A DNA stretch of 64,000 nucleotides, from NCBI RefSeq assembly GCF_003634585.1, contig NZ_RBLG01000003.1, forward strand, positions 186,001-250,000, read 5' to 3'. A program made the translations under genes and the position numbers. Below the pieces are notes generated by a model. The model was not told the DNA's origin, ran no database searches, and saw only the letters and a program-made list of their open reading frames with translations. Source of the stretch: Gillisia mitskevichiae (lineage in GTDB: Bacteria > Bacteroidota > Bacteroidia > Flavobacteriales > Flavobacteriaceae). Shown one piece after another: positions 1 to 64,000 of this stretch (position 1 is its first letter; each line of letters opens with the position of its first letter).

Positions 1-523
1 TCCAAACAAGGCTCCATATTCCAAACCCTAATAATGCCATTGTAACCCCCACAATGCCACCAATAATAGCAGAAGGAACTGCAATCATTGTTTGCGTTTT
101 AAAATCCATACTCTTTGTTAACCTAGCCAATTGAACTGCAGAAAATGCTGAAATTATAAATGATAAACAGTAAATTCTTAAAATTTCAATTAAAATTGAT
201 TGCTCATAAAAATCTGCAATTAATGGCGCTAAAAAATATATAATTACATAAACCAAAAGACTTGCAACCAAATTGAAATAAAATACTGTGGAGTAATCTT
301 CATTATTAAGATCTTCCCCTCTTATTAAAGATTTGGTAAGTCCGCCATGCAATAACGTGTTTCCAATGGCAACAAATACAGCTATCATCCCAATTAAACC
401 AAATTCTTCCGGTAATAAGAGTCGGGCTAGAATTACAGAAACCACAAAACCAATAAGCTGATTTCCAAATTGCTGTGCAAAAGTCCACACTAAACCTATT
501 GTGGCTTGTTTTTTTAGAGACAT
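1..523 (-). CDS. Polysaccharide flippase, PST/Wzx-like (partial)
   Basis: The gene starts at the ATG ending at 523 and runs off the left edge, leaving about 174 N-terminal residues. It begins MSLKKQATIGLVWTFAQQ and contains LLLPEEFGLIGMIAVFVAIG, a pattern typical of lipopolysaccharide O-unit and exopolysaccharide flippases of the MATE/PST superfamily. Several hydrophobic helices are visible (about residues 13-35, 40-60, 85-105, 115-130, 150-173). Such proteins move undecaprenyl-linked oligosaccharides across the inner membrane. The neighbouring fucosyltransferase-like and nucleotide-sugar epimerase genes fit a surface-polysaccharide cluster extending leftwards. The family call is firm; the substrate cannot be told. 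Confidence 0.85.
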   Translation of the reverse strand, partial: MSLKKQATIGLVWTFAQQFGNQLIGFVVSVILARLLLPEEFGLIGMIAVFVAIGNTLLHGGLTKSLIRGEDLNNEDYSTVFYFNLVASLLVYVIIYFLAPLIADFYEQSILIEILRIYCLSFIISAFSAVQLARLTKSMDFKTQTMIAVPSAIIGGIVGVTMALLGFGIWSLVW

Positions 524-726
524 TAAATAGTTTGTTCCATCAAAATCAGATTGCAAAAGGTGTCAAGACTAAAGTGCTTGTAATCCATAATCCACATTGA
601 AAGTTTTTATAAAAATACATACTTGAATATTAATATTAGAAGCTTTGGTATAATTTGACAATAAAACTTTCACTCACTATTCTGAATTCATTTTTATATC
701 TTAAAATTCTTTTAATTCCCATTAAG

Positions 727-734
727 TATATTTG
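727..734 (+). promoter_or_regulatory. Flavobacterial -7 box upstream of the GT10 gene
   Basis: TATATTTG matches the TAnnTTTG -7 element and lies 29 bp before the ATG at 764. No clear TTG is present at the -33 position, so this is a partial match. Confidence 0.4.
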
Positions 735-763
735 CTCCGAGGATAAAAAATTAGAGACAGGAA

Positions 764-1774
764 ATGACAATATTAAAGTTATGGTTTACAGATTTTGATG
801 AGCTTTTTGATCCTCAGGATAATTTCATTTATAATTTACTTTGTACTCATTATACTATCAAACTATCTTCAAAGGATCCAGATTATTTGATTTACTCTTG
901 TTATGGAAATGATTTCTTAAAATATAACTGTATTCGAATATTTATAACAGGAGAAAATTTAGTTCCGGACTTTAATCTTTGTGATTATGGAATTGGATTT
1001 AATCATCTACAATTTGGTGATAGATACCTAAGATATCCAAATTTCGCTTTTTATGAGGATCAATTCAAAGAACTTCTTACTCCAAAGAATTTTGATGAGA
1101 CCATATTATTAAAAAAAGAATACTTCTGTAATTTCATTTACGCAAATTCACTTTCTGATCCTGCCAGAGATACATTTTTCCAGTTACTAAATAAGTATAA
1201 ATTAGTGTCCTCTCCTGGAAAACACTTAAATAATATATCATTGAACGTAGGAGAGCGATTTGCTGAAGATTGGATGTATACCAAAATAGATTTTCAATCT
1301 AAATGCAAATTCAGCATTGCTTTTGAAAACACTTCTTCATGTGGATACACTACAGAGAAGATCCTTCACGCATTTATTTCTAGTACCATTCCTATCTATT
1401 GGGGAAATCCGGATGTAGCAAAAGATTTTAACCCAAAAGCATTTATTAATTGCCATAATTATCAGAGCTTTGAGCAAGTTGTAGAAGAAATTAAAAGGAT
1501 TGATTCTAACCATCATGAATACATCCAAATGCTTAACGAATCGCCTTTCATAAATCACGTTATTCCAAAAGATTTAAGCAAGGAAACATTACTTCAGTTT
1601 CTTCAGAACATTTTTGAAAAAGAAAATACTAAGCGACGATCAGAATATGGTACCCAATACAAATATGAAAGTAATATGAAAGCTGCTATTACTTCAAGGG
1701 AAAGAATTATGAGAATTTCTAAATTTGTAAATCCCCTAAAATTTCTTATAAAAAAAAAAGAAAATAATAGTTGA
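764..1774 (+). CDS. Glycosyltransferase family 10 (alpha-1,3/4-fucosyltransferase-like)
   Basis: This 336-residue cytoplasmic protein carries the GT10 C-terminal signature: FSIAFENTSSCGYTTEKIL (about residues 187-205) followed by a hydrophobic stretch and IPIYWGNPDV. In known family members this region binds GDP-fucose and the enzyme transfers fucose to an acceptor glycan. The N-terminal half (acceptor side) is variable, as usual. It is transcribed away from the flippase and converges with the epimerase gene, leaving only 3 bp between the two stop codons. It probably decorates an exopolysaccharide or O-antigen. The donor and acceptor are inferred from the family, not seen. Confidence 0.8.
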   Translation: MTILKLWFTDFDELFDPQDNFIYNLLCTHYTIKLSSKDPDYLIYSCYGNDFLKYNCIRIFITGENLVPDFNLCDYGIGFNHLQFGDRYLRYPNFAFYEDQFKELLTPKNFDETILLKKEYFCNFIYANSLSDPARDTFFQLLNKYKLVSSPGKHLNNISLNVGERFAEDWMYTKIDFQSKCKFSIAFENTSSCGYTTEKILHAFISSTIPIYWGNPDVAKDFNPKAFINCHNYQSFEQVVEEIKRIDSNHHEYIQMLNESPFINHVIPKDLSKETLLQFLQNIFEKENTKRRSEYGTQYKYESNMKAAITSRERIMRISKFVNPLKFLIKKKENNS

Positions 1775-1777
1775 ATC

Positions 1778-2809
1778 CTAAAGCTTTTCATAATAAGCCT
1801 TATACCAATCTATATATTTCCCAACGCCTTTTTCGATGCTAGTATTTGGTTTATAGCCAAAATCTTTTTTTAGATCACTTACATCTGCCCAAGTTCTCTC
1901 TACATCTCCAGCTTGCATAGGTAGCATTTCTTTTTGGGCCTCTAACCCAAGTTGCTTTTCTATCTCATCGATAAAATCTAGAATTTTCACAGGTTTACTA
2001 TTCCCAATATTATATAAGCTATAATTAGGTTTTTGATTTTCGGGATTAGTGACGATCTTTAAAACCCCATCCACAATATCATCTATAAATGTAAAATCCC
2101 GTTCTAGATTTCCATTATTGAATACCTTTATAGGCTTTCCTTTTATTATGGCATCTGTAAACAAGAACATAGCCATATCTGGCCTTCCCCATGGGCCATA
2201 GACCGTGAAGAAACGTAGACCGGTAGTTTTAAAATTAAATAAATGGCTATAGGTATATGCCATTAACTCATTACTCTTCTTTGTGGCTGCATATAAACTA
2301 ATGGGATGGTCTACATTATCTTTTACAGAGAAAGGAATCTTTTTGTTTTGTCCATACACACTAGAACTGGTTGCATAAATTAAATGTTCTATATTATTAT
2401 TTCTGCAACATTCTAAAATATTTAAAAAACCAACTACATTGCTATCTATATACGCTTCCGGGTTTTCAAGACTATACCTAACTCCTGCCTGAGCGGCTAA
2501 ATTGCAAACAATTTTAAAATTATGCTCTTTAAAAAGTTTTGGCAGTTGTTCTCTATCCTCTAGATTTAATTTGATAAACTGAAATTTAGAATATTTTTCA
2601 CTTCCTAAAATCTCATTATATGCAATCACCTTTTTTTCGATCCCTAGTTCCTTAAGTCTCGCTAGCTTTAAGTTGACTTCATAATAATCATTTATATTAT
2701 CTAGTCCTACCACTTCAAATCCTAAGTCTAATAACTTCTTTGCTAAATGAAACCCAATAAATCCTGCGGCTCCAGTTACTAAAACCTTATTTTTAACTTG
2801 TTCCTGCAT
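1778..2809 (-). CDS. NAD-dependent epimerase, UDP-glucuronate 4-epimerase-like
   Basis: This 343-residue short-chain dehydrogenase-type sugar-nucleotide enzyme has the Rossmann motif GAAGFIGFHLAKK at the N-terminus, the catalytic SLYAATKKSNE (YxxxK), and the GLRFFTVYGPWGRPDMA stretch typical of the UDP-glucuronate epimerase group. It would interconvert UDP-glucuronate and UDP-galacturonate for polysaccharide synthesis. I chose the ATG at 2809 (MQEQVKNKVLV); the frame stays open to a TTG at 2824. A small hairpin (GGTGAT-ctgcc-ATCACC, 2833-2849) lies in its leader and a CAAAAGTA (-7 box TACTTTTG on the minus strand) at 2871-2878. UDP-glucose 4-epimerase is a less likely alternative. Confidence 0.85.
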   Translation of the reverse strand: MQEQVKNKVLVTGAAGFIGFHLAKKLLDLGFEVVGLDNINDYYEVNLKLARLKELGIEKKVIAYNEILGSEKYSKFQFIKLNLEDREQLPKLFKEHNFKIVCNLAAQAGVRYSLENPEAYIDSNVVGFLNILECCRNNNIEHLIYATSSSVYGQNKKIPFSVKDNVDHPISLYAATKKSNELMAYTYSHLFNFKTTGLRFFTVYGPWGRPDMAMFLFTDAIIKGKPIKVFNNGNLERDFTFIDDIVDGVLKIVTNPENQKPNYSLYNIGNSKPVKILDFIDEIEKQLGLEAQKEMLPMQAGDVERTWADVSDLKKDFGYKPNTSIEKGVGKYIDWYKAYYEKL

Positions 2810-2922
2810 AATTTTAAATTGCAACCTTTATAGGTGATCTGCCATCACCCTTAAAATTTCATAGATTTCACAAAAGTATCAATTTCAATTTTATAACTTT
2901 ATTGTTTACACAATTCAATTTC

Positions 2923-3387
2923 ATGTTTCAAGAAATTAATAAAACGGCTTATCCCCCAACGAATTCTATATTTGTTTGGGATGGTGATTGTAAATTTTGC
3001 AAATGGTGGAAAAATAGCTGGGAGCATAATCTTAATGGTAATGTAGAATTTCATACTTATCAAGAGGTGAACCATCAATTTCCTGATATTCCGAAGAAAG
3101 AATTTCAGAAAGCCAGTAGGCTTATAGATATTAATGGAAATGTATATTCTGGACCTGATTCGGCTTTTAGAATTCAACATTACCTAGGAAATCCAAAATG
3201 GCATTCATGGTACAAAAAACAAAGGTGGTTTAAGCTTGTTAGTAATAACGCATATAATCATATCGCCAAAAACAGGAGTTTTTATTATAAGGCAACCCTG
3301 CTTCTTTTTGGTAAAGATCCTACAAAACCCAAGATCTATTGGTTTTACTACATCTTGCTTTTAATTTTAATCATTATTTCAATATGA
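2923..3387 (+). CDS. DUF393 family protein (thiol-disulfide oxidoreductase-like, YuxK type)
   Basis: This protein of about 154 residues has the DUF393 hallmark VWDGDCKFCKWW near residues 18-29, containing a CxxC pair (about C23 and C26). The family is often labelled thiol-disulfide oxidoreductase DCC; its exact substrate is unknown. The ATG at 2923 (MFQEINKT) is preferred; the frame is open to a TTG at 2902. The C-terminus is a hydrophobic helix (YWFYYILLLILIIISI), so the protein is probably membrane-tethered. Its TGA overlaps the ATG of the next small gene by 4 bp (ATGA), which implies translational coupling. Confidence 0.75.
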   Translation: MFQEINKTAYPPTNSIFVWDGDCKFCKWWKNSWEHNLNGNVEFHTYQEVNHQFPDIPKKEFQKASRLIDINGNVYSGPDSAFRIQHYLGNPKWHSWYKKQRWFKLVSNNAYNHIAKNRSFYYKATLLLFGKDPTKPKIYWFYYILLLILIIISI

Positions 3388-3521
3388 AATTTTTAAAATC
3401 TTATTGGATCTATATTGTCGCTGCATTTATCACCCTTTTTGGTATAATCACGGGTTGGTATTTGTTCATTTTCTTCGCTATCCCTTTTGCGTTATTCCGA
3501 AGTAAAGATCTAAATGAATAA
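3384..3521 (+). CDS. Small membrane protein, 45 residues
   Basis: This short gene starts at the ATG that overlaps the stop codon of the DUF393 gene (ATGA, 4 bp overlap). It encodes MKFLKSYWIYIVAAFITLFG and a second hydrophobic stretch, ending with charged residues SKDLNE, so one or two membrane passes make up nearly the whole protein. The overlap and shared direction support a real, co-translated gene. I do not recognise a family, and no function can be stated. Confidence 0.6.
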   Translation: MKFLKSYWIYIVAAFITLFGIITGWYLFIFFAIPFALFRSKDLNE

Positions 3522-3535
3522 GAGTGTTTATCTGA

Positions 3536-3553
3536 GTTAAACTTATACTAAAC
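3536..3553 (+). repeat. 18-bp element, copy 1, upstream of the 3621 gene
   Basis: GTTAAACTTATACTAAAC lies 67 bp before the ATG at 3621. A copy with one mismatch lies 75 bp before dps (3949-3966). It is a possible shared operator, or an AT-rich coincidence. Confidence 0.4.
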
Positions 3554-3620
3554 ACCAATAGCAATTTGCTTTTAGAGATCCTTGGCAGTAACTTTCAGTA
3601 TAAATTTAAAATAAACTAAA

Positions 3621-3941
3621 ATGAAGGACTACGGTACACTTTCACAGGCTATTAATAAATTGAAATTAGAAGAAGGATATGAATATGATTTTAATTTGAT
3701 GGATGAAAAGATCGAATTGAAATCTGAATCAAAATCTTATCATGTAAACGATTTTGAAGTGGATAAAGTTTTAAGATTTGAAGGAATGAGTAATCCCGAT
3801 GATAATGCCATTTTATATTGCATACATACCAAAGACGGGAAAAAAGGAACATTGGTAGATGGGTACGGAATTTCTGGGGGTCAAATCTCGAAAGAATTAA
3901 TGGCAAAACTCGATCTTAAATCTGGTAGAGAAACAGAATAA
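3621..3941 (+). CDS. Conserved Bacteroidetes small protein (often mislabelled PRPP synthetase)
   Basis: This 106-residue soluble acidic protein contains YEYDFNLMDEKIEL, FEVDKVLRFEGMSNPDDNAI and GYGISGGQIS. The pattern resembles a widespread small Bacteroidetes family that databases often call phosphoribosylpyrophosphate synthetase. It is far too short for that enzyme (over 300 residues) and shows no PRPP-binding loop, so I do not accept the name. It sits upstream of dps and mscS, and an 18-bp element is shared between its upstream region and that of dps, which hints at a stress link. Function unknown. Confidence 0.6.
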   Translation: MKDYGTLSQAINKLKLEEGYEYDFNLMDEKIELKSESKSYHVNDFEVDKVLRFEGMSNPDDNAILYCIHTKDGKKGTLVDGYGISGGQISKELMAKLDLKSGRETE

Positions 3942-3948
3942 CTATCCC

Positions 3949-3966
3949 GTTAAACTTATATTAAAC
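3949..3966 (+). repeat. 18-bp element, copy 2, upstream of dps
   Basis: GTTAAACTTATATTAAAC matches the element at 3536-3553 at 17 of 18 positions. It lies just upstream of the dps promoter, where an operator could act. Confidence 0.4.
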
Positions 3967-3978
3967 CTCGTTTCAAAA

Positions 3979-4009
3979 TTGGATAGCAGCACACACTATC
4001 ATATTTTTG
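3979..4009 (+). promoter_or_regulatory. dps promoter (TTG-N20-TATTTTTG)
   Basis: TTG at 3979-3981, a 20-bp spacer, then TATTTTTG at 4002-4009 match the flavobacterial primary-sigma consensus in both sequence and spacing. The ATG of dps is 33 bp downstream. Confidence 0.75.
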
Positions 4010-4041
4010 TATCGTAAATTAGAAATCAATAAATAAAAACT

Positions 4042-4533
4042 ATGAGCTACTTAGGATTAGACGATAAAAAAACTGTCCATACAGTGAAAGAATTAAATAT
4101 TCTTCTTGCAGATTATCATTTATATTATCAAAAACTTAGAAACTTTCATTGGAATGTAATTGGAAAGAACTTTTTTGATCTCCATGAAAAATTTGAAGAA
4201 TTATATGACGATGCTAAATTAAAAGTTGATGAAATTGCCGAAAGAATACTAACACTTCGCTATCAACCGGTAAGTAATCTAAGTGATTATCTTAAATCTG
4301 CCAGCGTAAAAGAATCTAAATCCGATCTTTCAGATTCACAAATGATCAAGACTTTATTGGATGATCATGGAACCATCCTTAAGCAATTACGTAAAGTTGC
4401 AGAGGTTGCCGACAAAGGTGGGGATGAAGGAACTATAGATTTAATTGGTGGATATATAAGAGAACTTGAGAAAACAAGTTGGATGTTAGATGCATGGAAA
4501 ATGAAAACCAGCGATACTCATAAAACAATTTAA
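4042..4533 (+). CDS. dps: Dps family ferritin-like DNA-protection protein
   Basis: This 163-residue protein has the usual Dps length and the four-helix ferritin-like pattern: YHLYYQKLRNFHWNVIG, then FFDLHEKFEELYDDA and KVDEIAERIL. Histidines and acidic residues of the intersubunit ferroxidase site are visible in these stretches. Dps forms a dodecamer that oxidises and stores iron with hydrogen peroxide and protects DNA. A strong promoter lies just upstream. The MscS channel gene follows after 15 bp, so the two are probably co-transcribed as a stress unit. Confidence 0.88.
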   Translation: MSYLGLDDKKTVHTVKELNILLADYHLYYQKLRNFHWNVIGKNFFDLHEKFEELYDDAKLKVDEIAERILTLRYQPVSNLSDYLKSASVKESKSDLSDSQMIKTLLDDHGTILKQLRKVAEVADKGGDEGTIDLIGGYIRELEKTSWMLDAWKMKTSDTHKTI

Positions 4534-4548
4534 TTCATATAACATTAA

Positions 4549-5439
4549 ATGTTCAACGATTTCAATTTAAATGATTCCATAAGGGGTATTTGGGATAAAA
4601 TGGGCTCTTGGTTAGACTCTTTAATTCTCAATCTTCCAAATTTTGTTTTAGCGGCAATAATATTTGTAATATTTATATTTATTGCTAAATATGCTGCTAA
4701 GCTGGTAGATAAACTCCTTCGTAAAAAAGGATCTCAAGACTCAATAAGACAAATTTCAACGAAAGTTGTAAAAATTGTTATCATTTTACTTGGATTCTTT
4801 GTTGCCTTAGGCCTTTTAAACCTAGATAAAGTTTTAACCTCTGTCCTAGCTGGTGCTGGAGTCGTTGGACTTGCCATTGGTCTAGCTCTACAAGGAACAT
4901 TAAGCAATACGTTTAGTGGAGTTATTTTAAGCTTTCTACCAGAATTACAAATTGGGGATTGGGTTGAAACTAATGGGTATGCAGGAGAGGTTATAGAAAT
5001 TAATCTTAGGAATATCGTTGTAAAGGAATCTGATAATAATTATGTAATGATCCCTAATTCGAAGATCGTTGAAGAACCATTCAAAAATTTTACTAGAACT
5101 GCACGATCACGAGTAATGGTTAATTGCGGTGTCGGTTATAGCAGTGATCTCGAATTCGTGCAGAAATTAACCACAGAAACTATGCAATCTATTTTCCCAC
5201 AACGAGGGAATGAGGAGGTAGAATTCATGTATGGAGAATTTGGGGATAGTTCTATTAATTTTGTAGTGCGTTTTTGGACAGATGCTACTAGGAATCGTGA
5301 TCTTTTAATGGCAAAGAATAAAGCTATTATAGCTATTAAGAAAGCTTTTGATAATAACGGAATCAACATTCCATTCCCTATTAGAACTATCGATTTTACC
5401 AATAAGCTCTCCATCAATGAACCTCAAAAAGAGAATTAA
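4549..5439 (+). CDS. mscS: Small-conductance mechanosensitive channel, MscS family
   Basis: This 296-residue inner-membrane protein has three transmembrane segments (about residues 28-50, 73-95, 98-120). The pore-lining helix is glycine/alanine-rich (GAGVVGLAIGLALQGTLSN), followed by the MscS beta-domain (ELQIGDWVETNGYAGEVIEI, NNYVMIPNSKIVEEPFKNF) and a C-terminal alpha/beta part. The length matches E. coli MscS (286). It releases solutes on osmotic downshock. It follows dps by 15 bp and ends before a bidirectional terminator. Confidence 0.9.
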   Translation: MFNDFNLNDSIRGIWDKMGSWLDSLILNLPNFVLAAIIFVIFIFIAKYAAKLVDKLLRKKGSQDSIRQISTKVVKIVIILLGFFVALGLLNLDKVLTSVLAGAGVVGLAIGLALQGTLSNTFSGVILSFLPELQIGDWVETNGYAGEVIEINLRNIVVKESDNNYVMIPNSKIVEEPFKNFTRTARSRVMVNCGVGYSSDLEFVQKLTTETMQSIFPQRGNEEVEFMYGEFGDSSINFVVRFWTDATRNRDLLMAKNKAIIAIKKAFDNNGINIPFPIRTIDFTNKLSINEPQKEN

Positions 5440-5464
5440 TATTGAAATTGAATTATAAAAAAAG

Positions 5465-5482
5465 CTTCTCTAATTAGAGAAG
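5465..5482. terminator. Bidirectional terminator between mscS and the outer-membrane receptor gene
   Basis: The inverted repeat CTTCTCTAATTAGAGAAG is flanked by A-rich sequence on the left and eight T on the right, so it can serve both converging genes. Confidence 0.8.
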
Positions 5483-5493
5483 TTTTTTTTATT

Positions 5494-8274
5494 TTAATCA
5501 AACCAGAAATTACTTTTTCTGGTCTCTCCTTTCTTACCAAGAGTATTAAACTTATAGCTAAATCCTAACATGAAATACCTCTCTAAAACGGTACTTTCCA
5601 TATCCTGAATATAATCTTGGGTAGCAGTTCGTTGAGAATTAGTGTTCTGATTAAGTAGATCATACACTTTAAATGTAATGGTGCCTTGGTCCTTTAAAAC
5701 AGAATAAGCTAAAGAACTATTCCAAAACACAGAACTTGTTTCAAATCCAGGGGCAACATCTGGATTAATATTATACTTTATATCATTATTCCATTCTAAT
5801 TTCTTCGGGTAAAATGTGATAGTTCTTAATCTTAATTCATGTCTCACAAAATTCCTATCCTCAAAATTATCTATATCAAAATTATTGCTAGTATAACTTA
5901 ATTCATAGTTAGGTCTAAATTCAAATAATTCCTTCCAAATAAATCTAAAACCTAATTTGGGACTGTATGAAAAATTCCTGCTTGCATATTTTACATCATT
6001 ATTAAAGTTGACATTCCTACTAGCATTTAACCCAATTCCTACATCTAGATTTAAGGTTCTAAGACTATCCAAGGCAATATTTTTACTATAATTAGTATTT
6101 GCATAGATTTGATAATAGCCATCTACATTATCATATGTTGTAGTTCTAATAAATGAAGGATCAATGATAGACCTCGATACAACTTTATCATTATCTACAT
6201 TAATATTAATGTACGTATACATTCCTGTTCGAGTTTGAAAATCGTAATTATTCAAATTCAAATATAAATAATGAGATTTCGCAGGCTTTAGATCGGGATT
6301 CCCTTGAACTATATTCAATGGGTCTGAAACATCTATGTAAGGAGAAAGTTGTCTTATTCCAGGCACATTATTAGATATTCCAAATCCAGTATATAATGAA
6401 GTTTTTTCACTGAATTTATACCGAATATTTCCGCTGAATTCTATTGCATTAAAATCATTGGTAAAATTAATAGCCCTTAATGCATCATCACTTTTTAAAG
6501 TTCTAAATACGTATCCAGTATTTAATCTGATTCGCACTTTATCAACATCATAAGTAATACCAATTTCAGGTCTTGAAGTTCTATCAACATTTGTGAAATC
6601 TGTGCTCTGATCTACGTTCAAAATAGAATAGGTATCCAAATTTTGATCTAGATCATATACCAACTGTGCATCATCTTTATCCTGATTTTTAAATCCATAT
6701 TCCACGTCCATAAACAGTTTTTTCGCAAGCAAAGGGACCCGCACATTCGTATTGATCTCTATAGCATTTGTTTGTTGATTGCCGTCTGTAAACTGGTCTC
6801 TTAGGATCTCTTGAGGTGTATCACCAAATATCAGGGTTTCAGATTGAGAAAAATTATCATTATCCGTGTCATTTAATTCATTTTCAATAGAGAGCTTTAC
6901 AAATCCTCCGTTAGATCCATATCTTTTATTAAGGCTTAGATCTCCCTTAAAATTCTTTCCTTCTCTTATAGCCTGGTTGTTTGTAGATGAGGAATTGGTT
7001 AACTCTTCCTCCATATTTAATGTTTCTTCTGAACTCTGATATCTGGAATCACCATTTGTATAATTAAACTTAGGTTTGAATTCTATAAGAAAGGTGGAAT
7101 CTATTTTTGTTTTCAAATTGATATTGATAGCATGGTTATCGCTATTACTATTGGAATTGGAAACAAGATTCGAAAAATATCTTCGCTCTGGAAGAATATT
7201 TTCTCTATTCCTAATTTTATCTTCATAGGAGTTTGAAGCCGAGTAAAAGTAATCTGAGGAAATCTCAACTTTTTCTCCAATGTCGTCGGCATAATTAACT
7301 CCAGCAGTTCTAGAATTTGTAATCCCTTCTCCTCCACCAAAAACTCTACCCCCAAAGTTTAAAGTTCCATTACTGCTAATACTCATATAGTTTACGTTTC
7401 CAAACATTTTTTGAATTTCACCAAAACTAAAACCTGGGGAATTAATATTATTCCCTCCCGATAGTGCACTAATTCGTAGATCATTATCAAAATAATTCAG
7501 CAAACCAGCGTATTCAAAACGTTCATCGGTTCCTCCTCCTGCAGCTACGCGTCCAAAGATCCCTTTATTCTTCTCTTCATCTATTGTTATATTAATGGTC
7601 TTGTTCTGATCATCTCCTGCTTCGTTATTAAAGGCTTCAGAATCTGTTTTGGTATCTGTTACTTGGATTTTATCTACAATTTCTTTTGTAAGATTTCGGG
7701 TTGCAATAGTAGGGTCATTTCCAAAAAAAGGCTTCCCATTAACAAGGATCTTATTTACAGGCTTTCCATTAACAGTAATATTTCCCTGTTCATCCACTTC
7801 TACCCCGGGAAGTTCTTTTAAAAGATCCTCCACATTGGCATCCTTTTTCGTTTTAAATGAAGCTACATTAAATTCTAAAGTGTCCTTTTTAATGCTGATA
7901 GGTGCTCTTCTACCTTGAATAACTACATCTCCTAAAGATTCAATTTGTTCACTCAAAGAAATTGCTTCTAACTTAAGGTTTCTATTCTCCTCTATTGCTA
8001 TTAACTTTTCGTAGGGCTTATAACCTACAAAAGAAATATAAAGGTTAACTTTTGAAGCCTGAGTACTCCCCTTAAGTTCAAACACCCCAAATTTATCGGA
8101 AATAGTATAGGTGATCAAAGAACTATCTTTAACAGATTCCACGAAAACTGTAGCAGCCTCTAAGGGTAATTTAGAATCCCGATCTATTAATTTTCCGGAT
8201 ACAGAAAATTCTTGAGAATAAGAAATTAATGAAATTGTAGAAAAGACAAGGGCCACAAGAAAACGGTTAAACAT
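5494..8274 (-). CDS. SusC/TonB-receptor-like outer-membrane beta-barrel protein
   Basis: This 926-residue protein has a signal peptide (cut after about residue 20, ISYSQ), a carboxypeptidase-regulatory-like beta-sandwich (EFSVSGKLIDRDSKLPLEAA, FVGYKPYEKL; about 22-105), a plug-like region (ANVEDLLKELPGVEVDEQGN, VNGKPVNKILVNGKPFFGND; about 135-235) and a long barrel rich in alternating polar/aromatic residues. It resembles the Bacteroidetes outer-membrane beta-barrel family of TonB-receptor type. No SusD partner is adjacent, so a polysaccharide-utilisation role is not supported. The ligand is unknown. Hairpin terminators lie on both sides, so it is probably transcribed alone. Confidence 0.8.
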   Translation of the reverse strand: MFNRFLVALVFSTISLISYSQEFSVSGKLIDRDSKLPLEAATVFVESVKDSSLITYTISDKFGVFELKGSTQASKVNLYISFVGYKPYEKLIAIEENRNLKLEAISLSEQIESLGDVVIQGRRAPISIKKDTLEFNVASFKTKKDANVEDLLKELPGVEVDEQGNITVNGKPVNKILVNGKPFFGNDPTIATRNLTKEIVDKIQVTDTKTDSEAFNNEAGDDQNKTINITIDEEKNKGIFGRVAAGGGTDERFEYAGLLNYFDNDLRISALSGGNNINSPGFSFGEIQKMFGNVNYMSISSNGTLNFGGRVFGGGEGITNSRTAGVNYADDIGEKVEISSDYFYSASNSYEDKIRNRENILPERRYFSNLVSNSNSNSDNHAININLKTKIDSTFLIEFKPKFNYTNGDSRYQSSEETLNMEEELTNSSSTNNQAIREGKNFKGDLSLNKRYGSNGGFVKLSIENELNDTDNDNFSQSETLIFGDTPQEILRDQFTDGNQQTNAIEINTNVRVPLLAKKLFMDVEYGFKNQDKDDAQLVYDLDQNLDTYSILNVDQSTDFTNVDRTSRPEIGITYDVDKVRIRLNTGYVFRTLKSDDALRAINFTNDFNAIEFSGNIRYKFSEKTSLYTGFGISNNVPGIRQLSPYIDVSDPLNIVQGNPDLKPAKSHYLYLNLNNYDFQTRTGMYTYININVDNDKVVSRSIIDPSFIRTTTYDNVDGYYQIYANTNYSKNIALDSLRTLNLDVGIGLNASRNVNFNNDVKYASRNFSYSPKLGFRFIWKELFEFRPNYELSYTSNNFDIDNFEDRNFVRHELRLRTITFYPKKLEWNNDIKYNINPDVAPGFETSSVFWNSSLAYSVLKDQGTITFKVYDLLNQNTNSQRTATQDYIQDMESTVLERYFMLGFSYKFNTLGKKGETRKSNFWFD

Positions 8275-8388
8275 ATGCTTTAAAATTAATGAAAAGCGAA
8301 TAACAGAAATTTAGTTATAACTAGAATATTAGTTATGGAAATTTAAGTTTTAATTAACATTATCGATTTCTATAAAAGTATCCCAATG

Positions 8389-8420
8389 CAAAAGGCCTCT
8401 AAAATTTTAGAGGCCTTTTG
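8389..8420. terminator. Terminator of the phosphoesterase-barrel gene
   Basis: A perfect 32-bp palindrome (arms CAAAAGGCCTCTAAAA and its complement) lies 21 bp past the stop codon of the minus-strand gene at 8442. The A and T runs are inside the arms. Confidence 0.8.
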
Positions 8421-8441
8421 TAAACTGTTATTTAAGGTTTA

Positions 8442-11400
8442 TTAAAACTTGAAGCCGAAACCAAATGTAAATCTCATGTCTTCTTCACTACCAAATAGAC
8501 TGAATTTTGCACTCAAGGCCTCAGCACTATTAATCCAAAGTCCTCCACCATAGCTATCATGCCATTTCTTGCTATCCCCTTCTTCTGTCCAAACCCGTCC
8601 AAAATCGAATCCACCATATACTCCTATCTGGAATGGTAAGAACGAAGTTTTAAATTGATTAAAGCTATAACGTAAGTCGGCACCAGTTGCAAAGGCCGTT
8701 TTACCAGAAAATCGTTGTTGTCTATAACCCCTTAAACCAGTATTCCCACCTAATAAAGCAGCTTGATAAAACTCATAATCTTCACCTATATTAAAATGAG
8801 CTTGTACCTGAGATTTTAAAACCAATTTTCTGTTCTTAGACAGAGAATTGTAGAAACCTAAATAAGGTTTAATATAACCAAAGTGTCTTTCAAGATCTTC
8901 TAGATTTAATTTTCCTCCTCCATTTAATTCAAATTTCATTCCTCTAGTAGGATTCAAATTATTATCATAACTCTCATATCTATAGGTCGCATCTAGTCCC
9001 CCAAAGAATTTTCTTTCAAAAAAGTCTGGATCATTAGAAACAAAATCTTCAGTAATAAACCTTCCTTCAGTTTCGTCTACTTTAATCCCTTCAAAATTTG
9101 CTAAATATCCAAAATAACTTCCAAAAGGAGATTTTCTAACGAACCCAAATTTAATTCCGGCTCTCCCAATTTTAGTTCGGTTATAGTCGTAATCTAAATC
9201 ATCATCAAAATTTGAAGTTTCATTCCCATAGCCAAAGAAATTATTAGAGGCATTAGGACTAGAAAAATTAGCGCCTATCAACAAATTGAAATTTCCAATT
9301 ATTCGGGCAAATTCTCCTTGATAACTTGCATCAAATCCATTCGTAGCAAAATAATATCCTAAACTATAGGTGTTCCTGGTTGTAAAAGGATTTCTTTTAA
9401 AACCATTAACGGTAGAAACACTTTGCAAGCCTAATTTAATACCATCATCTGGATTGTACCCAAAACCGGGAAGTATAGATCCAGATTTAAAGGTCTTCTT
9501 ATCTTTATCAAATGTATTTTGATTATAATTATCTCTAAATCTAATCTTAGCATTCCCTTTGGACTGTACTGTACTAGGTTTACTTAAATAATCGTAAATC
9601 TTTACTTTTCTCCCGCTGTTCTCTTCAACATTATAAATATCATTATTTTGCCCTCCAATAACTCTAACAAAGATCAAATTTTTATTTATATCCCCTTTTA
9701 TATTTATCTCATCATCATCGTCTAAGGCATACAACCAGATTTCATCTGTATCTGCTTTATTATAAGTCTTATCGCTTACAATATCTGCCTTTTTTCCGCC
9801 TTTAATCCTAGAAACAATGATTCTGGTTCGCCCTTGATCTAAACGTTCAATTTCTACAAAATCATCTTTATCTGTTCCGGTAACAATGGCCAATTTTGCC
9901 ATATAATCGTAATATCTTTTCGCGATATCTACAATATTCCCTCTTCTACCTTTAAGACTTTTTACAATAAATTCTGTTGTTTCGTTTCGTGTAATCTCTG
10001 GTAACTCTAAAAACGCCTCATCAATTATTTCGTCGGTTAAATTCTTCTGAATAAATTCTGCCTGTTCTATCCATGCCTCTCTTCCTACGTTCTGGATTAA
10101 TGTTCTATCCATTCCTGTAGCAGCGGTATTAAACCATTTTACATCTTTAATATCATCCCCATATACTGCGAATTGATTGGCGAATCCAGCTAAACCTCTT
10201 AAAGTACCAAAGAAGGCTCCATCAAAGTTTGAAAATGCCTGGTCCCGGTCTCTTGGAATTGGTAAAAATCGCTTATTCCCATTATCCATTTCAACTTCGG
10301 CCCATTTCCACTGATCTTGATGTCTATCCCAATCCCCAATAAGCATATCGAAAATTCTTGCCTTGATATATGCTTTTTCGTCCAAAAAGTATTTCTCATC
10401 CTTCCTTAACTTCTCCAACATATCTGAAGTACTTAAAATATCGTCTGTTTCCTCTCCAAAAGTCTTCATTCCAGCCCAATCATCTTCTGGCCTTTCCACG
10501 ATCATATAAAGTTCATCTCCAAAATCTGAATTATATTCCTCCAAAGCTTTTTGCTTAGGTACATAGAACAATTTAGGATTTGTGTGGTATAACCCAATGG
10601 CATCAGATAATTTTGGGACTGCTAGAAATGCATATGGATGTGCCGCAGTATAAAAATCTTGGATCACATTTTCAGCAATCGTGTTCTCCAACTGATCTTG
10701 CACTGGAGTATCTTTAAAGGCAACCGTTTGTAAGAATTGCACAGCGCTCTTTTTTAGACGGCGCATATTATAATCTCTACCCAAACTATCTTCTAATCTA
10801 ACAGATATGGTTTGATGACCACCTCCTTTAATAACAGGTTTTAAACCTCCATATAACGTGTCTAGATTAGCGGTTTTTACTGAAATTGGCGTGCCATAAA
10901 GATCTCTATATCGCTGTCCCCAAACACTTTCATATAATCCTGTTTTTTCCGTTTCTTCTTCATTGTAAATAGAAGTAGTTATAGTTTCAGGGAAGTTAGA
11001 TGGTAAATGAGAAACATCGTAGGCTTTAGGAGCAGAAAACACCTCTTTCTGATATAATAATTTAGCCTTGTTATTTTCATTTCCATAGAAACTAGCCCAA
11101 GACGAACCATCTTCAAAAACATCGTAAACTGCAAAACCTTGATCTGGATATGCAAAATAACCATCGTTACTTAGTACTGCATAAGAACCCTTAGAACCAG
11201 ATCCTGCTACGATCTGCTTAATACTATCATGTTCTATATATTGCAGCGAATGCTCATGTCCAGAAACGAATATTAATCTTTCTGAACCTTGTGCAATCGT
11301 TTCTAATCTTTTAACAAGCGACTTGTATCTTTCATTTTGAGCATCTTGAATAGAAACTCCCCCACTTGTTCTTATTAATGCAGCAAGAGAACCCAATACA

Positions 11401-12170
11401 GGAATGGGTATTTTTCTTTGAGAAGGATATATGTGTCTTGTAAACTCATATTGACCTCCATGAACTCCATTGGTGTATAATGGGTGATGAAGTGCCACTA
11501 TAATTGTCTTATTTTGATTTTTTTGTAATTCTGAAGCTAATTCTATAAATAAAGCTTCTCTTGTTCTAATTTGAGAACAATTGTCATTAATAGTAGGATG
11601 CCTATCCCAATCTTCTAAAAACCATTGGGAGTCTAAAGTTATAAGCTGAATATTATCTGAGATCTCGATTACATCCAATCCACATCCAGTTTTTGGTGCC
11701 CAAATTAAATTATCCTTCAATTTGGATTTCAGATAATCCCTTTCGCGCTCTAAGCCTTTAATACCTTCATTGTACCAATCATGATTCCCAGGTATTACAA
11801 CTACTTTTCCTTCATATTTCTCAAAGGCGTCTAATTGTGCATCCAATCTATATTCTGCCGCTTCGCGCTCTGGTGAATCCTTTGGCGGCATACCTACAGG
11901 ATAAATATTATCCCCTAAAATAATGGTGTAATTATCTGTCACCTTAACAGAATCCATATAATTTTTAAGTGCAATTAATCCTGGTGAACTTCCTCCCGGA
12001 GGAGAATAACCTGCATCTCCAATTAAGTAAAAGGATTTCTCAATTTTCTTATCCGTTGGGTACTCAAAATTATTGGTTGGTTCACCTTCCCTGTATTTCG
12101 GATCGTATGTAGAACATCCAACAAGCAGTAAAATGGCCAATAAAGTTAGAAAAATGTTATTTTTTTTCAT
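8442..12170 (-). CDS. Lipoprotein: calcineurin-like phosphoesterase fused to a surface-antigen (D15/BamA-like) barrel
   Basis: This 1242-residue protein has a lipoprotein signal (LLLVGC, Cys about 19). A metallophosphoesterase domain (about 45-370) shows the metal-binding motifs GDAGY, ILGDNIYPVG, VVIPGNHDW, ALHHPLY and VSGHEHSLQ in order. A middle region (about 430-850) contains RIFDMLIGDWDRHQDQW, reminiscent of kinase-like folds, and HYQTI-type strands. The C-terminal part of about 380 residues is a barrel resembling the bacterial surface-antigen family, ending in phenylalanine (GFGFKF) as outer-membrane proteins do. The substrate is unknown. The combination suggests a phosphohydrolase tethered to the outer membrane. 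Similar long proteins occur in Flavobacteriaceae. Confidence 0.75.
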   Translation of the reverse strand: MKKNNIFLTLLAILLLVGCSTYDPKYREGEPTNNFEYPTDKKIEKSFYLIGDAGYSPPGGSSPGLIALKNYMDSVKVTDNYTIILGDNIYPVGMPPKDSPEREAAEYRLDAQLDAFEKYEGKVVVIPGNHDWYNEGIKGLERERDYLKSKLKDNLIWAPKTGCGLDVIEISDNIQLITLDSQWFLEDWDRHPTINDNCSQIRTREALFIELASELQKNQNKTIIVALHHPLYTNGVHGGQYEFTRHIYPSQRKIPIPVLGSLAALIRTSGGVSIQDAQNERYKSLVKRLETIAQGSERLIFVSGHEHSLQYIEHDSIKQIVAGSGSKGSYAVLSNDGYFAYPDQGFAVYDVFEDGSSWASFYGNENNKAKLLYQKEVFSAPKAYDVSHLPSNFPETITTSIYNEEETEKTGLYESVWGQRYRDLYGTPISVKTANLDTLYGGLKPVIKGGGHQTISVRLEDSLGRDYNMRRLKKSAVQFLQTVAFKDTPVQDQLENTIAENVIQDFYTAAHPYAFLAVPKLSDAIGLYHTNPKLFYVPKQKALEEYNSDFGDELYMIVERPEDDWAGMKTFGEETDDILSTSDMLEKLRKDEKYFLDEKAYIKARIFDMLIGDWDRHQDQWKWAEVEMDNGNKRFLPIPRDRDQAFSNFDGAFFGTLRGLAGFANQFAVYGDDIKDVKWFNTAATGMDRTLIQNVGREAWIEQAEFIQKNLTDEIIDEAFLELPEITRNETTEFIVKSLKGRRGNIVDIAKRYYDYMAKLAIVTGTDKDDFVEIERLDQGRTRIIVSRIKGGKKADIVSDKTYNKADTDEIWLYALDDDDEINIKGDINKNLIFVRVIGGQNNDIYNVEENSGRKVKIYDYLSKPSTVQSKGNAKIRFRDNYNQNTFDKDKKTFKSGSILPGFGYNPDDGIKLGLQSVSTVNGFKRNPFTTRNTYSLGYYFATNGFDASYQGEFARIIGNFNLLIGANFSSPNASNNFFGYGNETSNFDDDLDYDYNRTKIGRAGIKFGFVRKSPFGSYFGYLANFEGIKVDETEGRFITEDFVSNDPDFFERKFFGGLDATYRYESYDNNLNPTRGMKFELNGGGKLNLEDLERHFGYIKPYLGFYNSLSKNRKLVLKSQVQAHFNIGEDYEFYQAALLGGNTGLRGYRQQRFSGKTAFATGADLRYSFNQFKTSFLPFQIGVYGGFDFGRVWTEEGDSKKWHDSYGGGLWINSAEALSAKFSLFGSEEDMRFTFGFGFKF

Positions 12171-12227
12171 AAAAATCTATAGGGCGTTTTTTTTTGTAAT
12201 TTGGCTCCTTATTTAATCAATATTTCC

Positions 12228-13412
12228 ATGACAGAAATAATAAAAAAGGCAGATAAGTTTGTCCTAAACTTGTTTAAAGAGAAACTACCAAACACATTTA
12301 TATATCACAATTATAACCACACAAAGCGGGTGGTTAAAAGTACTAAAGAATTAATTGAGAATTCGGAAATAAATGTTAAAGAAGAAGAGGTGTTGCTCCT
12401 ATCTGCTTGGCTTCACGACACCGGCTACACTGTAAAGTTCGATGGTCATGAAGAAGAAAGCGTAAAAATTGCAGAGCAATTTTTACAGGAAAATAATGCA
12501 GATTCGGAGACTATAGAACTAGTATCTAAATGCATTATGGCTACGAAATTAGGGACTTTTCCTGAGACTAAACTCGAAAAAATTATTCGAGATGCAGACT
12601 GTTCTCATCTTGCTAAAGATTATTTTGACGAAACCAGTGAACTGCTAAGACAGGAATTACAATTATTAAATATACATAACTACTCTTCAGAAGAATGGTT
12701 AGCAGAGAATGTGAATTTATTCACAGATAAGCATCAATATTTCACTAATTATGCTTCCAAAAATTGGAAAGCAGGTAAGGACAATAATCTTTCAGAATTA
12801 TTAGAGAAACAAACAAAAAAGGATCAAAAATTAAAAAAAGAGGAAACTAAAGCTCGTCTTAAAGCTGAATATAAAAACAACAATCCTGAAAGAAGTATTC
12901 AAAGTTTATTTAGGGTAACACTTAGAAACCACATAAAATTAAGTGACATAGCCGATACAAAAGCCAATATCTTACTTTCTGTAAACGCCATTATTATTTC
13001 ACTTGCTTTAGCGAATATAATCCCAAAATTAGATGCCGTTTCCAATAAGCATTTATTAATACCAACCTTGATCCTAGTGATATTTAGTGTTGCCTCTATT
13101 ATATTATCTATTATGTCTACCAAGCCAAACGTAACTACGGGAGAGTTTACTAGGGAACAAGTAGAAAGCAGAGATGTGAATTTGTTGTTTTTCGGGAATT
13201 TTCACAAAATGCCTTTTGAGCAATTTAAATGGGGTATCAACGAAATACTTAAGGATAAGGATTATGTTTATGAATCTCTTATGCTCGACCTCTTCCTATT
13301 AGGAAAGGTTCTCCATAGAAAATACATGCTTTTAAGACTTACCTATACTGTATTTATGGTAGGAATTATAGCCTCTGTATTAAGCTTTGTAATAGCTTTT
13401 TACCTTAAATAA
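12228..13412 (+). CDS. HD-domain phosphohydrolase fused to a Pycsar effector-type TM domain (DUF5706)
   Basis: The 394-residue protein starts at the ATG at 12228 (MTEIIKKADKF); a TTG at 12201 is in frame but unlikely. The N-terminal HD domain (about 1-190) has the metal ligands H31, H63-D64 (SAWLHDTGY), H74 and D122/D124 (IIRDADCSHL). After a charged linker comes a Pycsar effector (PycTM/DUF5706) domain: SLFRVTLRNHIKLSDIADTK, helices at about 245-265 and 275-297, the LLFFGNFHKM loop, and a last helix at 370-393. PycTM effectors kill or arrest cells on sensing cyclic pyrimidine nucleotides. No cyclase is nearby. It converges with the GAF gene, overlapping by 13 bp. Confidence 0.8.
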   Translation: MTEIIKKADKFVLNLFKEKLPNTFIYHNYNHTKRVVKSTKELIENSEINVKEEEVLLLSAWLHDTGYTVKFDGHEEESVKIAEQFLQENNADSETIELVSKCIMATKLGTFPETKLEKIIRDADCSHLAKDYFDETSELLRQELQLLNIHNYSSEEWLAENVNLFTDKHQYFTNYASKNWKAGKDNNLSELLEKQTKKDQKLKKEETKARLKAEYKNNNPERSIQSLFRVTLRNHIKLSDIADTKANILLSVNAIIISLALANIIPKLDAVSNKHLLIPTLILVIFSVASIILSIMSTKPNVTTGEFTREQVESRDVNLLFFGNFHKMPFEQFKWGINEILKDKDYVYESLMLDLFLLGKVLHRKYMLLRLTYTVFMVGIIASVLSFVIAFYLK

Positions 13413-15769
13413 TCTATAAGTCCATCATAAGTGATGGCTTTATCAAAAGCATTTTCATCTGGGTGATATAAAATATTCACCCGGATGGCTTTTAATCCTA
13501 TAACACCTTGCACATCCTCTAATTCCAACAATTCCACTTCGTCTCCAAGATATTGTTTTATCTGCAGGTATTTGATATATCTTAAATATTCTCGTTCATC
13601 ACTGGTTTGAGAATACACGATCGAGATCTTCCCTTTTTGCGTTATTCGTTCTTCCGTATTTTTAATAAATGCTTTATCTATACGTTTTTTAATAATTTCA
13701 TAACGCGCATTATAAGTGCCATCCACATCGAATTTCTTCTCATCCATTCTATATCTAATAGACAAGGTGCTGTTGAAAACTAGAATTAATGATGCAGCAT
13801 CTAATTGTATTGGGGTATTCGTTTGCAGCTGATAGAATTTATTCTCCATCTCACACATAGTGGCAAGCTGCCATAATCTAAGATTATACAAATACACCTC
13901 ATTAAAAGGTTTATTATTTGTTAATGAAGCTCCTATATAAATATTATGGTCTACTCCGTCGGTCTTATATCTTTCGAAATAATGTGGATATATTTTTTGA
14001 GCCTCAACTTGTTTTTTGTCAAGTAATCTGGCCATTGTTCTATTAATTCTTTGCACCGTATCATCATAATTCTTACGATGATTATAAATGATCCCTGTTT
14101 CTGGATTTAACTGTTTTTGATAATTATCTACCAGCCTTTTTAATTCATCAGACTGACCGCTTAAATGCTGCATTAAAGGGTTCACTTCTTTCTGAAGCAA
14201 ATTGAAAACTCGCTGCTCACTCGATGCATTCAAGGTATCCTGAAGATCTTCTTTAAAATCTGTAATTCTAAATCTTACCTGATCGTAAATAGGCATATTT
14301 TCAATTTGATAGGCCATATCTATAATATGTTCTATCTCCTCTAACTGATGCATCAAATCATCTTGAATCGCAGAATTTCTAGCATCAGAAGAACCAACAA
14401 TATCTATTTGACCATAGAGAGGATATACATCTTTAAAGGCTATATCTTTAAATGAAGCTAATCCATCTTGATTAAGATCTTTTATAAATTGCTTAGCTTC
14501 TCTATCAAATATCCACAGTACACTTGGGTGTATAGAAGTACACTCACTTTGGATCACCGCTTTAACTTTATTTTCGAACTCGCTTCTATTTCTTTCAACA
14601 GAGGTAACTATATACGGTAATATATCGTCCAGTTTTATCGCATTAATACTGTTCAATTCATTTTTTCTATAGGAGACTAATTCTAAAATACCCCAAACAT
14701 TATTTTCTACTGCAATGGGTGCAAGAATACAGCTCATCACATTATTTTTTAGAAGATTCTGAGACAGTAAATTATTGTCTGTTTCCTTTGCATAACGTTC
14801 TACATTGGTAATAGAGAAATAGTTTTGTTCTTCTATAATTTTCTTAAAGGTTTCATCGCAAACACTATCTACACATTTATTTTCTTTCTTATCGTTGAGA
14901 ATAAAACTAAAGGCATCCCGATCGTTCATTCTTTCAAAGACCATTCTTTCTTGGTTAAATACTGTGAAACCAACGCGAATATCTGGAAGCCTATAGATAG
15001 ATTGAAAAATTTCTTGAAATTTCAGTAATTCTTCTTCGTCTGAAGATTCTTTATGAAGTAGTGTAGTTTTTAGATCAGAGATAGCATCATCTACCGTTAC
15101 ATCGGTTAAATTGCTTATTATAAATCCTTTAAAGGTCCAACTTAAGGGTGGGAATTTCTCTTTCCAAAAGTCTACATCATCAATATTCTGAATTAAAAGA
15201 TCTACATCGTCTTCAGTAATATCTACAGCATTCTCCCCTTTTTCAATATCAACAAAGTCGGCATTTAACGCAACTCTATAGTGTTTTAAAATCCCTGTTT
15301 CATCTGGAATATCATAATATAAAGGTCTAGAAAAATCTATTTTATACCCGTAATGATGATTGAGAATTAGGATACATCCATATATGTAGTACATATCTTC
15401 ATCCAAATTTCTCATAGAAAGCTCAAAATCATCACCCGCATTTTCAAGGATCTTTTTAAATCTGGCAGAAGTATTAAAGAACAAATTATGAAATGGCAAA
15501 GAAGCCGCTTTGATCTCGTTTTTCGTTAAAATTTTAGGGAAAAGTTCATCCAATAAGATCTTGATAACGTCCTTATACTTATTTAAATCATTAGGATCAT
15601 CAATTCCCTCCTCTAGTTTAGGGAAAGAAGAAACATAATCTAAGACTTTTACCATATATTCCTTAGAAATACTACTTTGTTCATCCTCTAAAAGATGTCT
15701 GTATTCTTCAATAATTTTATGGAAACTTATCTTTATATCTAAAGGAAAATCCTGAAGCTGATTTTTCAT
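13400..15769 (-). CDS. GAF-domain protein of unknown function
   Basis: This 789-residue soluble protein has no signal peptide or membrane helix. A GAF-like domain can be traced at about residues 255-410 (SIYRLPDIRVGFTVFNQER, then NNVMSCILAPIAVENNVWGI, then LELVSYRKNEL), a fold that binds small molecules. The rest, including LEEIEHIIDMAYQIENMPIY and a C-terminal part rich in charged residues, matches no family I know; no kinase, cyclase or HTH motif was found. Annotations of similar flavobacterial proteins stop at GAF domain-containing. Its 3' end overlaps the HD-PycTM gene by 13 bp, tail to tail. Confidence 0.65.
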   Translation of the reverse strand: MKNQLQDFPLDIKISFHKIIEEYRHLLEDEQSSISKEYMVKVLDYVSSFPKLEEGIDDPNDLNKYKDVIKILLDELFPKILTKNEIKAASLPFHNLFFNTSARFKKILENAGDDFELSMRNLDEDMYYIYGCILILNHHYGYKIDFSRPLYYDIPDETGILKHYRVALNADFVDIEKGENAVDITEDDVDLLIQNIDDVDFWKEKFPPLSWTFKGFIISNLTDVTVDDAISDLKTTLLHKESSDEEELLKFQEIFQSIYRLPDIRVGFTVFNQERMVFERMNDRDAFSFILNDKKENKCVDSVCDETFKKIIEEQNYFSITNVERYAKETDNNLLSQNLLKNNVMSCILAPIAVENNVWGILELVSYRKNELNSINAIKLDDILPYIVTSVERNRSEFENKVKAVIQSECTSIHPSVLWIFDREAKQFIKDLNQDGLASFKDIAFKDVYPLYGQIDIVGSSDARNSAIQDDLMHQLEEIEHIIDMAYQIENMPIYDQVRFRITDFKEDLQDTLNASSEQRVFNLLQKEVNPLMQHLSGQSDELKRLVDNYQKQLNPETGIIYNHRKNYDDTVQRINRTMARLLDKKQVEAQKIYPHYFERYKTDGVDHNIYIGASLTNNKPFNEVYLYNLRLWQLATMCEMENKFYQLQTNTPIQLDAASLILVFNSTLSIRYRMDEKKFDVDGTYNARYEIIKKRIDKAFIKNTEERITQKGKISIVYSQTSDEREYLRYIKYLQIKQYLGDEVELLELEDVQGVIGLKAIRVNILYHPDENAFDKAITYDGLIDYLR

Positions 15770-15877
15770 AATATGATTTAAAGTTTAAAATTACTATTTC
15801 TTTTAGCGGTGTGCTTAACTAGCCTTGAAATTAACATTTTTTTACAAACTTAATTTAACAATCCAAGGGATGTTGTG

Positions 15878-15885
15878 TATTTTTG
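15878..15885 (+). promoter_or_regulatory. -7 box upstream of the TlpA-like gene
   Basis: TATTTTTG matches TAnnTTTG and lies 17 bp before the ATG at 15903. No clear TTG occurs at the expected spacing. Confidence 0.5.
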
Positions 15886-15902
15886 CTGAAAACAAACTAT
15901 AA

Positions 15903-17018
15903 ATGAAACAAGTTTTAATAGCAATAGCAGTACTTACCGTTCTTGGATGTGCCAAGGAAAAAGAAGGTTTTTCTATCTCTGGAGATCTTAAAAATATTGA
16001 AGATGGTAAAATGGTTTTTTTATCTGAATTAGATGCCAATAATCAGCCAAAAATCATAGATTCTGTGGCTGTTAAAGATGAGCAATTTATGCTCGAACTA
16101 CCTGATGTTACTAATTCTAATTTAAATTTTTTAAATGTCGAAGGTCTTAGAGGAAATGTTTTATTTATTTCTGAAAATGCTCCAATAGAATTTAAAATTT
16201 TTAAAGACAGTTTGCCATCATCTAATGTTAAGGGTGGAAAAGAAAATGAATTGTTATATGACTATTTAGGCCATATTAAAGAGTTAAATACAAAGGTGAT
16301 GAAAATTAGAACAGACCTTCGTACTCAAACTACCACATCTGGTGATCCCGCAGCAATAGCTAAATTGCAGAAAGAAGAGGAAGGACTTAGAAATAGCGAT
16401 CTTATATATAAGAAAAAGGTAGCTAAAGAGAACCCAGAAAAGTATGTGTCTCTCTTAGTATTAACAGACATGATTAACGTAGGTGCTCCAGCTAATGAGG
16501 TGAGAGAACTTTACGACGGACTTTCAGAAAACTTGAAACAAACATCTATTGCCAAGATGTTAAAGGAGAATTTAGATAAAAGAAGTGTTACCGAAATAGG
16601 TAGTAAAGCACCAGAGTTCACTGCTCCAAATCCAGAGGGTAAAGAAATTGCTCTTAAGGATGTTCTTGGTAAAGTTACCTTAGTAGACTTCTGGGCAGCT
16701 TGGTGTAAACCATGTAGGTTAGAAAACCCAAATATTGTAAATGTGTATAACAAGTATCATGATAAGGGTTTTAATGTTATTGGAGTTTCTTTAGATAGAG
16801 AAGGGCAAAAAGATAAATGGACGCAAGCAATAGAAGATGATAATCTTACTTGGAACCATGTGTCTAACCTACAATTTTGGAATGATCCTGTTGCAAAAAT
16901 GTATAATATTAGAGCTATTCCTGCAGCATTTTTATTAGATGAAAATGGGATAATAGTAGCTACAAATCTTAGAGGCGAAGCATTAGAAACTAAGGTTAAA
17001 GAATTATTAGAGAAATAA
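15903..17018 (+). CDS. TlpA-like thioredoxin-fold lipoprotein with DUF4369 domain
   Basis: This 371-residue lipoprotein (signal MKQVLIAIAVLTVLGC, Cys 16, then AKEKE) has an N-terminal DUF4369-like beta domain (FSISGDLKNIEDGKMVFLSE; about 22-115), a helical linker, and a C-terminal TlpA/ResA thioredoxin domain. The redox motif WAAWCKPC places the active cysteines at about 268 and 271, followed by VIGVSLDREGQ and the cis-Pro region RAIPAAFLLD. It likely reduces or exchanges disulfides in the periplasm, as in cytochrome c maturation or oxidative repair. It is a single gene with its own promoter box and terminator. Confidence 0.85.
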   Translation: MKQVLIAIAVLTVLGCAKEKEGFSISGDLKNIEDGKMVFLSELDANNQPKIIDSVAVKDEQFMLELPDVTNSNLNFLNVEGLRGNVLFISENAPIEFKIFKDSLPSSNVKGGKENELLYDYLGHIKELNTKVMKIRTDLRTQTTTSGDPAAIAKLQKEEEGLRNSDLIYKKKVAKENPEKYVSLLVLTDMINVGAPANEVRELYDGLSENLKQTSIAKMLKENLDKRSVTEIGSKAPEFTAPNPEGKEIALKDVLGKVTLVDFWAAWCKPCRLENPNIVNVYNKYHDKGFNVIGVSLDREGQKDKWTQAIEDDNLTWNHVSNLQFWNDPVAKMYNIRAIPAAFLLDENGIIVATNLRGEALETKVKELLEK

Positions 17019-17086
17019 TTTTCAATAAATATGTTATGATTAGCTTATTGAGAAATTGGCTATTGAATATCAACAAATGATTTAAT

Positions 17087-17122
17087 AAAAAAGGCTTCTG
17101 AAAATTATCAGAAGCCTTTTTT
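17087..17122. terminator. Bidirectional terminator between the TlpA-like and SIMPL genes
   Basis: The arms AAAAAAGGCTTCTGA and TCAGAAGCCTTTTTT enclose a short loop. A-run and T-run on either side suit both converging genes. Confidence 0.85.
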
Positions 17123-17143
17123 ATTTACTTAGAATTATATAAA

Positions 17144-17830
17144 TTATTTCAACTCGAAAGCCACAGTAACTTTCGCACTGATCTCTAACTCTCCAGGAGC
17201 CACAGTTTCCTGTTCTATAGAATCTGAACTTGCTTTCATTTCATTCATTCTATACATAGGTGGATAATTGCTAGTTTGCACCTCACTAATACTAATAGCC
17301 TTTCCAATAGATTGATCTAAAGAAGAAGCATATTCTGAAGCTTTATTTTTAGCATTCAAAACTGCCTTTTTTCTAGCTTCGCTCATATATTTATCCATCT
17401 GAGATGAGTTAAACTGTACACCATCAATCCTATTCAAGCCTACTTTCAACAAGCCACTCATGATCTTCTCATAATTCTTTAGATCATCCAGTTTAATAGA
17501 TATGGCCTGATTTGCAACGTAACTATAAGTCTTCTCGTTATAATTATAGTTTTTATTCAAATTAATATAATCTGTTTGAATATTTTTTTCTGGTATTCCT
17601 TCAGATTTCAAATATTTAATTACTGCATCTACAACAGCATCATTTTGTTTTTTCACCTCTTGTGCGTTGTCACCATCATGTTCTATTCTAGATTTTATAA
17701 CAACTTCATCTGGAATCACTTTAACGATTCCTTCCCCATTTACAGTAACTGCTGGAGTATAACTATTAATTTGTTGGGCCTGAACAGCAAAGGTTCCTAA
17801 AGCTGCAAAAAGTATTAAAATTGATTTCAT
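17144..17830 (-). CDS. SIMPL (DUF541) domain secreted protein
   Basis: The 228-residue protein starts at the ATG at 17830 (MKSILILFAALGTFAVQAQQ, a clear signal peptide); the frame opens further to a TTG at 17854 with a worse N-terminus. The mature part begins with PAVTVNGEGIVKVIPDEVVI and contains KNKASEYASSL and an LEISAKVTVAFEL terminus, all typical of the SIMPL/DUF541 family of periplasmic or outer-membrane-associated proteins. The molecular role is unclear; some members affect stress resistance. The rhomboid gene lies upstream after 50 bp, so they may share a transcript. Confidence 0.8.
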   Translation of the reverse strand: MKSILILFAALGTFAVQAQQINSYTPAVTVNGEGIVKVIPDEVVIKSRIEHDGDNAQEVKKQNDAVVDAVIKYLKSEGIPEKNIQTDYINLNKNYNYNEKTYSYVANQAISIKLDDLKNYEKIMSGLLKVGLNRIDGVQFNSSQMDKYMSEARKKAVLNAKNKASEYASSLDQSIGKAISISEVQTSNYPPMYRMNEMKASSDSIEQETVAPGELEISAKVTVAFELK

Positions 17831-17880
17831 TTTAGTTAATTTTATTGATTTCAAGACTATATTACAAGAAGGATACCACT

Positions 17881-18528
17881 TTATATCTTTCCTGCTTTTT
17901 GAAGTACAAATAATATTAAAATAGGAATAGCTAGAAGAATCACCATAAGTAAATGTTGCTCAAAGATCCAGGGAGCCAACATAAGAGTAATAACAAAACC
18001 TCCTACTGCACCCCCAAAATGGGCGTCATGACCAATATTACCAAGTCGCTTTTTCATCCCGTAGATCGTGTATAGAAGGTAACCTATTCCAAAAACATAA
18101 GCGGGAACTGGAATTATAAAAAATAGACCTAACATCATATCTGGCCTTAAAAGAATTGCCGAATACAAGATTCCCATAACTGCACCACTAGCTCCTACAG
18201 CACTATAATTAAGATCATTTTTATGAAAGAAATAGCTAAGGAGATTTCCAATGATTAAACTTATTAAATACACAATTACAAAACCAATAGAACCAAGATC
18301 GTTAATCACCACATTGGCAAAGAAGTAAAGGGTAAGCATATTTACAAATAAATGAGACGTATCTACATGTAGAAACCCGGAAGTGAAGATTTGATGTTTT
18401 GCTCCTGCTTTTATTGCACCGATATTGAATTTATATTTTTCAAAAAAAACAATGTCATTAAAACCCTTAAATGAAATTATAACATTTATCGCAATGATAA
18501 TAATAGCTATCAAGCTTAAATCTCCCAT
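17881..18528 (-). CDS. Rhomboid-family intramembrane serine protease
   Basis: This 215-residue protein has six hydrophobic helices. The catalytic dyad is visible: Ser114 in VGASGAVMG (GxSG) and His170 in HDAHFGGAVGGF. The HLFVNM stretch (H59 to N63) matches the conserved HxxxN of rhomboid helix 2. Rhomboids cleave transmembrane segments within the inner membrane; substrates here are unknown. It is divergent from the acyltransferase gene, and the two -7 boxes are only 3 bp apart (18548-18566). Confidence 0.85.
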   Translation of the reverse strand: MGDLSLIAIIIIAINVIISFKGFNDIVFFEKYKFNIGAIKAGAKHQIFTSGFLHVDTSHLFVNMLTLYFFANVVINDLGSIGFVIVYLISLIIGNLLSYFFHKNDLNYSAVGASGAVMGILYSAILLRPDMMLGLFFIIPVPAYVFGIGYLLYTIYGMKKRLGNIGHDAHFGGAVGGFVITLMLAPWIFEQHLLMVILLAIPILILFVLQKAGKI

Positions 18529-18547
18529 AGATACTTCCGTTAAGTGC

Positions 18548-18566
18548 CAAATATAGCATATATTTG
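18548..18566. promoter_or_regulatory. Back-to-back -7 boxes for the rhomboid and acyltransferase genes
   Basis: CAAATATA at 18548-18555 reads TATATTTG on the minus strand, and TATATTTG at 18559-18566 reads on the plus strand. They lie 20 bp from the rhomboid ATG and 17 bp from the acyltransferase ATG. Neither has a clear TTG -33 element. The near-symmetry means the two genes probably compete for polymerase. Confidence 0.5.
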
Positions 18567-18582
18567 CCTAAATTTTTTGTTG

Positions 18583-19494
18583 ATGCAGCGATTAGTTTTT
18601 TGGTTAGTTTACCCATTTCTTTGGGTGATTTCTAAATTCCCATTTTGGCTTTTTTATAAGGTTTCAGATATAATTTTCTTTATAGTTTATTATTTGGTTG
18701 GCTATAGAAGAAAAGTTGTAATGGAGAATTTACATCTTGCATTGCCAAATAGATCTGAAAAGGAATACAAAGAAATAAGCAAAGGATCTTTTAAACATAT
18801 GTGCGATATGTTTTTAGAGATGGTAAAAAGTATCTCCATTCCAAATAAGGAATTAAAAAGACGTTATACCTTCACAAATATTAGTGAAATTGAAAGAATA
18901 CGGGAATTAAATAAAAGCATCATTCTTATTTGCGGGCATTATGCAAGTTACGAGTGGGTAAATGCATTACAACTCTATGGCTTAGATTATAAAGGCTACG
19001 GAATTTATAAAAAAGTGCAAAATCCTCATTTCGACAAAATGGCTAAAGATATTCGTCAACGTTTTGATGGAGAATTGATCACTTCTTCACAAGCTACTAA
19101 AACCATAAAAAGCAATCAAGATAAAGGCATTTTAGGAGTGTATGCTATAGTTGCAGATCAAACTCCTAAACTTGGAAGAGCTAAATATTGGTCTAAATTT
19201 ATGGGAACTACGGTTCCAATATTTTTAGGTTCAGAAAAATTAGCCAAGAGTTTAGATATGGCTGTTTTCTATTTACATGTAGAAAAGAAGGCTCGCGGAT
19301 TTTACGAGGCCACTTTTGTACCTATTACAGACAATGCTGCGGAAGAGCCAGCCTTTAAAATAACCAATAAGTTCCTTACTGAACTTGAGTCGCAAATTAA
19401 AAAGAAGCCAGATTATTATTTATGGACACATAAAAGATGGAAACATAAAGATGCTCCCATCCCTAAAGATGCCATTGTATTTCCTAGAAATTAA
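18583..19494 (+). CDS. Lipid A-type lauroyl/myristoyl acyltransferase (LpxL/HtrB family)
   Basis: The 303-residue protein starts at the ATG at 18583 (MQRLVFWLVYPFLWV); a GTG at 18544 in frame would overlap the promoter. One N-terminal membrane anchor is followed by the LpxL-family pattern: ENLHLALPNRSEKE, the HX4E catalytic motif in GHYASYEW, and VADQTP with GRAKYWSKFMG. These enzymes add secondary acyl chains to lipid A at the inner membrane; the Bacteroidetes forms may act on other acceptors. Its stop codon overlaps the end of the convergent glmM gene by 4 bp. Confidence 0.85.
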   Translation: MQRLVFWLVYPFLWVISKFPFWLFYKVSDIIFFIVYYLVGYRRKVVMENLHLALPNRSEKEYKEISKGSFKHMCDMFLEMVKSISIPNKELKRRYTFTNISEIERIRELNKSIILICGHYASYEWVNALQLYGLDYKGYGIYKKVQNPHFDKMAKDIRQRFDGELITSSQATKTIKSNQDKGILGVYAIVADQTPKLGRAKYWSKFMGTTVPIFLGSEKLAKSLDMAVFYLHVEKKARGFYEATFVPITDNAAEEPAFKITNKFLTELESQIKKKPDYYLWTHKRWKHKDAPIPKDAIVFPRN

Positions 19495-20876
19495 GCTACT
19501 ATCGCTTTAATCTCTTCAATCATTTTTTCTGCTAAAGAATCTGCTTCCTCCTGAGATTTGGCTTCGGTATAAATTCTTATTATAGGTTCGGTATTGGATT
19601 TTCTTAAATGTACCCAGTTTTCAGCAAAGTCAATTTTCACACCATCTACAGTAGAAATTTCTTCAGAGGAATGCTTCTCTTTTACACTTGCAAGAATTGC
19701 ATCTACATCCAGATCTGGAGTTAATTCAATTTTGTTTTTGCTCATATAATACATCGGGTAGCTTTTCTTGATCTCAGAAACAGTCATTTTCTTTTCTGCT
19801 AAATAAGTTAAGAACAAAGCCACACCAACTAAACTATCTCTACCATAATGAGATTCTGGATAGATAATTCCGCCGTTTCCTTCTCCTCCAATTACCGCAT
19901 TGCTCTCCTTCATTAATTCTACTACATTCACTTCCCCAACGGCACTTGCTCTATAGGTATTTCCATGTCTGTTGGTAAGATCTCTCAGCGCTCTCGAAGA
20001 AGATAAATTACTAACCGTATCTCCAGGAGTTTTACTTAAAACATAATCTGCACAAGCAACAAGAGTGTATTCTTCGCCAAACATTTCTCCATTTTCGTCG
20101 ATTAAAGCCAACCTATCTACATCTGGATCTACTACCACCCCTAGATCTGCTTTCTCCTTAGCAACTAACTTACAAATATCACCCAAATGTTCTTTTAAAG
20201 GTTCGGGATTATGAGGGAAATGCCCATTCGGTTCGCAGTATAATTCTACAACCTCCACACCCATTTTTTTAAGAAGAGCAGGAATAGCTATCCCACCTGT
20301 AGAATTCACAGCATCTACTACTACCTTGAATTTTGCTTTCTTTACGAGTTCTGCATCAACTAGCTTCAGTTTAAGCACTTCTTCAATATGTCTATCTATA
20401 TAATCGTTGATAACAGTGATGGTTCCTAAATCATCTACTTCAGAAAAAACGAATTCTTCTTTATCGGCATAATTTAAGATCTTCACACCTTCTGCCCCAT
20501 TCAAGAATTCTCCTTTATTATTTAGAAGTTTTAAAGCATTCCATTGTTTAGGATTATGGCTAGCGGTAAGAATAATTCCCCCATCTGCATGTTCCAAAGG
20601 AACAGCGATCTCTACTGTGGGAGTTGTAGAAAGTCCAAGATCTATTACATCTATTCCTAAACCAACCAAAGTATTCATTACCAATTGCTGAATCATAGAA
20701 CCCGAAATTCGAGCATCACGACCAATAACTACCTTTAATTTAGGTTTTGTATTTTCATTTTTAAGCCAAGTACCATATGCAGCTGCAAATTTTACTGCAT
20801 CTAATGGTGTAAGGTTTTCTGAAGGCTTCCCTCCTATTGTTCCTCTGATCCCTGATATTGATTTTATTAAACTCAT
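19491..20876 (-). CDS. glmM: Phosphoglucosamine mutase / phosphohexomutase
   Basis: This 461-residue four-domain phosphohexomutase shows GIRGTIGGKPSENLTP at the N-terminus, the phosphoserine loop ILTASHNPKQWNALK (Ser106), the metal-binding DPDVDRLALID, the sugar-binding GEGNGGIIYP and the phosphate-binding RKSNTEPIIRIY. In Bacteroidetes such enzymes are assigned as GlmM (glucosamine-6-P to glucosamine-1-P for UDP-GlcNAc and hence peptidoglycan and lipid A). Phosphomannomutase activity cannot be excluded. A good promoter lies upstream on the minus strand. Confidence 0.88.
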   Translation of the reverse strand: MSLIKSISGIRGTIGGKPSENLTPLDAVKFAAAYGTWLKNENTKPKLKVVIGRDARISGSMIQQLVMNTLVGLGIDVIDLGLSTTPTVEIAVPLEHADGGIILTASHNPKQWNALKLLNNKGEFLNGAEGVKILNYADKEEFVFSEVDDLGTITVINDYIDRHIEEVLKLKLVDAELVKKAKFKVVVDAVNSTGGIAIPALLKKMGVEVVELYCEPNGHFPHNPEPLKEHLGDICKLVAKEKADLGVVVDPDVDRLALIDENGEMFGEEYTLVACADYVLSKTPGDTVSNLSSSRALRDLTNRHGNTYRASAVGEVNVVELMKESNAVIGGEGNGGIIYPESHYGRDSLVGVALFLTYLAEKKMTVSEIKKSYPMYYMSKNKIELTPDLDVDAILASVKEKHSSEEISTVDGVKIDFAENWVHLRKSNTEPIIRIYTEAKSQEEADSLAEKMIEEIKAIVA

Positions 20877-20953
20877 ATTATCTTGAATTAAATGTCTTAT
20901 ATATAAACCTATTAGTAGCTTATATGGTTGAAGTTTTAAAAAGTGAATTTTTG

Positions 20954-20985
20954 CAAATATACGCGGCTACTTAGGTCTTCCCCAA
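20954..20985 (-). promoter_or_regulatory. glmM promoter (TTG-N21-TATATTTG)
   Basis: On the minus strand TTG (20985-20983), a 21-bp spacer and TATATTTG (20961-20954) fit the flavobacterial consensus. The glmM ATG is 77 bp downstream. Confidence 0.65.
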
Positions 20986-21035
20986 AAGTTAACATAAATT
21001 AAACAGGAATTCGCTTTAATTAGTACCTTGTAGGA

Positions 21036-21629
21036 ATGAATTATCTTGCACATATTTACCTTTCTGCGGAGATCAAAGAATTAAAAATCGGGAACTTTAT
21101 CGCAGACTCTATTAAAGGAAATAAATTCCGCCACTTTCCAGATAAAATACAAGATGGTATTATTTTGCATCGGGCTTTAGATACTTATACAGATAAACAC
21201 CCAACCGTAAGAGAAAGCACTCATAGATTATTTGATCCTTATGGCCATTATAGTTCTGTAATTATTGATATTCTATATGATCATTTTCTAGCGAAGAATT
21301 GGAGTGACTATTCCAATATTCCGTTATATTATTATACTCAAGATTTTTATAATTTACTGAAAGAGAATTATGAAATATTACCTATAAAAGTACAGCAATT
21401 TTTGCCATATATGATCCAGGATAATTGGTTGTATAGTTATGCTACGATAGAAGGAATTGGCAAAATCCTGTATCAAATGGATCAGCGAACAAAGAATAGA
21501 TCTAAGATGCAATTTGCTACCAAAGAATTACAATTATATTATCCTCTTTTTGAAGATGAGTTCAAAAGATTTTTTAAGGAAATTATCACTTATTCTACTG
21601 AAGAAATTCAAAAATTAAATTATACTTAA
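21036..21629 (+). CDS. acpH: Acyl carrier protein phosphodiesterase (AcpH family)
   Basis: This 197-residue protein has the AcpH/DUF479 pattern: MNYLAHIYLS, GNFIADSIKGNKF, ILHRALDTYTDKHP and VIIDILYDHFLAKNW, with the histidines and aspartates of an HD-like metal site. The enzyme hydrolyses the 4'-phosphopantetheine arm from holo-ACP. It is followed after 4 bp by the gamma-glutamyltransferase gene, so both are probably in one transcript, although the functional link is not obvious. A GTTAACATAAATTAAAC stretch 31 bp before the ATG resembles the elements at 3536 and 3949. Confidence 0.85.
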   Translation: MNYLAHIYLSAEIKELKIGNFIADSIKGNKFRHFPDKIQDGIILHRALDTYTDKHPTVRESTHRLFDPYGHYSSVIIDILYDHFLAKNWSDYSNIPLYYYTQDFYNLLKENYEILPIKVQQFLPYMIQDNWLYSYATIEGIGKILYQMDQRTKNRSKMQFATKELQLYYPLFEDEFKRFFKEIITYSTEEIQKLNYT

Positions 21630-21633
21630 ACCT

Positions 21634-23340
21634 ATGAAAAAATTAATTTTACTTATCATATTCAGTTTCTTCTTGGCTTGCAAATCTGATCCAGCAAGTA
21701 CTACTGAAAAAAAACCGACTCCAGAAGTTGGATTGATCACCGAGAATGCAATGGTAGTATCGGCTAGGGCTGAAGCCTCTCAAATTGCTTCAGATATTAT
21801 GAAACAAGGTGGAAATGCTTTTGATGCCATGGTCGCAACAGAAATGGCACTTGCCGTGAGTTATCCTTTTGCTGGCAGTTTGGGCGGTGGTGGCTTTATG
21901 GTATATAGAAAAGCTAATGGAGAAATAGGGAGTTTAGATTTTAGAGAAAAAGCCCCACTTGCAGCGACTAAAGACATGTACTTAGATGAAAATGGGAATG
22001 CGGTTTCAGAAAAAAGTCAATTAGGAAGTTTGGCAATAGGAGTTCCAGGAACAGTTGCAGGGATATTTTCTGTTCACGAAAAATTAGGTTCCCTACCAAT
22101 AGGTACTATTTTGGCTCCAGTGATCGCATTGGCAAAAAGAGGATATGTAGTTACTGAAGGTCAGGCCAAAAGTTTTAATAACCATCAACAATTATTTAGA
22201 CAGGTTAATAAAGATTCCATTTTATATACAAAGAATTTTACAGTAGGAGATACCGTTAAAAATTTAGCGCTTGCAAAAACCCTTCAGAAGTTGGTGGATA
22301 ATGGTAAAACTGAATATTACGGAGGAAATACAGGGGAAATATTGGTGAAATTCATTCAGGAGAATGGTGGCATCATCACTTTAGAAGATCTAAAATCTTA
22401 TGAAACAGTTTGGAGAGAGCCAGTCACTTTTAATTACAAAAATTTAAGAGTAATATCTATGGCTCCGCCTTCTAGTGGCGGAGTGGCTTTGGCACAGATC
22501 ATGAAAACTCTGGAAAAATTTCCTCTTCAAGAATTTGGTCATAATAGTATAAAATCAATACAAGTAATCACAGAAGCAGAGAGACGAGCTTATGCAGATA
22601 GAAGCTTTTACTTGGGAGATCCAGATTTTTATGAGGTTCCAATTTCAAAATTAACGAGTGATAGCTATTTAGATAGCCGTATGGAAAATTTCAGCTTTGA
22701 AAAAGCCACAGCTTCTAAAAGCTTAAAACATGGAGCAATTCCTGGATACGAAAGTTTAGAAACCACTCACTATTCTATTGTAGATCAATTAGGAAATGCT
22801 ATAGCCGTGACTTCCACTTTAAATGGTGCATATGGCTCTAAATTATATGTGGAAGAACTGGGTTTCTTTTTAAATAATGAAATGGACGATTTTAGCGCAA
22901 AACCTGGAGTGCCAAATATGTTTGGACTAATTGGTGCTGAGGCCAACTCTATTGCTCCTGAAAAAAGAATGTTAAGCTCCATGACACCAACGCTTGTAGA
23001 AAAAGATGGTAAATTCTGGATGAGTGTTGGAACTCCTGGTGGTTCCACAATAATTACTTCTGTGCTTCAAACTATTCTAAATGTTTCTGAGTTTGGTATG
23101 AATATGCAAGAGGCAGTAAACGCTCCAAGATTTCATCATCAATGGTTACCAGATGAAATTAGGTTTGAACCAAATGCATTCGATAAAGAAACTCTTCAAA
23201 TTTTAGAAACAAAGGGATATATTATAAATGAGAAAGATTCTCCGATTTTAGGGAAAGTGGATGCAATTTTAAAACTACCTAATGGAAACCTGGAAGGTGG
23301 AGCGGATAGAAGAGGTGATGATACGGCAATCGGATTCTAA
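21634..23340 (+). CDS. ggt: Gamma-glutamyltransferase (lipoprotein form)
   Basis: This 568-residue proenzyme has a lipoprotein signal (LIIFSFFLAC, then KSD). Family landmarks are GGNAFDAMVATEMALAV, FAGSLGGGGFMVYR, the autocleavage/catalytic site ETTHYSIVD with the nucleophile at about Thr377, MDDFS and GTPGGSTIITSV. It cleaves gamma-glutamyl bonds, for example in glutathione, in the periplasm and matures into two chains. The gene follows acpH by 4 bp and ends 4 bp before a GC-rich terminator. Confidence 0.92.
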   Translation: MKKLILLIIFSFFLACKSDPASTTEKKPTPEVGLITENAMVVSARAEASQIASDIMKQGGNAFDAMVATEMALAVSYPFAGSLGGGGFMVYRKANGEIGSLDFREKAPLAATKDMYLDENGNAVSEKSQLGSLAIGVPGTVAGIFSVHEKLGSLPIGTILAPVIALAKRGYVVTEGQAKSFNNHQQLFRQVNKDSILYTKNFTVGDTVKNLALAKTLQKLVDNGKTEYYGGNTGEILVKFIQENGGIITLEDLKSYETVWREPVTFNYKNLRVISMAPPSSGGVALAQIMKTLEKFPLQEFGHNSIKSIQVITEAERRAYADRSFYLGDPDFYEVPISKLTSDSYLDSRMENFSFEKATASKSLKHGAIPGYESLETTHYSIVDQLGNAIAVTSTLNGAYGSKLYVEELGFFLNNEMDDFSAKPGVPNMFGLIGAEANSIAPEKRMLSSMTPTLVEKDGKFWMSVGTPGGSTIITSVLQTILNVSEFGMNMQEAVNAPRFHHQWLPDEIRFEPNAFDKETLQILETKGYIINEKDSPILGKVDAILKLPNGNLEGGADRRGDDTAIGF

Positions 23341-23344
23341 TAAT

Positions 23345-23369
23345 AAAAAAGGGGCCAATGGCCCCTTTT
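23345..23369. terminator. Terminator after ggt, shared with lipoprotein A1
   Basis: GGGGCC-aat-GGCCCC flanked by A and T runs (23347-23369) lies between the converging ggt and A1 genes. Confidence 0.85.
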
Positions 23370-23403
23370 CATTCTAAACTATATAAATTAACTATTAATT
23401 AAT

Positions 23404-25038
23404 TTAAGGTTGAACAACAAGAACATCTAAACCTGTCATTATACTAGGATTGTTAGAAATCTTAACATCATCCAGCGCAAAATCATTTCCACTTGGAGCT
23501 GTATTATCATTAAGTATTTGCAATTTTAATTGTCCTGAAGCATCAGATCTTATCCATAATCCAACCTTCTGAAAGTTATCAGTAGTAGTAATAACATCTG
23601 CTAACAAGTTGCTATCCACACTTACTCTCAATTCTGCTGGACTCCTTGTTACCACACTTCTCGTTTCGAATGTTACATAATAATCTGAATTTGGACAGAT
23701 ATCTTGACATGTAAAAGAATAGTAAACTGTCTTATCATTTTCTACAGATCCATTGATAACCATCATATTGTCTCCATTATCAAAGTTAGCGAAATCAGGA
23801 TGTACATTACTTGGGTTATTTATAAACGTATATGTTCCTTCTGGAACTAATGCATTTGATGTGTTTGGCGCAACATAGCTATATTGTGTACCTGTAGTAA
23901 TTCCAGATCCAGTTAAGAATGCACTATCATTAAAATTATTTTCATACCAAGCTAAAGGGGATAATAAACATGGCGTAGAATCTTCTTCACAGTAAGGACC
24001 TTCTCTAAAGTGCCAGTATTTCTTAAGATCAGAATCTGGATCATCAAATGCTCCATTTTTAATCATAGTATCAGTAAAATTACCACGTCTAATTAGATCT
24101 TCTTCATTTCCATTTTCATCTACTGTCCAAATCTCTGCGTAATAAGAATCTGTTCCTGTTCTATCTGGCAAAGGAATACATAATGGATCTGCGCTTTTTA
24201 CAATTCCATTTTCATAAACGGCATTGTTTGTTTCTTCTACTAAAGCTTTAGATCTATCTAATACAATATCGAAGAAAGCATCTGGAGATTGTGCTTCTGT
24301 ATCATGTTCCCAAACAATTATTTTGAAATTAGATGGTGTGTGTCTTCCATTTATATCACATTCATTTCCAAAGAAACATACATAAGTTAATGGAACCATT
24401 TGAAAATCGAAGAATAAATAACCATATTCTCTTGCGAAAGCTTGATCATAACATAGTACTTCTACTTCATCGTAATGCTTAGTTCCTTCTTCTAACTCAA
24501 TAACGTGAGGAAGTGGATTATTTACAAAATTTGCAAAGTTTGCAGGTCCGTACGTATCATCTGAATTAGGTGCTATCCACATTATATTCATTCCTGCATC
24601 TAAAACTGCAAAATAACGAAGTGTATAATCTCCTGGATCCAATTCTAAAAATGTTTCCTCATAGGTTAGATAGTTATCTAATCCATCTGCATTAGAGTCT
24701 GATGTGTTATCTATCACTCTTATTAAAACATCATTAGCCTCTCCTACTCCATCGGAAACATATCCTCCGCCAGGTTTCTCTATCATTGCCAAAATAAATG
24801 CTGGGGTAGTTTCTGCATTGGGACACATTGGTACATCACTATCTTCATTTACTGGAGTTTTCATTGTTTGCATTCTCGATTGGTCAAATTTCTTGAGAGC
24901 CATATCGAAACTTAAAGTTACCTTTTCTACTGCTTGAGGTCCTTCCGGATCTTGAGACGCATTGTCTTCCTTACTACAGGAGGTAAAGCACATTGCTAAA
25001 ACAGCAATGATCATAACTGAAATTCTTGCATTTTTCAT
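23404..25038 (-). CDS. Lipoprotein A1: family N-terminal module plus jelly-roll-like C-terminus
   Basis: This 544-residue lipoprotein has its Cys at 21 in MCFTSCSKEDN; CSKED fits the flavobacterial surface-export signature. Residues about 35-320 form the family module, here in its A form: ELDPGDYTLRYFAVLDAG, MWIAPNSDDTYGP, AREYGYLFFDFQMVPLTYVC, FFGNECDINGRHTPSNFKI and PLCIPLPDRTG. The C-terminal part of about 200 residues has strand-rich sequence ending in SGNDFALDDVKISN, a pattern common in carbohydrate-binding-like jelly rolls. The function is unknown; display on the cell surface and ligand binding are inferences. It is last in the run of lipoprotein genes, 77 bp after A2, with three 21-bp repeats in its leader. 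Confidence 0.65.
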   Translation of the reverse strand: MKNARISVMIIAVLAMCFTSCSKEDNASQDPEGPQAVEKVTLSFDMALKKFDQSRMQTMKTPVNEDSDVPMCPNAETTPAFILAMIEKPGGGYVSDGVGEANDVLIRVIDNTSDSNADGLDNYLTYEETFLELDPGDYTLRYFAVLDAGMNIMWIAPNSDDTYGPANFANFVNNPLPHVIELEEGTKHYDEVEVLCYDQAFAREYGYLFFDFQMVPLTYVCFFGNECDINGRHTPSNFKIIVWEHDTEAQSPDAFFDIVLDRSKALVEETNNAVYENGIVKSADPLCIPLPDRTGTDSYYAEIWTVDENGNEEDLIRRGNFTDTMIKNGAFDDPDSDLKKYWHFREGPYCEEDSTPCLLSPLAWYENNFNDSAFLTGSGITTGTQYSYVAPNTSNALVPEGTYTFINNPSNVHPDFANFDNGDNMMVINGSVENDKTVYYSFTCQDICPNSDYYVTFETRSVVTRSPAELRVSVDSNLLADVITTTDNFQKVGLWIRSDASGQLKLQILNDNTAPSGNDFALDDVKISNNPSIMTGLDVLVVQP

Positions 25039-25039
25039 A

Positions 25040-25102
25040 ATTAAATGGTTTTTGTTAAAGATTAAATTGGTTTAGTAAAAAATTAAATTGGTTAATTAGT
25101 TA
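25040..25102 (-). repeat. Three degenerate 21-bp tandem repeats in the A1 leader
   Basis: ATTAAATGGTT, ATTAAATTGGTT and ATTAAATTGGTT start at 25040, 25061 and 25082, a 21-bp period (two helical turns) immediately before the A1 start codon on the minus strand. They could be protein-binding iterons or a leader RNA element. Confidence 0.5.
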
Positions 25103-25115
25103 GCATTATTAATTG

Positions 25116-27182
25116 TTATATGGGGCAAAATTCACCCCCATTAAGACTACTTCCGGATATCACTATAAATTTTCCAAATATGCTTCCAATGCCTATTGGT
25201 TGGGAGCAACTTGTGTGAATATCTGTATGTTTATTATGATTTATATAGACTTCAATATTGGTCCACATGGTGATTTTTCCATTTCTATTATATGATCCCA
25301 TAACATTGAAAGTTTGGTTTTTATTTACATATTCTTTAAAAATCACCGTTCTATCTTTGGATTGGATTATTTTAATATTTGCATCACTTCCAGTATATTT
25401 TAGCGTTAACTCCACAACCTTTCCATCACATTCATCACAATCATCTGGTGGTGTTTCCACAGGGCACAATATCCCACCAAGCAGACTTGCCCCAGACAAT
25501 ATTTTAAAATCTCCTATCACTAAGCCCGGACCAATTGGGGAAGAACAACTTGTATGAAACTTTCCATAATATGAGCTGTTTACATAAATTTTAATATTAT
25601 CACCCATTGTAGCACTACCTTCACTCTGTGAAATGTTAATAATTTCGCCATGATCTACAGTGTCTTGAAATAATATGGAATTATCATTATCTTGTTTAAT
25701 TTTCACTGCTGTGTTATCTGGTCCTTTAAAGCGTATACTTAAATCTGTTACTTTACCATCACAGCTTTGGCATTCTGGGTTATCTCCAGGAGGCACAGGG
25801 CATAATTCCCCTCCAACTACGCTTTCCCCAACAATTATTTTAAAATCACCAATTAACAGCCCAGGCCCAATAGATTCAGCACAACTTGTATTTAATTTTC
25901 TGTATAAAATTTGATTTGTAAAAATTTTAATTTCATCTCCTAAGGAGGGAATACTACCGTGCTTATTTAATTCTATTATGTCATTGGGATTTACCGTCCC
26001 ATCGAAGATGCTTATCCCTCCAGTGGTGATAGTTACGTCTGTGATTTCTGTTCCTAGGTATTGGAGATCTAAATTTGCAACCCCACCTTCACAGGGCTTA
26101 CATTCCTGGCCATCACAATCTGCGGTAGTGAGATCTGTAAGAAGGGAAAAATTGTCTTCTTTTCCACAGCAATCATCTCTAAAATGATATAAACTAAATT
26201 TCTCTTCATTAAAAAGATTTTCTAAAATTGTAGTGTCTGTAAAAGAACCCTCTCTAATAAGTGTCTGAGATTGATCATCTTCAATAATATACACTTGCCC
26301 AAAAAATTTGTCTTCACCAGGTCCATCTGGTAAGGGAACACATATTAGATCACCGTAAAACCGTTCTACTTCATCATCATCTATTATAGAACTAATTGTA
26401 TTTTTTTTATCTACTAATAAATTGCTGGCATCATAATTACCGTTTTCATCAAACTTCCATATTGCAAGTCTAAAGTGAGCAGGACTATGTCTACCTACTT
26501 CATCACAGACATTTCCAAAAGAACAGATATAAATAAAATTAGGATTTGTAAAATCGAAGAATAAATATCCAAATGCGATAGCAAGTTGTTTATCGTAACA
26601 TAGAACCTCCACGGGAGCATAATGTTTTTCACCGCTCAGGATATCAACTTTTATTGGTAAAGGTTTGTTTACATAATTTTGAAATGAAATAGGCCCATAA
26701 TTATCATTTTTTCTCGGTGCTAAATAAATTATTTCGGCATTGGCATCATTCCCATCCAATACTGCAAAATATTCTATGCTGTATGAACCAGCATCGAGTT
26801 CTAAATCTTCAGACTCTTTGGTAAACCAAGCATCTAGGATATTGTCCCCATTGGAATCACTACCATTCGGATTGACTTCGATTTCTATAAAACTATTTAC
26901 TCCATCCTTGCCCGCAACCCATGAGTTATCACTTAGATTTCTAACGGCTACCCGTACATATTTGGGAATTAGATCTGAACATTGTGGAATTTCCTCAAAC
27001 TCGCCAAAAACTGTTTTAAAATTTTTGTCATCAAAATTTTCTAATAAACTTCCAAAAGACAACACACCCTTGACTTCACCGGTGTTTTCTGGGGCCTTGG
27101 TACCCGATTCATCTTCTTTACTACAAGAAGAAACTAAAAAAAGCAGAAGAATTCCTAAAAATAAGGCACGAGTTTTTACCAT
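25116..27182 (-). CDS. Lipoprotein A2: family N-terminal module plus three Cys-rich repeats
   Basis: This 688-residue lipoprotein has Cys20 in FLVSSCSKEDES. Residues about 30-355 hold the A-form family module (ELDAGSYSIEYFAVLDGND, IYLAPRKNDNYGP, IAFGYLFFDFTNPNFIYIC, SFGNVCDEVGRHSPAHFRL, LICVPLPDGPG). Then come three repeats of 104-111 residues (about 364-473, 474-584, 585-688), each beginning C(D/E)G-V--L and carrying TSC--(P/S)IG-G---G-F-(I/V)--G-S--GG--CP. The repeats look like an extracellular Cys-stabilised beta module; I do not assign a named family. The protein ends exactly with the last repeat. G-run motifs lie 103-169 bp upstream of the start. Confidence 0.65.
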   Translation of the reverse strand: MVKTRALFLGILLLFLVSSCSKEDESGTKAPENTGEVKGVLSFGSLLENFDDKNFKTVFGEFEEIPQCSDLIPKYVRVAVRNLSDNSWVAGKDGVNSFIEIEVNPNGSDSNGDNILDAWFTKESEDLELDAGSYSIEYFAVLDGNDANAEIIYLAPRKNDNYGPISFQNYVNKPLPIKVDILSGEKHYAPVEVLCYDKQLAIAFGYLFFDFTNPNFIYICSFGNVCDEVGRHSPAHFRLAIWKFDENGNYDASNLLVDKKNTISSIIDDDEVERFYGDLICVPLPDGPGEDKFFGQVYIIEDDQSQTLIREGSFTDTTILENLFNEEKFSLYHFRDDCCGKEDNFSLLTDLTTADCDGQECKPCEGGVANLDLQYLGTEITDVTITTGGISIFDGTVNPNDIIELNKHGSIPSLGDEIKIFTNQILYRKLNTSCAESIGPGLLIGDFKIIVGESVVGGELCPVPPGDNPECQSCDGKVTDLSIRFKGPDNTAVKIKQDNDNSILFQDTVDHGEIINISQSEGSATMGDNIKIYVNSSYYGKFHTSCSSPIGPGLVIGDFKILSGASLLGGILCPVETPPDDCDECDGKVVELTLKYTGSDANIKIIQSKDRTVIFKEYVNKNQTFNVMGSYNRNGKITMWTNIEVYINHNKHTDIHTSCSQPIGIGSIFGKFIVISGSSLNGGEFCPI
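25119..26093 (-). repeat. Coding threefold repeat in lipoprotein A2
   Basis: Units at about 26093-25764, 25763-25431 and 25430-25119 encode the three Cys-rich modules. They are clearly homologous in protein sequence but diverged, so the amplification is not recent. The first unit has CAESIGPGLL where the others have CSSPIGPGLV and CSQPIGIGSI. Confidence 0.75.
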
Positions 27183-27814
27183 GACTAAAAAGTTTAAATT
27201 TTATTAATGTCATTTTTAATATGCATATCCAAACACTGGATTATACAAATTGAAATTTAGTGGGTAGGACTAAAAAAATTATATTGTGGGGAAGTATTGA
27301 TTTTCACTAAGGCCAAATTATAATCTTAAATATTTTAACAGTATGGGGGAAAACCCGTAGTTTTTAAAATGTAAATTTTAAACTATTTCTAACAAATAAG
27401 TTAATTATATTTTCAAAAAGGAATACCGTAAGCCTAATATTAGTAGGAGGTGATGAATATTTATATTTTTAACAGAATACTTAATTCTTATAAATACTCT
27501 TAAAATTCACCCAATTTTTTAAAAGTTCAAAAAGCAGATGATGGATTATATGGAAATCTAAACTAACTTTTTAGAATCTACTAAAATTTGAAAAAAGGTA
27601 GATTAAAGTGTTTAATTAAATCAAAATTTTAATAATTAAAGTTTCAATTTAAAATTGGATGAGAATAAAATAAGTAGAATTATAAAGTAAAAAATGAGAT
27701 TATAAAATGCAGAATTCCGCAGAACTATATGAAGTGAATATCCAAAAGATTAATTTTTAATGGGAAAGGTGTAGATTCAAAAAAAAAGGGGGGACTAATA
27801 GGGTTTGTATCTTA
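27183..27814. other. 632-bp gene-free stretch upstream of A2
   Basis: No open frame with coding character was seen on either strand. It is very AT-rich with isolated G-runs: TGTGGGGAA at 27285, ATGGGGGAA at 27343, and GGGGGG at about 27788 near the A3 stop codon. No -7 box of TAnnTTTG type is visible before A2, and no decayed copy of the lipoprotein module was recognised. Confidence 0.6.
27285..27351 (-). promoter_or_regulatory. Candidate G-run operator pair upstream of A2
   Basis: ATGGGGGAA (27343-27351) and TGTGGGGAA (27285-27293), read TTCCCCCAT and TTCCCCACA in the direction of A2 transcription, lie 103-169 bp before the start. Exactly the same two 9-mers, in the same order, lie upstream of the LuxR gene. 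Confidence 0.45.
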
Positions 27815-28468
27815 TTATTTAGAACATAAATAATAAGGATCTTGATCTTCTAAACTAAGAAAAACGAACCCAAATTCATAGGCATGTTCTATTTTAAAAC
27901 AGAGAGCTTCTATTGGGATATAATGTTCTATTCCTTCCCTTATAGTGAATGTTATAGGCAAGGAATTGGTTACCAAATTATAATATTGCATTGCATTCGA
28001 CTCCATTCCTTTTTTGGGTGACATTAATACGATTCTAGAATCTCTACCTTTGCTATTTGTTACTGCTAAATATTCCAAAGTATAATTCCCAACTGGTAAT
28101 AATAGCTTATTGGCTTTAGAAGTATTCCAGGTATCCAAAATCTCATCATTATCTGTATCCAAACCTAAAGGATCTATTTCTAACTCATGGAATCCTGTCG
28201 TACTGTTTCCATAAAAACAATTCCCTTGACCATCTTTAATGGCCATACGAACATATTTGAGATCCAAAATAGAACACATAGTATTCTTAAACTTAAAATT
28301 GGCAGACCTCATATTACGTGAAGTTTCAATTGGAGTAACCCCAACTGAAAGAATTCCCATACCAATAGGATCATTAAAAGTGACATTGGAATCATCTGTA
28401 CTGCTACATCCCCCAAATAAGAATATTACAAATAAAAGTAGTGAAAGCATTGGACTAAACTTTTTCAT
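27815..28468 (-). CDS. Lipoprotein A3: short, truncated family member
   Basis: This 217-residue lipoprotein has Cys21 in FLFGGCSSTDDS, the only family member without the CSK-acidic signature. It follows the A-form module (KYVRMAIKDGQGNCFYGNST, LPVGNYTLEYLAVTNSKG, VLMSPKKGMESNAMQYYNLV, LPITFTIREGIEHYIPIEAL, AYEFGFVFLSLEDQDPYYLC) and stops right after the YLC that in A1 and A2 leads into FFGN/SFGN-CD. It thus has only the first half of the module and no C-terminal domain. The stop is a clean TAA, and I found no continuation of the module downstream. It may be a degraded paralogue or a functional minimal form. Confidence 0.6.
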   Translation of the reverse strand: MKKFSPMLSLLLFVIFLFGGCSSTDDSNVTFNDPIGMGILSVGVTPIETSRNMRSANFKFKNTMCSILDLKYVRMAIKDGQGNCFYGNSTTGFHELEIDPLGLDTDNDEILDTWNTSKANKLLLPVGNYTLEYLAVTNSKGRDSRIVLMSPKKGMESNAMQYYNLVTNSLPITFTIREGIEHYIPIEALCFKIEHAYEFGFVFLSLEDQDPYYLCSK

Positions 28469-29432
28469 AATTAAATTATTTAATTAAACATTCTAAGAAT
28501 TATATTCTTAGTGATTTCAAAAAGTTTTCTAAAATTAGCTAGGAGGAAGGGCAGAATCTTTTAAGCGTACAATGGGTGTAATGGGTACATAAAATATGAG
28601 GGAAGACTTAATAATTGAAATTCAAATTTAAACTAAAATTAATATTTAGGAAAGGGGAAAAAACCCTAAATTTTCAACTATAAATTATATTTGAATAAGA
28701 AATTTTGCTTCGAAAATATTTTAATATTACAAAGCAAAATTTAAGTACGCTTATGTTATACTTTTTTATTAATTTCTTTTTTTAAGACATTAAAAAATCC
28801 GTCACAAAAAGCATCGGGTGTTTTATAATTTAAATAATCAATTACAATTAATTGTTCAATTTCTATCATTCAGATCTCATATTTTGGGTTTGATCTGTTT
28901 GAGAATAATATGCTGTAGGTATATTACTTCTACCTATTTACCTAGAGTTTTGGAAGTATTCTTATAAACCGTAAATTCATTTTAATGAGTTCACGGTCAT
29001 AGAAATTTTTAATAAATAGCTCGTCTAATTAATGTATGTTATTCACATTACTCTGTCTATAGGAGTTTTCCTTCAAGTAAAATGTACCTATTATACTTTA
29101 ATTAATTGCGGAAGTAGAACCATTTCAATGTACTATATTCAATTCTGTAAAATTAATTTTCGATAACGATAAAAACTTATAATCATTTGATTTTAGTATA
29201 ATTACATAGTAATTAAATAGCTGATGAATTAATAAAAAACACTTAAATATTATCAATTACAATACTGGGGAGAAACATTAATATTTAGATGTAATTTTAA
29301 TTATTAAAAAATATAATAGAAGAGGCTCAGTAGCGAAAAATTATAAACAATTGGGGAAGATTTCCACAAGTAAAAGAATATTGTAGAAAAAAAAAGCCTG
29401 AGTAGAAAATTAATTACTCAGGCTTATTGGAT
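28469..29432. other. 964-bp gene-free stretch between the astacin and A3 genes
   Basis: No coding frame was seen on either strand. Structures present: CTAAGAAT-tat-ATTCTTAG (28493-28511) in the A3 leader, a long stem of 11 bp with a 21-nt loop (28700-28742, arms AAATTTTGCTT and AAGCAAAATTT), G-runs at 29264-29271 and 29351-29358, and the astacin terminator. No transposon ends or RNA gene were recognised. Confidence 0.6.
29394..29425 (-). terminator. Terminator of the astacin gene
   Basis: Arms AAGCCTGAGTA and TACTCAGGCTT with a 10-nt loop, followed on the minus strand by nine T, lie 8 bp past the stop codon. Confidence 0.85.
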
Positions 29433-30476
29433 TTATCTAGCGTAATACCAACGATCATTAATCAGTTCAACGACTTTCCAGCCATAAGACCTTGAATAAT
29501 AATACCAAAGATCCTTATGTCTTAGCACTCTAACTCCACTAATTGTATAATATTCTCCATTAGTGTAAGTAGGATTAACTGGTTCTGTAGTTCCTCCTGA
29601 AGGATACATATTATTAATACCTGTTTTATCTCCGGATGAAAGCGCATTTCTTTGAACACTAAATGTGCTACCATCTAATTTTACAATTGTAGGTTGTCCA
29701 TTACTAGAGAAAGAATAAGAGCTATACAACATGATTGATCCAAAATCTAAATTAGAAGTGAACTCATCTCCATCTGAACCACTTTCTTCATAAGTCTTAA
29801 AATTATGTTCTCTTCCACTTTGAATGTTTGAGTAGTTAATTCTAATGTGTTTCTCACGATCTACTCTACTCTGTTCATGCCACAATCCTACTGCATGCCC
29901 TATTTCATGAATAGTATTTCCTGTAGAACACCCAGTAGCTAGAGTGATATTTTGTCTACCACCTGTCATTCCTACATAAGAAGAACATCCAGAACCTGGT
30001 GTGAAATAAATATAGTTGGATTGACTTGTTCTCTGAACAAATTTAAGTGAAGTATTCGCTTCCCAATGTTTAATAGCATCTGTTGCTCTATTTTTATCTG
30101 GAAGACTACTATCTATGGAGTAGTACACTGTATTATTTGGCCATCTTGCCGATGTTCTCCCTACACTTTTCTGAGCAGGTATCTCCTCTCCTTTTTCAAA
30201 TACTAATTTAACATCTTTAGATGTAAGCATATCATTAGAAAAAACGATATCTCCCTCATAAATGTATTCACCATCAATTTCTTCTACGGTGATCTTTTTA
30301 CCGGCAAAATAAACATCTGATAAGAGTCCAAAATCGTTCGGGTAGGCTACTTCAACATTTGCTGCTAATTCTGTTTTCTCTACTAGTTGCTGTTCTTTTT
30401 CTGGGGTTATTTCATCTTTACTACAAGAAAGAATAGCTAGAGCTGGTAGTAAATACAATAAATTTGATTTCCTCAT
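29433..30476 (-). CDS. Astacin-family (M12A) zinc metalloprotease lipoprotein
   Basis: This 347-residue lipoprotein has Cys18 in ALAILSCSKDE; CSKDE fits the surface-export signature of its neighbours. A propeptide-like region (about 25-105) precedes the catalytic domain (about 107-292) with the astacin zinc motif HEIGHAVGLWHE (H190, E191, H194, H200) and the Met-turn in GSIMLYSSYSF. The C-terminal 40 residues are Tyr/Trp-rich (DLWYYYSRSYGWK). It would cut proteins at the cell surface and resembles flavastacin-type enzymes. It lies inside the lipoprotein cluster between B1 and A3, but has its own terminator and spacing of over 500 bp to B1. Confidence 0.88.
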   Translation of the reverse strand: MRKSNLLYLLPALAILSCSKDEITPEKEQQLVEKTELAANVEVAYPNDFGLLSDVYFAGKKITVEEIDGEYIYEGDIVFSNDMLTSKDVKLVFEKGEEIPAQKSVGRTSARWPNNTVYYSIDSSLPDKNRATDAIKHWEANTSLKFVQRTSQSNYIYFTPGSGCSSYVGMTGGRQNITLATGCSTGNTIHEIGHAVGLWHEQSRVDREKHIRINYSNIQSGREHNFKTYEESGSDGDEFTSNLDFGSIMLYSSYSFSSNGQPTIVKLDGSTFSVQRNALSSGDKTGINNMYPSGGTTEPVNPTYTNGEYYTISGVRVLRHKDLWYYYSRSYGWKVVELINDRWYYAR

Positions 30477-31023
30477 AAATTGGGGTTTAAAAAAATTAAA
30501 TTGAACAAATACATCTTTAGTATTATATTATCTGTTCTGGTTATTAATAAAAAATGTTACGACTTGGATTGTTTCAAAGTTCATTCCAAAAAAAGTAATC
30601 ATGAGATCACAATTATTTAAAAACCAACCACTTAACAATAAATTATTTCAATTATTCACAATAATTATGAATAATTTTTTAAAATTTTTATACGTTTTTA
30701 TTAAAAAAAGAATAATTCAATTATTAATTAAGATTGAATCATCTTTGGCAGCTCATTTTGGGGGGAGATATGAGTGCATATTTAAATCAAGTCGCTAAAG
30801 TACACAAATATCCGATTAACGACGTTAAAATTTAATGTTTCTTTAACTTTAACATTTTCTATAATAGAAAAGCTGCCCGAAAAATCGGACAGCCTCTTCT
30901 ATTAACACCTCTAATTATTATTAAAATAACTACTGGTGATTAATAAAACTAACCTCACATACCTATCATCCCCCCGGTTGACAAATAGCAAGCGTTAGTT
31001 TTTTATTTATATCATTCGTATTA
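30477..31023. other. 547-bp gene-free stretch between B1 and the astacin gene
   Basis: Apart from a B1 terminator candidate, I see AT-rich sequence with one G-run (TTTTGGGGGG at 30756-30765). A 65-codon open frame at 30601-30798 has low-complexity Lys/Ile/Phe/Asn composition and is judged non-coding. A long-range stem (AACTAAC near 30947 with GTTAGTT near 30994) could also form. Confidence 0.5.
30872..30893 (-). terminator. Possible B1 terminator
   Basis: On the minus strand GCTGTCCGA and TCGGGCAGC pair (one G-T) around a 4-nt loop and are followed by TTTT. It lies 131 bp past the B1 stop codon, further than usual. Confidence 0.55.
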
Positions 31024-32655
31024 TTATGGACCAACAATATCTTCACATATAACCGCCTCTATGGTAATAAAAACAGGATATGTATATTCATAATCGGAGA
31101 ATGTTAATGGAATAGCCAATTGATTACCAGATGGTGCTACTATTTCATTGTCACATAAAGTGTGAAAACATTCTACAATTCTAGCATCAGATTCATCACT
31201 AGGCCAAATTTTAACTCTGTATCCTTTTATTCTATCTATTACATTTGGAGTATCTAAAGTTACTTGGACATTAGTACCATCTAAAACCACATTAGCAATT
31301 CCAAATAATACATCAGGGTCTAACTGACCTTTATCTCCTCTTAATTCCAAATCGGTTTCACCTGTAATAGTATAAACAATACTAGAGTCTGCTAAATCTA
31401 CCGATACATCGTAGCAATTTCCACCAGATGTACTAGTAAGCTCACAATCTGTTGGAGTACATCCTACAATAGGATCCGTCCAACACCCATCTCCATCAGG
31501 ATCAACTTGCCCTGTTAACACAGTTGTAATTGGACAGTCATCCACATCATCATTTTTCCCATCATCATCGGTATCTGGATCATTAGGGTTTGTGCCTAAC
31601 TCTTCTTCCTCTTCATTAGTTAAATTATCCCCATCTGGATCACATTGTGGTCCTGTTGGATCTGTTTCACAATTATCTCCGCCATTTCCATTTCCATTAT
31701 CATCTCCACAATTAATTCTAACGTGCTCATATCGTGGCGTATCTAAAAGTTGTGCATCTATATCTGCCTGAGTTATTGTGTACTCTACAAAATCTGAAGC
31801 ACCTGCAATATATGCTCCTGCGTCAAGTACTGTAACTCTTACATAGTACATTCCATCTTCTCCTAATGGAGGTAAAGGGAAACATAAAACTGTAGCTGCA
31901 AAAGCATTGCCTTCACCAGAAACAGAATTCATCGCACCATCTACTATCACATTTGTTCCATCATAAGCATCTCCCCATACATCTACCTGGAAGTTTGCTG
32001 GATACTCTCTACCTGTCTCATCATAACAGTAGTTAACAAAAACGCAATAGTTGTTAGTTATTCTAATTAAGTTAATATCAAAAAAGATATAACCAAAGGC
32101 ATCTTCCATACGCGGAACATAACATAACACGTCTACTTCTACATAAGGCTTAGTTCCTGCACCTAACATTATTTCTTGTGGCAAAGGATCCATAACACTA
32201 CTTGCGTAAGCACCACCTTCTCGAGGAGCTACCCACAGTACTTCATCATCTGCACTATATACTATAAAGTATTGTAATTGATAAGTACCTGCTGGTAATC
32301 CCAAAACATCTGAGTATTCCGTTTCCCAACTTCCATTATTATCTTTAAGATTAACTTTGATAAAATCACTTGCATCAGCACCGTCTGCTTCTGGGTTCAT
32401 ACCGCCAACCCATTCATCATCACTATTGGTTAATGCAACCAATACATAAGAAGGAGCAGCATCACTACATACCACGGGATCATCAGATAAATGATCTTTG
32501 CTTTGCTTTGCAAAATCATTTAATAAGGTTCCAAATTGTAATTGAAATGTATCCTGACCATCAGCACCTGCAACATCTGTTTCTTCCTTACTACAGGAAG
32601 TAAAGAGTAGTGCAAATACCGCCAGAAAGGCTATTGAATGTTTAAAAATTTTCAT
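31024..32655 (-). CDS. Lipoprotein B1: family module plus TSP3-like repeats and unknown C-terminus
   Basis: This 543-residue lipoprotein has Cys21 in LLFTSCSKEETD. Residues about 33-316 are the B-form module: DTFQLQFGTLLNDF, PSYVLVALTNSDDEWVGG, LGLPAGTYQLQYFIVY, LWVAPREGGAYASSV, AFGYIFFDINLI, YCVFVNYCYDETGREYPANF and VLCFPLPPLGEDG. Next is a calcium-binding-like acidic stretch (CDPDGDNLTNEEEEELGT, DPDTDDDGKNDDVDDCP, VDPDGDGCW) of thrombospondin type 3 style, then about 140 residues with four cysteines that I cannot assign. The module DNA is about 98 percent identical to B3 without gaps, but the two tails are unrelated. Surface location is inferred from the signal; function unknown. Confidence 0.7.
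   Translation of the reverse strand: MKIFKHSIAFLAVFALLFTSCSKEETDVAGADGQDTFQLQFGTLLNDFAKQSKDHLSDDPVVCSDAAPSYVLVALTNSDDEWVGGMNPEADGADASDFIKVNLKDNNGSWETEYSDVLGLPAGTYQLQYFIVYSADDEVLWVAPREGGAYASSVMDPLPQEIMLGAGTKPYVEVDVLCYVPRMEDAFGYIFFDINLIRITNNYCVFVNYCYDETGREYPANFQVDVWGDAYDGTNVIVDGAMNSVSGEGNAFAATVLCFPLPPLGEDGMYYVRVTVLDAGAYIAGASDFVEYTITQADIDAQLLDTPRYEHVRINCGDDNGNGNGGDNCETDPTGPQCDPDGDNLTNEEEEELGTNPNDPDTDDDGKNDDVDDCPITTVLTGQVDPDGDGCWTDPIVGCTPTDCELTSTSGGNCYDVSVDLADSSIVYTITGETDLELRGDKGQLDPDVLFGIANVVLDGTNVQVTLDTPNVIDRIKGYRVKIWPSDESDARIVECFHTLCDNEIVAPSGNQLAIPLTFSDYEYTYPVFITIEAVICEDIVGP
31706..32562 (-). repeat. 857-bp near-identical block, copy in B1
   Basis: This block aligns to 35109-35965 in B3 at a constant offset of 3403 with no gaps and about 19-20 mismatches by eye (about 98 percent). 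It covers the family module from just after the signal peptide to its final INC, and similarity drops sharply at both ends. Confidence 0.85.
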
Positions 32656-32715
32656 GATTGAATAATTTAGATTAATTGTATTAAGAATACTTAATACCTG
32701 AATTTTAATTAAGTA

Positions 32716-32754
32716 AGAGCGATTAAAAATTTATACGATTTTTCTAATCGCTCT
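32716..32754 (-). terminator. Hairpin between B2 and B1
   Basis: Arms AGAGCGATTA and TAATCGCTCT enclose an AT-rich loop, 49 bp past the B2 stop codon and 61 bp before the B1 start. The T-run is weak, so partial read-through into B1 is possible. Confidence 0.6.
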
Positions 32755-32802
32755 ACACTTAAAAATTATAATAACTTGAAATGAACATTTTAATCTTTAG
32801 GT

Positions 32803-34224
32803 TTAAAGGGAAGGACAAAAGCCTTCTTGGACTCTAACTTTTAAAAAGAAACCACCAGATGCAAGAACTTGTGGTGAGATTACATCACCCTCTAATCTTT
32901 CAGTGAAGTTATCATTGTGAACACAGTCATCATTACATCTTGTATCGTTACAAATATCTGCACTAGACCCATTTGGCAATCGAGCATCTATTTCAAAAGC
33001 TGAAATTAGATTATTACCTAAATTGGAGAAATGAACTCTAAGGTCTCCGCCTCCACTAAAATCAAGATTCACATCAGCAATTGGATTCGTTGTGCCTTCT
33101 ACATAAAGTTTGAATGTATCTGAGATATTTGCATTTGTTATATGAACAAATCCAGCTGCGCCCATATCACCTTCTTCAGATAGGAATCCATATACCCCAC
33201 CGTCACAATAGAAATTACATGAGGATACATTCGCTGTAGAAGGAGTACAATAAGGTTCTTCTTGATTAGGATTACAATTAATTTTTAAGTGCTCGTAACG
33301 AGGAGTTTCAGTTAACTGAGCATCAATATCAGATTGATTTATTTGGAATTGCACCACATCTGAAGCGTCAGATGTATATGGTAACAATGCATCATCCATT
33401 ACTGTAACTCTAACAAAATAAGTATCGTCTCCTTGTAATGGTGGCAATGGGAAACATAACACAGAGGCTGCTGGATAATCACCAGATTGAGAGATGGAGT
33501 TCATTTCTCCATTAATCACTATCTCGCTTCCATCATATCCATCTGCCCATACCTCAACCATAAATTTGGCAGGATATTCTCTTCCAGTCTCATCATCACA
33601 ATAATTCACGAAGATGCAATAGTTGTTAGTTATTCTTATTAAATTAAGGTCGAAGAAAATATAACCATAAGCCTCTTCCATACGAGGAACATAACATAAA
33701 ACATCTACCTCTACATAAGGTTTAGTTCCTGCTCCTAACATAATTTCTTGTGGCAAAGGATCCACTACGCTTCCTGCATATGCACCGCCTTCTCTAGGGG
33801 CTACCCAAAGTACCTCATCATCGGCACTATACACAATAAAATATTGTAATTGATAAGTCCCTGCTGGTAAACCTAAAACATCTGAGTATTCTGTTTCCCA
33901 GCTGCCATTATTATTTTTAAGGTTTACTCTAATAAAATCACTTGCATCAGCACCATCTGCTTCTGGGTTCATACCCCCTACCCACTCATCGTCACTATTG
34001 GTTAATGCAACTAATACATAGGAAGGTGCAGCATCACTACACTCTACTGGATCATCGGATAAATGATCCTTGCTTTGATCAAAATCATTTAATAAGGTTC
34101 CAAATTGTAATTGAAAAGTATCCTGCCCATCAAGGCCGGCAATATCAGATTCTTCCTTGCTACACGATGTAAATATTAGTGCAAGGATCGCAATAAAACT
34201 TAAATAGTAATTAAATTTTTTCAT
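32803..34224 (-). CDS. Lipoprotein B2: family module plus Cys-rich C-terminus without TSP3 repeats
   Basis: The 473-residue lipoprotein starts at the ATG at 34224 (MKKFNYYLSFIAILALIFTS, Cys21, CSKEESD); the frame is open upstream but without a good start. The B-form module spans about 33-317 (LGLPAGTYQLQYFIVY, AYGYIFFDLNLI, YCIFVNYCDDETGREYPAKF, FPLPPLQGDD). After INC come about 155 residues with many cysteines (SSCNFYCDGG, ICNDTRCNDDCVHNDN) and a strand-rich part; no TSP3 repeats are present. The second half of the module diverges more from B1 and B3 than the first. Its leader and signal peptide are close to B3. Confidence 0.65.
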   Translation of the reverse strand: MKKFNYYLSFIAILALIFTSCSKEESDIAGLDGQDTFQLQFGTLLNDFDQSKDHLSDDPVECSDAAPSYVLVALTNSDDEWVGGMNPEADGADASDFIRVNLKNNNGSWETEYSDVLGLPAGTYQLQYFIVYSADDEVLWVAPREGGAYAGSVVDPLPQEIMLGAGTKPYVEVDVLCYVPRMEEAYGYIFFDLNLIRITNNYCIFVNYCDDETGREYPAKFMVEVWADGYDGSEIVINGEMNSISQSGDYPAASVLCFPLPPLQGDDTYFVRVTVMDDALLPYTSDASDVVQFQINQSDIDAQLTETPRYEHLKINCNPNQEEPYCTPSTANVSSCNFYCDGGVYGFLSEEGDMGAAGFVHITNANISDTFKLYVEGTTNPIADVNLDFSGGGDLRVHFSNLGNNLISAFEIDARLPNGSSADICNDTRCNDDCVHNDNFTERLEGDVISPQVLASGGFFLKVRVQEGFCPSL

Positions 34225-34270
34225 GATTAAATAGTTTAGATTAATAATATATTTAGAATGGCTAATAAAA
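34225..34270 (-). repeat. Conserved leader shared by B2 and B3
   Basis: The 46 bp before the B2 start match those before the B3 start (36059-36104) at all but two positions, while B1, which shares most of B3's coding DNA, has a different leader. It is a trace of duplication or a conserved 5' UTR element. Confidence 0.7.
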
Positions 34271-34301
34271 GAATATGGATATAGTTTGAATATTAAAATA
34301 A

Positions 34302-34332
34302 CCATCCATTGAATTCATCATTCAATGGATGG
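34302..34332 (-). terminator. Terminator of B3
   Basis: Perfect arms CCATCCATTGAAT and ATTCAATGGATGG enclose a 5-nt loop 13 bp past the B3 stop codon. The following minus-strand sequence is T-rich but interrupted. Confidence 0.7.
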
Positions 34333-34345
34333 CATTTATTAAATG

Positions 34346-36058
34346 TTAGTCATCATCATCAGTTCCGTTATCATCACCATTACAAGTATTACCTGCATGT
34401 ACAATAACCCAGAAGCTACTATCTGAACTGGTTCTGGTAAGTGTGAATTCTAACTCACTATCTCCCACCTCATCATTTCGGTTGTATTTACCTGGACTTT
34501 TTGCAGTATCCCCAGGACTATCTTCACTTAAATAAACATGAAGGTCTGAAATACTAAAGCCTGAGTTTAAACTAATTGAAAAGTGAACCTGGTCTCCATT
34601 TGTAGTAATGGTTACTTCTCCTGCATTTGTACCTTTACTTAGATCATTTTGACCAGCTCCTCTCCATAAATCGAAGGTTTGACTGTTATTATCATCATTA
34701 TCTGCAGTATTGTAGTTATGAGCCCAGCCCCATCTGTTGGATTTTGAAATCTCATTGATTCTAGTATTTCCAAACATAAAGGCAGTTCCACATCCGGTAT
34801 CTACATCTTCTTCAGGACACCCGTTATTTGTTGTACTATAAACATCTGGACACGCATCTACACAGTTTTTAAAACCGTCTCCATCTGTATCTCTATCGTC
34901 ACAATCATCACAGACATCACCTTTACCATCTCCATCTTCATCAGCTTGATCTAGATTGGCTACATTAGGACAATTGTCACATCCATCTGGGATACCATCA
35001 CCATCTGCATCTTCCTTATCATCATAACCTGGACATAAATCATCATTATCTGGTACGCAATCTCCATCTGAATCTTCTGGAGTTATTGGACAATCATCTG
35101 GAGGAGTTCCACAATTAATTCTTAAGTGCTCATATCGTGGCGTATCTAAAAGTTGTGCATCTATATCTGCCTGCGTTATTGTATACTCTACAAAATCTGA
35201 AGCACCTGCAATATATGCTCCTGCGTCAAGTACTGTAACTCTTACATAGTACATTCCATCTTCTCCTAATGGAGGTAAAGGGAAACATAAAACTGTAGCT
35301 GCGAAAGCATTGCCTTCACCAGAAACAGAATTCATCGCACCATCTACTATTACATTTGTTCCATCATAAGCATCTCCCCATACATCTACCTGGAAGTTTG
35401 CTGGATACTCTCTACCTGTCTCATCATAACAGTAGTTAACAAAAACGCAATAGTTATTAGTTATTCTTATTAAATTAATATCGAAAAAGATATAACCAAA
35501 GGCATCTTCCATACGTGGAACATAACATAACACGTCTACTTCTACATAAGGCTTAGTTCCTGCACCTAACATTATTTCTTGTGGCAAAGGATCCATAACA
35601 CTACTTGAATAAGCACCTCCTTCTCGAGGAGCTACCCACAGTACTTCATCATCTGCACTATATACTATAAAGTATTGTAATTGATAAGTACCTGCTGGTA
35701 ATCCTAAAACATCTGAGTATTCCGTTTCCCAACTTCCATTATTATCTTTAAGATTAACTTTGATAAAATCACTTGTATCAGCACCATCTGCTTCTGGGTT
35801 CATACCGCCAACCCATTCATCATCACTATTGGTTAATGCAACCAATACATAAGAAGGAGCAGCATCACTACATACCACGGGGTCATCAGATAAATGATCT
35901 TTGCTTTGCTTTGCAAAATCATTTAATAAGGTTCCAAATTGTAATTGAAAGGTATCCTGACCATCGGGCCCTTTAACATCGGTTTCTTCCTTGCTACAGG
36001 AGGTAACGCATAGTGCGAGAATCGCAATAAAACTTAAGTAGTAATTAATTTTTTTCAT
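34346..36058 (-). CDS. Lipoprotein B3: family module, TSP3-like repeats and acidic-tailed C-terminal domain
   Basis: This 570-residue lipoprotein has Cys21 in LCVTSCSKEETD. The B-form module (about 33-316) is almost identical to that of B1. Four TSP3-like repeats follow: DSDGDCVPDNDDLCPG, DADGDGIPDGCDNCPN, DEDGDGKGDVCDDCDD and DTDGDGFKNCVDACPD, which in the known family bind calcium. The last 130 residues (CGTAFMFGNTRINEIS, RWGWAHNY, RGAGQNDLSKGTNAGE) resemble a domain common in Bacteroidetes surface proteins and end in a poly-acidic tail DDNGTDDDD. It is the first lipoprotein after the LuxR gene. Its leader and signal peptide match B2, its module B1: a mosaic. Confidence 0.7.
   Translation of the reverse strand: MKKINYYLSFIAILALCVTSCSKEETDVKGPDGQDTFQLQFGTLLNDFAKQSKDHLSDDPVVCSDAAPSYVLVALTNSDDEWVGGMNPEADGADTSDFIKVNLKDNNGSWETEYSDVLGLPAGTYQLQYFIVYSADDEVLWVAPREGGAYSSSVMDPLPQEIMLGAGTKPYVEVDVLCYVPRMEDAFGYIFFDINLIRITNNYCVFVNYCYDETGREYPANFQVDVWGDAYDGTNVIVDGAMNSVSGEGNAFAATVLCFPLPPLGEDGMYYVRVTVLDAGAYIAGASDFVEYTITQADIDAQLLDTPRYEHLRINCGTPPDDCPITPEDSDGDCVPDNDDLCPGYDDKEDADGDGIPDGCDNCPNVANLDQADEDGDGKGDVCDDCDDRDTDGDGFKNCVDACPDVYSTTNNGCPEEDVDTGCGTAFMFGNTRINEISKSNRWGWAHNYNTADNDDNNSQTFDLWRGAGQNDLSKGTNAGEVTITTNGDQVHFSISLNSGFSISDLHVYLSEDSPGDTAKSPGKYNRNDEVGDSELEFTLTRTSSDSSFWVIVHAGNTCNGDDNGTDDDD
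35109..35965 (-). repeat. 857-bp near-identical block, copy in B3
   Basis: This is the partner of 31706-32562. Most of the roughly 19-20 differences are at synonymous third positions. Between the two copies lies B2, whose corresponding DNA is visibly more diverged, so simple tandem duplication does not explain the pattern. Confidence 0.85.
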
Positions 36059-36191
36059 AATTAAATAGTTTAGATTAATAATATATTTAGAATGGTTAAT
36101 AAAATTATTACGTAAGTACCTGTAGGGAGTACAGTTATGTTATTTTCGGGATGTTCCTTTTGGGAATATTCTAATTAAACAGGAAGTTGTA

Positions 36192-36267
36192 GATGGGGGT
36201 GACTTCTTGCTTTAAAGTAAAGATATATTGATATCTAGGAGTAGGCCTATGGGGGAATTCCCCCATA
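36192..36267 (-). promoter_or_regulatory. Candidate operator region between the LuxR gene and B3, with G-run palindrome
   Basis: The perfect 20-bp palindrome TATGGGGG-AATT-CCCCCATA (36248-36267) contains ATGGGGGAA in both orientations. A second run, GATGGGGGTG, lies at 36192-36201. They are 190-210 and 134-143 bp before the B3 start and just past the LuxR stop codon. On the minus strand no T-run follows, so terminator function is less likely than protein binding. Confidence 0.5.
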
Positions 36268-36282
36268 ATTTTTAATTAATCC

Positions 36283-37329
36283 TTATGCCCTATTATGTTG
36301 TAAATCGATTAAATTATGGCTTACAGCGTATATGATGCTTTCCAATATAGTATCAGAATTAGTGCGCTTAACGATGTTTGCCCTATGCTTCTCTATAGTC
36401 TTAGGAGAAATATATAAGGTGTCAGAAATTTCTTTCGTTTTATAACCTTTACACAATAATTGAATAATTTCTTTTTCTCTTTTTGTAAAGCAGAATTCTG
36501 TCAAATTGGAGTTTTCTTCGAAGCAGTTTTCAACATTTTCAGAGGAGCTTCCTACTTTTTCATTAATCACAGAATCTTCATCAAAGAAGTGAATCATCAT
36601 AATGAATTGGCCTTGAAGCAATTTATCTAGTTTGCTAAAACTAATCTTAGCATTCCTAGTTTTATTGTTTTTCAGTTTTAAGGAGGTTTTAGTTACAGCT
36701 TTCATATGCTTGCCTCTAGCAAAATTCCTTAAACTCGCTCTCACCTTTGTTTTATTCTTACAGTCTACAAAATCTGTAAGTTTTATATTTTCAACATCTA
36801 AATTGTCTAGTTTAAAGGACTCCTTAAATGAATCGTTCATTGCAATTATAGTATCCTGTTGTAGTAGGATTACAGGATTTACCAATATATTAAATAGTCC
36901 CATAAAAGAGTCCTTCCAATAATTCGTAATCGTTAATTTTGAATGTATTTGCTTTAAGATCCTATTATATAGATGTGATTTTGTACAGGTATTATAGATT
37001 ACCTCATTTACCTCATTCTTATATTGCAGCTCAACAATACTCTTAACATTTTCATCTGCATACATTACTAGATAGCACTTATTTAGGAAATGAGTAGATT
37101 TAAAATTTGAAATATTTTTAAGACTTTTTGTGCTTAGTGAGGTTTGATCTACAATAATAATATCTGGAAGTAAATCCAGAGCTAAGTTGTAACCAGTATG
37201 AATTGAATTTGCCGAATTTATTTCGCAATCTACACTCAAATTCTCAGCTATATTTGAGCTAAAATCCTTATGATCGCTAATGACCAATAATTGCTTCTTA
37301 TCTGTTCTCATCCCATTAATTTTAAACAT
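36283..37329 (-). CDS. LuxR-type transcriptional regulator with receiver-like and PAS-like domains
   Basis: The 348-residue protein starts MFKINGMRTDKKQLLVISDH. A receiver-like domain (about 10-125) keeps an aspartate at the phosphorylation position (PDIIIVDQTS, about D61) but looks degenerate. A PAS-like segment (about 140-240) follows, then a clear LuxR/FixJ helix-turn-helix (TKREKEIIQLLCKGYKTKEI, ISPKTIEKHRANIVKRTNS; about 283-340). It is the first gene of the minus-strand cluster and reads towards B3. Its upstream region carries the same G-run pair as A2, so auto-regulation and control of the lipoproteins are inferred. No sensor kinase is nearby. Confidence 0.8.
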   Translation of the reverse strand: MFKINGMRTDKKQLLVISDHKDFSSNIAENLSVDCEINSANSIHTGYNLALDLLPDIIIVDQTSLSTKSLKNISNFKSTHFLNKCYLVMYADENVKSIVELQYKNEVNEVIYNTCTKSHLYNRILKQIHSKLTITNYWKDSFMGLFNILVNPVILLQQDTIIAMNDSFKESFKLDNLDVENIKLTDFVDCKNKTKVRASLRNFARGKHMKAVTKTSLKLKNNKTRNAKISFSKLDKLLQGQFIMMIHFFDEDSVINEKVGSSSENVENCFEENSNLTEFCFTKREKEIIQLLCKGYKTKEISDTLYISPKTIEKHRANIVKRTNSDTILESIIYAVSHNLIDLQHNRA

Positions 37330-37461
37330 AATTCCAATTTTAATTTGTAGGTATAAAGAATATGATTCAGGCTAACTAAAATTAATTCTCAGAGAGAATA
37401 ATTTTGAAATATGTAGGGAAGGATATTAATTTAAATTCAAGTCAATGAAATCGACTCTAAG

Positions 37462-37483
37462 TGTGGGGAATAAAATGGGGGAA
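37462..37483 (-). promoter_or_regulatory. Candidate G-run operator pair upstream of the LuxR gene
   Basis: ATGGGGGAA (37475-37483) and TGTGGGGAA (37462-37470), 133-154 bp before the start, are identical in sequence and order to the pair upstream of A2, but 4 bp apart instead of 49. Confidence 0.45.
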
Positions 37484-37776
37484 TTTTAATATTCTAAATT
37501 TAAGGGAAATCACCCATATCAATGAAATTATTTTGGTAATATTAAACTGACAATCAGGATATTATATTTACGATTTAATTATAAATTAAATCGTTAAAAA
37601 CGCTTTTCATCTCTATAAATCCACAAAATCTATAATTCATTTAATTTTTTTAAAAAAATTAAACGTCAAGAATGCTTTACTAGCTAGTTTTTCTCTAATA
37701 ATTATATAGTAGAATATTTACCTTTAAATTAACATGCGTGAATTGGTGCTTACTTTTTAGTTAGCAACAGTTTAAG

Positions 37777-37784
37777 TACCTTTG
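37777..37784 (+). promoter_or_regulatory. -7 box of uvrA
   Basis: TACCTTTG fits TAnnTTTG. It places the transcript start near 37790 and thus argues for the ATG at 37802 rather than the in-frame TTG at 37790. The -33 element is weak. Confidence 0.55.
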
Positions 37785-37801
37785 CGGACTTGACTAAAAA
37801 T

Positions 37802-40633
37802 ATGGCTAAAGCTGAAGAAAACATTGAAGTACTAGGGGCTCGGGTACATAATTTAAAGAATATAGATGTTACTATTCCCCGCGAAAAATTAGTAGTTATT
37901 ACCGGTCTCTCAGGATCTGGAAAATCATCCTTAGCATTCGACACTATTTATGCTGAAGGACAACGTCGTTATATAGAAACATTTTCCTCCTACGCAAGGC
38001 AATTTCTTGGCGGCATGGAGCGACCAGATGTAGATAAAATTGAAGGATTATCTCCCGTTATTGCTATAGAGCAAAAAACTACCAGTAAAAACCCAAGAAG
38101 TACTGTTGGTACTATAACGGAAATTTACGATTTCTTAAGGCTACTTTTTGCTAGAACTGGCGATGCCTTTAGCTACAATACCGGTGAAAAAATGGTGAGC
38201 TATAATGATGAGCAAATTAAAGAGCTTATTATTAAAAACTTCCTAGGAAAAAAAATAAGTATCCTAGCGCCAGTTGTTAGATCTAGAAAAGGTCATTATA
38301 GAGAGTTATTTGAACAAATAGCGAAACAAGGTTTTGTAAAAGTAAGAACAGATGGAGAAGTTCGGGATCTAATAAAGGGAATGAAACTGGATAGATATAA
38401 GATCCACGAAGTGGAAATTGTGATAGACAGGCTTCAAATAGATGAAAATGCAGAATCTGATAAGCGTTTAGAAGAAAGCATTAAAACAGCCATGTATCAT
38501 GGAGAAGATGTTTTGATGGTTTTGGAACAAGATTCTAATGAAGTTAGATATTTCAGTAGAAATCTAATGTGCCCAACCTCCGGAATTTCCTATCCTAACC
38601 CAGAGCCAAATAATTTCTCGTTTAATTCTCCAAAAGGAGCGTGTCCTAATTGCAACGGGATTGGAACTCTCCATAAAATAAATGTAGACAAAGTTATTCC
38701 GAAGAAAAATCTTTCTATTAAGAATGGAGCTCTTGCGCCACATGGTCCACAAAAAAAGAACTGGGTATTCTCACAGCTGGAACTTATTGCTGAACGATTT
38801 GAATTCAAATTAAGTGATCCTGTAGAAAAAATACCAAGTGCTGCATTAGAAATGATCCTATTTGGAGGTAAAGAAAAATTCTCTAAACAATCCGATACTT
38901 TAGGAATAACCAGAGATTTTAAAATTGATTTTGAAGGAGTTGCCACTTTTATAGAGAACACATATAATAGTAATGAATCTACTTCTCTAAAACGTTGGGC
39001 TAAAGAATATATGGATAAAATAGATTGTCCAGTATGTCATGGCAGTAGATTGCGTCAAGAATCACTTTATTTTAAAATCAATAATCAAAATATAGCTGAA
39101 TTAGCTAACAAGGACATTACAGATCTTGCTGATTGGTTCGCAAATTTGGAATCAAGCCTTTCAGAAAAACAATTACAAATTGCTTCAGAAGTTATTAAAG
39201 AGATCCGGACTCGTTTGCAGTTCTTAATAGATGTTGGTCTTACTTATTTATCCCTGAACAGAAGCTCCAAATCCTTATCTGGAGGAGAAGCTCAAAGAAT
39301 TAGACTAGCTACACAAATTGGTTCTCAATTAGTAGGAGTGCTTTACATTCTCGATGAACCTAGTATTGGTTTGCATCAGCGTGATAATGAAAAATTGATA
39401 AACTCCTTAGAAGCTCTTAGAGATATAGGAAATTCTGTAATTGTGGTAGAGCATGATAAAGACATGATAGAGCGAGCAGATCATGTTATAGATATTGGAC
39501 CTAAAGCTGGGAAACACGGGGGAGAGATTATAAGCCAAGGAACTCCCGCACAAATAAAAAAGCACAGTACCATTACTGCTTCCTACCTTAATGGAACCAT
39601 GGAAATTGAAGTTCCTAAAAAGCGCAGAAAAGGAAATGGCAAACATATTACCCTTAGTGGTGCCACTGGAAATAACTTAAAAGATGTTACGGTAAAGATC
39701 CCATTAGGTAAAATGATCGCTGTCACCGGAGTTTCTGGTAGTGGAAAATCTACTTTAATTAATGAAACTTTATACCCTATAATGAATGCTTTTTACTTTA
39801 ATGGTGTAAAAGTTCCTATGCCTTACAAAAGTATTAAGGGGCTAGAACATATAGATAAAGTAATAGATATTAACCAATCTCCTATTGGAAGGACTCCTAG
39901 ATCTAATCCTGCAACTTATACAGGTTTGTTCTCTGAAGTTAGAAACTTGTTCGCTAAAACTCCCGAAGCTTTAATTAGAGGTTATAAGCCTGGAAGATTT
40001 AGTTTTAATGTAAAAGGAGGAAGATGTGAAACTTGTAGAGGTGGCGGACTTCGAGTGATAGAAATGAATTTTCTACCAGACGTATACGTAGAATGTGAAA
40101 CTTGCCAAGGGAAAAGATTTAATAGAGAGACGCTGGAAATACGATATAAGGGAAAATCTATTTCAGATGTTTTAGACATGACTATTGAAGAAGCTACAGA
40201 TTTCTTTGAATTGATTCCTAAGATATACAGAAAATTAAAAACATTGAGAGACGTAGGCTTGGGTTACATTACACTGGGCCAACAAAGTACCACGCTATCT
40301 GGTGGGGAAGCTCAAAGAATTAAACTTTCTACAGAACTTTCTAAGCGCGATACTGGGAATACTTTTTATATATTAGACGAGCCTACCACAGGGCTACATT
40401 TTGAAGACGTCCGAGTTTTGATGGATGTTCTTAATAAATTAGCCAATAAAGGAAATACAGTTCTTATTATTGAACACAACTTAGATGTAATTAAATTAGC
40501 CGACCATATAATTGATATAGGTTACGAGGGCGGGAAAAATGGTGGTGAAGTTATAGTTACTGGGACTCCAGAAGTTGTTGCAAAACATAAGAAGAGTTAT
40601 ACTGCACACTATTTAAAGAAAGAATTAAAATAA
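37802..40633 (+). CDS. uvrA: Excinuclease ABC subunit A
   Basis: The 943-residue protein ([18 protein letters not shown]) has two ABC ATPase halves with Walker [15 protein letters not shown] and [14 protein letters not shown], two LSGGEAQRI signatures, and Walker B regions [12 protein letters not shown] and [14 protein letters not shown]. Zinc-finger cysteines are seen in [20 protein letters not shown] and [16 protein letters not shown]. UvrA recognises bulky DNA damage and loads UvrB in nucleotide excision repair. Length and order are normal. The LOG gene follows after 24 bp. Confidence 0.97.
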
Positions 40634-40657
40634 ATTAAGATTTAGAATAACACAGAA

Positions 40658-41347
40658 ATGAGAGCTAAGCAAGAAAATAAAGCGTGGAACGGAATTAAAA
40701 CTAACGATTCCTGGGCTATTTTTAAAATAATGGGTGAATTTGTAAAAGGATATGAAAAGCTAAGTCAAATAGGACCTTGCGTTTCAGTCTTTGGATCTGC
40801 TCGTACAAAACCAGACCAAAAATATTATAAGTTAACCGAGAGGATCGCCCAAAAAATTGTAGATCATGGATATGGAGTAATTACTGGAGGTGGACCTGGA
40901 ATTATGGAAGCTGGTAATAAAGGAGCACATCTTGCTGGTGGGACATCAGTTGGGTTGAATATAGAATTGCCATTCGAGCAACATGACAACCCATATATTG
41001 ACCATGATAAAAGTTTAGATTTCGATTATTTCTTTGTTAGAAAAGTAATGTTTGTGAAATATTCTCAAGGTTTTGTAGTAATGCCTGGAGGTTTTGGAAC
41101 ATTAGATGAACTTTTTGAAGCAATCACTTTAATACAAACCAACAAGATCGATAAATTTCCAATAATTTTAGTAGGAACAGAATATTGGGGAGGTTTAATA
41201 GATTGGATAAAATCTACCTTACTAGATGGATTCCAGAACATAAGCGATGGCGATATAGATTTGGTTCAAGTTGTAGATACAGAAGATGAAGTTATAGCCA
41301 TCCTGGATGATTTCTATGATGAATACAATCTAAGTCCTAATTTCTAG
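40658..41347 (+). CDS. LOG-family protein (TIGR00730, nucleotide 5'-monophosphate phosphoribohydrolase-like)
   Basis: This 229-residue Rossmann-fold protein has the family motifs GVITGGGPGIMEAGNKGA and VVMPGGFGTLDELFEA (PGGxGTxxE), plus CVSVFGSARTKP at the N-terminus. Family members cleave N-glycosidic bonds of nucleoside monophosphates (the cytokinin-activating LOG reaction and PpnN-type reactions). It is probably co-transcribed with uvrA, 24 bp upstream. The substrate is not predictable from sequence. Confidence 0.88.
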   Translation: MRAKQENKAWNGIKTNDSWAIFKIMGEFVKGYEKLSQIGPCVSVFGSARTKPDQKYYKLTERIAQKIVDHGYGVITGGGPGIMEAGNKGAHLAGGTSVGLNIELPFEQHDNPYIDHDKSLDFDYFFVRKVMFVKYSQGFVVMPGGFGTLDELFEAITLIQTNKIDKFPIILVGTEYWGGLIDWIKSTLLDGFQNISDGDIDLVQVVDTEDEVIAILDDFYDEYNLSPNF

Positions 41348-41391
41348 GAAACTAAAATAGTTCTGATATTAATTTTTAATTTATTTGCCCT

Positions 41392-44208
41392 TTGAAAATT
41401 AAATTAATTTCCATTTTAATTATTGGTTTGTGCTTTACTGATTTCAGTTTTGGACAAACCAATATGGATATTATAGCGGTATTGAATGATTCTACCCGAA
41501 CATTTAATATTCAACATAAAATTGAATATGAGAACACTAGTAAAGACACATTAACCTCCATCTTTTTAAACGATTGGGCCAATAGCTATAAAGATAAATC
41601 TACTCCCCTAGCAAAACGCTTTGCAGAAGATTACTTAAGAAGATTTCATTTTGCTAAATCAGAAGAACGAGGATATACTAGAATATATAGTGTCACTGGG
41701 AAAGATCTTAAACCCTATAATTGGCAAAGACCAGAAAACGAACCGGACATTATAGAAATTGTTCTAGATAATCCATTGTTACCGGGAGAAAAACAAGTTA
41801 TAGATATATTATATACTGTTAAGATCCCTTCAGATAAATTCACTAGATATGGTTATGATGATTTAGGGAACTTTAAATTAAATTATTGGTATATAACTCC
41901 TGCAGTTTACAAAAAAGGATGGCAAATATACAGTGACAAAAACTTAGGAAATCAATATACGCCTCCTGTAAATATTACAATTAAATTATCTACTAGGCCA
42001 TATTTATATGTAGCATCTCCCTTAAAAACAGATAGATTAGTAACAGAGGATCTTTATAAAACCACTTATCTATCGGGAACAAATAGTGTTTCTTCTCAAT
42101 TATATTTAACCAAATCTTACAGATTTGAGTCTATACAAGCAAATTCTACAGAGATTGTCACAAATTTAGATGATGAAGGACTAAACAAGGAAATTAAAGC
42201 TAGCCTACTCTCTAGGATCATGGGCTTCTTAGAAACTACATTAGGTGAATATCCTCAGAATTCATTAATGGTTACAAGGGATGAATATTTAAATAATCCA
42301 GTTTATGGTCTTAACCAGTTACCAGATTTTATAAGACCTTTTCCTGATGGTTTTCAATATGACATTAAGCAGTTAAAAACCATAACCAATCAATTTGTAA
42401 AAAACACCATTCTAGTTAATCCTAGAAATGAACAATGGGTTTATGATGCCTTGGTGATCTCTTTAATGATAGATTATGTAGATGAATATTATCCTAACAT
42501 GAAATTACTTGGAAGCCTAAGTGATTTTCTTATTGTTAAATGGTTTCACGCAGCAGACCTTGAGTTTAACGATCAGTATCCGTTTATGTATTTGCATATG
42601 GCTAGGATGAATATAGATCAGTCATTATCTACAGCTCAAGATTCCTTGGTGAAATTCAATAAAAATATAGGGAATGCTTATAAAGCTGGAACAGGATTAA
42701 AGTATCTCCAAGAATACCTTCAATCTAATGAAGTAAAAGAATCAATCTCAGAATATTATAATTCTTATGTTCTTAAACCTTCAAGCGAAGAGGATTTCCT
42801 TAATATTCTTCAGAAGAACACGCAAAAAGACATTTCGTGGTTTAAACAAGATTATGTTAAGTCTAAAACAAAGATAGATTACACTATAAGCAAGCTAAGA
42901 AAAACTCCCGATTCTCTAAAAGTCACCATTAAAAATAAGAGAGATAATAATATGCCTATTTCTCTATATGGTTTAAATAATGGGAAAGTGGTTTATAAAA
43001 CTTGGGTAGGAAATATTCAGGAAAGCAAGCAAGTGACCATTCCTAGGGATAGTATAGAGAGACTCGCGTTAAATTATGAAGGCGTTGTTCCCGAAGTTAA
43101 TCAAAGAAATAATTATAGAAGAGTAACTACTCTGCTTAATAAGCCACTACAATTTAGATTGTTTCAGGATATTGAAGATCCAAGATATACCCAATTTTTC
43201 TTTATGCCAGAATTCAATTATAACTTGTATGATGGAATTTCTATTGGTCCTAAATTGTATAATAAAACCTTTCTGAATAAAGACTTTGAATGGAAGATCT
43301 CTCCAAAATATGGGTTTACCAGTCAGACAATTGTAGGTTCTGTTTCTGCCAATTACACGAATTATCTGGATGATGAAAATCTATTTGCCATGAAATTCGG
43401 ATTTGGAGGAACACGGTTTTCTTATGGGTATAATTTATTCTACGAAAAATTCACTCCATTCATGGGACTCTATTTTAGAAATTCCTATTTAAGAGATAAT
43501 CAAAGACAATCCTTAACTTTTAGAAATGTTAATGTAAAGCAAGATCTGGATCCTCTTAACCCAGTAGAGCAACCTAAATATAATGTGGTTAATTTGAGCT
43601 ATAATTTTAGCGACACCAATTTAATAGACTATTTAAGAGGTGGTGTAGATTATCAAATCGCTAAAAATTTCAGCAAGGTTTCTTTAACGGTAGAATACCG
43701 AAAACTATTTAAAAATAACCAACAATTAAATCTTAGATTATTTGCGGGGACCTTTTTATTTAATGACGAAACAGATAATGACTACTTCAGTTTTGCTTTA
43801 GACAGACCTTCAGATTATTTATTTGATTATAATTATTATGGTCGTAGCCAGGCAAGTGGTCTTTTTAGCCAACAAATTATTGTAGCTGAAGGTGGATTTA
43901 AATCTAAGTTAGAACCTGCTTTCGCTAATCAATGGATGGCCACAGCTAATGCAAGTACTAATATCTGGAAATGGATCTACGCTTATGGTGATTTGGGTGT
44001 TGTGAAAAATGAAAGCATCAGTCCAAAATTCGTATATGATTCTGGAGTTAGAATGAGTTTGGTTGCCGATTATTTTGAAGTTTTTTTACCTGTATATTCT
44101 AATCTTGGATGGGAAATAGGACAAAAAGATTATGATCAAAAAATAAGGTTTATAGTAACTTTAGATATTAATACCCTTATTAGATTATTTACCCGAGAAT
44201 GGTATTAA
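41392..44208 (+). CDS. M1 aminopeptidase-like pseudo-enzyme fused to an outer-membrane barrel
   Basis: The 938-residue protein starts at a TTG (41392), the only start that includes its clear signal peptide (ISILIIGLCFTDFSFGQ). Residues about 22-520 follow the M1 peptidase layout: N-terminal beta-saddle and a helical catalytic-like part with NPRNEQWVYDALVISLMIDY aligning to the family's WLNEGFA region. Where HExxH should stand there is TITNQFVKNT, and no HExxH exists in the protein. The C-terminal 350 residues are barrel-like strands ending in TREWY (terminal aromatic). It is likely an outer-membrane protein that lost peptidase activity. Similar flavobacterial proteins are labelled metalloprotease. 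Confidence 0.7.
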   Translation: MKIKLISILIIGLCFTDFSFGQTNMDIIAVLNDSTRTFNIQHKIEYENTSKDTLTSIFLNDWANSYKDKSTPLAKRFAEDYLRRFHFAKSEERGYTRIYSVTGKDLKPYNWQRPENEPDIIEIVLDNPLLPGEKQVIDILYTVKIPSDKFTRYGYDDLGNFKLNYWYITPAVYKKGWQIYSDKNLGNQYTPPVNITIKLSTRPYLYVASPLKTDRLVTEDLYKTTYLSGTNSVSSQLYLTKSYRFESIQANSTEIVTNLDDEGLNKEIKASLLSRIMGFLETTLGEYPQNSLMVTRDEYLNNPVYGLNQLPDFIRPFPDGFQYDIKQLKTITNQFVKNTILVNPRNEQWVYDALVISLMIDYVDEYYPNMKLLGSLSDFLIVKWFHAADLEFNDQYPFMYLHMARMNIDQSLSTAQDSLVKFNKNIGNAYKAGTGLKYLQEYLQSNEVKESISEYYNSYVLKPSSEEDFLNILQKNTQKDISWFKQDYVKSKTKIDYTISKLRKTPDSLKVTIKNKRDNNMPISLYGLNNGKVVYKTWVGNIQESKQVTIPRDSIERLALNYEGVVPEVNQRNNYRRVTTLLNKPLQFRLFQDIEDPRYTQFFFMPEFNYNLYDGISIGPKLYNKTFLNKDFEWKISPKYGFTSQTIVGSVSANYTNYLDDENLFAMKFGFGGTRFSYGYNLFYEKFTPFMGLYFRNSYLRDNQRQSLTFRNVNVKQDLDPLNPVEQPKYNVVNLSYNFSDTNLIDYLRGGVDYQIAKNFSKVSLTVEYRKLFKNNQQLNLRLFAGTFLFNDETDNDYFSFALDRPSDYLFDYNYYGRSQASGLFSQQIIVAEGGFKSKLEPAFANQWMATANASTNIWKWIYAYGDLGVVKNESISPKFVYDSGVRMSLVADYFEVFLPVYSNLGWEIGQKDYDQKIRFIVTLDINTLIRLFTREWY

Positions 44209-44371
44209 GCCATTAATTGAAAAAGATATTTTCAATTGTAGTTTAAGGAATAAATACAACACACATTATTAGATTCGTAATTAATCCTAAATTATATCTC
44301 AATAATTATCAATAGTTTAACTATTTCAATATTTTTTGCATTTTTACATAAATTATGTCAAGTTTATTGAA

Positions 44372-44402
44372 TTGTATTTAACCCTAGTTTTAGCTATATT
44401 TG
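44372..44402 (+). promoter_or_regulatory. Promoter of the fused E1 gene (TTG-N20-TATATTTG)
   Basis: TTG at 44372-44374, a 20-bp spacer and TATATTTG at 44395-44402 match the flavobacterial consensus. The ATG is 22 bp downstream. Confidence 0.75.
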
Positions 44403-44423
44403 TAACAATTCAAACATTATTTC

Positions 44424-46835
44424 ATGCAAAGCGAAATTCAATCAAAAGAATCTATATCCTTTGAAGATTTTAAAACGCAAGTTTTAGAAGATTATAAAAT
44501 TGCCGTTACCAGTAGAGAATGTAGTCTATTGGGGAGAAGAGAAGTGTTAACGGGCAAGGCAAAATTCGGGATATTTGGAGATGGGAAGGAAATTCCACAG
44601 TTGGCATTGGCCAAAGCTTTTAAAAATGGAGATTTTCGTTCAGGTTATTATAGGGATCAAACCTTTATGATGGCTATTGGCGAACTTACTATAGAGCAAT
44701 TTTTTGCTGGATTATATGCAGATACAAATATAGATAATGAACCGATGTCTGGCGGTAGACAAATGGGAGGACATTTTGCTACTCAAAGTTTGGAAGCAGA
44801 TGGATCTTGGAAAAATTTGATGCAGCAAAAGAACTCCAGTGCAGATATTTCTCCAACTGCAGGCCAAATGCCAAGACTTCTTGGATTGGCTCAGGCTTCT
44901 AAAATATATAGAAATGTAGAAGGTATAGATGCTGAAAAATTTTCTGACAATGGAAATGAAATAGCTTGGGGAACTATTGGTAACGCTAGTACCAGTGAAG
45001 GCCATTTTTGGGAAACCATTAATGCTGCCGGAGTGCTACAAGTACCAATGGTAATGAGTGTTTGGGATGATGAATATGGAATTTCTGTTCACGCTAAGCA
45101 TCAAACCACAAAAGAAAACATCTCTGAAATACTTAAAGGTTTTCAAAGAGATGAAGAGAAAAAAGGATACGAAATTATTGTAGTGAATGGTTGGAATTAT
45201 GTTGCTCTTGTAGAGGCTTACGAGAAAGCCTCAAGAATTGCAAGATCCACCCACTCCCCTGTTCTTATTCATGTAAATGAACTAACACAACCGCAAGGTC
45301 ACTCTACATCTGGTTCTCATGAACGTTATAAAGATGAAGATAGATTATCTTGGGAAAGAGAATTTGATTGTAATGTAAAGTTCAAGGAATGGGTTTTAGA
45401 AAATAATTTTGCTTCAGAAGAAGAATTAGAAGCTATAGATAAGGACATCAAAAAACAGGTAAGAGACGGGAAAAAAGCGGCATGGACGGCATACAGCCAA
45501 CCCATGAAAGATAAACTTTCAGACTTACTGCCTATACTAGAAAATGCAGCGGCAAATAGTGAAGATAAGGATGCTATTGAATTTATGATAAAGGAACTTG
45601 CAGAAATAAAAGATCCTCTAAAAAAAGATCTTCTGGTAGTTGCAAGAAAGAGTTTACGATATATGATAGGATTAGATAGCAGTGCTAAATCTGATCTCAT
45701 AAATTGGATTGAAAAGTATACCTCTACCTCTCAACCAGAATATAGCAGCAATCTCTACAGTGAATCTACTAACAATGCCTTGTCTATTGAAGAAGTAGCA
45801 GCGACTTATGACGACGATGCAAAGGATGTTGATGCTAGAATTATATTAAGAGATAACTTCGATAAGATTTTCGCTAATAAACCTGAGACATTGATCTTTG
45901 GGGAAGATAGTGGAGCCATTGGAGATGTAAATCAAGGTTTGGAAGGACTTCAGGAAAAATATGGAGAACTACGTGTTGCAGATGTTGGAATTCGTGAAGC
46001 TACTATATTAGGTCAAGGTTTAGGAATGGCAATGAGAGGCCTACGTCCTATTGCTGAAATACAATATTTAGATTATATCTTGTACGCTCTTCAGATCATG
46101 AGTGATGATCTTGCAACAGTACAATACAGAACCAAAGGGAAGCAAAAAGCACCGCTAATTGTTAGAACCAGAGGACATAGATTAGAAGGTATCTGGCATA
46201 GTGGGTCGCCAATGGGAGCCTTGGTACATTTACTTAGAGGAATCCATATTTTGGTACCTAGAAACATGACTAAGGCCGCTGGATTTTATAACACGCTATT
46301 AGAAGCAGATGAACCTGCATTGGTGATAGAATGTTTAAATGGTTACCGACTTAAAGAAAAGTTACCAAATAACTTTGGAGAATTTAGAACAGCTTTAGGA
46401 GTTGTAGAAACTATCAAAGAAGGATCAGATATTACTTTGGTTTCTTATGGTTCTACACTAAGGTTGGTTGAAGAAGCTGCAAATGAATTAGAATTAGTTG
46501 GAATAAATGCTGAAGTAATAGATGTTCAATCTCTATTACCTTTCGATATTAATAAGGACATTGTAAAAAGTGTTGCTAAAACTAATAGACTATTAGTGAT
46601 AGATGAAGATGTTCCCGGTGGAGCTTCTGCATATATTATGCAGGAAATTCTAGAGAATCAGAATGCCTATATTCATTTAGACAGTAAGCCACAAACCTTA
46701 ACTGCTAAAGAACATAGACCAGCTTATGGAACAGATGGAGATTATTTCTCCAAACCTTCTACGGAAGATATCTATGAAAAAATATATGCTATTATGAATG
46801 AAGCTAATCCTTCTAAGTTTCCGAAACTGAGATAG
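44424..46835 (+). CDS. Alpha-keto-acid dehydrogenase E1, alpha and beta subunits fused
   Basis: This 803-residue cytosolic enzyme joins an E1-alpha-like half (about 1-390, FRSGYYRDQTFMMAIGELT, TSEGHFWETINAAGVLQVPM) to an E1-beta half (about 450-800, LIFGEDSGAIGDVNQGLEGL, GIREATILGQGLGMAMRGLR, RTRGHRLEGIWHSGSPMGAL). The thiamine diphosphate motif is altered: GTIGN and VWDDEYG stand where GDG and NN are usual. The fusion is characteristic of Bacteroidetes branched-chain 2-oxo acid or related dehydrogenases, with E2 and E3 elsewhere. It is a single-gene transcript with a strong promoter and terminator. Confidence 0.87.
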   Translation: MQSEIQSKESISFEDFKTQVLEDYKIAVTSRECSLLGRREVLTGKAKFGIFGDGKEIPQLALAKAFKNGDFRSGYYRDQTFMMAIGELTIEQFFAGLYADTNIDNEPMSGGRQMGGHFATQSLEADGSWKNLMQQKNSSADISPTAGQMPRLLGLAQASKIYRNVEGIDAEKFSDNGNEIAWGTIGNASTSEGHFWETINAAGVLQVPMVMSVWDDEYGISVHAKHQTTKENISEILKGFQRDEEKKGYEIIVVNGWNYVALVEAYEKASRIARSTHSPVLIHVNELTQPQGHSTSGSHERYKDEDRLSWEREFDCNVKFKEWVLENNFASEEELEAIDKDIKKQVRDGKKAAWTAYSQPMKDKLSDLLPILENAAANSEDKDAIEFMIKELAEIKDPLKKDLLVVARKSLRYMIGLDSSAKSDLINWIEKYTSTSQPEYSSNLYSESTNNALSIEEVAATYDDDAKDVDARIILRDNFDKIFANKPETLIFGEDSGAIGDVNQGLEGLQEKYGELRVADVGIREATILGQGLGMAMRGLRPIAEIQYLDYILYALQIMSDDLATVQYRTKGKQKAPLIVRTRGHRLEGIWHSGSPMGALVHLLRGIHILVPRNMTKAAGFYNTLLEADEPALVIECLNGYRLKEKLPNNFGEFRTALGVVETIKEGSDITLVSYGSTLRLVEEAANELELVGINAEVIDVQSLLPFDINKDIVKSVAKTNRLLVIDEDVPGGASAYIMQEILENQNAYIHLDSKPQTLTAKEHRPAYGTDGDYFSKPSTEDIYEKIYAIMNEANPSKFPKLR

Positions 46836-46857
46836 ACACTAAAATCATTTTTATAAA

Positions 46858-46887
46858 AAGCCCCGTTCTAAAATTAGAACGGGGCTT
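46858..46887 (+). terminator. Terminator of the fused E1 gene
   Basis: Arms AAGCCCCGTTCTA and TAGAACGGGGCTT, followed by a T-run, lie 22 bp past the stop codon. Confidence 0.9.
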
Positions 46888-46921
46888 TTTTTATATCATT
46901 TAACTTTCTATAGTCAAGCTG

Positions 46922-46939
46922 TCCCGATGGCTATCGGGA
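46922..46939. repeat. Short intergenic palindrome TCCCGAT-ggct-ATCGGGA
   Basis: A perfect 7-bp-arm inverted repeat lies in the intergenic stretch after the E1 terminator. TATCGGGATA occurs again about 70 bp on (near 47001). The sequence AAGCTGTC precedes both this element and a related one near 62391, so it may be a small interspersed palindromic repeat. Confidence 0.4.
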
Positions 46940-47099
46940 ATGTTTCAATTTCTCTTAACATTTTAATTAATAATATATCCTGAAATAATTCCCCTAGCTA
47001 TATCGGGATAGGATGACGATATTTAATGGCCTATAATTTTGATTTAGTCTATCTATCCTTGATGTGTTTAGGAATTTTATTTCAGAACTTAAACCAAAT

Positions 47100-48608
47100 C
47101 TACATCCAACTACTTGAATTAGTTTCAACTTTATAAAACATATAGTTAATATAAGGGAGTATATTATTGTTTACTGCCCGAAATGGAATATCTCCTCCTG
47201 CAGTATGAAAAACAATATTTGCTAAGTTCCGTTTTTTATACCATAAGGGTTGAGAGATACTAATAGACTGGATCTTGTAAATCTCAAATCGCTCTTCTAT
47301 TTTACTCCAAACTCCATATTTCTTGTAAACGAATTCTTCTGTAATAATCAGTTTTAGCGACCTGAACATTAAAATTTGCCATATTACCCCAATAATAGAA
47401 TATAGGCCTATAAATAAAAGCCAGATCTTAATAGAAATTGCATCTATAAAAACAACTGTAAGATAACTTACCAAGGCAGGTATCAATAATAATAGTAAGT
47501 ATCTAATTAAGAGGACTCTATTTGGTGAAAATGATCTTTCAATATTGCTGGATCTATTTGAATAAAGAAAGGAATTTACTTTAGAAACAGTGTCTTCATC
47601 CAAGCCTGGAATTTTGATCTTACTTTTCTGCAAGTCATTTTCTGAATTGGCCAGCGAAATACGCACCTGATATAAATTCAACCATTTCTGAACCGGATTG
47701 GTAATTACTTGTAACATTTGCACGCGTTTGGGCTTTAAAGAAACTTTTGTATTTGTATTTAAGCCCATCTCCAACTCTAAACTATCTTTGGTTTGAGTTA
47801 ATTTTAAATTGAAATATTTAATAAATACTTCAGCTATAGTTATTAAAATACTAAGCAGCAGAACAAAAAATGCAATCAACATAAATATCGACACAGATTC
47901 CAAAGGTCCAGACAATTCACTTAAATATTCCTGTAGCGTATCAGAATATTCTTCGGACACTGTTCTTAATTCATTATAAATAGTTGCGAAAAACGCAGAC
48001 ATTAATACTAAACCTCGCAAATAATTAGTGCTAATTCCTATTTTCAATAAGCTTAAAAAACTCAATTTATGAGACCAATCTTGATTTTGATTTGAGTTTT
48101 TAGACATTTCTGCCTCAGTGATATTAACGGAATATTTATCTCTTACTTCAATTAGAATTCCCAAGAGTTGGTTTGCTCTCTCATTAGAAATAGCATTTAT
48201 ATTTATTTCCTCTTCTTTACTCCCGGCTGTTTCAATTACAAAACTACTAACATCTAAAATGCGTTGTAGAATAGAGCGTTTAATATATACCTGCTGAATT
48301 CTATCAAAAGGAATTGCAATATTCTCTTTATTAAAAACTCCTTTTTCCAGAATAAATTCTTGCTTCGCGTAATCTATATGAAATAGAAATCTTCTATAAT
48401 AAACAAAACTGTAAATAAGAATAAGAATGGTTGCACCCCCCAAACCCAACGAAATGTAAATTATTGTGGATATACTTGGGCCAGTGAATAAGAAATATAT
48501 AATAATGGCCCAAAATCCTTTTAATAAATTGAAAATCTTAGTTAGAAAAATTAATAAGACCCCAATTTGAGATTGTCTCTGAGGTGCTCCAAATAAATTA
48601 GAATTCAT
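47100..48608 (-). CDS. Membrane protein with bacterial PH (DUF304/bPH2) domains, YdbT-like
   Basis: This 502-residue protein alternates pairs of transmembrane helices (about 15-60, 205-260, 355-405) with three PH-like domains, recognisable by EKGVFNKENIAIPFDRIQQV, LKPKRVQMLQVITNPVQKWL and KKYGVWSKIEERFEIYKIQS. It resembles B. subtilis YdbT, whose role is poorly known (resistance to membrane-active compounds has been reported). It overlaps the 3' end of the upstream YdbS-like gene by 11 bp, so the two are translationally coupled. Confidence 0.8.
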   Translation of the reverse strand: MNSNLFGAPQRQSQIGVLLIFLTKIFNLLKGFWAIIIYFLFTGPSISTIIYISLGLGGATILILIYSFVYYRRFLFHIDYAKQEFILEKGVFNKENIAIPFDRIQQVYIKRSILQRILDVSSFVIETAGSKEEEININAISNERANQLLGILIEVRDKYSVNITEAEMSKNSNQNQDWSHKLSFLSLLKIGISTNYLRGLVLMSAFFATIYNELRTVSEEYSDTLQEYLSELSGPLESVSIFMLIAFFVLLLSILITIAEVFIKYFNLKLTQTKDSLELEMGLNTNTKVSLKPKRVQMLQVITNPVQKWLNLYQVRISLANSENDLQKSKIKIPGLDEDTVSKVNSFLYSNRSSNIERSFSPNRVLLIRYLLLLLIPALVSYLTVVFIDAISIKIWLLFIGLYSIIGVIWQILMFRSLKLIITEEFVYKKYGVWSKIEERFEIYKIQSISISQPLWYKKRNLANIVFHTAGGDIPFRAVNNNILPYINYMFYKVETNSSSWM

Positions 48609-49113
48609 CTGAAGTAAGCTTTGTGGCCAAAGCCTCTTTTAACCGGACCGCAAGTTCTGGAGCAAGTCCTGTAATTATTATATCACTACCGCTACCCCCA
48701 GCGGTAAAAATCTTAAGAGTAGCTATCTTAAGCATCTTATCCAGTAAATCTCTGGAAATGGATACATGCTGAATTCTATTAAATGGAACTACCGTAGTTT
48801 TAGTAACCAAATTACCTCTTCTATATAAAATATCCTTTTCTCGAAGAGCAAATCCATAATTCTTTTGAAGCTTAGAAATGTTCCAAAATTGAAAACCAAA
48901 GTATAAAATGACGGCAGTAATGAGTAATATTAATTGGGCTTGTCCAATTCTAAAATAAAATAAGATCCCACAACCAAGTATTGCCGCACACAAAAATAGA
49001 GTGTTTAGTAGATTAGCCTTTATAAGATTATTTTTAGAAATCGCCTGAAAATCTACTGTCTCGAATTGAGGCAATGAATTAATATCTATTTCCTGATTGG
49101 TAAAATTTTCCAT
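48598..49113 (-). CDS. Membrane protein with one bacterial PH domain, YdbS-like
   Basis: This protein of about 171 residues starts at the ATG at 49113, which overlaps the menB stop as TAATG; an alternative ATG at 49125 would add MASI. Two transmembrane helices (about 30-75) precede a PH-like domain (YRRGNLVTKTTVVPFNRIQH, LDKMLKIATLKIFTAGGSGS). It is the usual partner of the YdbT-like protein downstream, with which it overlaps by 11 bp. The menB-ydbS-ydbT order suggests one transcript, but no functional link to menaquinone is known to me. Confidence 0.8.
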   Translation of the reverse strand: MENFTNQEIDINSLPQFETVDFQAISKNNLIKANLLNTLFLCAAILGCGILFYFRIGQAQLILLITAVILYFGFQFWNISKLQKNYGFALREKDILYRRGNLVTKTTVVPFNRIQHVSISRDLLDKMLKIATLKIFTAGGSGSDIIITGLAPELAVRLKEALATKLTSDEF

Positions 49114-49952
49114 TATGGAAGCCATTTCTTCTCAAAATTAGGTTTGCGTTTTTCTAAAAATGCATCTCTACCTTCTTTAGCTTCCTCTGTCATATAGGCA
49201 AGTCTAGTAGCTTCTCCTGCAAAAACTTGCTGTCCAACCATACCGTCATCTGTAAGATTCATTGCGAATTTCAACATTTTAATAGAAGTAGGTGATTTTG
49301 CCAATATTTCCTGAGCCCACTCGTAGGCCGTGTTTTCTAAATTTGCATGTGGAATAACCGCATTTACCATTCCCATTTCAAAAGCCTCTTTTGCAGAATA
49401 ATTTCTTCCTAAGAAAAAGATCTCTCTTGCTCGTTTCTGCCCTACCATTTTCGCAAGGTATGCAGAACCATAGCCACCATCGAAACTAGTAACGTCTGCA
49501 TCGGTTTGTTTAAATATTGCATGTTCTTCACTAGCTAAAGTCATATCACACACTACATGCAAGCTATGCCCTCCTCCAACTGCCCATCCTGGCACCACAG
49601 CGATCACCACTTTAGGCATAAACCGTATTAAGCGTTGCACCTCTAATATATTAAGTCTATGCATTCCATCTTCACCTACGTAACCTTGATGTCCTCTGGC
49701 TTTCTGGTCGCCACCACTACAAAATGAATAAACTCCATCTTTAGAAGAAGGTCCTTCTGCAGAAAGTAAAACCACTCCTATAGAAGTATCTTCTTGCGCA
49801 TCGTAAAAGGCATCATATAATTCGCTTGTAGTTTTAGGCCTAAATGCATTGCGTATATCTGGTCTATTAAAAGCTATTCTTGCTACTCCATTAGCTTTTT
49901 TGTAAGTAATGTCCTCGTATGTTTTAGCAGTCTTCCAATCTATCTTGCTCAT
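49113..49952 (-). CDS. menB: 1,4-dihydroxy-2-naphthoyl-CoA synthase
   Basis: This 279-residue crotonase-fold enzyme has the MenB pattern: NGVARIAFNRPDIRNAFRP, YSFCSGGDQKARGHQGYVG (oxyanion-hole and MenB-specific Gly/Asp region), AVVPGWAVGGGHSLHVVCDM and DADVTSFDGGYGSAYLA. It cyclises o-succinylbenzoyl-CoA to DHNA-CoA in menaquinone synthesis. menD and menF lie 2-5 kb away on the same strand; menA, menC and menE are not in the window. Confidence 0.95.
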   Translation of the reverse strand: MSKIDWKTAKTYEDITYKKANGVARIAFNRPDIRNAFRPKTTSELYDAFYDAQEDTSIGVVLLSAEGPSSKDGVYSFCSGGDQKARGHQGYVGEDGMHRLNILEVQRLIRFMPKVVIAVVPGWAVGGGHSLHVVCDMTLASEEHAIFKQTDADVTSFDGGYGSAYLAKMVGQKRAREIFFLGRNYSAKEAFEMGMVNAVIPHANLENTAYEWAQEILAKSPTSIKMLKFAMNLTDDGMVGQQVFAGEATRLAYMTEEAKEGRDAFLEKRKPNFEKKWLP

Positions 49953-50040
49953 CTTTTTAATTTTTTATAAAAATAGAGTTTTTGTAAAACTGTACATAAT
50001 ATTAAACAAAGAAGAATTATTTAATAACTGGACAAAAAAA

Positions 50041-50064
50041 AGCCTGAGAAATCAATCTCAGGCT
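50041..50064 (-). terminator. Terminator of the DUF2059 gene
   Basis: Arms AGCCTGAGA and TCTCAGGCT are followed on the minus strand by eight T. It lies 22 bp past the stop codon. Confidence 0.85.
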
Positions 50065-50085
50065 CTAGAAGATATTATTTTATTC

Positions 50086-50487
50086 TTATTTAGAATATTT
50101 AGCCATTAAAGGTTGTAATTGCATACCCCATTGTTGACCAATTTGCATAGATTTTTCAGTAATTACTGGTAATTCCGCTGTCATTTTTTGTCCAACCGGA
50201 GTGGCGTAAAATGCAAGGATTTCATCTAATTCAGTTTCAGTAAAACTTTCCATGTACACAACTGCTAATTGATCGAATAAATCTTTCATGCTTTCTTTTA
50301 CCTCTGCTTTAAAAGCATCACGGTTTTCTTCAGCAACCATACCTACAATAGGTTTAAGCATTACGTCGAAAGTTGCACCAGAATTAATTTCAATTAATTG
50401 TACAGCTTTAGCTTTGTATGTAGATTCTTGTGCAAAGCCAGTGAATCCAACTAATAAAAATGCGATAACGTAAAAAGTGTTTTTCAT
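50086..50487 (-). CDS. DUF2059 domain secreted protein
   Basis: This 133-residue protein has a signal peptide (MKNTFYVIAFLLVGFTGFAQ) followed by a helical DUF2059 domain. Landmarks are VVYMESFTETELDEILAFYA and TPVGQKMTAELPVITEKSMQ, which match the family. DUF2059 proteins are periplasmic and of unknown role. A CAAAAATA (TATTTTTG on the minus strand, 50510-50517) gives a -7 box 23 bp before the start. It has its own terminator, so it appears monocistronic. Confidence 0.82.
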   Translation of the reverse strand: MKNTFYVIAFLLVGFTGFAQESTYKAKAVQLIEINSGATFDVMLKPIVGMVAEENRDAFKAEVKESMKDLFDQLAVVYMESFTETELDEILAFYATPVGQKMTAELPVITEKSMQIGQQWGMQLQPLMAKYSK

Positions 50488-50728
50488 AATTAAGTTTTTT
50501 TTTGAAGTTCAAAAATAGAATTATTTAGCACTTATAAAACTATAATGTGATTTTTTTCAGCAGTTGTAAATAAATATCCAAAGAAATCTTATCTAAATTT
50601 ATCAATTGCACAATTCTTGATATCTTTAGTTCCAATAATCTGCTGGCATGCTTTCGAGATGGGATTTTTCAAAAAACCTAAATAGATCAAAGTTAGCCCC
50701 AGTAACCACACCCAGAATGAGGGTTTAA

Positions 50729-51214
50729 ATGAAAAAAATGAAATATTTAGGTATACTTATAATATTATTAATTACTTCCACGTACGGAATTGCACAGGAA
50801 ATCCCTGTATTAAACTCTCCCGATGATTTTGTAATACAGCGTACAGAGATAATTCCTTCCCTTTCTATTCTAGCACCAGAAAATCCATATGTTGGGAAAT
50901 TTAAAATAAGAACAGTGAATTTTGATGTGAAAGATCAACCTATACAAATAAACCTTTCAGAGATAATGCGGGAAGAAGAACAGATGAGATCTAATAGATA
51001 TGTAGAATTGGAACCACCAGTACAGATCTCTCAAAAAAAGACTTCCGTTAGTTTTTCTGCAAATCCAAGAAATACCGATGCCAGATACTTTAACCAGAAT
51101 TTTAATCCATATTTACCTTCAAGAGGCGTAAGAAATACAGTATATAAAGATGCTTCAGAAACTACAAGACCTATATATTACAGCAGTTATTCTCCTTTTT
51201 ATAGAAGATACTAA
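50729..51214 (+). CDS. Secreted hypothetical protein
   Basis: This 161-residue protein has a signal peptide (MKKMKYLGILIILLITSTYG, cleavage near AQE). The mature part is strand-poor and rich in Pro, Arg, Asn and Tyr, with RYFNQNFNPYLPSRGVRNTV and a Tyr-rich end (YYSSYSPFYRRY). I recognise no domain. A second ATG three codons downstream is an equally good start. It converges with the cvfB gene, leaving 3 bp between the stop codons, and no terminator hairpin separates them. Confidence 0.6.
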   Translation: MKKMKYLGILIILLITSTYGIAQEIPVLNSPDDFVIQRTEIIPSLSILAPENPYVGKFKIRTVNFDVKDQPIQINLSEIMREEEQMRSNRYVELEPPVQISQKKTSVSFSANPRNTDARYFNQNFNPYLPSRGVRNTVYKDASETTRPIYYSSYSPFYRRY

Positions 51215-51217
51215 AGA

Positions 51218-52054
51218 TTAGTCATTCTTAAGGTATATTCCGTCATCCTTAATTTCTATCATTCTTTGCTTATAAAGTGTTCCAATAGCTTTCTTGAAAC
51301 TCTTTTTACTCATCTGTAAAACTCGTTGAATTTCGGTAGGATCAGATTTATCTGTAAGCTTTAAATGCCCTCCTTTTAAAGAGATCTCATTCAAAATACT
51401 TTGCGCATTTGGCTCTATACTTCTATAACCAGGACGTTGCAGTGTAACATCCAATTTTCCATCTGGTCTGGTTTTCTTGATCCAAGCTTTTAGGCGATCT
51501 CCAGGATTTAGATCCTGAAAAATATCATCTTTATAAATAAGTCCTTGATGTAATTCATTAACAATTACATTTACACCCAGATCTGTAGGATTTACCACAA
51601 TTATATCTACTTCTTCATAAGGTTCTACCGTGATCTCGGAGTTATCCATAAAAGCATTAGTCTTACTAGAAGCAACCAATCTGCCGGTATCTTCATCCAG
51701 ATAACAGAAAACAAGATACCAACTATCTTTACGCATTTTAGAAGCCATTTCTCTATAAGGCACAAAGAGATGCTTTTCTAAACCCCAGTCTAAAAATGCT
51801 CCAATATCTGAAACCTCCACACATTTTAAATAAGCAAATTCATCCAATTTAACATATGGATGTAGGGTTGTTGCCACCGGACGTTCAGAATGGTCTAAAT
51901 AAACAAAAACGTCTATTTCATCCCCAATATTAAAAGATTCCGGTTTATATTTATTTGGTAGTAATACTTCATCATCTCCAGATCCGGTTAAGAATAATCC
52001 CGGTTCGGTATCACGATCTATTATTAATGTATGGTATTGTCCTATATTAAGCAT
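51218..52054 (-). CDS. CvfB/YitL-like S1 RNA-binding protein
   Basis: This 278-residue protein has tandem S1-like domains (GQYHTLIIDRDTEPGLFLTG; FAYLKCVEVSDIGAFLDWGL; a third about 140-210) and a C-terminal winged helix (IQRVLQMSKKSFKKAIGTLY), the architecture of CvfB (conserved virulence factor B). CvfB binds RNA and influences virulence and regulatory gene expression in staphylococci. The role here is inferred only from the family. It has its own promoter on the minus strand and follows menD by 133 bp. Confidence 0.85.
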   Translation of the reverse strand: MLNIGQYHTLIIDRDTEPGLFLTGSGDDEVLLPNKYKPESFNIGDEIDVFVYLDHSERPVATTLHPYVKLDEFAYLKCVEVSDIGAFLDWGLEKHLFVPYREMASKMRKDSWYLVFCYLDEDTGRLVASSKTNAFMDNSEITVEPYEEVDIIVVNPTDLGVNVIVNELHQGLIYKDDIFQDLNPGDRLKAWIKKTRPDGKLDVTLQRPGYRSIEPNAQSILNEISLKGGHLKLTDKSDPTEIQRVLQMSKKSFKKAIGTLYKQRMIEIKDDGIYLKND

Positions 52055-52071
52055 AACTAAAATTTAAATGG

Positions 52072-52104
52072 CAAAGATACTTTATATTTTATGGGAAAAC
52101 TCAA
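52072..52104 (-). promoter_or_regulatory. Promoter of the cvfB-like gene (TTG-N22-TATCTTTG)
   Basis: On the minus strand TTG (52104-52102), a 22-bp spacer and TATCTTTG (52079-52072) fit the consensus, 17 bp before the ATG. Confidence 0.6.
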
Positions 52105-52187
52105 ATATTATGGCTTTATAAAAGCGTACGCAACGTATTAACTTCAACCATAAGATCATTAAATTAAGAATTTCAGTTCTTGAATAA

Positions 52188-53921
52188 TTAAGATTTGATA
52201 AAGTTAAAATATTCTAACAAAACCTCATCATTAAGGGATCTTGGAGTCATTATTTCTAAAAGTTTTGGTTTTTCTGATGAATTGAAAAATTTCTTCAACT
52301 CAGTACTTACTTGATCTGAATCTTCAGCACGAGAATATTCGAAGCTATACATCTCACAAAGTGATTTCGCATTAAGATCATGAATTGTTTCAAAATAAGT
52401 ATCAAAATTTTCTGTATCCTTATTCCCGGGAAGTATTCTAAAGATCCCTCCACCAGAATTATTAATTACAATAATTCTAAAATTTGAAGGAATATAATTA
52501 TTCCACAAGGCATTGCTATCATAGATAAAACTAAGGTCTCCGCATATAAGCAAAGTAGGATCTTTTTTAACTAAGGCTGCTCCAACAGCGGTAGAAACAC
52601 TACCATCTATCCCACTTGTTCCTCGATTACAAAAGATAGATTGTGAGACATCCCAATTAAAAAGTTGCGCATAACGTACCGTAGAACTATTACCAAGCTG
52701 TACATTATATTGCTTCGGAATTGAGGGAACTATAGATTGCATGGCCTTAAAATCTGAATAAGGGATCTTATTTACATAGATATCATGACGCTGTTTTCGA
52801 TGTTCATTAATCCTTTTCCAATGCTCCGCATAATCACTTTTTACTGAAATAGTTTCTGGAAAAAATTTCTGAAAGAAAGAATTCACCGAAGTTTCGAAAT
52901 GTTTATTTAAACAAAAGAAGGTATTATATGCCTTTTTAGGATCTATATGCCAATGTTGTTCTGGCTGAAAATCTCTTAAGAAAGATTTTATCTTTTTTGA
53001 AACTATCATCCCTCCAAAGGTCAAAAGGATATCTGGTTGTAATTCTGCGAATTGCTTTTCTACATCTTCAGATTTTTCAATTGGCCCGATCAAGGTATCT
53101 ATACGAGTAAAAAATTCTTCATGATCTACATTAGAAGTGGTTTCTGTTAAAACGATCACGGTAGGATCTTCAGCTAGAAGATCCAGATATTTTTGTTCTA
53201 CACTATTAGGCGCCATGACCCCTACAATGATCATTTTTCGCTTAGCTTTATTCCAGAGATCTAAATAGGGCTGTAGCTCCAACTTAGAATATACTCGCCG
53301 ACTAAGATCTGGTAGAATTTGAACCGGATCTGTGATCTTATTTTTTTCTAAAGAATATAGTGGCTCATAGAAAGGCACGTTTATATGCACCGGTCCATTA
53401 TTCTCTATGGCACTATTTAAGGCCAAATTGATCTCCCGCTCATTATGCCTGCGACTTTCAAATTGTTTCTGAAGCAACTTTTTATCTTGGGCTTCATTCT
53501 CCAAAACCAATTCTGAATAAAGATTCGCCGAATATAAAATATGATTCTCGAAAACGTTCTTTTGCCTAATTGTTTGCCCATCTCCAATATCTATACGCTC
53601 TATTGGTCTATCTGCAGAGATCACCACCAATGGGATATCACTATAATAAGCTTCAGCAATGGCGGGATAATAATTTAACAAGGCAGAACCGGAAGTACAA
53701 ACCACCGCAACTGGTTGTTTGATCTGCTGCGCTATTCCTAACGCAAAAAATGCAGCACAGCGTTCATCTACAATGCTGTAAGCATTAATTTCCGGATGAT
53801 TTGTGAAACCAATAGTTAATGGAGCATTTCGCGATCCTGGAGAGATCACCACATGTTTAATGTTCTTTGCAACACATAAAGCTACTATAGATTGGGCAAC
53901 TGGTATTTTGGAGTATTTCAC
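52188..53921 (-). CDS. menD: 2-succinyl-5-enolpyruvyl-6-hydroxy-3-cyclohexene-1-carboxylate synthase
   Basis: The 577-residue thiamine diphosphate enzyme starts at a GTG (53921), as no in-frame ATG lies upstream before a stop. Family landmarks are VVISPGSRNAPLTIGF, VDERCAAFFALGIAQ, VCTSGSALLNYYPAIAEAYY, and the cofactor site CNRGTSGIDGSVSTAVGAAL with GDLSFIYDSNALWN and VINNSGGGIFRILPG. It joins isochorismate and 2-oxoglutarate in menaquinone synthesis. menF lies 113 bp upstream, but a separate promoter is visible before menD. Confidence 0.95.
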   Translation of the reverse strand: MKYSKIPVAQSIVALCVAKNIKHVVISPGSRNAPLTIGFTNHPEINAYSIVDERCAAFFALGIAQQIKQPVAVVCTSGSALLNYYPAIAEAYYSDIPLVVISADRPIERIDIGDGQTIRQKNVFENHILYSANLYSELVLENEAQDKKLLQKQFESRRHNEREINLALNSAIENNGPVHINVPFYEPLYSLEKNKITDPVQILPDLSRRVYSKLELQPYLDLWNKAKRKMIIVGVMAPNSVEQKYLDLLAEDPTVIVLTETTSNVDHEEFFTRIDTLIGPIEKSEDVEKQFAELQPDILLTFGGMIVSKKIKSFLRDFQPEQHWHIDPKKAYNTFFCLNKHFETSVNSFFQKFFPETISVKSDYAEHWKRINEHRKQRHDIYVNKIPYSDFKAMQSIVPSIPKQYNVQLGNSSTVRYAQLFNWDVSQSIFCNRGTSGIDGSVSTAVGAALVKKDPTLLICGDLSFIYDSNALWNNYIPSNFRIIVINNSGGGIFRILPGNKDTENFDTYFETIHDLNAKSLCEMYSFEYSRAEDSDQVSTELKKFFNSSEKPKLLEIMTPRSLNDEVLLEYFNFIKS

Positions 53922-53956
53922 GATTACATTTTAAATGAAAATGAACAGAACGATAG

Positions 53957-53989
53957 CAAAATTAAGTGTTTTCTTTAAAATTGTATCAA
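53957..53989 (-). promoter_or_regulatory. menD promoter (TTG-N22-TAATTTTG)
   Basis: On the minus strand TTG (53989-53987), a 22-bp spacer and TAATTTTG (53964-53957) fit the consensus, 35 bp before the GTG start. Confidence 0.6.
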
Positions 53990-54034
53990 GCTCAAAATTA
54001 CAATTTTCCTAAGTCTTAATACAAGAGATTTACC

Positions 54035-55168
54035 TTATAAAGCGGCTTTCATGGTTCTAGTTTTATTCACAGTTTCTTCCCATTCAGCAGAAGCTTCAGA
54101 ATCCTTTGTTATACCACCACCAACATAAATTGCCACTTCTCCTTTTTTATATTTTAGGCATCGCAAATTTACAAATATGTAAGAATCTTTTCTGATACTG
54201 GAATATGCCTGATTTTCTTGATTTCGAGTTCTACTGCTTCGCTTGATCTCTGTGGTCATATTTAATGGTCCCAAATATCCCGAGTAAAATTCTCGATCAT
54301 ATTTTTCGTGTTCAATTATAAAACTATAAGCTTTATCTGTTGGTAAACCACAAATAGCTGGAGTTGGATGTAATGCCTTTATGATAGCTCCTATTTCTGC
54401 AGATCCATTATTGATAGTTCCAGAAATATCTGTTCTTAAATGTAATAAACTCCCTGCTTCACTCGTATAGGTTTCTGAAACCTTTAATGATTCAGAAGAA
54501 TATCCAAGCTCTTTTAATTTTGAAATAATAGAATCGGTTACAATTTTCTGCTCAACTATTTCTTTATTGGTCCAATCGTTTTCAGAAAAATCCTGAAGTT
54601 TTCTTGTTCCTGCAAGAGCCATAGTGCTGAACTTTGTTCGCTCAGTTTTTAGTAAAGTTTCCGGAGTTGCACCAATCCAAACTCCGGTTTCCGGGTGAAA
54701 CCATATATAAACAAAGGCATTTGGATATAAAGAGAGTAAATTCCGAAAAATTTCAGAAGCAGATATAGTTGGTTTTTGAAGCTCTTTTCGGGAAAGTACT
54801 ACTTTTTGTAAAGTGGTTTTATTAATAGTTTCAATCCCAAGTTTTACTAGACTAATATGAGCTAATTTTGCCTTAGAATCTAAATTCTCTGATAGTCCTT
54901 CTGAAGAATTTAATTGAAACTTTGAACTATCAAAAAAGGGCAGAACGGTTTTAATGCTTTCATTTTCAGGAATAAAAAGTGGATTATTTTCAGTGTTAAA
55001 AGGAGAAAAAACAAAGCCATTTTCAGAAAAATCCTTAATTCTAAAAGAATCCTTAGAAGTTTGTAATAATAACTGCACAGCCTCTTTTCCAGGAAGTCTA
55101 AAACTAACCATCGCTTTTCCAGCATCTAGGGATTCCTGTGCTAAATTGAAAAAATCTTTAGAGTTCAT
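54035..55168 (-). CDS. menF: Isochorismate synthase (chorismate-binding enzyme)
   Basis: This 377-residue protein has the chorismate-utilising fold: KVVLSRKELQKPTISASEIF, AFVYIWFHPETGVWIGATPE, LHPTPAICGLPTDKAYSFI, HEKYDREFYSGYLGPLNMT and VGGGITKDSEASAEWEETVN. Together with menD downstream it is assigned as the isochorismate synthase of menaquinone synthesis; siderophore (EntC-like) use is unlikely because no siderophore gene is near. A CAAAAGTA (minus-strand -7 box TACTTTTG) lies at 55270-55277, 101 bp upstream. Confidence 0.9.
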   Translation of the reverse strand: MNSKDFFNLAQESLDAGKAMVSFRLPGKEAVQLLLQTSKDSFRIKDFSENGFVFSPFNTENNPLFIPENESIKTVLPFFDSSKFQLNSSEGLSENLDSKAKLAHISLVKLGIETINKTTLQKVVLSRKELQKPTISASEIFRNLLSLYPNAFVYIWFHPETGVWIGATPETLLKTERTKFSTMALAGTRKLQDFSENDWTNKEIVEQKIVTDSIISKLKELGYSSESLKVSETYTSEAGSLLHLRTDISGTINNGSAEIGAIIKALHPTPAICGLPTDKAYSFIIEHEKYDREFYSGYLGPLNMTTEIKRSSRTRNQENQAYSSIRKDSYIFVNLRCLKYKKGEVAIYVGGGITKDSEASAEWEETVNKTRTMKAAL

Positions 55169-55269
55169 TAATTTATTATTGGTTGACTTTTAAATATTCT
55201 TCAAAAAGATTGACACCTACTATTCCTAAGGTTTCCTTCCTGTTTTAGAAGTAAAAATTGATTATTCCG

Positions 55270-55277
55270 CAAAAGTA
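55270..55277 (-). promoter_or_regulatory. -7 box upstream of menF
   Basis: TACTTTTG on the minus strand lies between the B4 terminator and menF, so menF can be transcribed independently of B4. No clear TTG is at the expected spacing. Confidence 0.45.
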
Positions 55278-55332
55278 CAAAACAGAAAAATAGTATATTA
55301 AATGCTAACTAACCGCTAACTTAATACGCAAC

Positions 55333-55363
55333 AAAAAAGAGCCACTAAATAGTGGCTCTTTTT
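55333..55363 (-). terminator. Terminator of lipoprotein B4
   Basis: AAAAAAGAGCCACTA and TAGTGGCTCTTTTT arms around a short loop, with T-run on the minus strand, lie 18 bp past the B4 stop codon. Confidence 0.85.
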
Positions 55364-55381
55364 AATTTTATAAATTGATTC

Positions 55382-57325
55382 TTAATATCCAGTAGTCGAA
55401 GAAGCATTATGCAATTTTGCATTAGACTGTCTAAATTTCGTTCTTGTCACCTGTTTTAACTCACTTATTGGAGCGGTATCTATTTTTGCTACTCCACCCA
55501 AAACGAAAGTGTTGGTAGAATCATAAAACAATGGAAAATCACCTTCTCCAGGTTCAATTACTGAAGCACAAGCAATTGTTAACCCATTTACACCTTCCAT
55601 AATAGGATGAACTCTGTTAGAGCTAGCAGGTAATTCAGGATAATTACCATTTTGAATACAATCCAATGCGCCGCCTGAATTAAATAGAATAGCCCCCATA
55701 TTTATTAGAAATTGATTTTCAATAGGTATTCCAGAGCCATAAAACCCATCATGTTCTCCCATAAAAATTATTCTTCCGCCTTCAGAAGAAAATTGTTTGA
55801 GTGTATTAATCTCCGCTACAGTATATTGAACATTAGGCATTACAAGCATTATTATTTTTACATCTGAAGGAATACTAGTTAATGAACCACTTGTGGAACT
55901 TATATCCGAGATGGTAAAACCTTGGTTTTCAACTAGACTTCGCATAGTGGACCATTCGCCAGTACAAAACACACAACTTGAGGCTCTTCCGAAATCGAAC
56001 ATAAATGTTGTTCCGCTGTTTCTTATTCCTGTTGTTGTAAAATTGATTAAATTTTTAACGAACTGCACATTGTCTGGATCTTCCATAGCCCTAGCATCAA
56101 ATATATTTGCGTCATTCAGTACAACCATATCTCTTCCTGGAACTTGTATACTTTCACAACCAACTTCATCTACTTCTACCCCAGGATCTGTATCTGGACA
56201 TTCATCAATATCGTTAGGAACGCCATCGCCATCGTCATCTACTCCCGTTTCGCAAACATCTCCCACTCCATTTTCATCTTCATCTTCTTGGTCTGGGTTA
56301 GCAATATTAGGACAGTTATCTTCATTATCAGGAATTCCATCCTGATCTGAATCTACTGGTACGCTTCCATCATCGTCACAATTAATTCTAATATGCTCGT
56401 ATCTTGGTGTTGCACCTAACTGAGCATCAATCATGGCCTGGGTAATTTCAAATTCATAAATATCTAAAGCACTTGCTGTATAAGCTCCAGCGCTAAGTAC
56501 AGTTACACGCACATAGTACATTTCACCATCCTCTAATGGAGGCAATGGAACACATAATACAGTAGCGGCAAAACTATTACCTTCACCAGATACAGAATTC
56601 ATCTCTCCTCCTAATATAACTTCTGATCCATCAAAAGCATCACCCCAAATATCTACTTGGAAGTTGGCTGGATACTCTCTACCTGTTTGGTCATCACAGT
56701 AATTTACAAATATGCAATAGTTGTTTTCAATAGCTATAGCATTTATGTCGAAGAAAATATATCCATATGCTTCTTCCTCACGTTCTATGAAACAAAGTAC
56801 GTCCACCTCTATATATGGCTTAGTTCCTGCTTCTAATATAATTTCTTGAGGTAAAGGATCTCCAACACTACTTGCATAAGTCCCACCTTCCCGTGGTGCA
56901 ACCCAAAGTACTTGATCATCGTCACTATAAACAATGAAGTATTGTAGTTGATAGGTCCCTGCAGGCAGTCCTAACATTTCTGAATATTTAGTCTCCCAAC
57001 TTCCACCGTTGTTAACAATATCTACTTTAATGAAATCGGCCGTAGTTGCTCCTTCCCCGGTTGGATCCATATCTGCAACCCAGTTTCCTTCTGCATCTGT
57101 TAGCGCAACAAGAACATAAGAAGGCTCTGCATCACGGCATTCTAGAGGATCTTCCGATATTTGTTGTCTAGTTTGCGATTCAAAATCATTTAACAAAGTT
57201 CCAAACTGTAACTGAAAAGTATCTTGAACTTCTGGTCCAGATACATCCGCTTCATCCTTGCTACAGGATGTAAATAGCAAAAAGAGAATTACTACAAAAC
57301 TCCAACAGTAATTTACATTTTTCAT
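55382..57325 (-). CDS. Lipoprotein B4: family module, TSP3-like repeats and amidotransferase-fold-like C-terminus
   Basis: The 647-residue lipoprotein starts at the ATG at 57325 (MKNVNYCWSFVVILFLLFTS, Cys21, CSKDEAD). The B-form module spans about 33-316 (LGLPAGTYQLQYFIVY, YGYIFFDINAIAIENNYCIF, VNYCDDQTGREYPANF). TSP3-like repeats follow (DSDQDGIPDNEDNCPN, DEDENGVGDVCE, DDDGDGVPNDIDECPD). The last 260 residues contain IIMLVMPNVQYTVAEI, LKQFSSEGGRIIFMGEHDGF and VHPIMEGVNGL, resembling the ThuA/DUF4350-type class I amidotransferase fold. It lies 18 kb from the main cluster, between the thioesterase and menF. Confidence 0.7.
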   Translation of the reverse strand: MKNVNYCWSFVVILFLLFTSCSKDEADVSGPEVQDTFQLQFGTLLNDFESQTRQQISEDPLECRDAEPSYVLVALTDAEGNWVADMDPTGEGATTADFIKVDIVNNGGSWETKYSEMLGLPAGTYQLQYFIVYSDDDQVLWVAPREGGTYASSVGDPLPQEIILEAGTKPYIEVDVLCFIEREEEAYGYIFFDINAIAIENNYCIFVNYCDDQTGREYPANFQVDIWGDAFDGSEVILGGEMNSVSGEGNSFAATVLCVPLPPLEDGEMYYVRVTVLSAGAYTASALDIYEFEITQAMIDAQLGATPRYEHIRINCDDDGSVPVDSDQDGIPDNEDNCPNIANPDQEDEDENGVGDVCETGVDDDGDGVPNDIDECPDTDPGVEVDEVGCESIQVPGRDMVVLNDANIFDARAMEDPDNVQFVKNLINFTTTGIRNSGTTFMFDFGRASSCVFCTGEWSTMRSLVENQGFTISDISSTSGSLTSIPSDVKIIMLVMPNVQYTVAEINTLKQFSSEGGRIIFMGEHDGFYGSGIPIENQFLINMGAILFNSGGALDCIQNGNYPELPASSNRVHPIMEGVNGLTIACASVIEPGEGDFPLFYDSTNTFVLGGVAKIDTAPISELKQVTRTKFRQSNAKLHNASSTTGY

Positions 57326-57851
57326 AATTATCAAATTATTGGTTAATAACAAATCACTAAACAATCATTCAATACATATATCTGTATCGATAGATTTTAA
57401 GATGGGAAGGGGAGGTGTTTTGTTGGGATATCTATTACCAAATAACTATAAGAAAACTAGAATATAGTTTTATAAATTAATCTGGAAACACTCTGAATCA
57501 AAATTAAAGCAAATTGATAATTCCTGTTATAAGGGTTTTCCCTAATTTTAATATTATAGTTGTTTAAATGGATTGTTCGTAATTAGGGAGAGATTTATCT
57601 TTAATAGAAACAGTTTTAATATTTATTGTCAAAGAAAAATTAAAAGTATACAGAATGAATGTTAAACTATGTAGTATTAAATAGAAGAACATCAATAAAA
57701 AAAGTTTCCAGCACTTAAAAAGCCTATGGATGTAGAAAATTTAGTACATACGGAGCATAATGTAAAAAGAGTCTACATAAAAAATGAAGTGGAGTTGAAA
57801 ATAGAGTGTTTTTTGAAGCTCTTCTATTTTATTTGATTTGAAGAAACCGCG
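57326..57851. other. 526-bp gene-free stretch upstream of B4
   Basis: No coding frame was seen. It is AT-rich with one purine-rich block, GATGGGAAGGGGAGG (57401-57415), 76-90 bp before the B4 start, which recalls the G-runs of the other lipoprotein genes but is not the same 9-mer. No TAnnTTTG box is visible before B4 and no clear terminator follows the thioesterase gene. Confidence 0.5.
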
Positions 57852-58268
57852 TTAATTTTTAGGAAGTGAAATAGTGGTTAATTTAACCAATGAGATCAAA
57901 TTATCTTCTTCATCCGTAATCTTAATTTCCCATAGTTGGGTTGTTCTTCCTTTATGAATAGCTGAAGCTTTTGCAAAAACAAATCCCTCTCGAATACTTT
58001 TCACATGGTTTGCGGAGATCTCAATCCCTCGAATAGTAAATTCTGAAGAGTTAAATAAGAGAAGAGAAGCCATACTTCCAATTGTTTCAGCTAAAGCTAC
58101 GGTTGCGCCACCATGTAAGACTCCATCTGGCTGATGAACTTTTGGAGAGACGGGCATTTTTCCAAGCACATAATCATCTGTGATCTCCACAATTTCGATA
58201 TCCAAAGTTTCCATCAAGGTGTTTTTGAACATTTGTCTACATCTTTCCAGTAATTGCTCGTTCTGCAT
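57852..58268 (-). CDS. PaaI-type hotdog-fold thioesterase (possible DHNA-CoA thioesterase)
   Basis: The 138-residue protein starts at the ATG at 58268 (MQNEQLLERCRQ); the frame is open to a TTG at 58322 that would overlap the divergent gene. It has the hotdog signature HQPDGVLHGGATVALAETIG and ends with a beta-rich half. PaaI-like thioesterases hydrolyse acyl-CoA; in the menaquinone pathway such an enzyme releases DHNA from its CoA ester. As I recall flavobacterial genomes, this gene type often sits next to menF, which supports but does not prove that role. Here B4 separates it from menF. Confidence 0.75.
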   Translation of the reverse strand: MQNEQLLERCRQMFKNTLMETLDIEIVEITDDYVLGKMPVSPKVHQPDGVLHGGATVALAETIGSMASLLLFNSSEFTIRGIEISANHVKSIREGFVFAKASAIHKGRTTQLWEIKITDEEDNLISLVKLTTISLPKN

Positions 58269-58312
58269 ATTAAATAGATTGTTTACTTTGTAAAAATACA
58301 AAACCAAAAAGA

Positions 58313-58951
58313 ATGAATCCAACCGAAAAGCAGGTTTCTTATAAAATCACCAATTCCTATTGCACCTTAAATGAAAAGACTTCCAACACAAAGAATGTAT
58401 GGGTGGTTTTTCATGGAATTGGGTATTTATCTAAATACTTTCTTAAATATTTTAAAGGATTAGATCCACAAGAAAATTATATAATTGCCCCACAAGCTGC
58501 ATCCAAATATTACTTAAATGGAAAGTACACCCATGTAGGTGCTTCCTGGTTTACTAAAGATAATACGCAACAGGAAGTGGAAAATGCAATGAATTATTTA
58601 GATGAAGTTTATAAAGCTGAAGATTTAGGATCTGCAACGAATCTTATTGTGCTTGGTTATTCTCAAGGGGTTTCTGTTGCCACAAGATGGGTGGCCAAAA
58701 AAAGAATCAAACTTTCACAATTAATTTTATGCTCTGGCGGCCTACCCAAAGAATTAAAGGCTAAAGACTTTTTACATCTAGGAGATTCAAAGGTCTCTAT
58801 GATCTATGGTAACAAAGACCCTTATTTAGACAAAGAACGTTTGGATAATGAAAAGCTTAAATTAAAGCAGCTCTTCCCTGAAAATTTAACTGTTATTCCT
58901 TTTGAAGGAATTCATGAAATGAAACCATCCATACTAGAAACTTTAGTTTAG
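58313..58951 (+). CDS. Alpha/beta-hydrolase, carboxylesterase/phospholipase-like
   Basis: This 212-residue cytosolic serine hydrolase has VWVVFHGIGYLSKYFLKYF at the oxyanion strand, the nucleophile elbow LGYSQGVSVATRW (GxSxG), the aspartate in MIYGNKDPYLD and the histidine in FEGIHEMKPSI, in the order expected for a catalytic triad. It belongs to the small-esterase group; the substrate is unknown. It is divergent from the thioesterase gene, 44 bp away, and is followed after 24 bp by the Nramp-like transporter. Confidence 0.82.
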   Translation: MNPTEKQVSYKITNSYCTLNEKTSNTKNVWVVFHGIGYLSKYFLKYFKGLDPQENYIIAPQAASKYYLNGKYTHVGASWFTKDNTQQEVENAMNYLDEVYKAEDLGSATNLIVLGYSQGVSVATRWVAKKRIKLSQLILCSGGLPKELKAKDFLHLGDSKVSMIYGNKDPYLDKERLDNEKLKLKQLFPENLTVIPFEGIHEMKPSILETLV

Positions 58952-58975
58952 ATTTACCCCTTATATTGTTATTGA

Positions 58976-60256
58976 ATGAAAACAAAAAAGACAAGCGAAA
59001 AAGGATCTAAAAGATCTTTATTAAAAAGCCTTGGTCCAGGATTTTTACTTGCAGGAGCCGCCATTGGAGTTTCTCATTTGGTGCAATCTACACGTGCGGG
59101 TGCAGATTATGGATTTATACTTGTTTGGGCTTTAGTATTAGCATGTGTCACCAAATATCCCTTTATGGAATTCGGACCGCGCTATGCAGCTGCAACAGGT
59201 AACCATCTAATTACAGGATATAAAAAATTAGGGGTGTTCCCATATTGGGCATTTATCGTATTCACGGTGGGTACGATGTTTATAATTCAGGCTGCGGTTA
59301 CTATTGTTACAGCTGGCTTAGCAGAAAGATTATTCAATTTTGGATGGTCTCCCTTTACTTGGAGTTTAGTAATTACAATATTTTGCATATCGCTACTTCT
59401 CATTGGTAAATATCCAGGATTGGATAAAAGCATGAAGATCATTGTTAGCTTTCTTACTATAGCAACCCTCGCAGCTGTTGTTATGGCCTTTGGCGCGGGA
59501 ACTGTAACCAAGACACTAGAAACTCCTACTCCCTCCTTGTGGACCACTGCAAGCATCGGATTTATAATTGCTTTTATGGGTTGGATGCCAATACCATTGG
59601 ATGCCTCCGTCTGGCATTCTATCTGGACAAGGGAAAAAGCAAAGCAAACCAAGCATAGACCCAGTATAAAAGAAGCATTTACAGATTTTAATATTGGGTA
59701 TCTTGCCGCATCTTTAATAGGTTTATTATTTTTAACTCTCGGTGCCTTGGTCATGTTTGGCAGTGGCACTTCCTTTTCTTCAAATTCGGTCGAATTCTCT
59801 TCGCAACTTGTAGCACTCTACGGAAAAACTTTAGGATCATGGAGCACTCCAATTATTTCCATTGCCGCTTTTATTGCCTTATTAAGTACCACATTAACAG
59901 TTACAGATGCGTTCCCACGGGTGATCTCCGAGATTTTAAATCCAGAAAATAAGCAGCCTAAAGTTGAAAATAAAAAATGGAAAGATTATAAGATTGGGAT
60001 CTTTGTAATTCCAATTCTCTCTTTGTGTATTTTATTCTTCCTTTCTGGTTCTTTTATATTTCTAATAGATTTTGCAACGGGCCTTTCCTTTCTTTCAGCT
60101 CCCTTTTTGGCTTGGTTCAATTATAAATTAGTTACAGGAAGTCATTTAAAGAAAGAGGATCAACCCTCCCCTGCCTACAGAAAATTTAGCTTATTCTGCT
60201 TCGCTGTTTTAGTGATCTTCACATTGGTTTATCTCTACTATATTTTGTTTATGTAA
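58976..60256 (+). CDS. Nramp-family transporter-like protein lacking the canonical DPGN motif
   Basis: The 426-residue inner-membrane protein has about eleven helices. It matches the Nramp (SLC11) pattern GPGFLLAGAAIGVSHLVQST with RAGADYGFILVWALVLA, and VTKYPFMEFGPRYAAATGNH. In canonical manganese/iron transporters helix 1 carries DPGN; here that place reads IGVSHLVQ, and helix 6, normally with MPH, reads MGWMPIPLDASVWH. Metal specificity, or even metal transport, is therefore doubtful. It is probably co-transcribed with the esterase gene upstream (24 bp) and ends at a strong terminator. Confidence 0.8.
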   Translation: MKTKKTSEKGSKRSLLKSLGPGFLLAGAAIGVSHLVQSTRAGADYGFILVWALVLACVTKYPFMEFGPRYAAATGNHLITGYKKLGVFPYWAFIVFTVGTMFIIQAAVTIVTAGLAERLFNFGWSPFTWSLVITIFCISLLLIGKYPGLDKSMKIIVSFLTIATLAAVVMAFGAGTVTKTLETPTPSLWTTASIGFIIAFMGWMPIPLDASVWHSIWTREKAKQTKHRPSIKEAFTDFNIGYLAASLIGLLFLTLGALVMFGSGTSFSSNSVEFSSQLVALYGKTLGSWSTPIISIAAFIALLSTTLTVTDAFPRVISEILNPENKQPKVENKKWKDYKIGIFVIPILSLCILFFLSGSFIFLIDFATGLSFLSAPFLAWFNYKLVTGSHLKKEDQPSPAYRKFSLFCFAVLVIFTLVYLYYILFM

Positions 60257-60269
60257 TATTTTTAACAAA

Positions 60270-60299
60270 AAAAGATCCCGATTTTCATCGGGATCTTTT
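60270..60299. terminator. Terminator between the Nramp-like gene and dnaK
   Basis: Arms AAAAGATCCCGAT and ATCGGGATCTTTT enclose a 4-nt loop; the A- and T-runs serve both converging genes. Confidence 0.9.
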
Positions 60300-60338
60300 A
60301 GTTGGATCTTGTAAACAAGATCTATTATATATAGATGT

Positions 60339-62246
60339 TTATTTAACTTCTTCGAAGTCTACATCTTCAACATCATCTGCTTGCTTAGAATCATCTGCTC
60401 CAGCTGCATCTGCTCCAGGAGCTCCTTGTGCACCTTGACCATCTGCTTGAGCCTTGTACATTTCTTCTGAAGCTGTTTTCCATGCTTCATTCAATTTGTC
60501 TAATGCTGGAGTGATAGTTTCAATTTCTTGAGTTTCGTAAGCTTTCTTCAATTCTTCTAAAGCATCTTCAACTGGCTTTTTCTTATCCTCAGATATTTTA
60601 TCACCAAATTCTTTCAATTGCTTTTCAGTTTGGAAGATCATTCCATCAGCCTCATTCAACTTGTCTACTCTCTCTTTAGTTTTCTTGTCAGATTCAGCGT
60701 TTGCTTCAGCATCTTGCTTCATCTTTTGGATTTCCTCTTCAGTTAATCCAGAAGAAGCTTCAATTCTAATATCCTGAGTTTTGTTAGTTGCTTTATCTGT
60801 AGCACTTACTTTAATAATACCATTCGCATCAATATCAAAAGTCACTTCAATTTGTGGAGTTCCTCTTTGTGCTGGTGGAATACCATCTAAATGGAATCTA
60901 CCAATGGTTTTATTATCTGTTGCCATAGGACGTTCTCCTTGCAATACATGGATCTCAACCGATGGTTGATTATCTGATGCTGTAGAGAATACCTGAGATT
61001 TTTTAGTTGGAATTGTTGTGTTAGACTCAATTAACTTAGTCAATACACCACCCATAGTTTCAATACCAAGAGAAAGAGGAGTTACATCTAGTAACAATAC
61101 ATCTTTAACATCTCCTGTTAATACACCACCTTGAATAGCTGCTCCAATTGCTACAACCTCATCTGGGTTAACTCCTTTAGAAGGCTTCTTTTTGAAAAAT
61201 GCTTCAACTTCTTCCTGAATCTTAGGAATACGAGTAGAACCACCTACTAAAATAACTTCATCTATATCACTTACAGAAAGACCTGCATCGCTTAATGCTT
61301 TCTTCACAGGATCCATAGAACGTGTAACAAGCTCATGAGCTAATTGCTCAAACTTAGATCTTGTTAAAGTCTCTACCAAGTGTTTTGGTCCACTTGCAGT
61401 AGCCGTAACGTATGGTAAGTTAATTTCTGTTTGTGTAGAAGAAGATAATTCGATCTTCGCTTTTTCAGCAGCTTCTTTTAAACGTTGTAAAGCCATTGGA
61501 TCTTTTCTAAGATCGATGTCTTCAGCTTTAATGAAAGAATCTGCAAGGAAATCTATGATCACCTGGTCAAAATCATCCCCACCTAAGTGAGTATCACCAT
61601 TTGTAGACAATACTTCAAATACACCATCACCTAATTCAAGGATAGATATATCAAAAGTACCACCACCAAGATCATAAACAGCGATCTTTTGGTCGATAGA
61701 TTTTTTGTCTAATCCATAAGCCAATGCCGCAGCGGTAGGCTCGTTTATAATTCTTCTTACTTTAAGTCCTGCGATCTCACCAGCTTCTTTAGTTGCATGA
61801 CGCTGAGAATCGTTAAAATATGCAGGTACAGTAATAACAGCTTCTGTTACCTCTTGTCCAAGATAATCTTCAGCAGTTTTTTTCATTTTTTGCAAGATCA
61901 TTGCAGATAATTCTTGTGGAGTATACATTCTCCCGTCGATATCTACTCTTGCAGTATCGTTATCTCCTTTAATCACTTTATAAGGAACTCTTCCTGCTTC
62001 TTTAGAAGATTCAGAATATTTGTTCCCCATAAATCTCTTTATAGAAGATATAGTTTTTGTTGGGTTTGTAACAGCCTGACGTTTTGCAGGATCTCCAACT
62101 TTAATTTCTCCACCCTCTACAAATGCAATTACAGAAGGAGTTGTTCTCTTCCCTTCAGCGTTAGGGATTACCACAGGCTCGCTACCTTCCATTACAGATA
62201 CACAGGAGTTAGTAGTACCTAAGTCAATTCCAATTATTTTACTCAT
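60339..62246 (-). CDS. dnaK: Molecular chaperone DnaK (Hsp70)
   Basis: This 635-residue chaperone has the full Hsp70 layout: N-terminal [17 protein letters not shown], phosphate loop [18 protein letters not shown], adenosine motif [14 protein letters not shown], linker [18 protein letters not shown], and a C-terminal lid ending in an acidic tail [10 protein letters not shown]. The linker of about 20 residues before the tail is Gly/Ala-rich ([17 protein letters not shown]). It folds proteins with DnaJ and GrpE, which are not adjacent here. A sigma-54-like promoter and an inverted repeat lie upstream. Confidence 0.98.
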
Positions 62247-62297
62247 AACAGTATACGTATTTAAATTTTATATATTCAATTTCACAAACACAAATAG

Positions 62298-62312
62298 TCA
62301 ATCATTATGCCA
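62298..62312 (-). promoter_or_regulatory. Sigma-54-like -24/-12 promoter of dnaK
   Basis: On the minus strand TGGCATAATGATTGA places TGGCA and TTG at exactly the spacing of the -24/-12 consensus TGGCACG-N4-TTGC (last base differs). It lies about 50 bp before the ATG, and no TAnnTTTG box is evident. Confidence 0.5.
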
Positions 62313-62324
62313 GCGGTATAGTTC

Positions 62325-62337
62325 TGACAGGTTGTCA
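62325..62337. promoter_or_regulatory. Inverted repeat TGACA-ggt-TGTCA upstream of dnaK
   Basis: A perfect 5-bp-arm repeat lies 13 bp upstream of the -24-like element, a position suited to a heat-shock regulator. Confidence 0.5.
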
Positions 62338-62369
62338 TTAATAAATGTATTATTGGCATTCCCCCTTCC

Positions 62370-62388
62370 CTATGCTTAATAAGCATAG
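62370..62388. repeat. Intergenic hairpin between dnaK and sdaA
   Basis: CTATGCTT-aat-AAGCATAG is followed by AAAGCTGTC and a GC-rich stretch. It may belong to the same class as the palindrome at 46922 or be a stand-alone structure. Confidence 0.4.
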
Positions 62389-62530
62389 TAAAGCTGTCGG
62401 GCTTTGCGCTAAATCTTTTAATTTCCGAATAAATTAAAAGGATATCACTGCAATCCCTAATGCGAAAACAAATCCTAAATAATTCTTAATAACAAATTCG
62501 CAAAAATGAAGTCCGATAGTATCAAATCCT

Positions 62531-62538
62531 TATTTTTG
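62531..62538 (+). promoter_or_regulatory. -7 box of the L-serine dehydratase gene
   Basis: TATTTTTG matches TAnnTTTG and lies 20 bp before the ATG at 62559. The -33 TTG is not evident. Confidence 0.5.
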
Positions 62539-62558
62539 TCCTTAAATTTTGGAGTAGA

Positions 62559-63992
62559 ATGCGAAAGATAGAATGTATTAGTGTTTTTGATATGTTAAAG
62601 GTTGGAGTTGGTCCATCAAGTTCTCACACTTTAGGTCCATGGCGTGCAGCCCAAAGATGGATCCAGGAACTTAAGGACAAGAATTGCTTCGACGAAGTAG
62701 ATGCAGTTCATATAGATCTTTACGGTTCTCTTTCGCTTACCGGTAAAGGTCATGCTACAGATTTGGCAGTTATGCTTGGTTTAGCAGGATTCGATCCGGT
62801 TAAAATGGAAATAGATCAAATAGACCCTGAGATCTTTAATATTAAAACCACAAAATCTATTATTTTAAATGGAGAGAATGCTATTCATTTCGATCCGGAA
62901 ACTCAAATTAAATTCAATAGAAAATTTCTTCCTTTTCATCCAAATGGTCTTACATTTCGAGCTACTTTAACAAGTGGAAAGAAAATATCCTCTTCCTATT
63001 ATTCTATCGGTGGCGGGTTCGTGGTAAAAGAAGAACGAAAGAATGCTTCAAAAAAAATGAAGAGCTTTCAGGAATTTCCATTTCCCATAGAAAAAGCAAC
63101 AGAACTTCTTGCGTACTGTAATGCAGAAAATAAATGCATTTCAGAAATTGTAATGGAAAATGAAAAATCTTTACGCTCCCCCGAAGAAATTCATCAAGGA
63201 TTAAAAGAGGTGTGGGATGTAATGTTAGAATCTATGTACATAGGTTGTCATACAGAAGGCTCCCTTCCCGGCGGACTTAATGTACATCGTCGTGCATTCG
63301 ATATGAACAAACGCTTAATTGGGGAAGCAACATATAATTCTCCTCAGGAATGGCTGGAAACCATTAGAAAGACCGAAGTGAAATTTAGACAGATCCTTAA
63401 ATGGGTGAGTTGTTTTGCCATAAGTGTGAATGAGGTAAATGCATCTTTAGGAAGAGTGGTGACAGCTCCTACCAATGGAAGTGCAGGAACAGTTCCTGCT
63501 GTACTTATGTATTATATGGTAATAGAAAACCATAATGCAACTTTTGAAGATGTAAAAAGATTTATGTTGGTAGCAGGAGAAATTGGCAGTTTATTTAAAA
63601 AAGGCGCAACTATCTCTGCCGCTATGGGTGGTTGTCAAGCAGAAATTGGGGTTTCTTCTGCAATGGCAGCAGGAGCTTTAACAGAAGCTATGGGTGGCAC
63701 ACCAGCCCAAGTGCTAATGGCTAGTGAAATAGCAATGGAACATCACCTAGGTTTAACCTGTGATCCTATTGCAGGATTGGTACAGATACCTTGTATAGAA
63801 CGAAATGCAATGGGAGCTATTAAAGCCATCAATGCCGCAGAAATTGCGATGGATAGCGATGCTACCAAAGCAAAAGTACCTCTAGACAAAGTGATAGAAA
63901 CTATGTGGGATACCGCAAAAGATATGAATTCTAAGTATAAAGAAACATCAGAAGGCGGATTGGCAGTACGAGTGAGTTTGAGTGACTGTTAA
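62559..63992 (+). CDS. sdaA: L-serine ammonia-lyase (iron-sulfur, single chain)
   Basis: This 477-residue enzyme has both halves of L-serine dehydratase: the N-terminal domain ([40 protein letters not shown]) and the C-terminal catalytic domain ([60 protein letters not shown]). The conserved cysteines in CQAE, TCDP and PCIE fit the oxygen-sensitive 4Fe-4S site. It deaminates serine to pyruvate and ammonia. The gene is complete and ends 8 bp before the window edge. Confidence 0.95.
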
Positions 63993-64000
63993 TTTAAAAG

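What the first reader, a model, noticed from the sequence alone, without database searches (positions are those of the whole stretch)
23404..37329. A seven-member lipoprotein family with one constant N-terminal module and changeable C-termini, arrayed behind a LuxR regulator
Seen: A1, A2, A3, B1, B2, B3 here and B4 at 55382-57325 share a module of about 300 residues (A3 only its first part) with landmarks such as GTYQLQYFIVY, (Y/F)GY(I/L)FFD, and C-F-N-CD--GR--P. The six long members end in unrelated parts: jelly-roll-like, threefold Cys repeat, TSP3 repeats with different caps, Cys-rich, amidotransferase-fold-like. I know no named family for the module. Inference: a surface-display scaffold on which binding domains are swapped.
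Basis: partly seen in the sequence, partly recalled or inferred. Interest (0 to 1): 0.8.

Follow-up and report, generated by a model that had tools for sequence, protein, structure and literature searches.

The report
Surface lipoproteins with swapped end domains
Some marine flavobacteria carry, at one chromosomal spot, a row of probable surface lipoproteins that share one base domain but end in different, exchangeable domains, which offers a natural system for studying how bacteria re-equip their surface.

Summary
Seven window genes, plus an eighth elsewhere in the genome, share a ~300-residue N-terminal module; A3 has only its first half. A and B forms are homologous (E 7e-35 and 4e-29). No window member reached a Pfam or NCBIfam cut-off in the module, and PDB sequences gave nothing convincing. 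The first half looks like a distant relative of DUF4458/BT_0210. In 17 fetched stretches LuxR, the array and an astacin metalloprotease lie together beside uvrA; all 17 include a B3-type (E) cap, 13 an HIHG (H) cap. Module and cap histories differ: the AU test rejects one-clade modules for cap types E, G and H. Against G006 (UvrA 97%) the E caps are 78% identical but modules only 31-36%. B1 and B3 are 94-100% identical in DNA across most of the module, then unrelated. A1- and A2-type genes do not show this discordance. 64 of 83 full-length members carry the surface-export motif C-X-K-(D/E)2. Best reading: a surface pedestal with recombination-exchanged caps. Function is untested; 'binding domains' is not shown.

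The parts
36283..37329 (-). LuxR-type regulator, first gene of the array: C-terminal GerE helix-turn-helix, weak PAS-like middle, faintly receiver-like N-terminus
   Evidence: Pfam GerE E 2.5e-13, PAS_9 below cut-off; PleD-type match to residues 9-131 far below cut-off; orthologue beside uvrA in 17 stretches that also hold array and astacin
34346..36058 (-). B3, 570 aa: module, TSP3 stretch, E cap (NRWGW type), first after LuxR
   Evidence: structure model
32803..34224 (-). B2, 473 aa: module and Cys-rich cap (type X8), second after LuxR
   Evidence: no Pfam family above cut-off for the cap
31024..32655 (-). B1, 543 aa: module and S cap, third after LuxR
   Evidence: module 98% identical to that of B3
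31696..32655 (-). shared N-terminal module in B1 (signal peptide, lipobox, about 300 residues, six conserved Cys)
29433..30476 (-). astacin (M12A) metalloprotease with a lipobox, co-located with the array
   Evidence: Pfam Astacin E 6.7e-49; relatives in the arrays of other genomes
27815..28468 (-). A3, 217 aa: first half of the module only, conserved stand-alone gene
25116..27182 (-). A2, 688 aa: module and three DUF7467 stretches (D cap)
23404..25038 (-). A1, 544 aa: module and J cap ('jelly roll' untested)
55382..57325 (-). B4, 647 aa: module, TSP3 stretch, amidotransferase/GIFT-like G cap; outside the array
34301..34333 (-). terminator-like hairpin between B3 and B2
   Evidence: 12 terminator-like sites in the region, mean 5.6 in shuffles

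Best explanation
The genes encode outer-surface lipoproteins built as pedestal, stalk and cap. Seen in the sequence: a lipid anchor with an export motif, a constant module with six conserved cysteines, often an Asp-rich TSP3 stretch, and a cap from one of many unrelated types. Seen by comparison: a LuxR regulator, two to four such genes in partly conserved order and an astacin protease form one locus, and for the main cap types modules and caps have different histories. Inferred: the module holds the cap away from the membrane; its likeness within a lineage is kept by gene conversion, perhaps also by contact with a shared partner or with each other; the caps bind or modify something outside the cell; LuxR switches the set on; the astacin trims or sheds the displayed proteins.
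For: Surface: C-X-K-(D/E)2 in 64 of 83 full-length members against 6 of 47 non-family lipoprotein-like ORFs picked by a pattern of mine, Fisher p 5e-13; it is the optimal export motif in Capnocytophaga canimorsus (PMC5080379, passages). Pedestal: mostly beta model in two parts split by a poorly predicted stretch, pLDDT 73.5, pTM 0.50; Foldseek hits to BT_0210, BACOVA_04077, BF2867 and BACOVA_02677, E 5e-8 to 8e-4. Caps: DUF7467, TSP3, vanadium chloroperoxidase N-domain at cut-off, DUF305, TTHB210-like, PPC. Locus: 17 stretches with LuxR, array and astacin; all hold an E cap, 13 an H cap. Exchange: a different-cap module of the same genome is closer than the same-cap module of the other genome in 212 of 243 pairs for at least one genome, 178 for both, 166 if within-genome means are used; AU test rejects one clade for cap E (p 1.5e-45), G (5e-12) and H (2e-4) on 55 of 85 modules; in G007 the first gene has module 74% (144 residues), cap 34%, and the gene next to astacin module 81%, cap 21%; B1/B3 DNA 94-100% over nt 100-950, then 22-56%.
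Against: No expression, localisation or binding data. J caps (0 of 6 pairs by the both-genomes count), D caps (0 of 3) and several rare types show no discordance. On the module tree cap labels need fewer changes (28) than genome labels (54); in one clade (G001, G003, G008, G011, G014, G022) modules and caps often travel together. Foldseek TM-scores are 0.22-0.29 with rmsd above 10 A for the Bacteroides and ancillary-pilin hits, and the nine hits with E up to 0.001 also include a streptococcal ancillary pilin, the pilus adhesin SpaC and an erythropoietin-receptor complex. No LuxR site was found. The H cap was not found outside module genes in 120 family genomes (2 with hits), so a free pool of H caps is not shown. 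A terminator-like hairpin leaves the operon question open.
Confidence: 0.6

Rival explanations
1. The array encodes parts of a fimbria-like polymer: the module is a fimbrillin-type subunit or anchor, the astacin plays the part of the gingipain that matures type V fimbrial proteins, and the capped members are tip or accessory adhesins.
For: Foldseek hits include 3pay and the anchor Mfa2, 5nfi (E 2e-3, only); Mfa1, Mfa2 and Mfa3 share two beta-sandwich domains, and the shaft and tip proteins lose their first strand to a protease; 3pay is described there as a putative anchor (PMC5789003, passages); an astacin gene is in the locus.
Against: No separate shaft subunit was recognised; capped members could not easily donate a free C-terminal strand; no fimbrillin family match beyond signal-peptide level; TM-scores below 0.3.
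Confidence: 0.15
2. The caps are an ordinary set of extracellular enzymes and ligand binders; the shared module is just a common N-terminal domain spread by gene duplication.
For: An enzyme-type cap; recent duplication could explain the near-identical B1 and B3 modules; module and cap are inherited together for J and D caps.
Against: Among ten other genes scanned in the window, near the array and around B4, none is a SusC/SusD or carbohydrate-degrading enzyme (the rest of the window was not scanned); similar E caps on very different modules in close relatives do not follow from duplication alone.
Confidence: 0.15
3. The whole array, or blocks of it, moves sideways as a unit, and the discordance reflects horizontal replacement rather than cap swapping or gene conversion.
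For: G006 is close to the window genome at the flank (UvrA 97%), but all three of its array modules are of another type (31-36%) and group with G015 and Christiangramia.
Against: The G006 E cap is 78% like the window's and 84% like that of G001, whose module is only 35% alike, so an exchange inside the gene is still needed; one B1 module query found nothing in plasmid or phage records and a profile nothing in viral contigs.
Confidence: 0.1

Closest known systems
DUF4458 (PF14660) and the leucine-rich repeat protein BT_0210 (PDB 4ecn)
   Same: First half of the module: first Foldseek hit for both models; a distant module relative in G668 (L090) reaches 21.4 bits against a cut-off of 22.4, and its first part has 4ecn as best PDB hit by sequence, though only at E 0.13; LRR proteins with half-module matches occur in G060 and G240.
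   Different: Window members stay far below the cut-off (E 0.05-0.2); the second, Cys-rich half and the caps are not part of DUF4458. That 4ecn itself carries DUF4458 was not tested.
Type V (FimA/Mfa1-type) fimbrial proteins, especially anchors such as Mfa2 and BovFim2B (3pay)
   Same: Lipid anchor, mostly beta two-part module, protease gene nearby; weak fold match.
   Different: No shaft subunit recognised, no fimbrillin family match, long unrelated C-terminal caps.
Polymorphic toxin systems (constant N-terminus, exchangeable C-terminus)
   Same: Architecture and recombination pattern (recalled; PMC3482391 seen in a search listing with the start of its abstract).
   Different: No toxin family was found in the scanned members and no immunity gene was recognised.
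DUF7467 (PF24269)
   Same: Three stretches form the cap of A2 (E 6.8e-28).
   Different: It is a cap, not the module; no paper in the library names it.

Membership tests
DUF4458 (PF14660) | score above the curated cut-off of 22.4 bits | tested here: not met
   window members 12-14 bits where they match at all; best distant relative 21.4 bits
DUF4458 / BT_0210 N-terminal domain | same fold as the solved relative 4ecn | tested here: inconclusive
   first Foldseek hit, E 4.9e-8, probability 1.00, but TM-score 0.26 and rmsd 18 A on a medium-confidence model
Type V fimbrial proteins | fimbrillin-type family match in Pfam or NCBIfam | tested here: not met
   only matches at signal-peptide level, far below cut-off
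Type V fimbrial proteins | two beta-sandwich domains | tested here: inconclusive
   predicted mostly beta in two parts; Foldseek hits 3pay, 4h40, 5cag and 5nfi
Type V fimbrial proteins | polymerises after proteolytic removal of the first strand | not testable with these tools
   needs protein chemistry and microscopy
Surface-exposed Bacteroidota lipoproteins | lipobox and export motif C-X-K-(D/E)2 | tested here: met
   64 of 83 full-length members strictly, 12 with another acidic pair, 7 with neither; half-module members 3 of 11 strictly
Surface-exposed Bacteroidota lipoproteins | demonstrated exposure on the cell surface | not testable with these tools
   needs labelling or protease shaving
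Polymorphic toxin systems | toxin-type C-terminal domain with an adjacent immunity gene | tested here: not met
   no toxin family above cut-off in the Pfam scans of the seven window members and ten further proteins; in the window, the ORFs of 100 aa or more next to array members are other members, astacin, LuxR, GGT or an ORF overlapping A2 on the other strand; shorter ORFs were not examined

The most novel reading that the evidence does not exclude
The module acts as a lineage-specific compatibility tag: operon-mates must carry matching pedestals because they assemble together or dock on one partner, so a lineage replaces its pedestals as a set (window against G006) while the caps, which do the outward work, are kept or traded across tags. 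LuxR, matched pedestals and astacin would then be an undescribed, re-equippable surface system of marine flavobacteria.
Probability: 0.22. Interest if true: 0.72.

Novelty: new variant of a known kind. Interest (0 to 1): 0.55.

Why it matters
Constant-variable proteins are best known as toxins or antigens (recalled). Here the same design carries a range of other domains at a fixed locus with a regulator and a protease, with molecular traces of exchange between close species. That makes a testable system for how environmental bacteria alter their surface equipment, and a handle on unnamed domains (the module, the E and H caps) and on DUF4458 and DUF7467.

Tried and rejected
Motif search: ATTAACCA stands upstream of 43 of 93 members against 1.4 expected, but the longer TTAACCATTCTAAA is not enriched in the genome (8 hits, reversed control 9), so I read it as shared leader sequence, not a LuxR operator. 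The second exact hit, on contig 4, lies near genes that I did not annotate further.

DUF4458 survey: no match in 247 genomes and none in the control genomes, so it tells nothing. Mobile origin: no match in plasmid, phage or viral collections. Relic of a second astacin in three window gaps: none found with the proteins of L032. H cap outside module genes: not seen in 120 genomes. A plain claim 'modules group by genome' was dropped because cap labels need fewer changes on the module tree (28 against 54). The VWA-like label of cap W is my recall of a DxSxS motif; families do not support it. The CHRD-like label of cap H is likewise recalled and unsupported. The astacin matches NCBIfam's LegP model only below its cut-off (229 against 300), so I name it astacin only. 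Structure prediction of the full B3 gave pTM 0.36.

Rows dropped: 108 ORFs were collected; G025, G026 and G033 and modules not spanning profile positions 40-270 were left out of the identity tables and trees (85 modules kept); the AU tests used 55 of these 85; the export-motif count used the 94 rows with a start.

Literature (open-licence PMC library only): no listed paper was about this array, judged by title and start of abstract; passages were read of PMC5789003 and PMC5080379 only.

Full report
What is there. The window (G000, contig 3, 186001-250000) holds seven minus-strand lipoprotein genes with a common N-terminal module. B1 as query finds the other six and an eighth on contig 2. Aligned modules keep six cysteines plus the lipobox cysteine invariant in 21 rows. 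A and B forms are therefore one family. A3 holds only the first half, but so do stand-alone genes of 210-220 aa next to the same neighbours in G001, G002, G005, G007, G009 and G013; broken or fragmentary copies stand in G004, G006 and G015.

Is the module known? No window member reaches a Pfam or NCBIfam cut-off in the module, and a module profile finds nothing convincing in the PDB by sequence (two hits, best E 0.27). Several weak lines point to DUF4458 for the first half: Foldseek ranks BT_0210 (4ecn) first for both models (E 7e-8 and 5e-8); a distant relative in G668 scores 21.4 bits on DUF4458 (cut-off 22.4) and its first part has 4ecn as best PDB sequence hit (E 0.13). Proteins with part-module matches fused to leucine-rich repeats (G060, G240), a receptor L domain (G026) or LamG (G025) occur. 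The module model (pLDDT 73.5, pTM 0.50) also hits Bacteroides putative adhesins, with low TM-scores; other hits up to E 0.001 are Gram-positive pilus proteins and an erythropoietin-receptor complex.

Distribution. The first profile hits 19 of 40 genomes, own genome included, and 14 of 15 same-genus genomes. The wider profile hits 8 of 299 family genomes (6 of 236 genera, two of these only by LRR-fused parts) and 3 of 395 phylum genomes, own genome included. These broad searches scored at most seven and five candidates per genome, so copies and weak relatives may be missed. Named hits are Gillisia, Christiangramia and Salegentibacter.

The locus. The usual order is uvrA (divergent), LuxR, two to four module genes, one or two astacins, then sometimes the half gene and A-type genes, then sometimes GGT, then ACP phosphodiesterase. 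Stretches holding LuxR, array and astacin together number 17: the window, Christiangramia portivictoriae, C. sabulilitoris, C. sediminis, G001, G003, G005, G006, G008, G009, G011, G014, G022, G061, G270, G286 and G295. All 17 have an E cap; 13 have an H cap (not the window, G003, G009, G270). E comes first in 11, H first in 6. In the C. portivictoriae and G006 stretches the ACP phosphodiesterase side is cut off. The stretches were fetched because they held the module, so the count says nothing about LuxR or astacin elsewhere. Other stretches with array genes end before LuxR or before astacin (G007, G012, G015, Cww623; in Salegentibacter lacus 0.9 kb upstream of the first array gene). In G002 LuxR and the half gene remain and no full-length member was found. 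B4-type and further members lie outside the array.

Caps. Pfam names several: DUF7467 and TSP3, vanadium chloroperoxidase N-domain (29.3 bits, equal to the cut-off), DUF305, TTHB210-like and PPC; LruC/DUF4842 is suggested below cut-off in G668. The E cap of B3 has no Pfam family, and a relative of it sits on a 321-aa lipoprotein without the module elsewhere in the genome (38% identity). The H cap was found only within module genes in a sample of 120 genomes. Cap types are single-linkage BLAST clusters of the last 120 residues; members of type E can be as little as 23% identical.

Separate histories. Of 257 same-cap pairs between genomes, cap identity exceeds module identity by more than 10 points in 31. 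In 243 pairs with data, a different-cap module of the same genome is closer than the same-cap module of the other genome in 212 for at least one of the two genomes, in 178 for both; the within-genome mean is higher in 166. By type and by the count for both: E 73 of 90, H 60 of 88, S 18 of 20, V 18 of 20, G 8 of 10, but J 0 of 6 and D 0 of 3. The AU test rejects a single clade of modules for E, G and H caps (the groups are cap types, tested after the identity table had been seen). The sharpest case is the window against G006: UvrA 97%, E cap 78%, all nine array module pairs 31-36%. Within operons, modules are 47-98% identical. Against G007, the first gene keeps 74% of the module (144 residues) but 34% of the cap, and the gene next to astacin 81% and 21%; these G007 positions are read from contig ends. 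B1 and B3 agree at 94-100% of bases from nt 100 to 950 and drop at the module end; 19 of the 36 differing codons lie in the first 36. B2 shares the first 700 nt with B3 at 72-92%, then falls to 50-70%. Against this, cap labels need fewer changes on the module tree than genome labels (28 against 54), and in one clade modules and caps often stay together.

Surface. The strict motif C-X-K-(D/E)2 stands in 64 of 83 full-length members, 3 of 11 half members, and 6 of 47 control ORFs, which seem to include astacins (Fisher p 5e-13). In Capnocytophaga canimorsus this motif sends lipoproteins to the surface (PMC5080379, passages).

Mechanism. Seen: architecture, locus, discordance. Inferred: pedestal role, gene conversion as the homogenising force, cap function, LuxR control, astacin trimming. 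A terminator-like hairpin between B3 and B2 may mean graded or separate transcription.

Verdict. A real, clade-restricted, polymorphic lipoprotein system; half of its module resembles a known DUF; its design resembles constant-variable systems known elsewhere. Interest 0.55.

Noticed in passing
window 29433-30476: Astacin-type protease with a lipobox inside the array; several relatives have two copies.
   Followed up: partly
L042 (G002): LuxR and the half gene are kept although no full-length array member was found, so LuxR may have other targets.
   Followed up: no
L035:13186-14267 (G009): LuxR reads as two overlapping ORFs although the array is present; broken gene or sequencing error.
   Followed up: no
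L093:922-1887: Relative of the E cap on a lipoprotein without the module elsewhere in the window's genome.
   Followed up: partly
L057 and L061 (G011): Module members with long related caps; L057 matches the vanadium chloroperoxidase N-domain at Pfam's cut-off, L061 has no family match.
   Followed up: no
L038 (G014): uvrA, LOG and PGM read as several ORFs, which suggests frameshift errors in this assembly.
   Followed up: no
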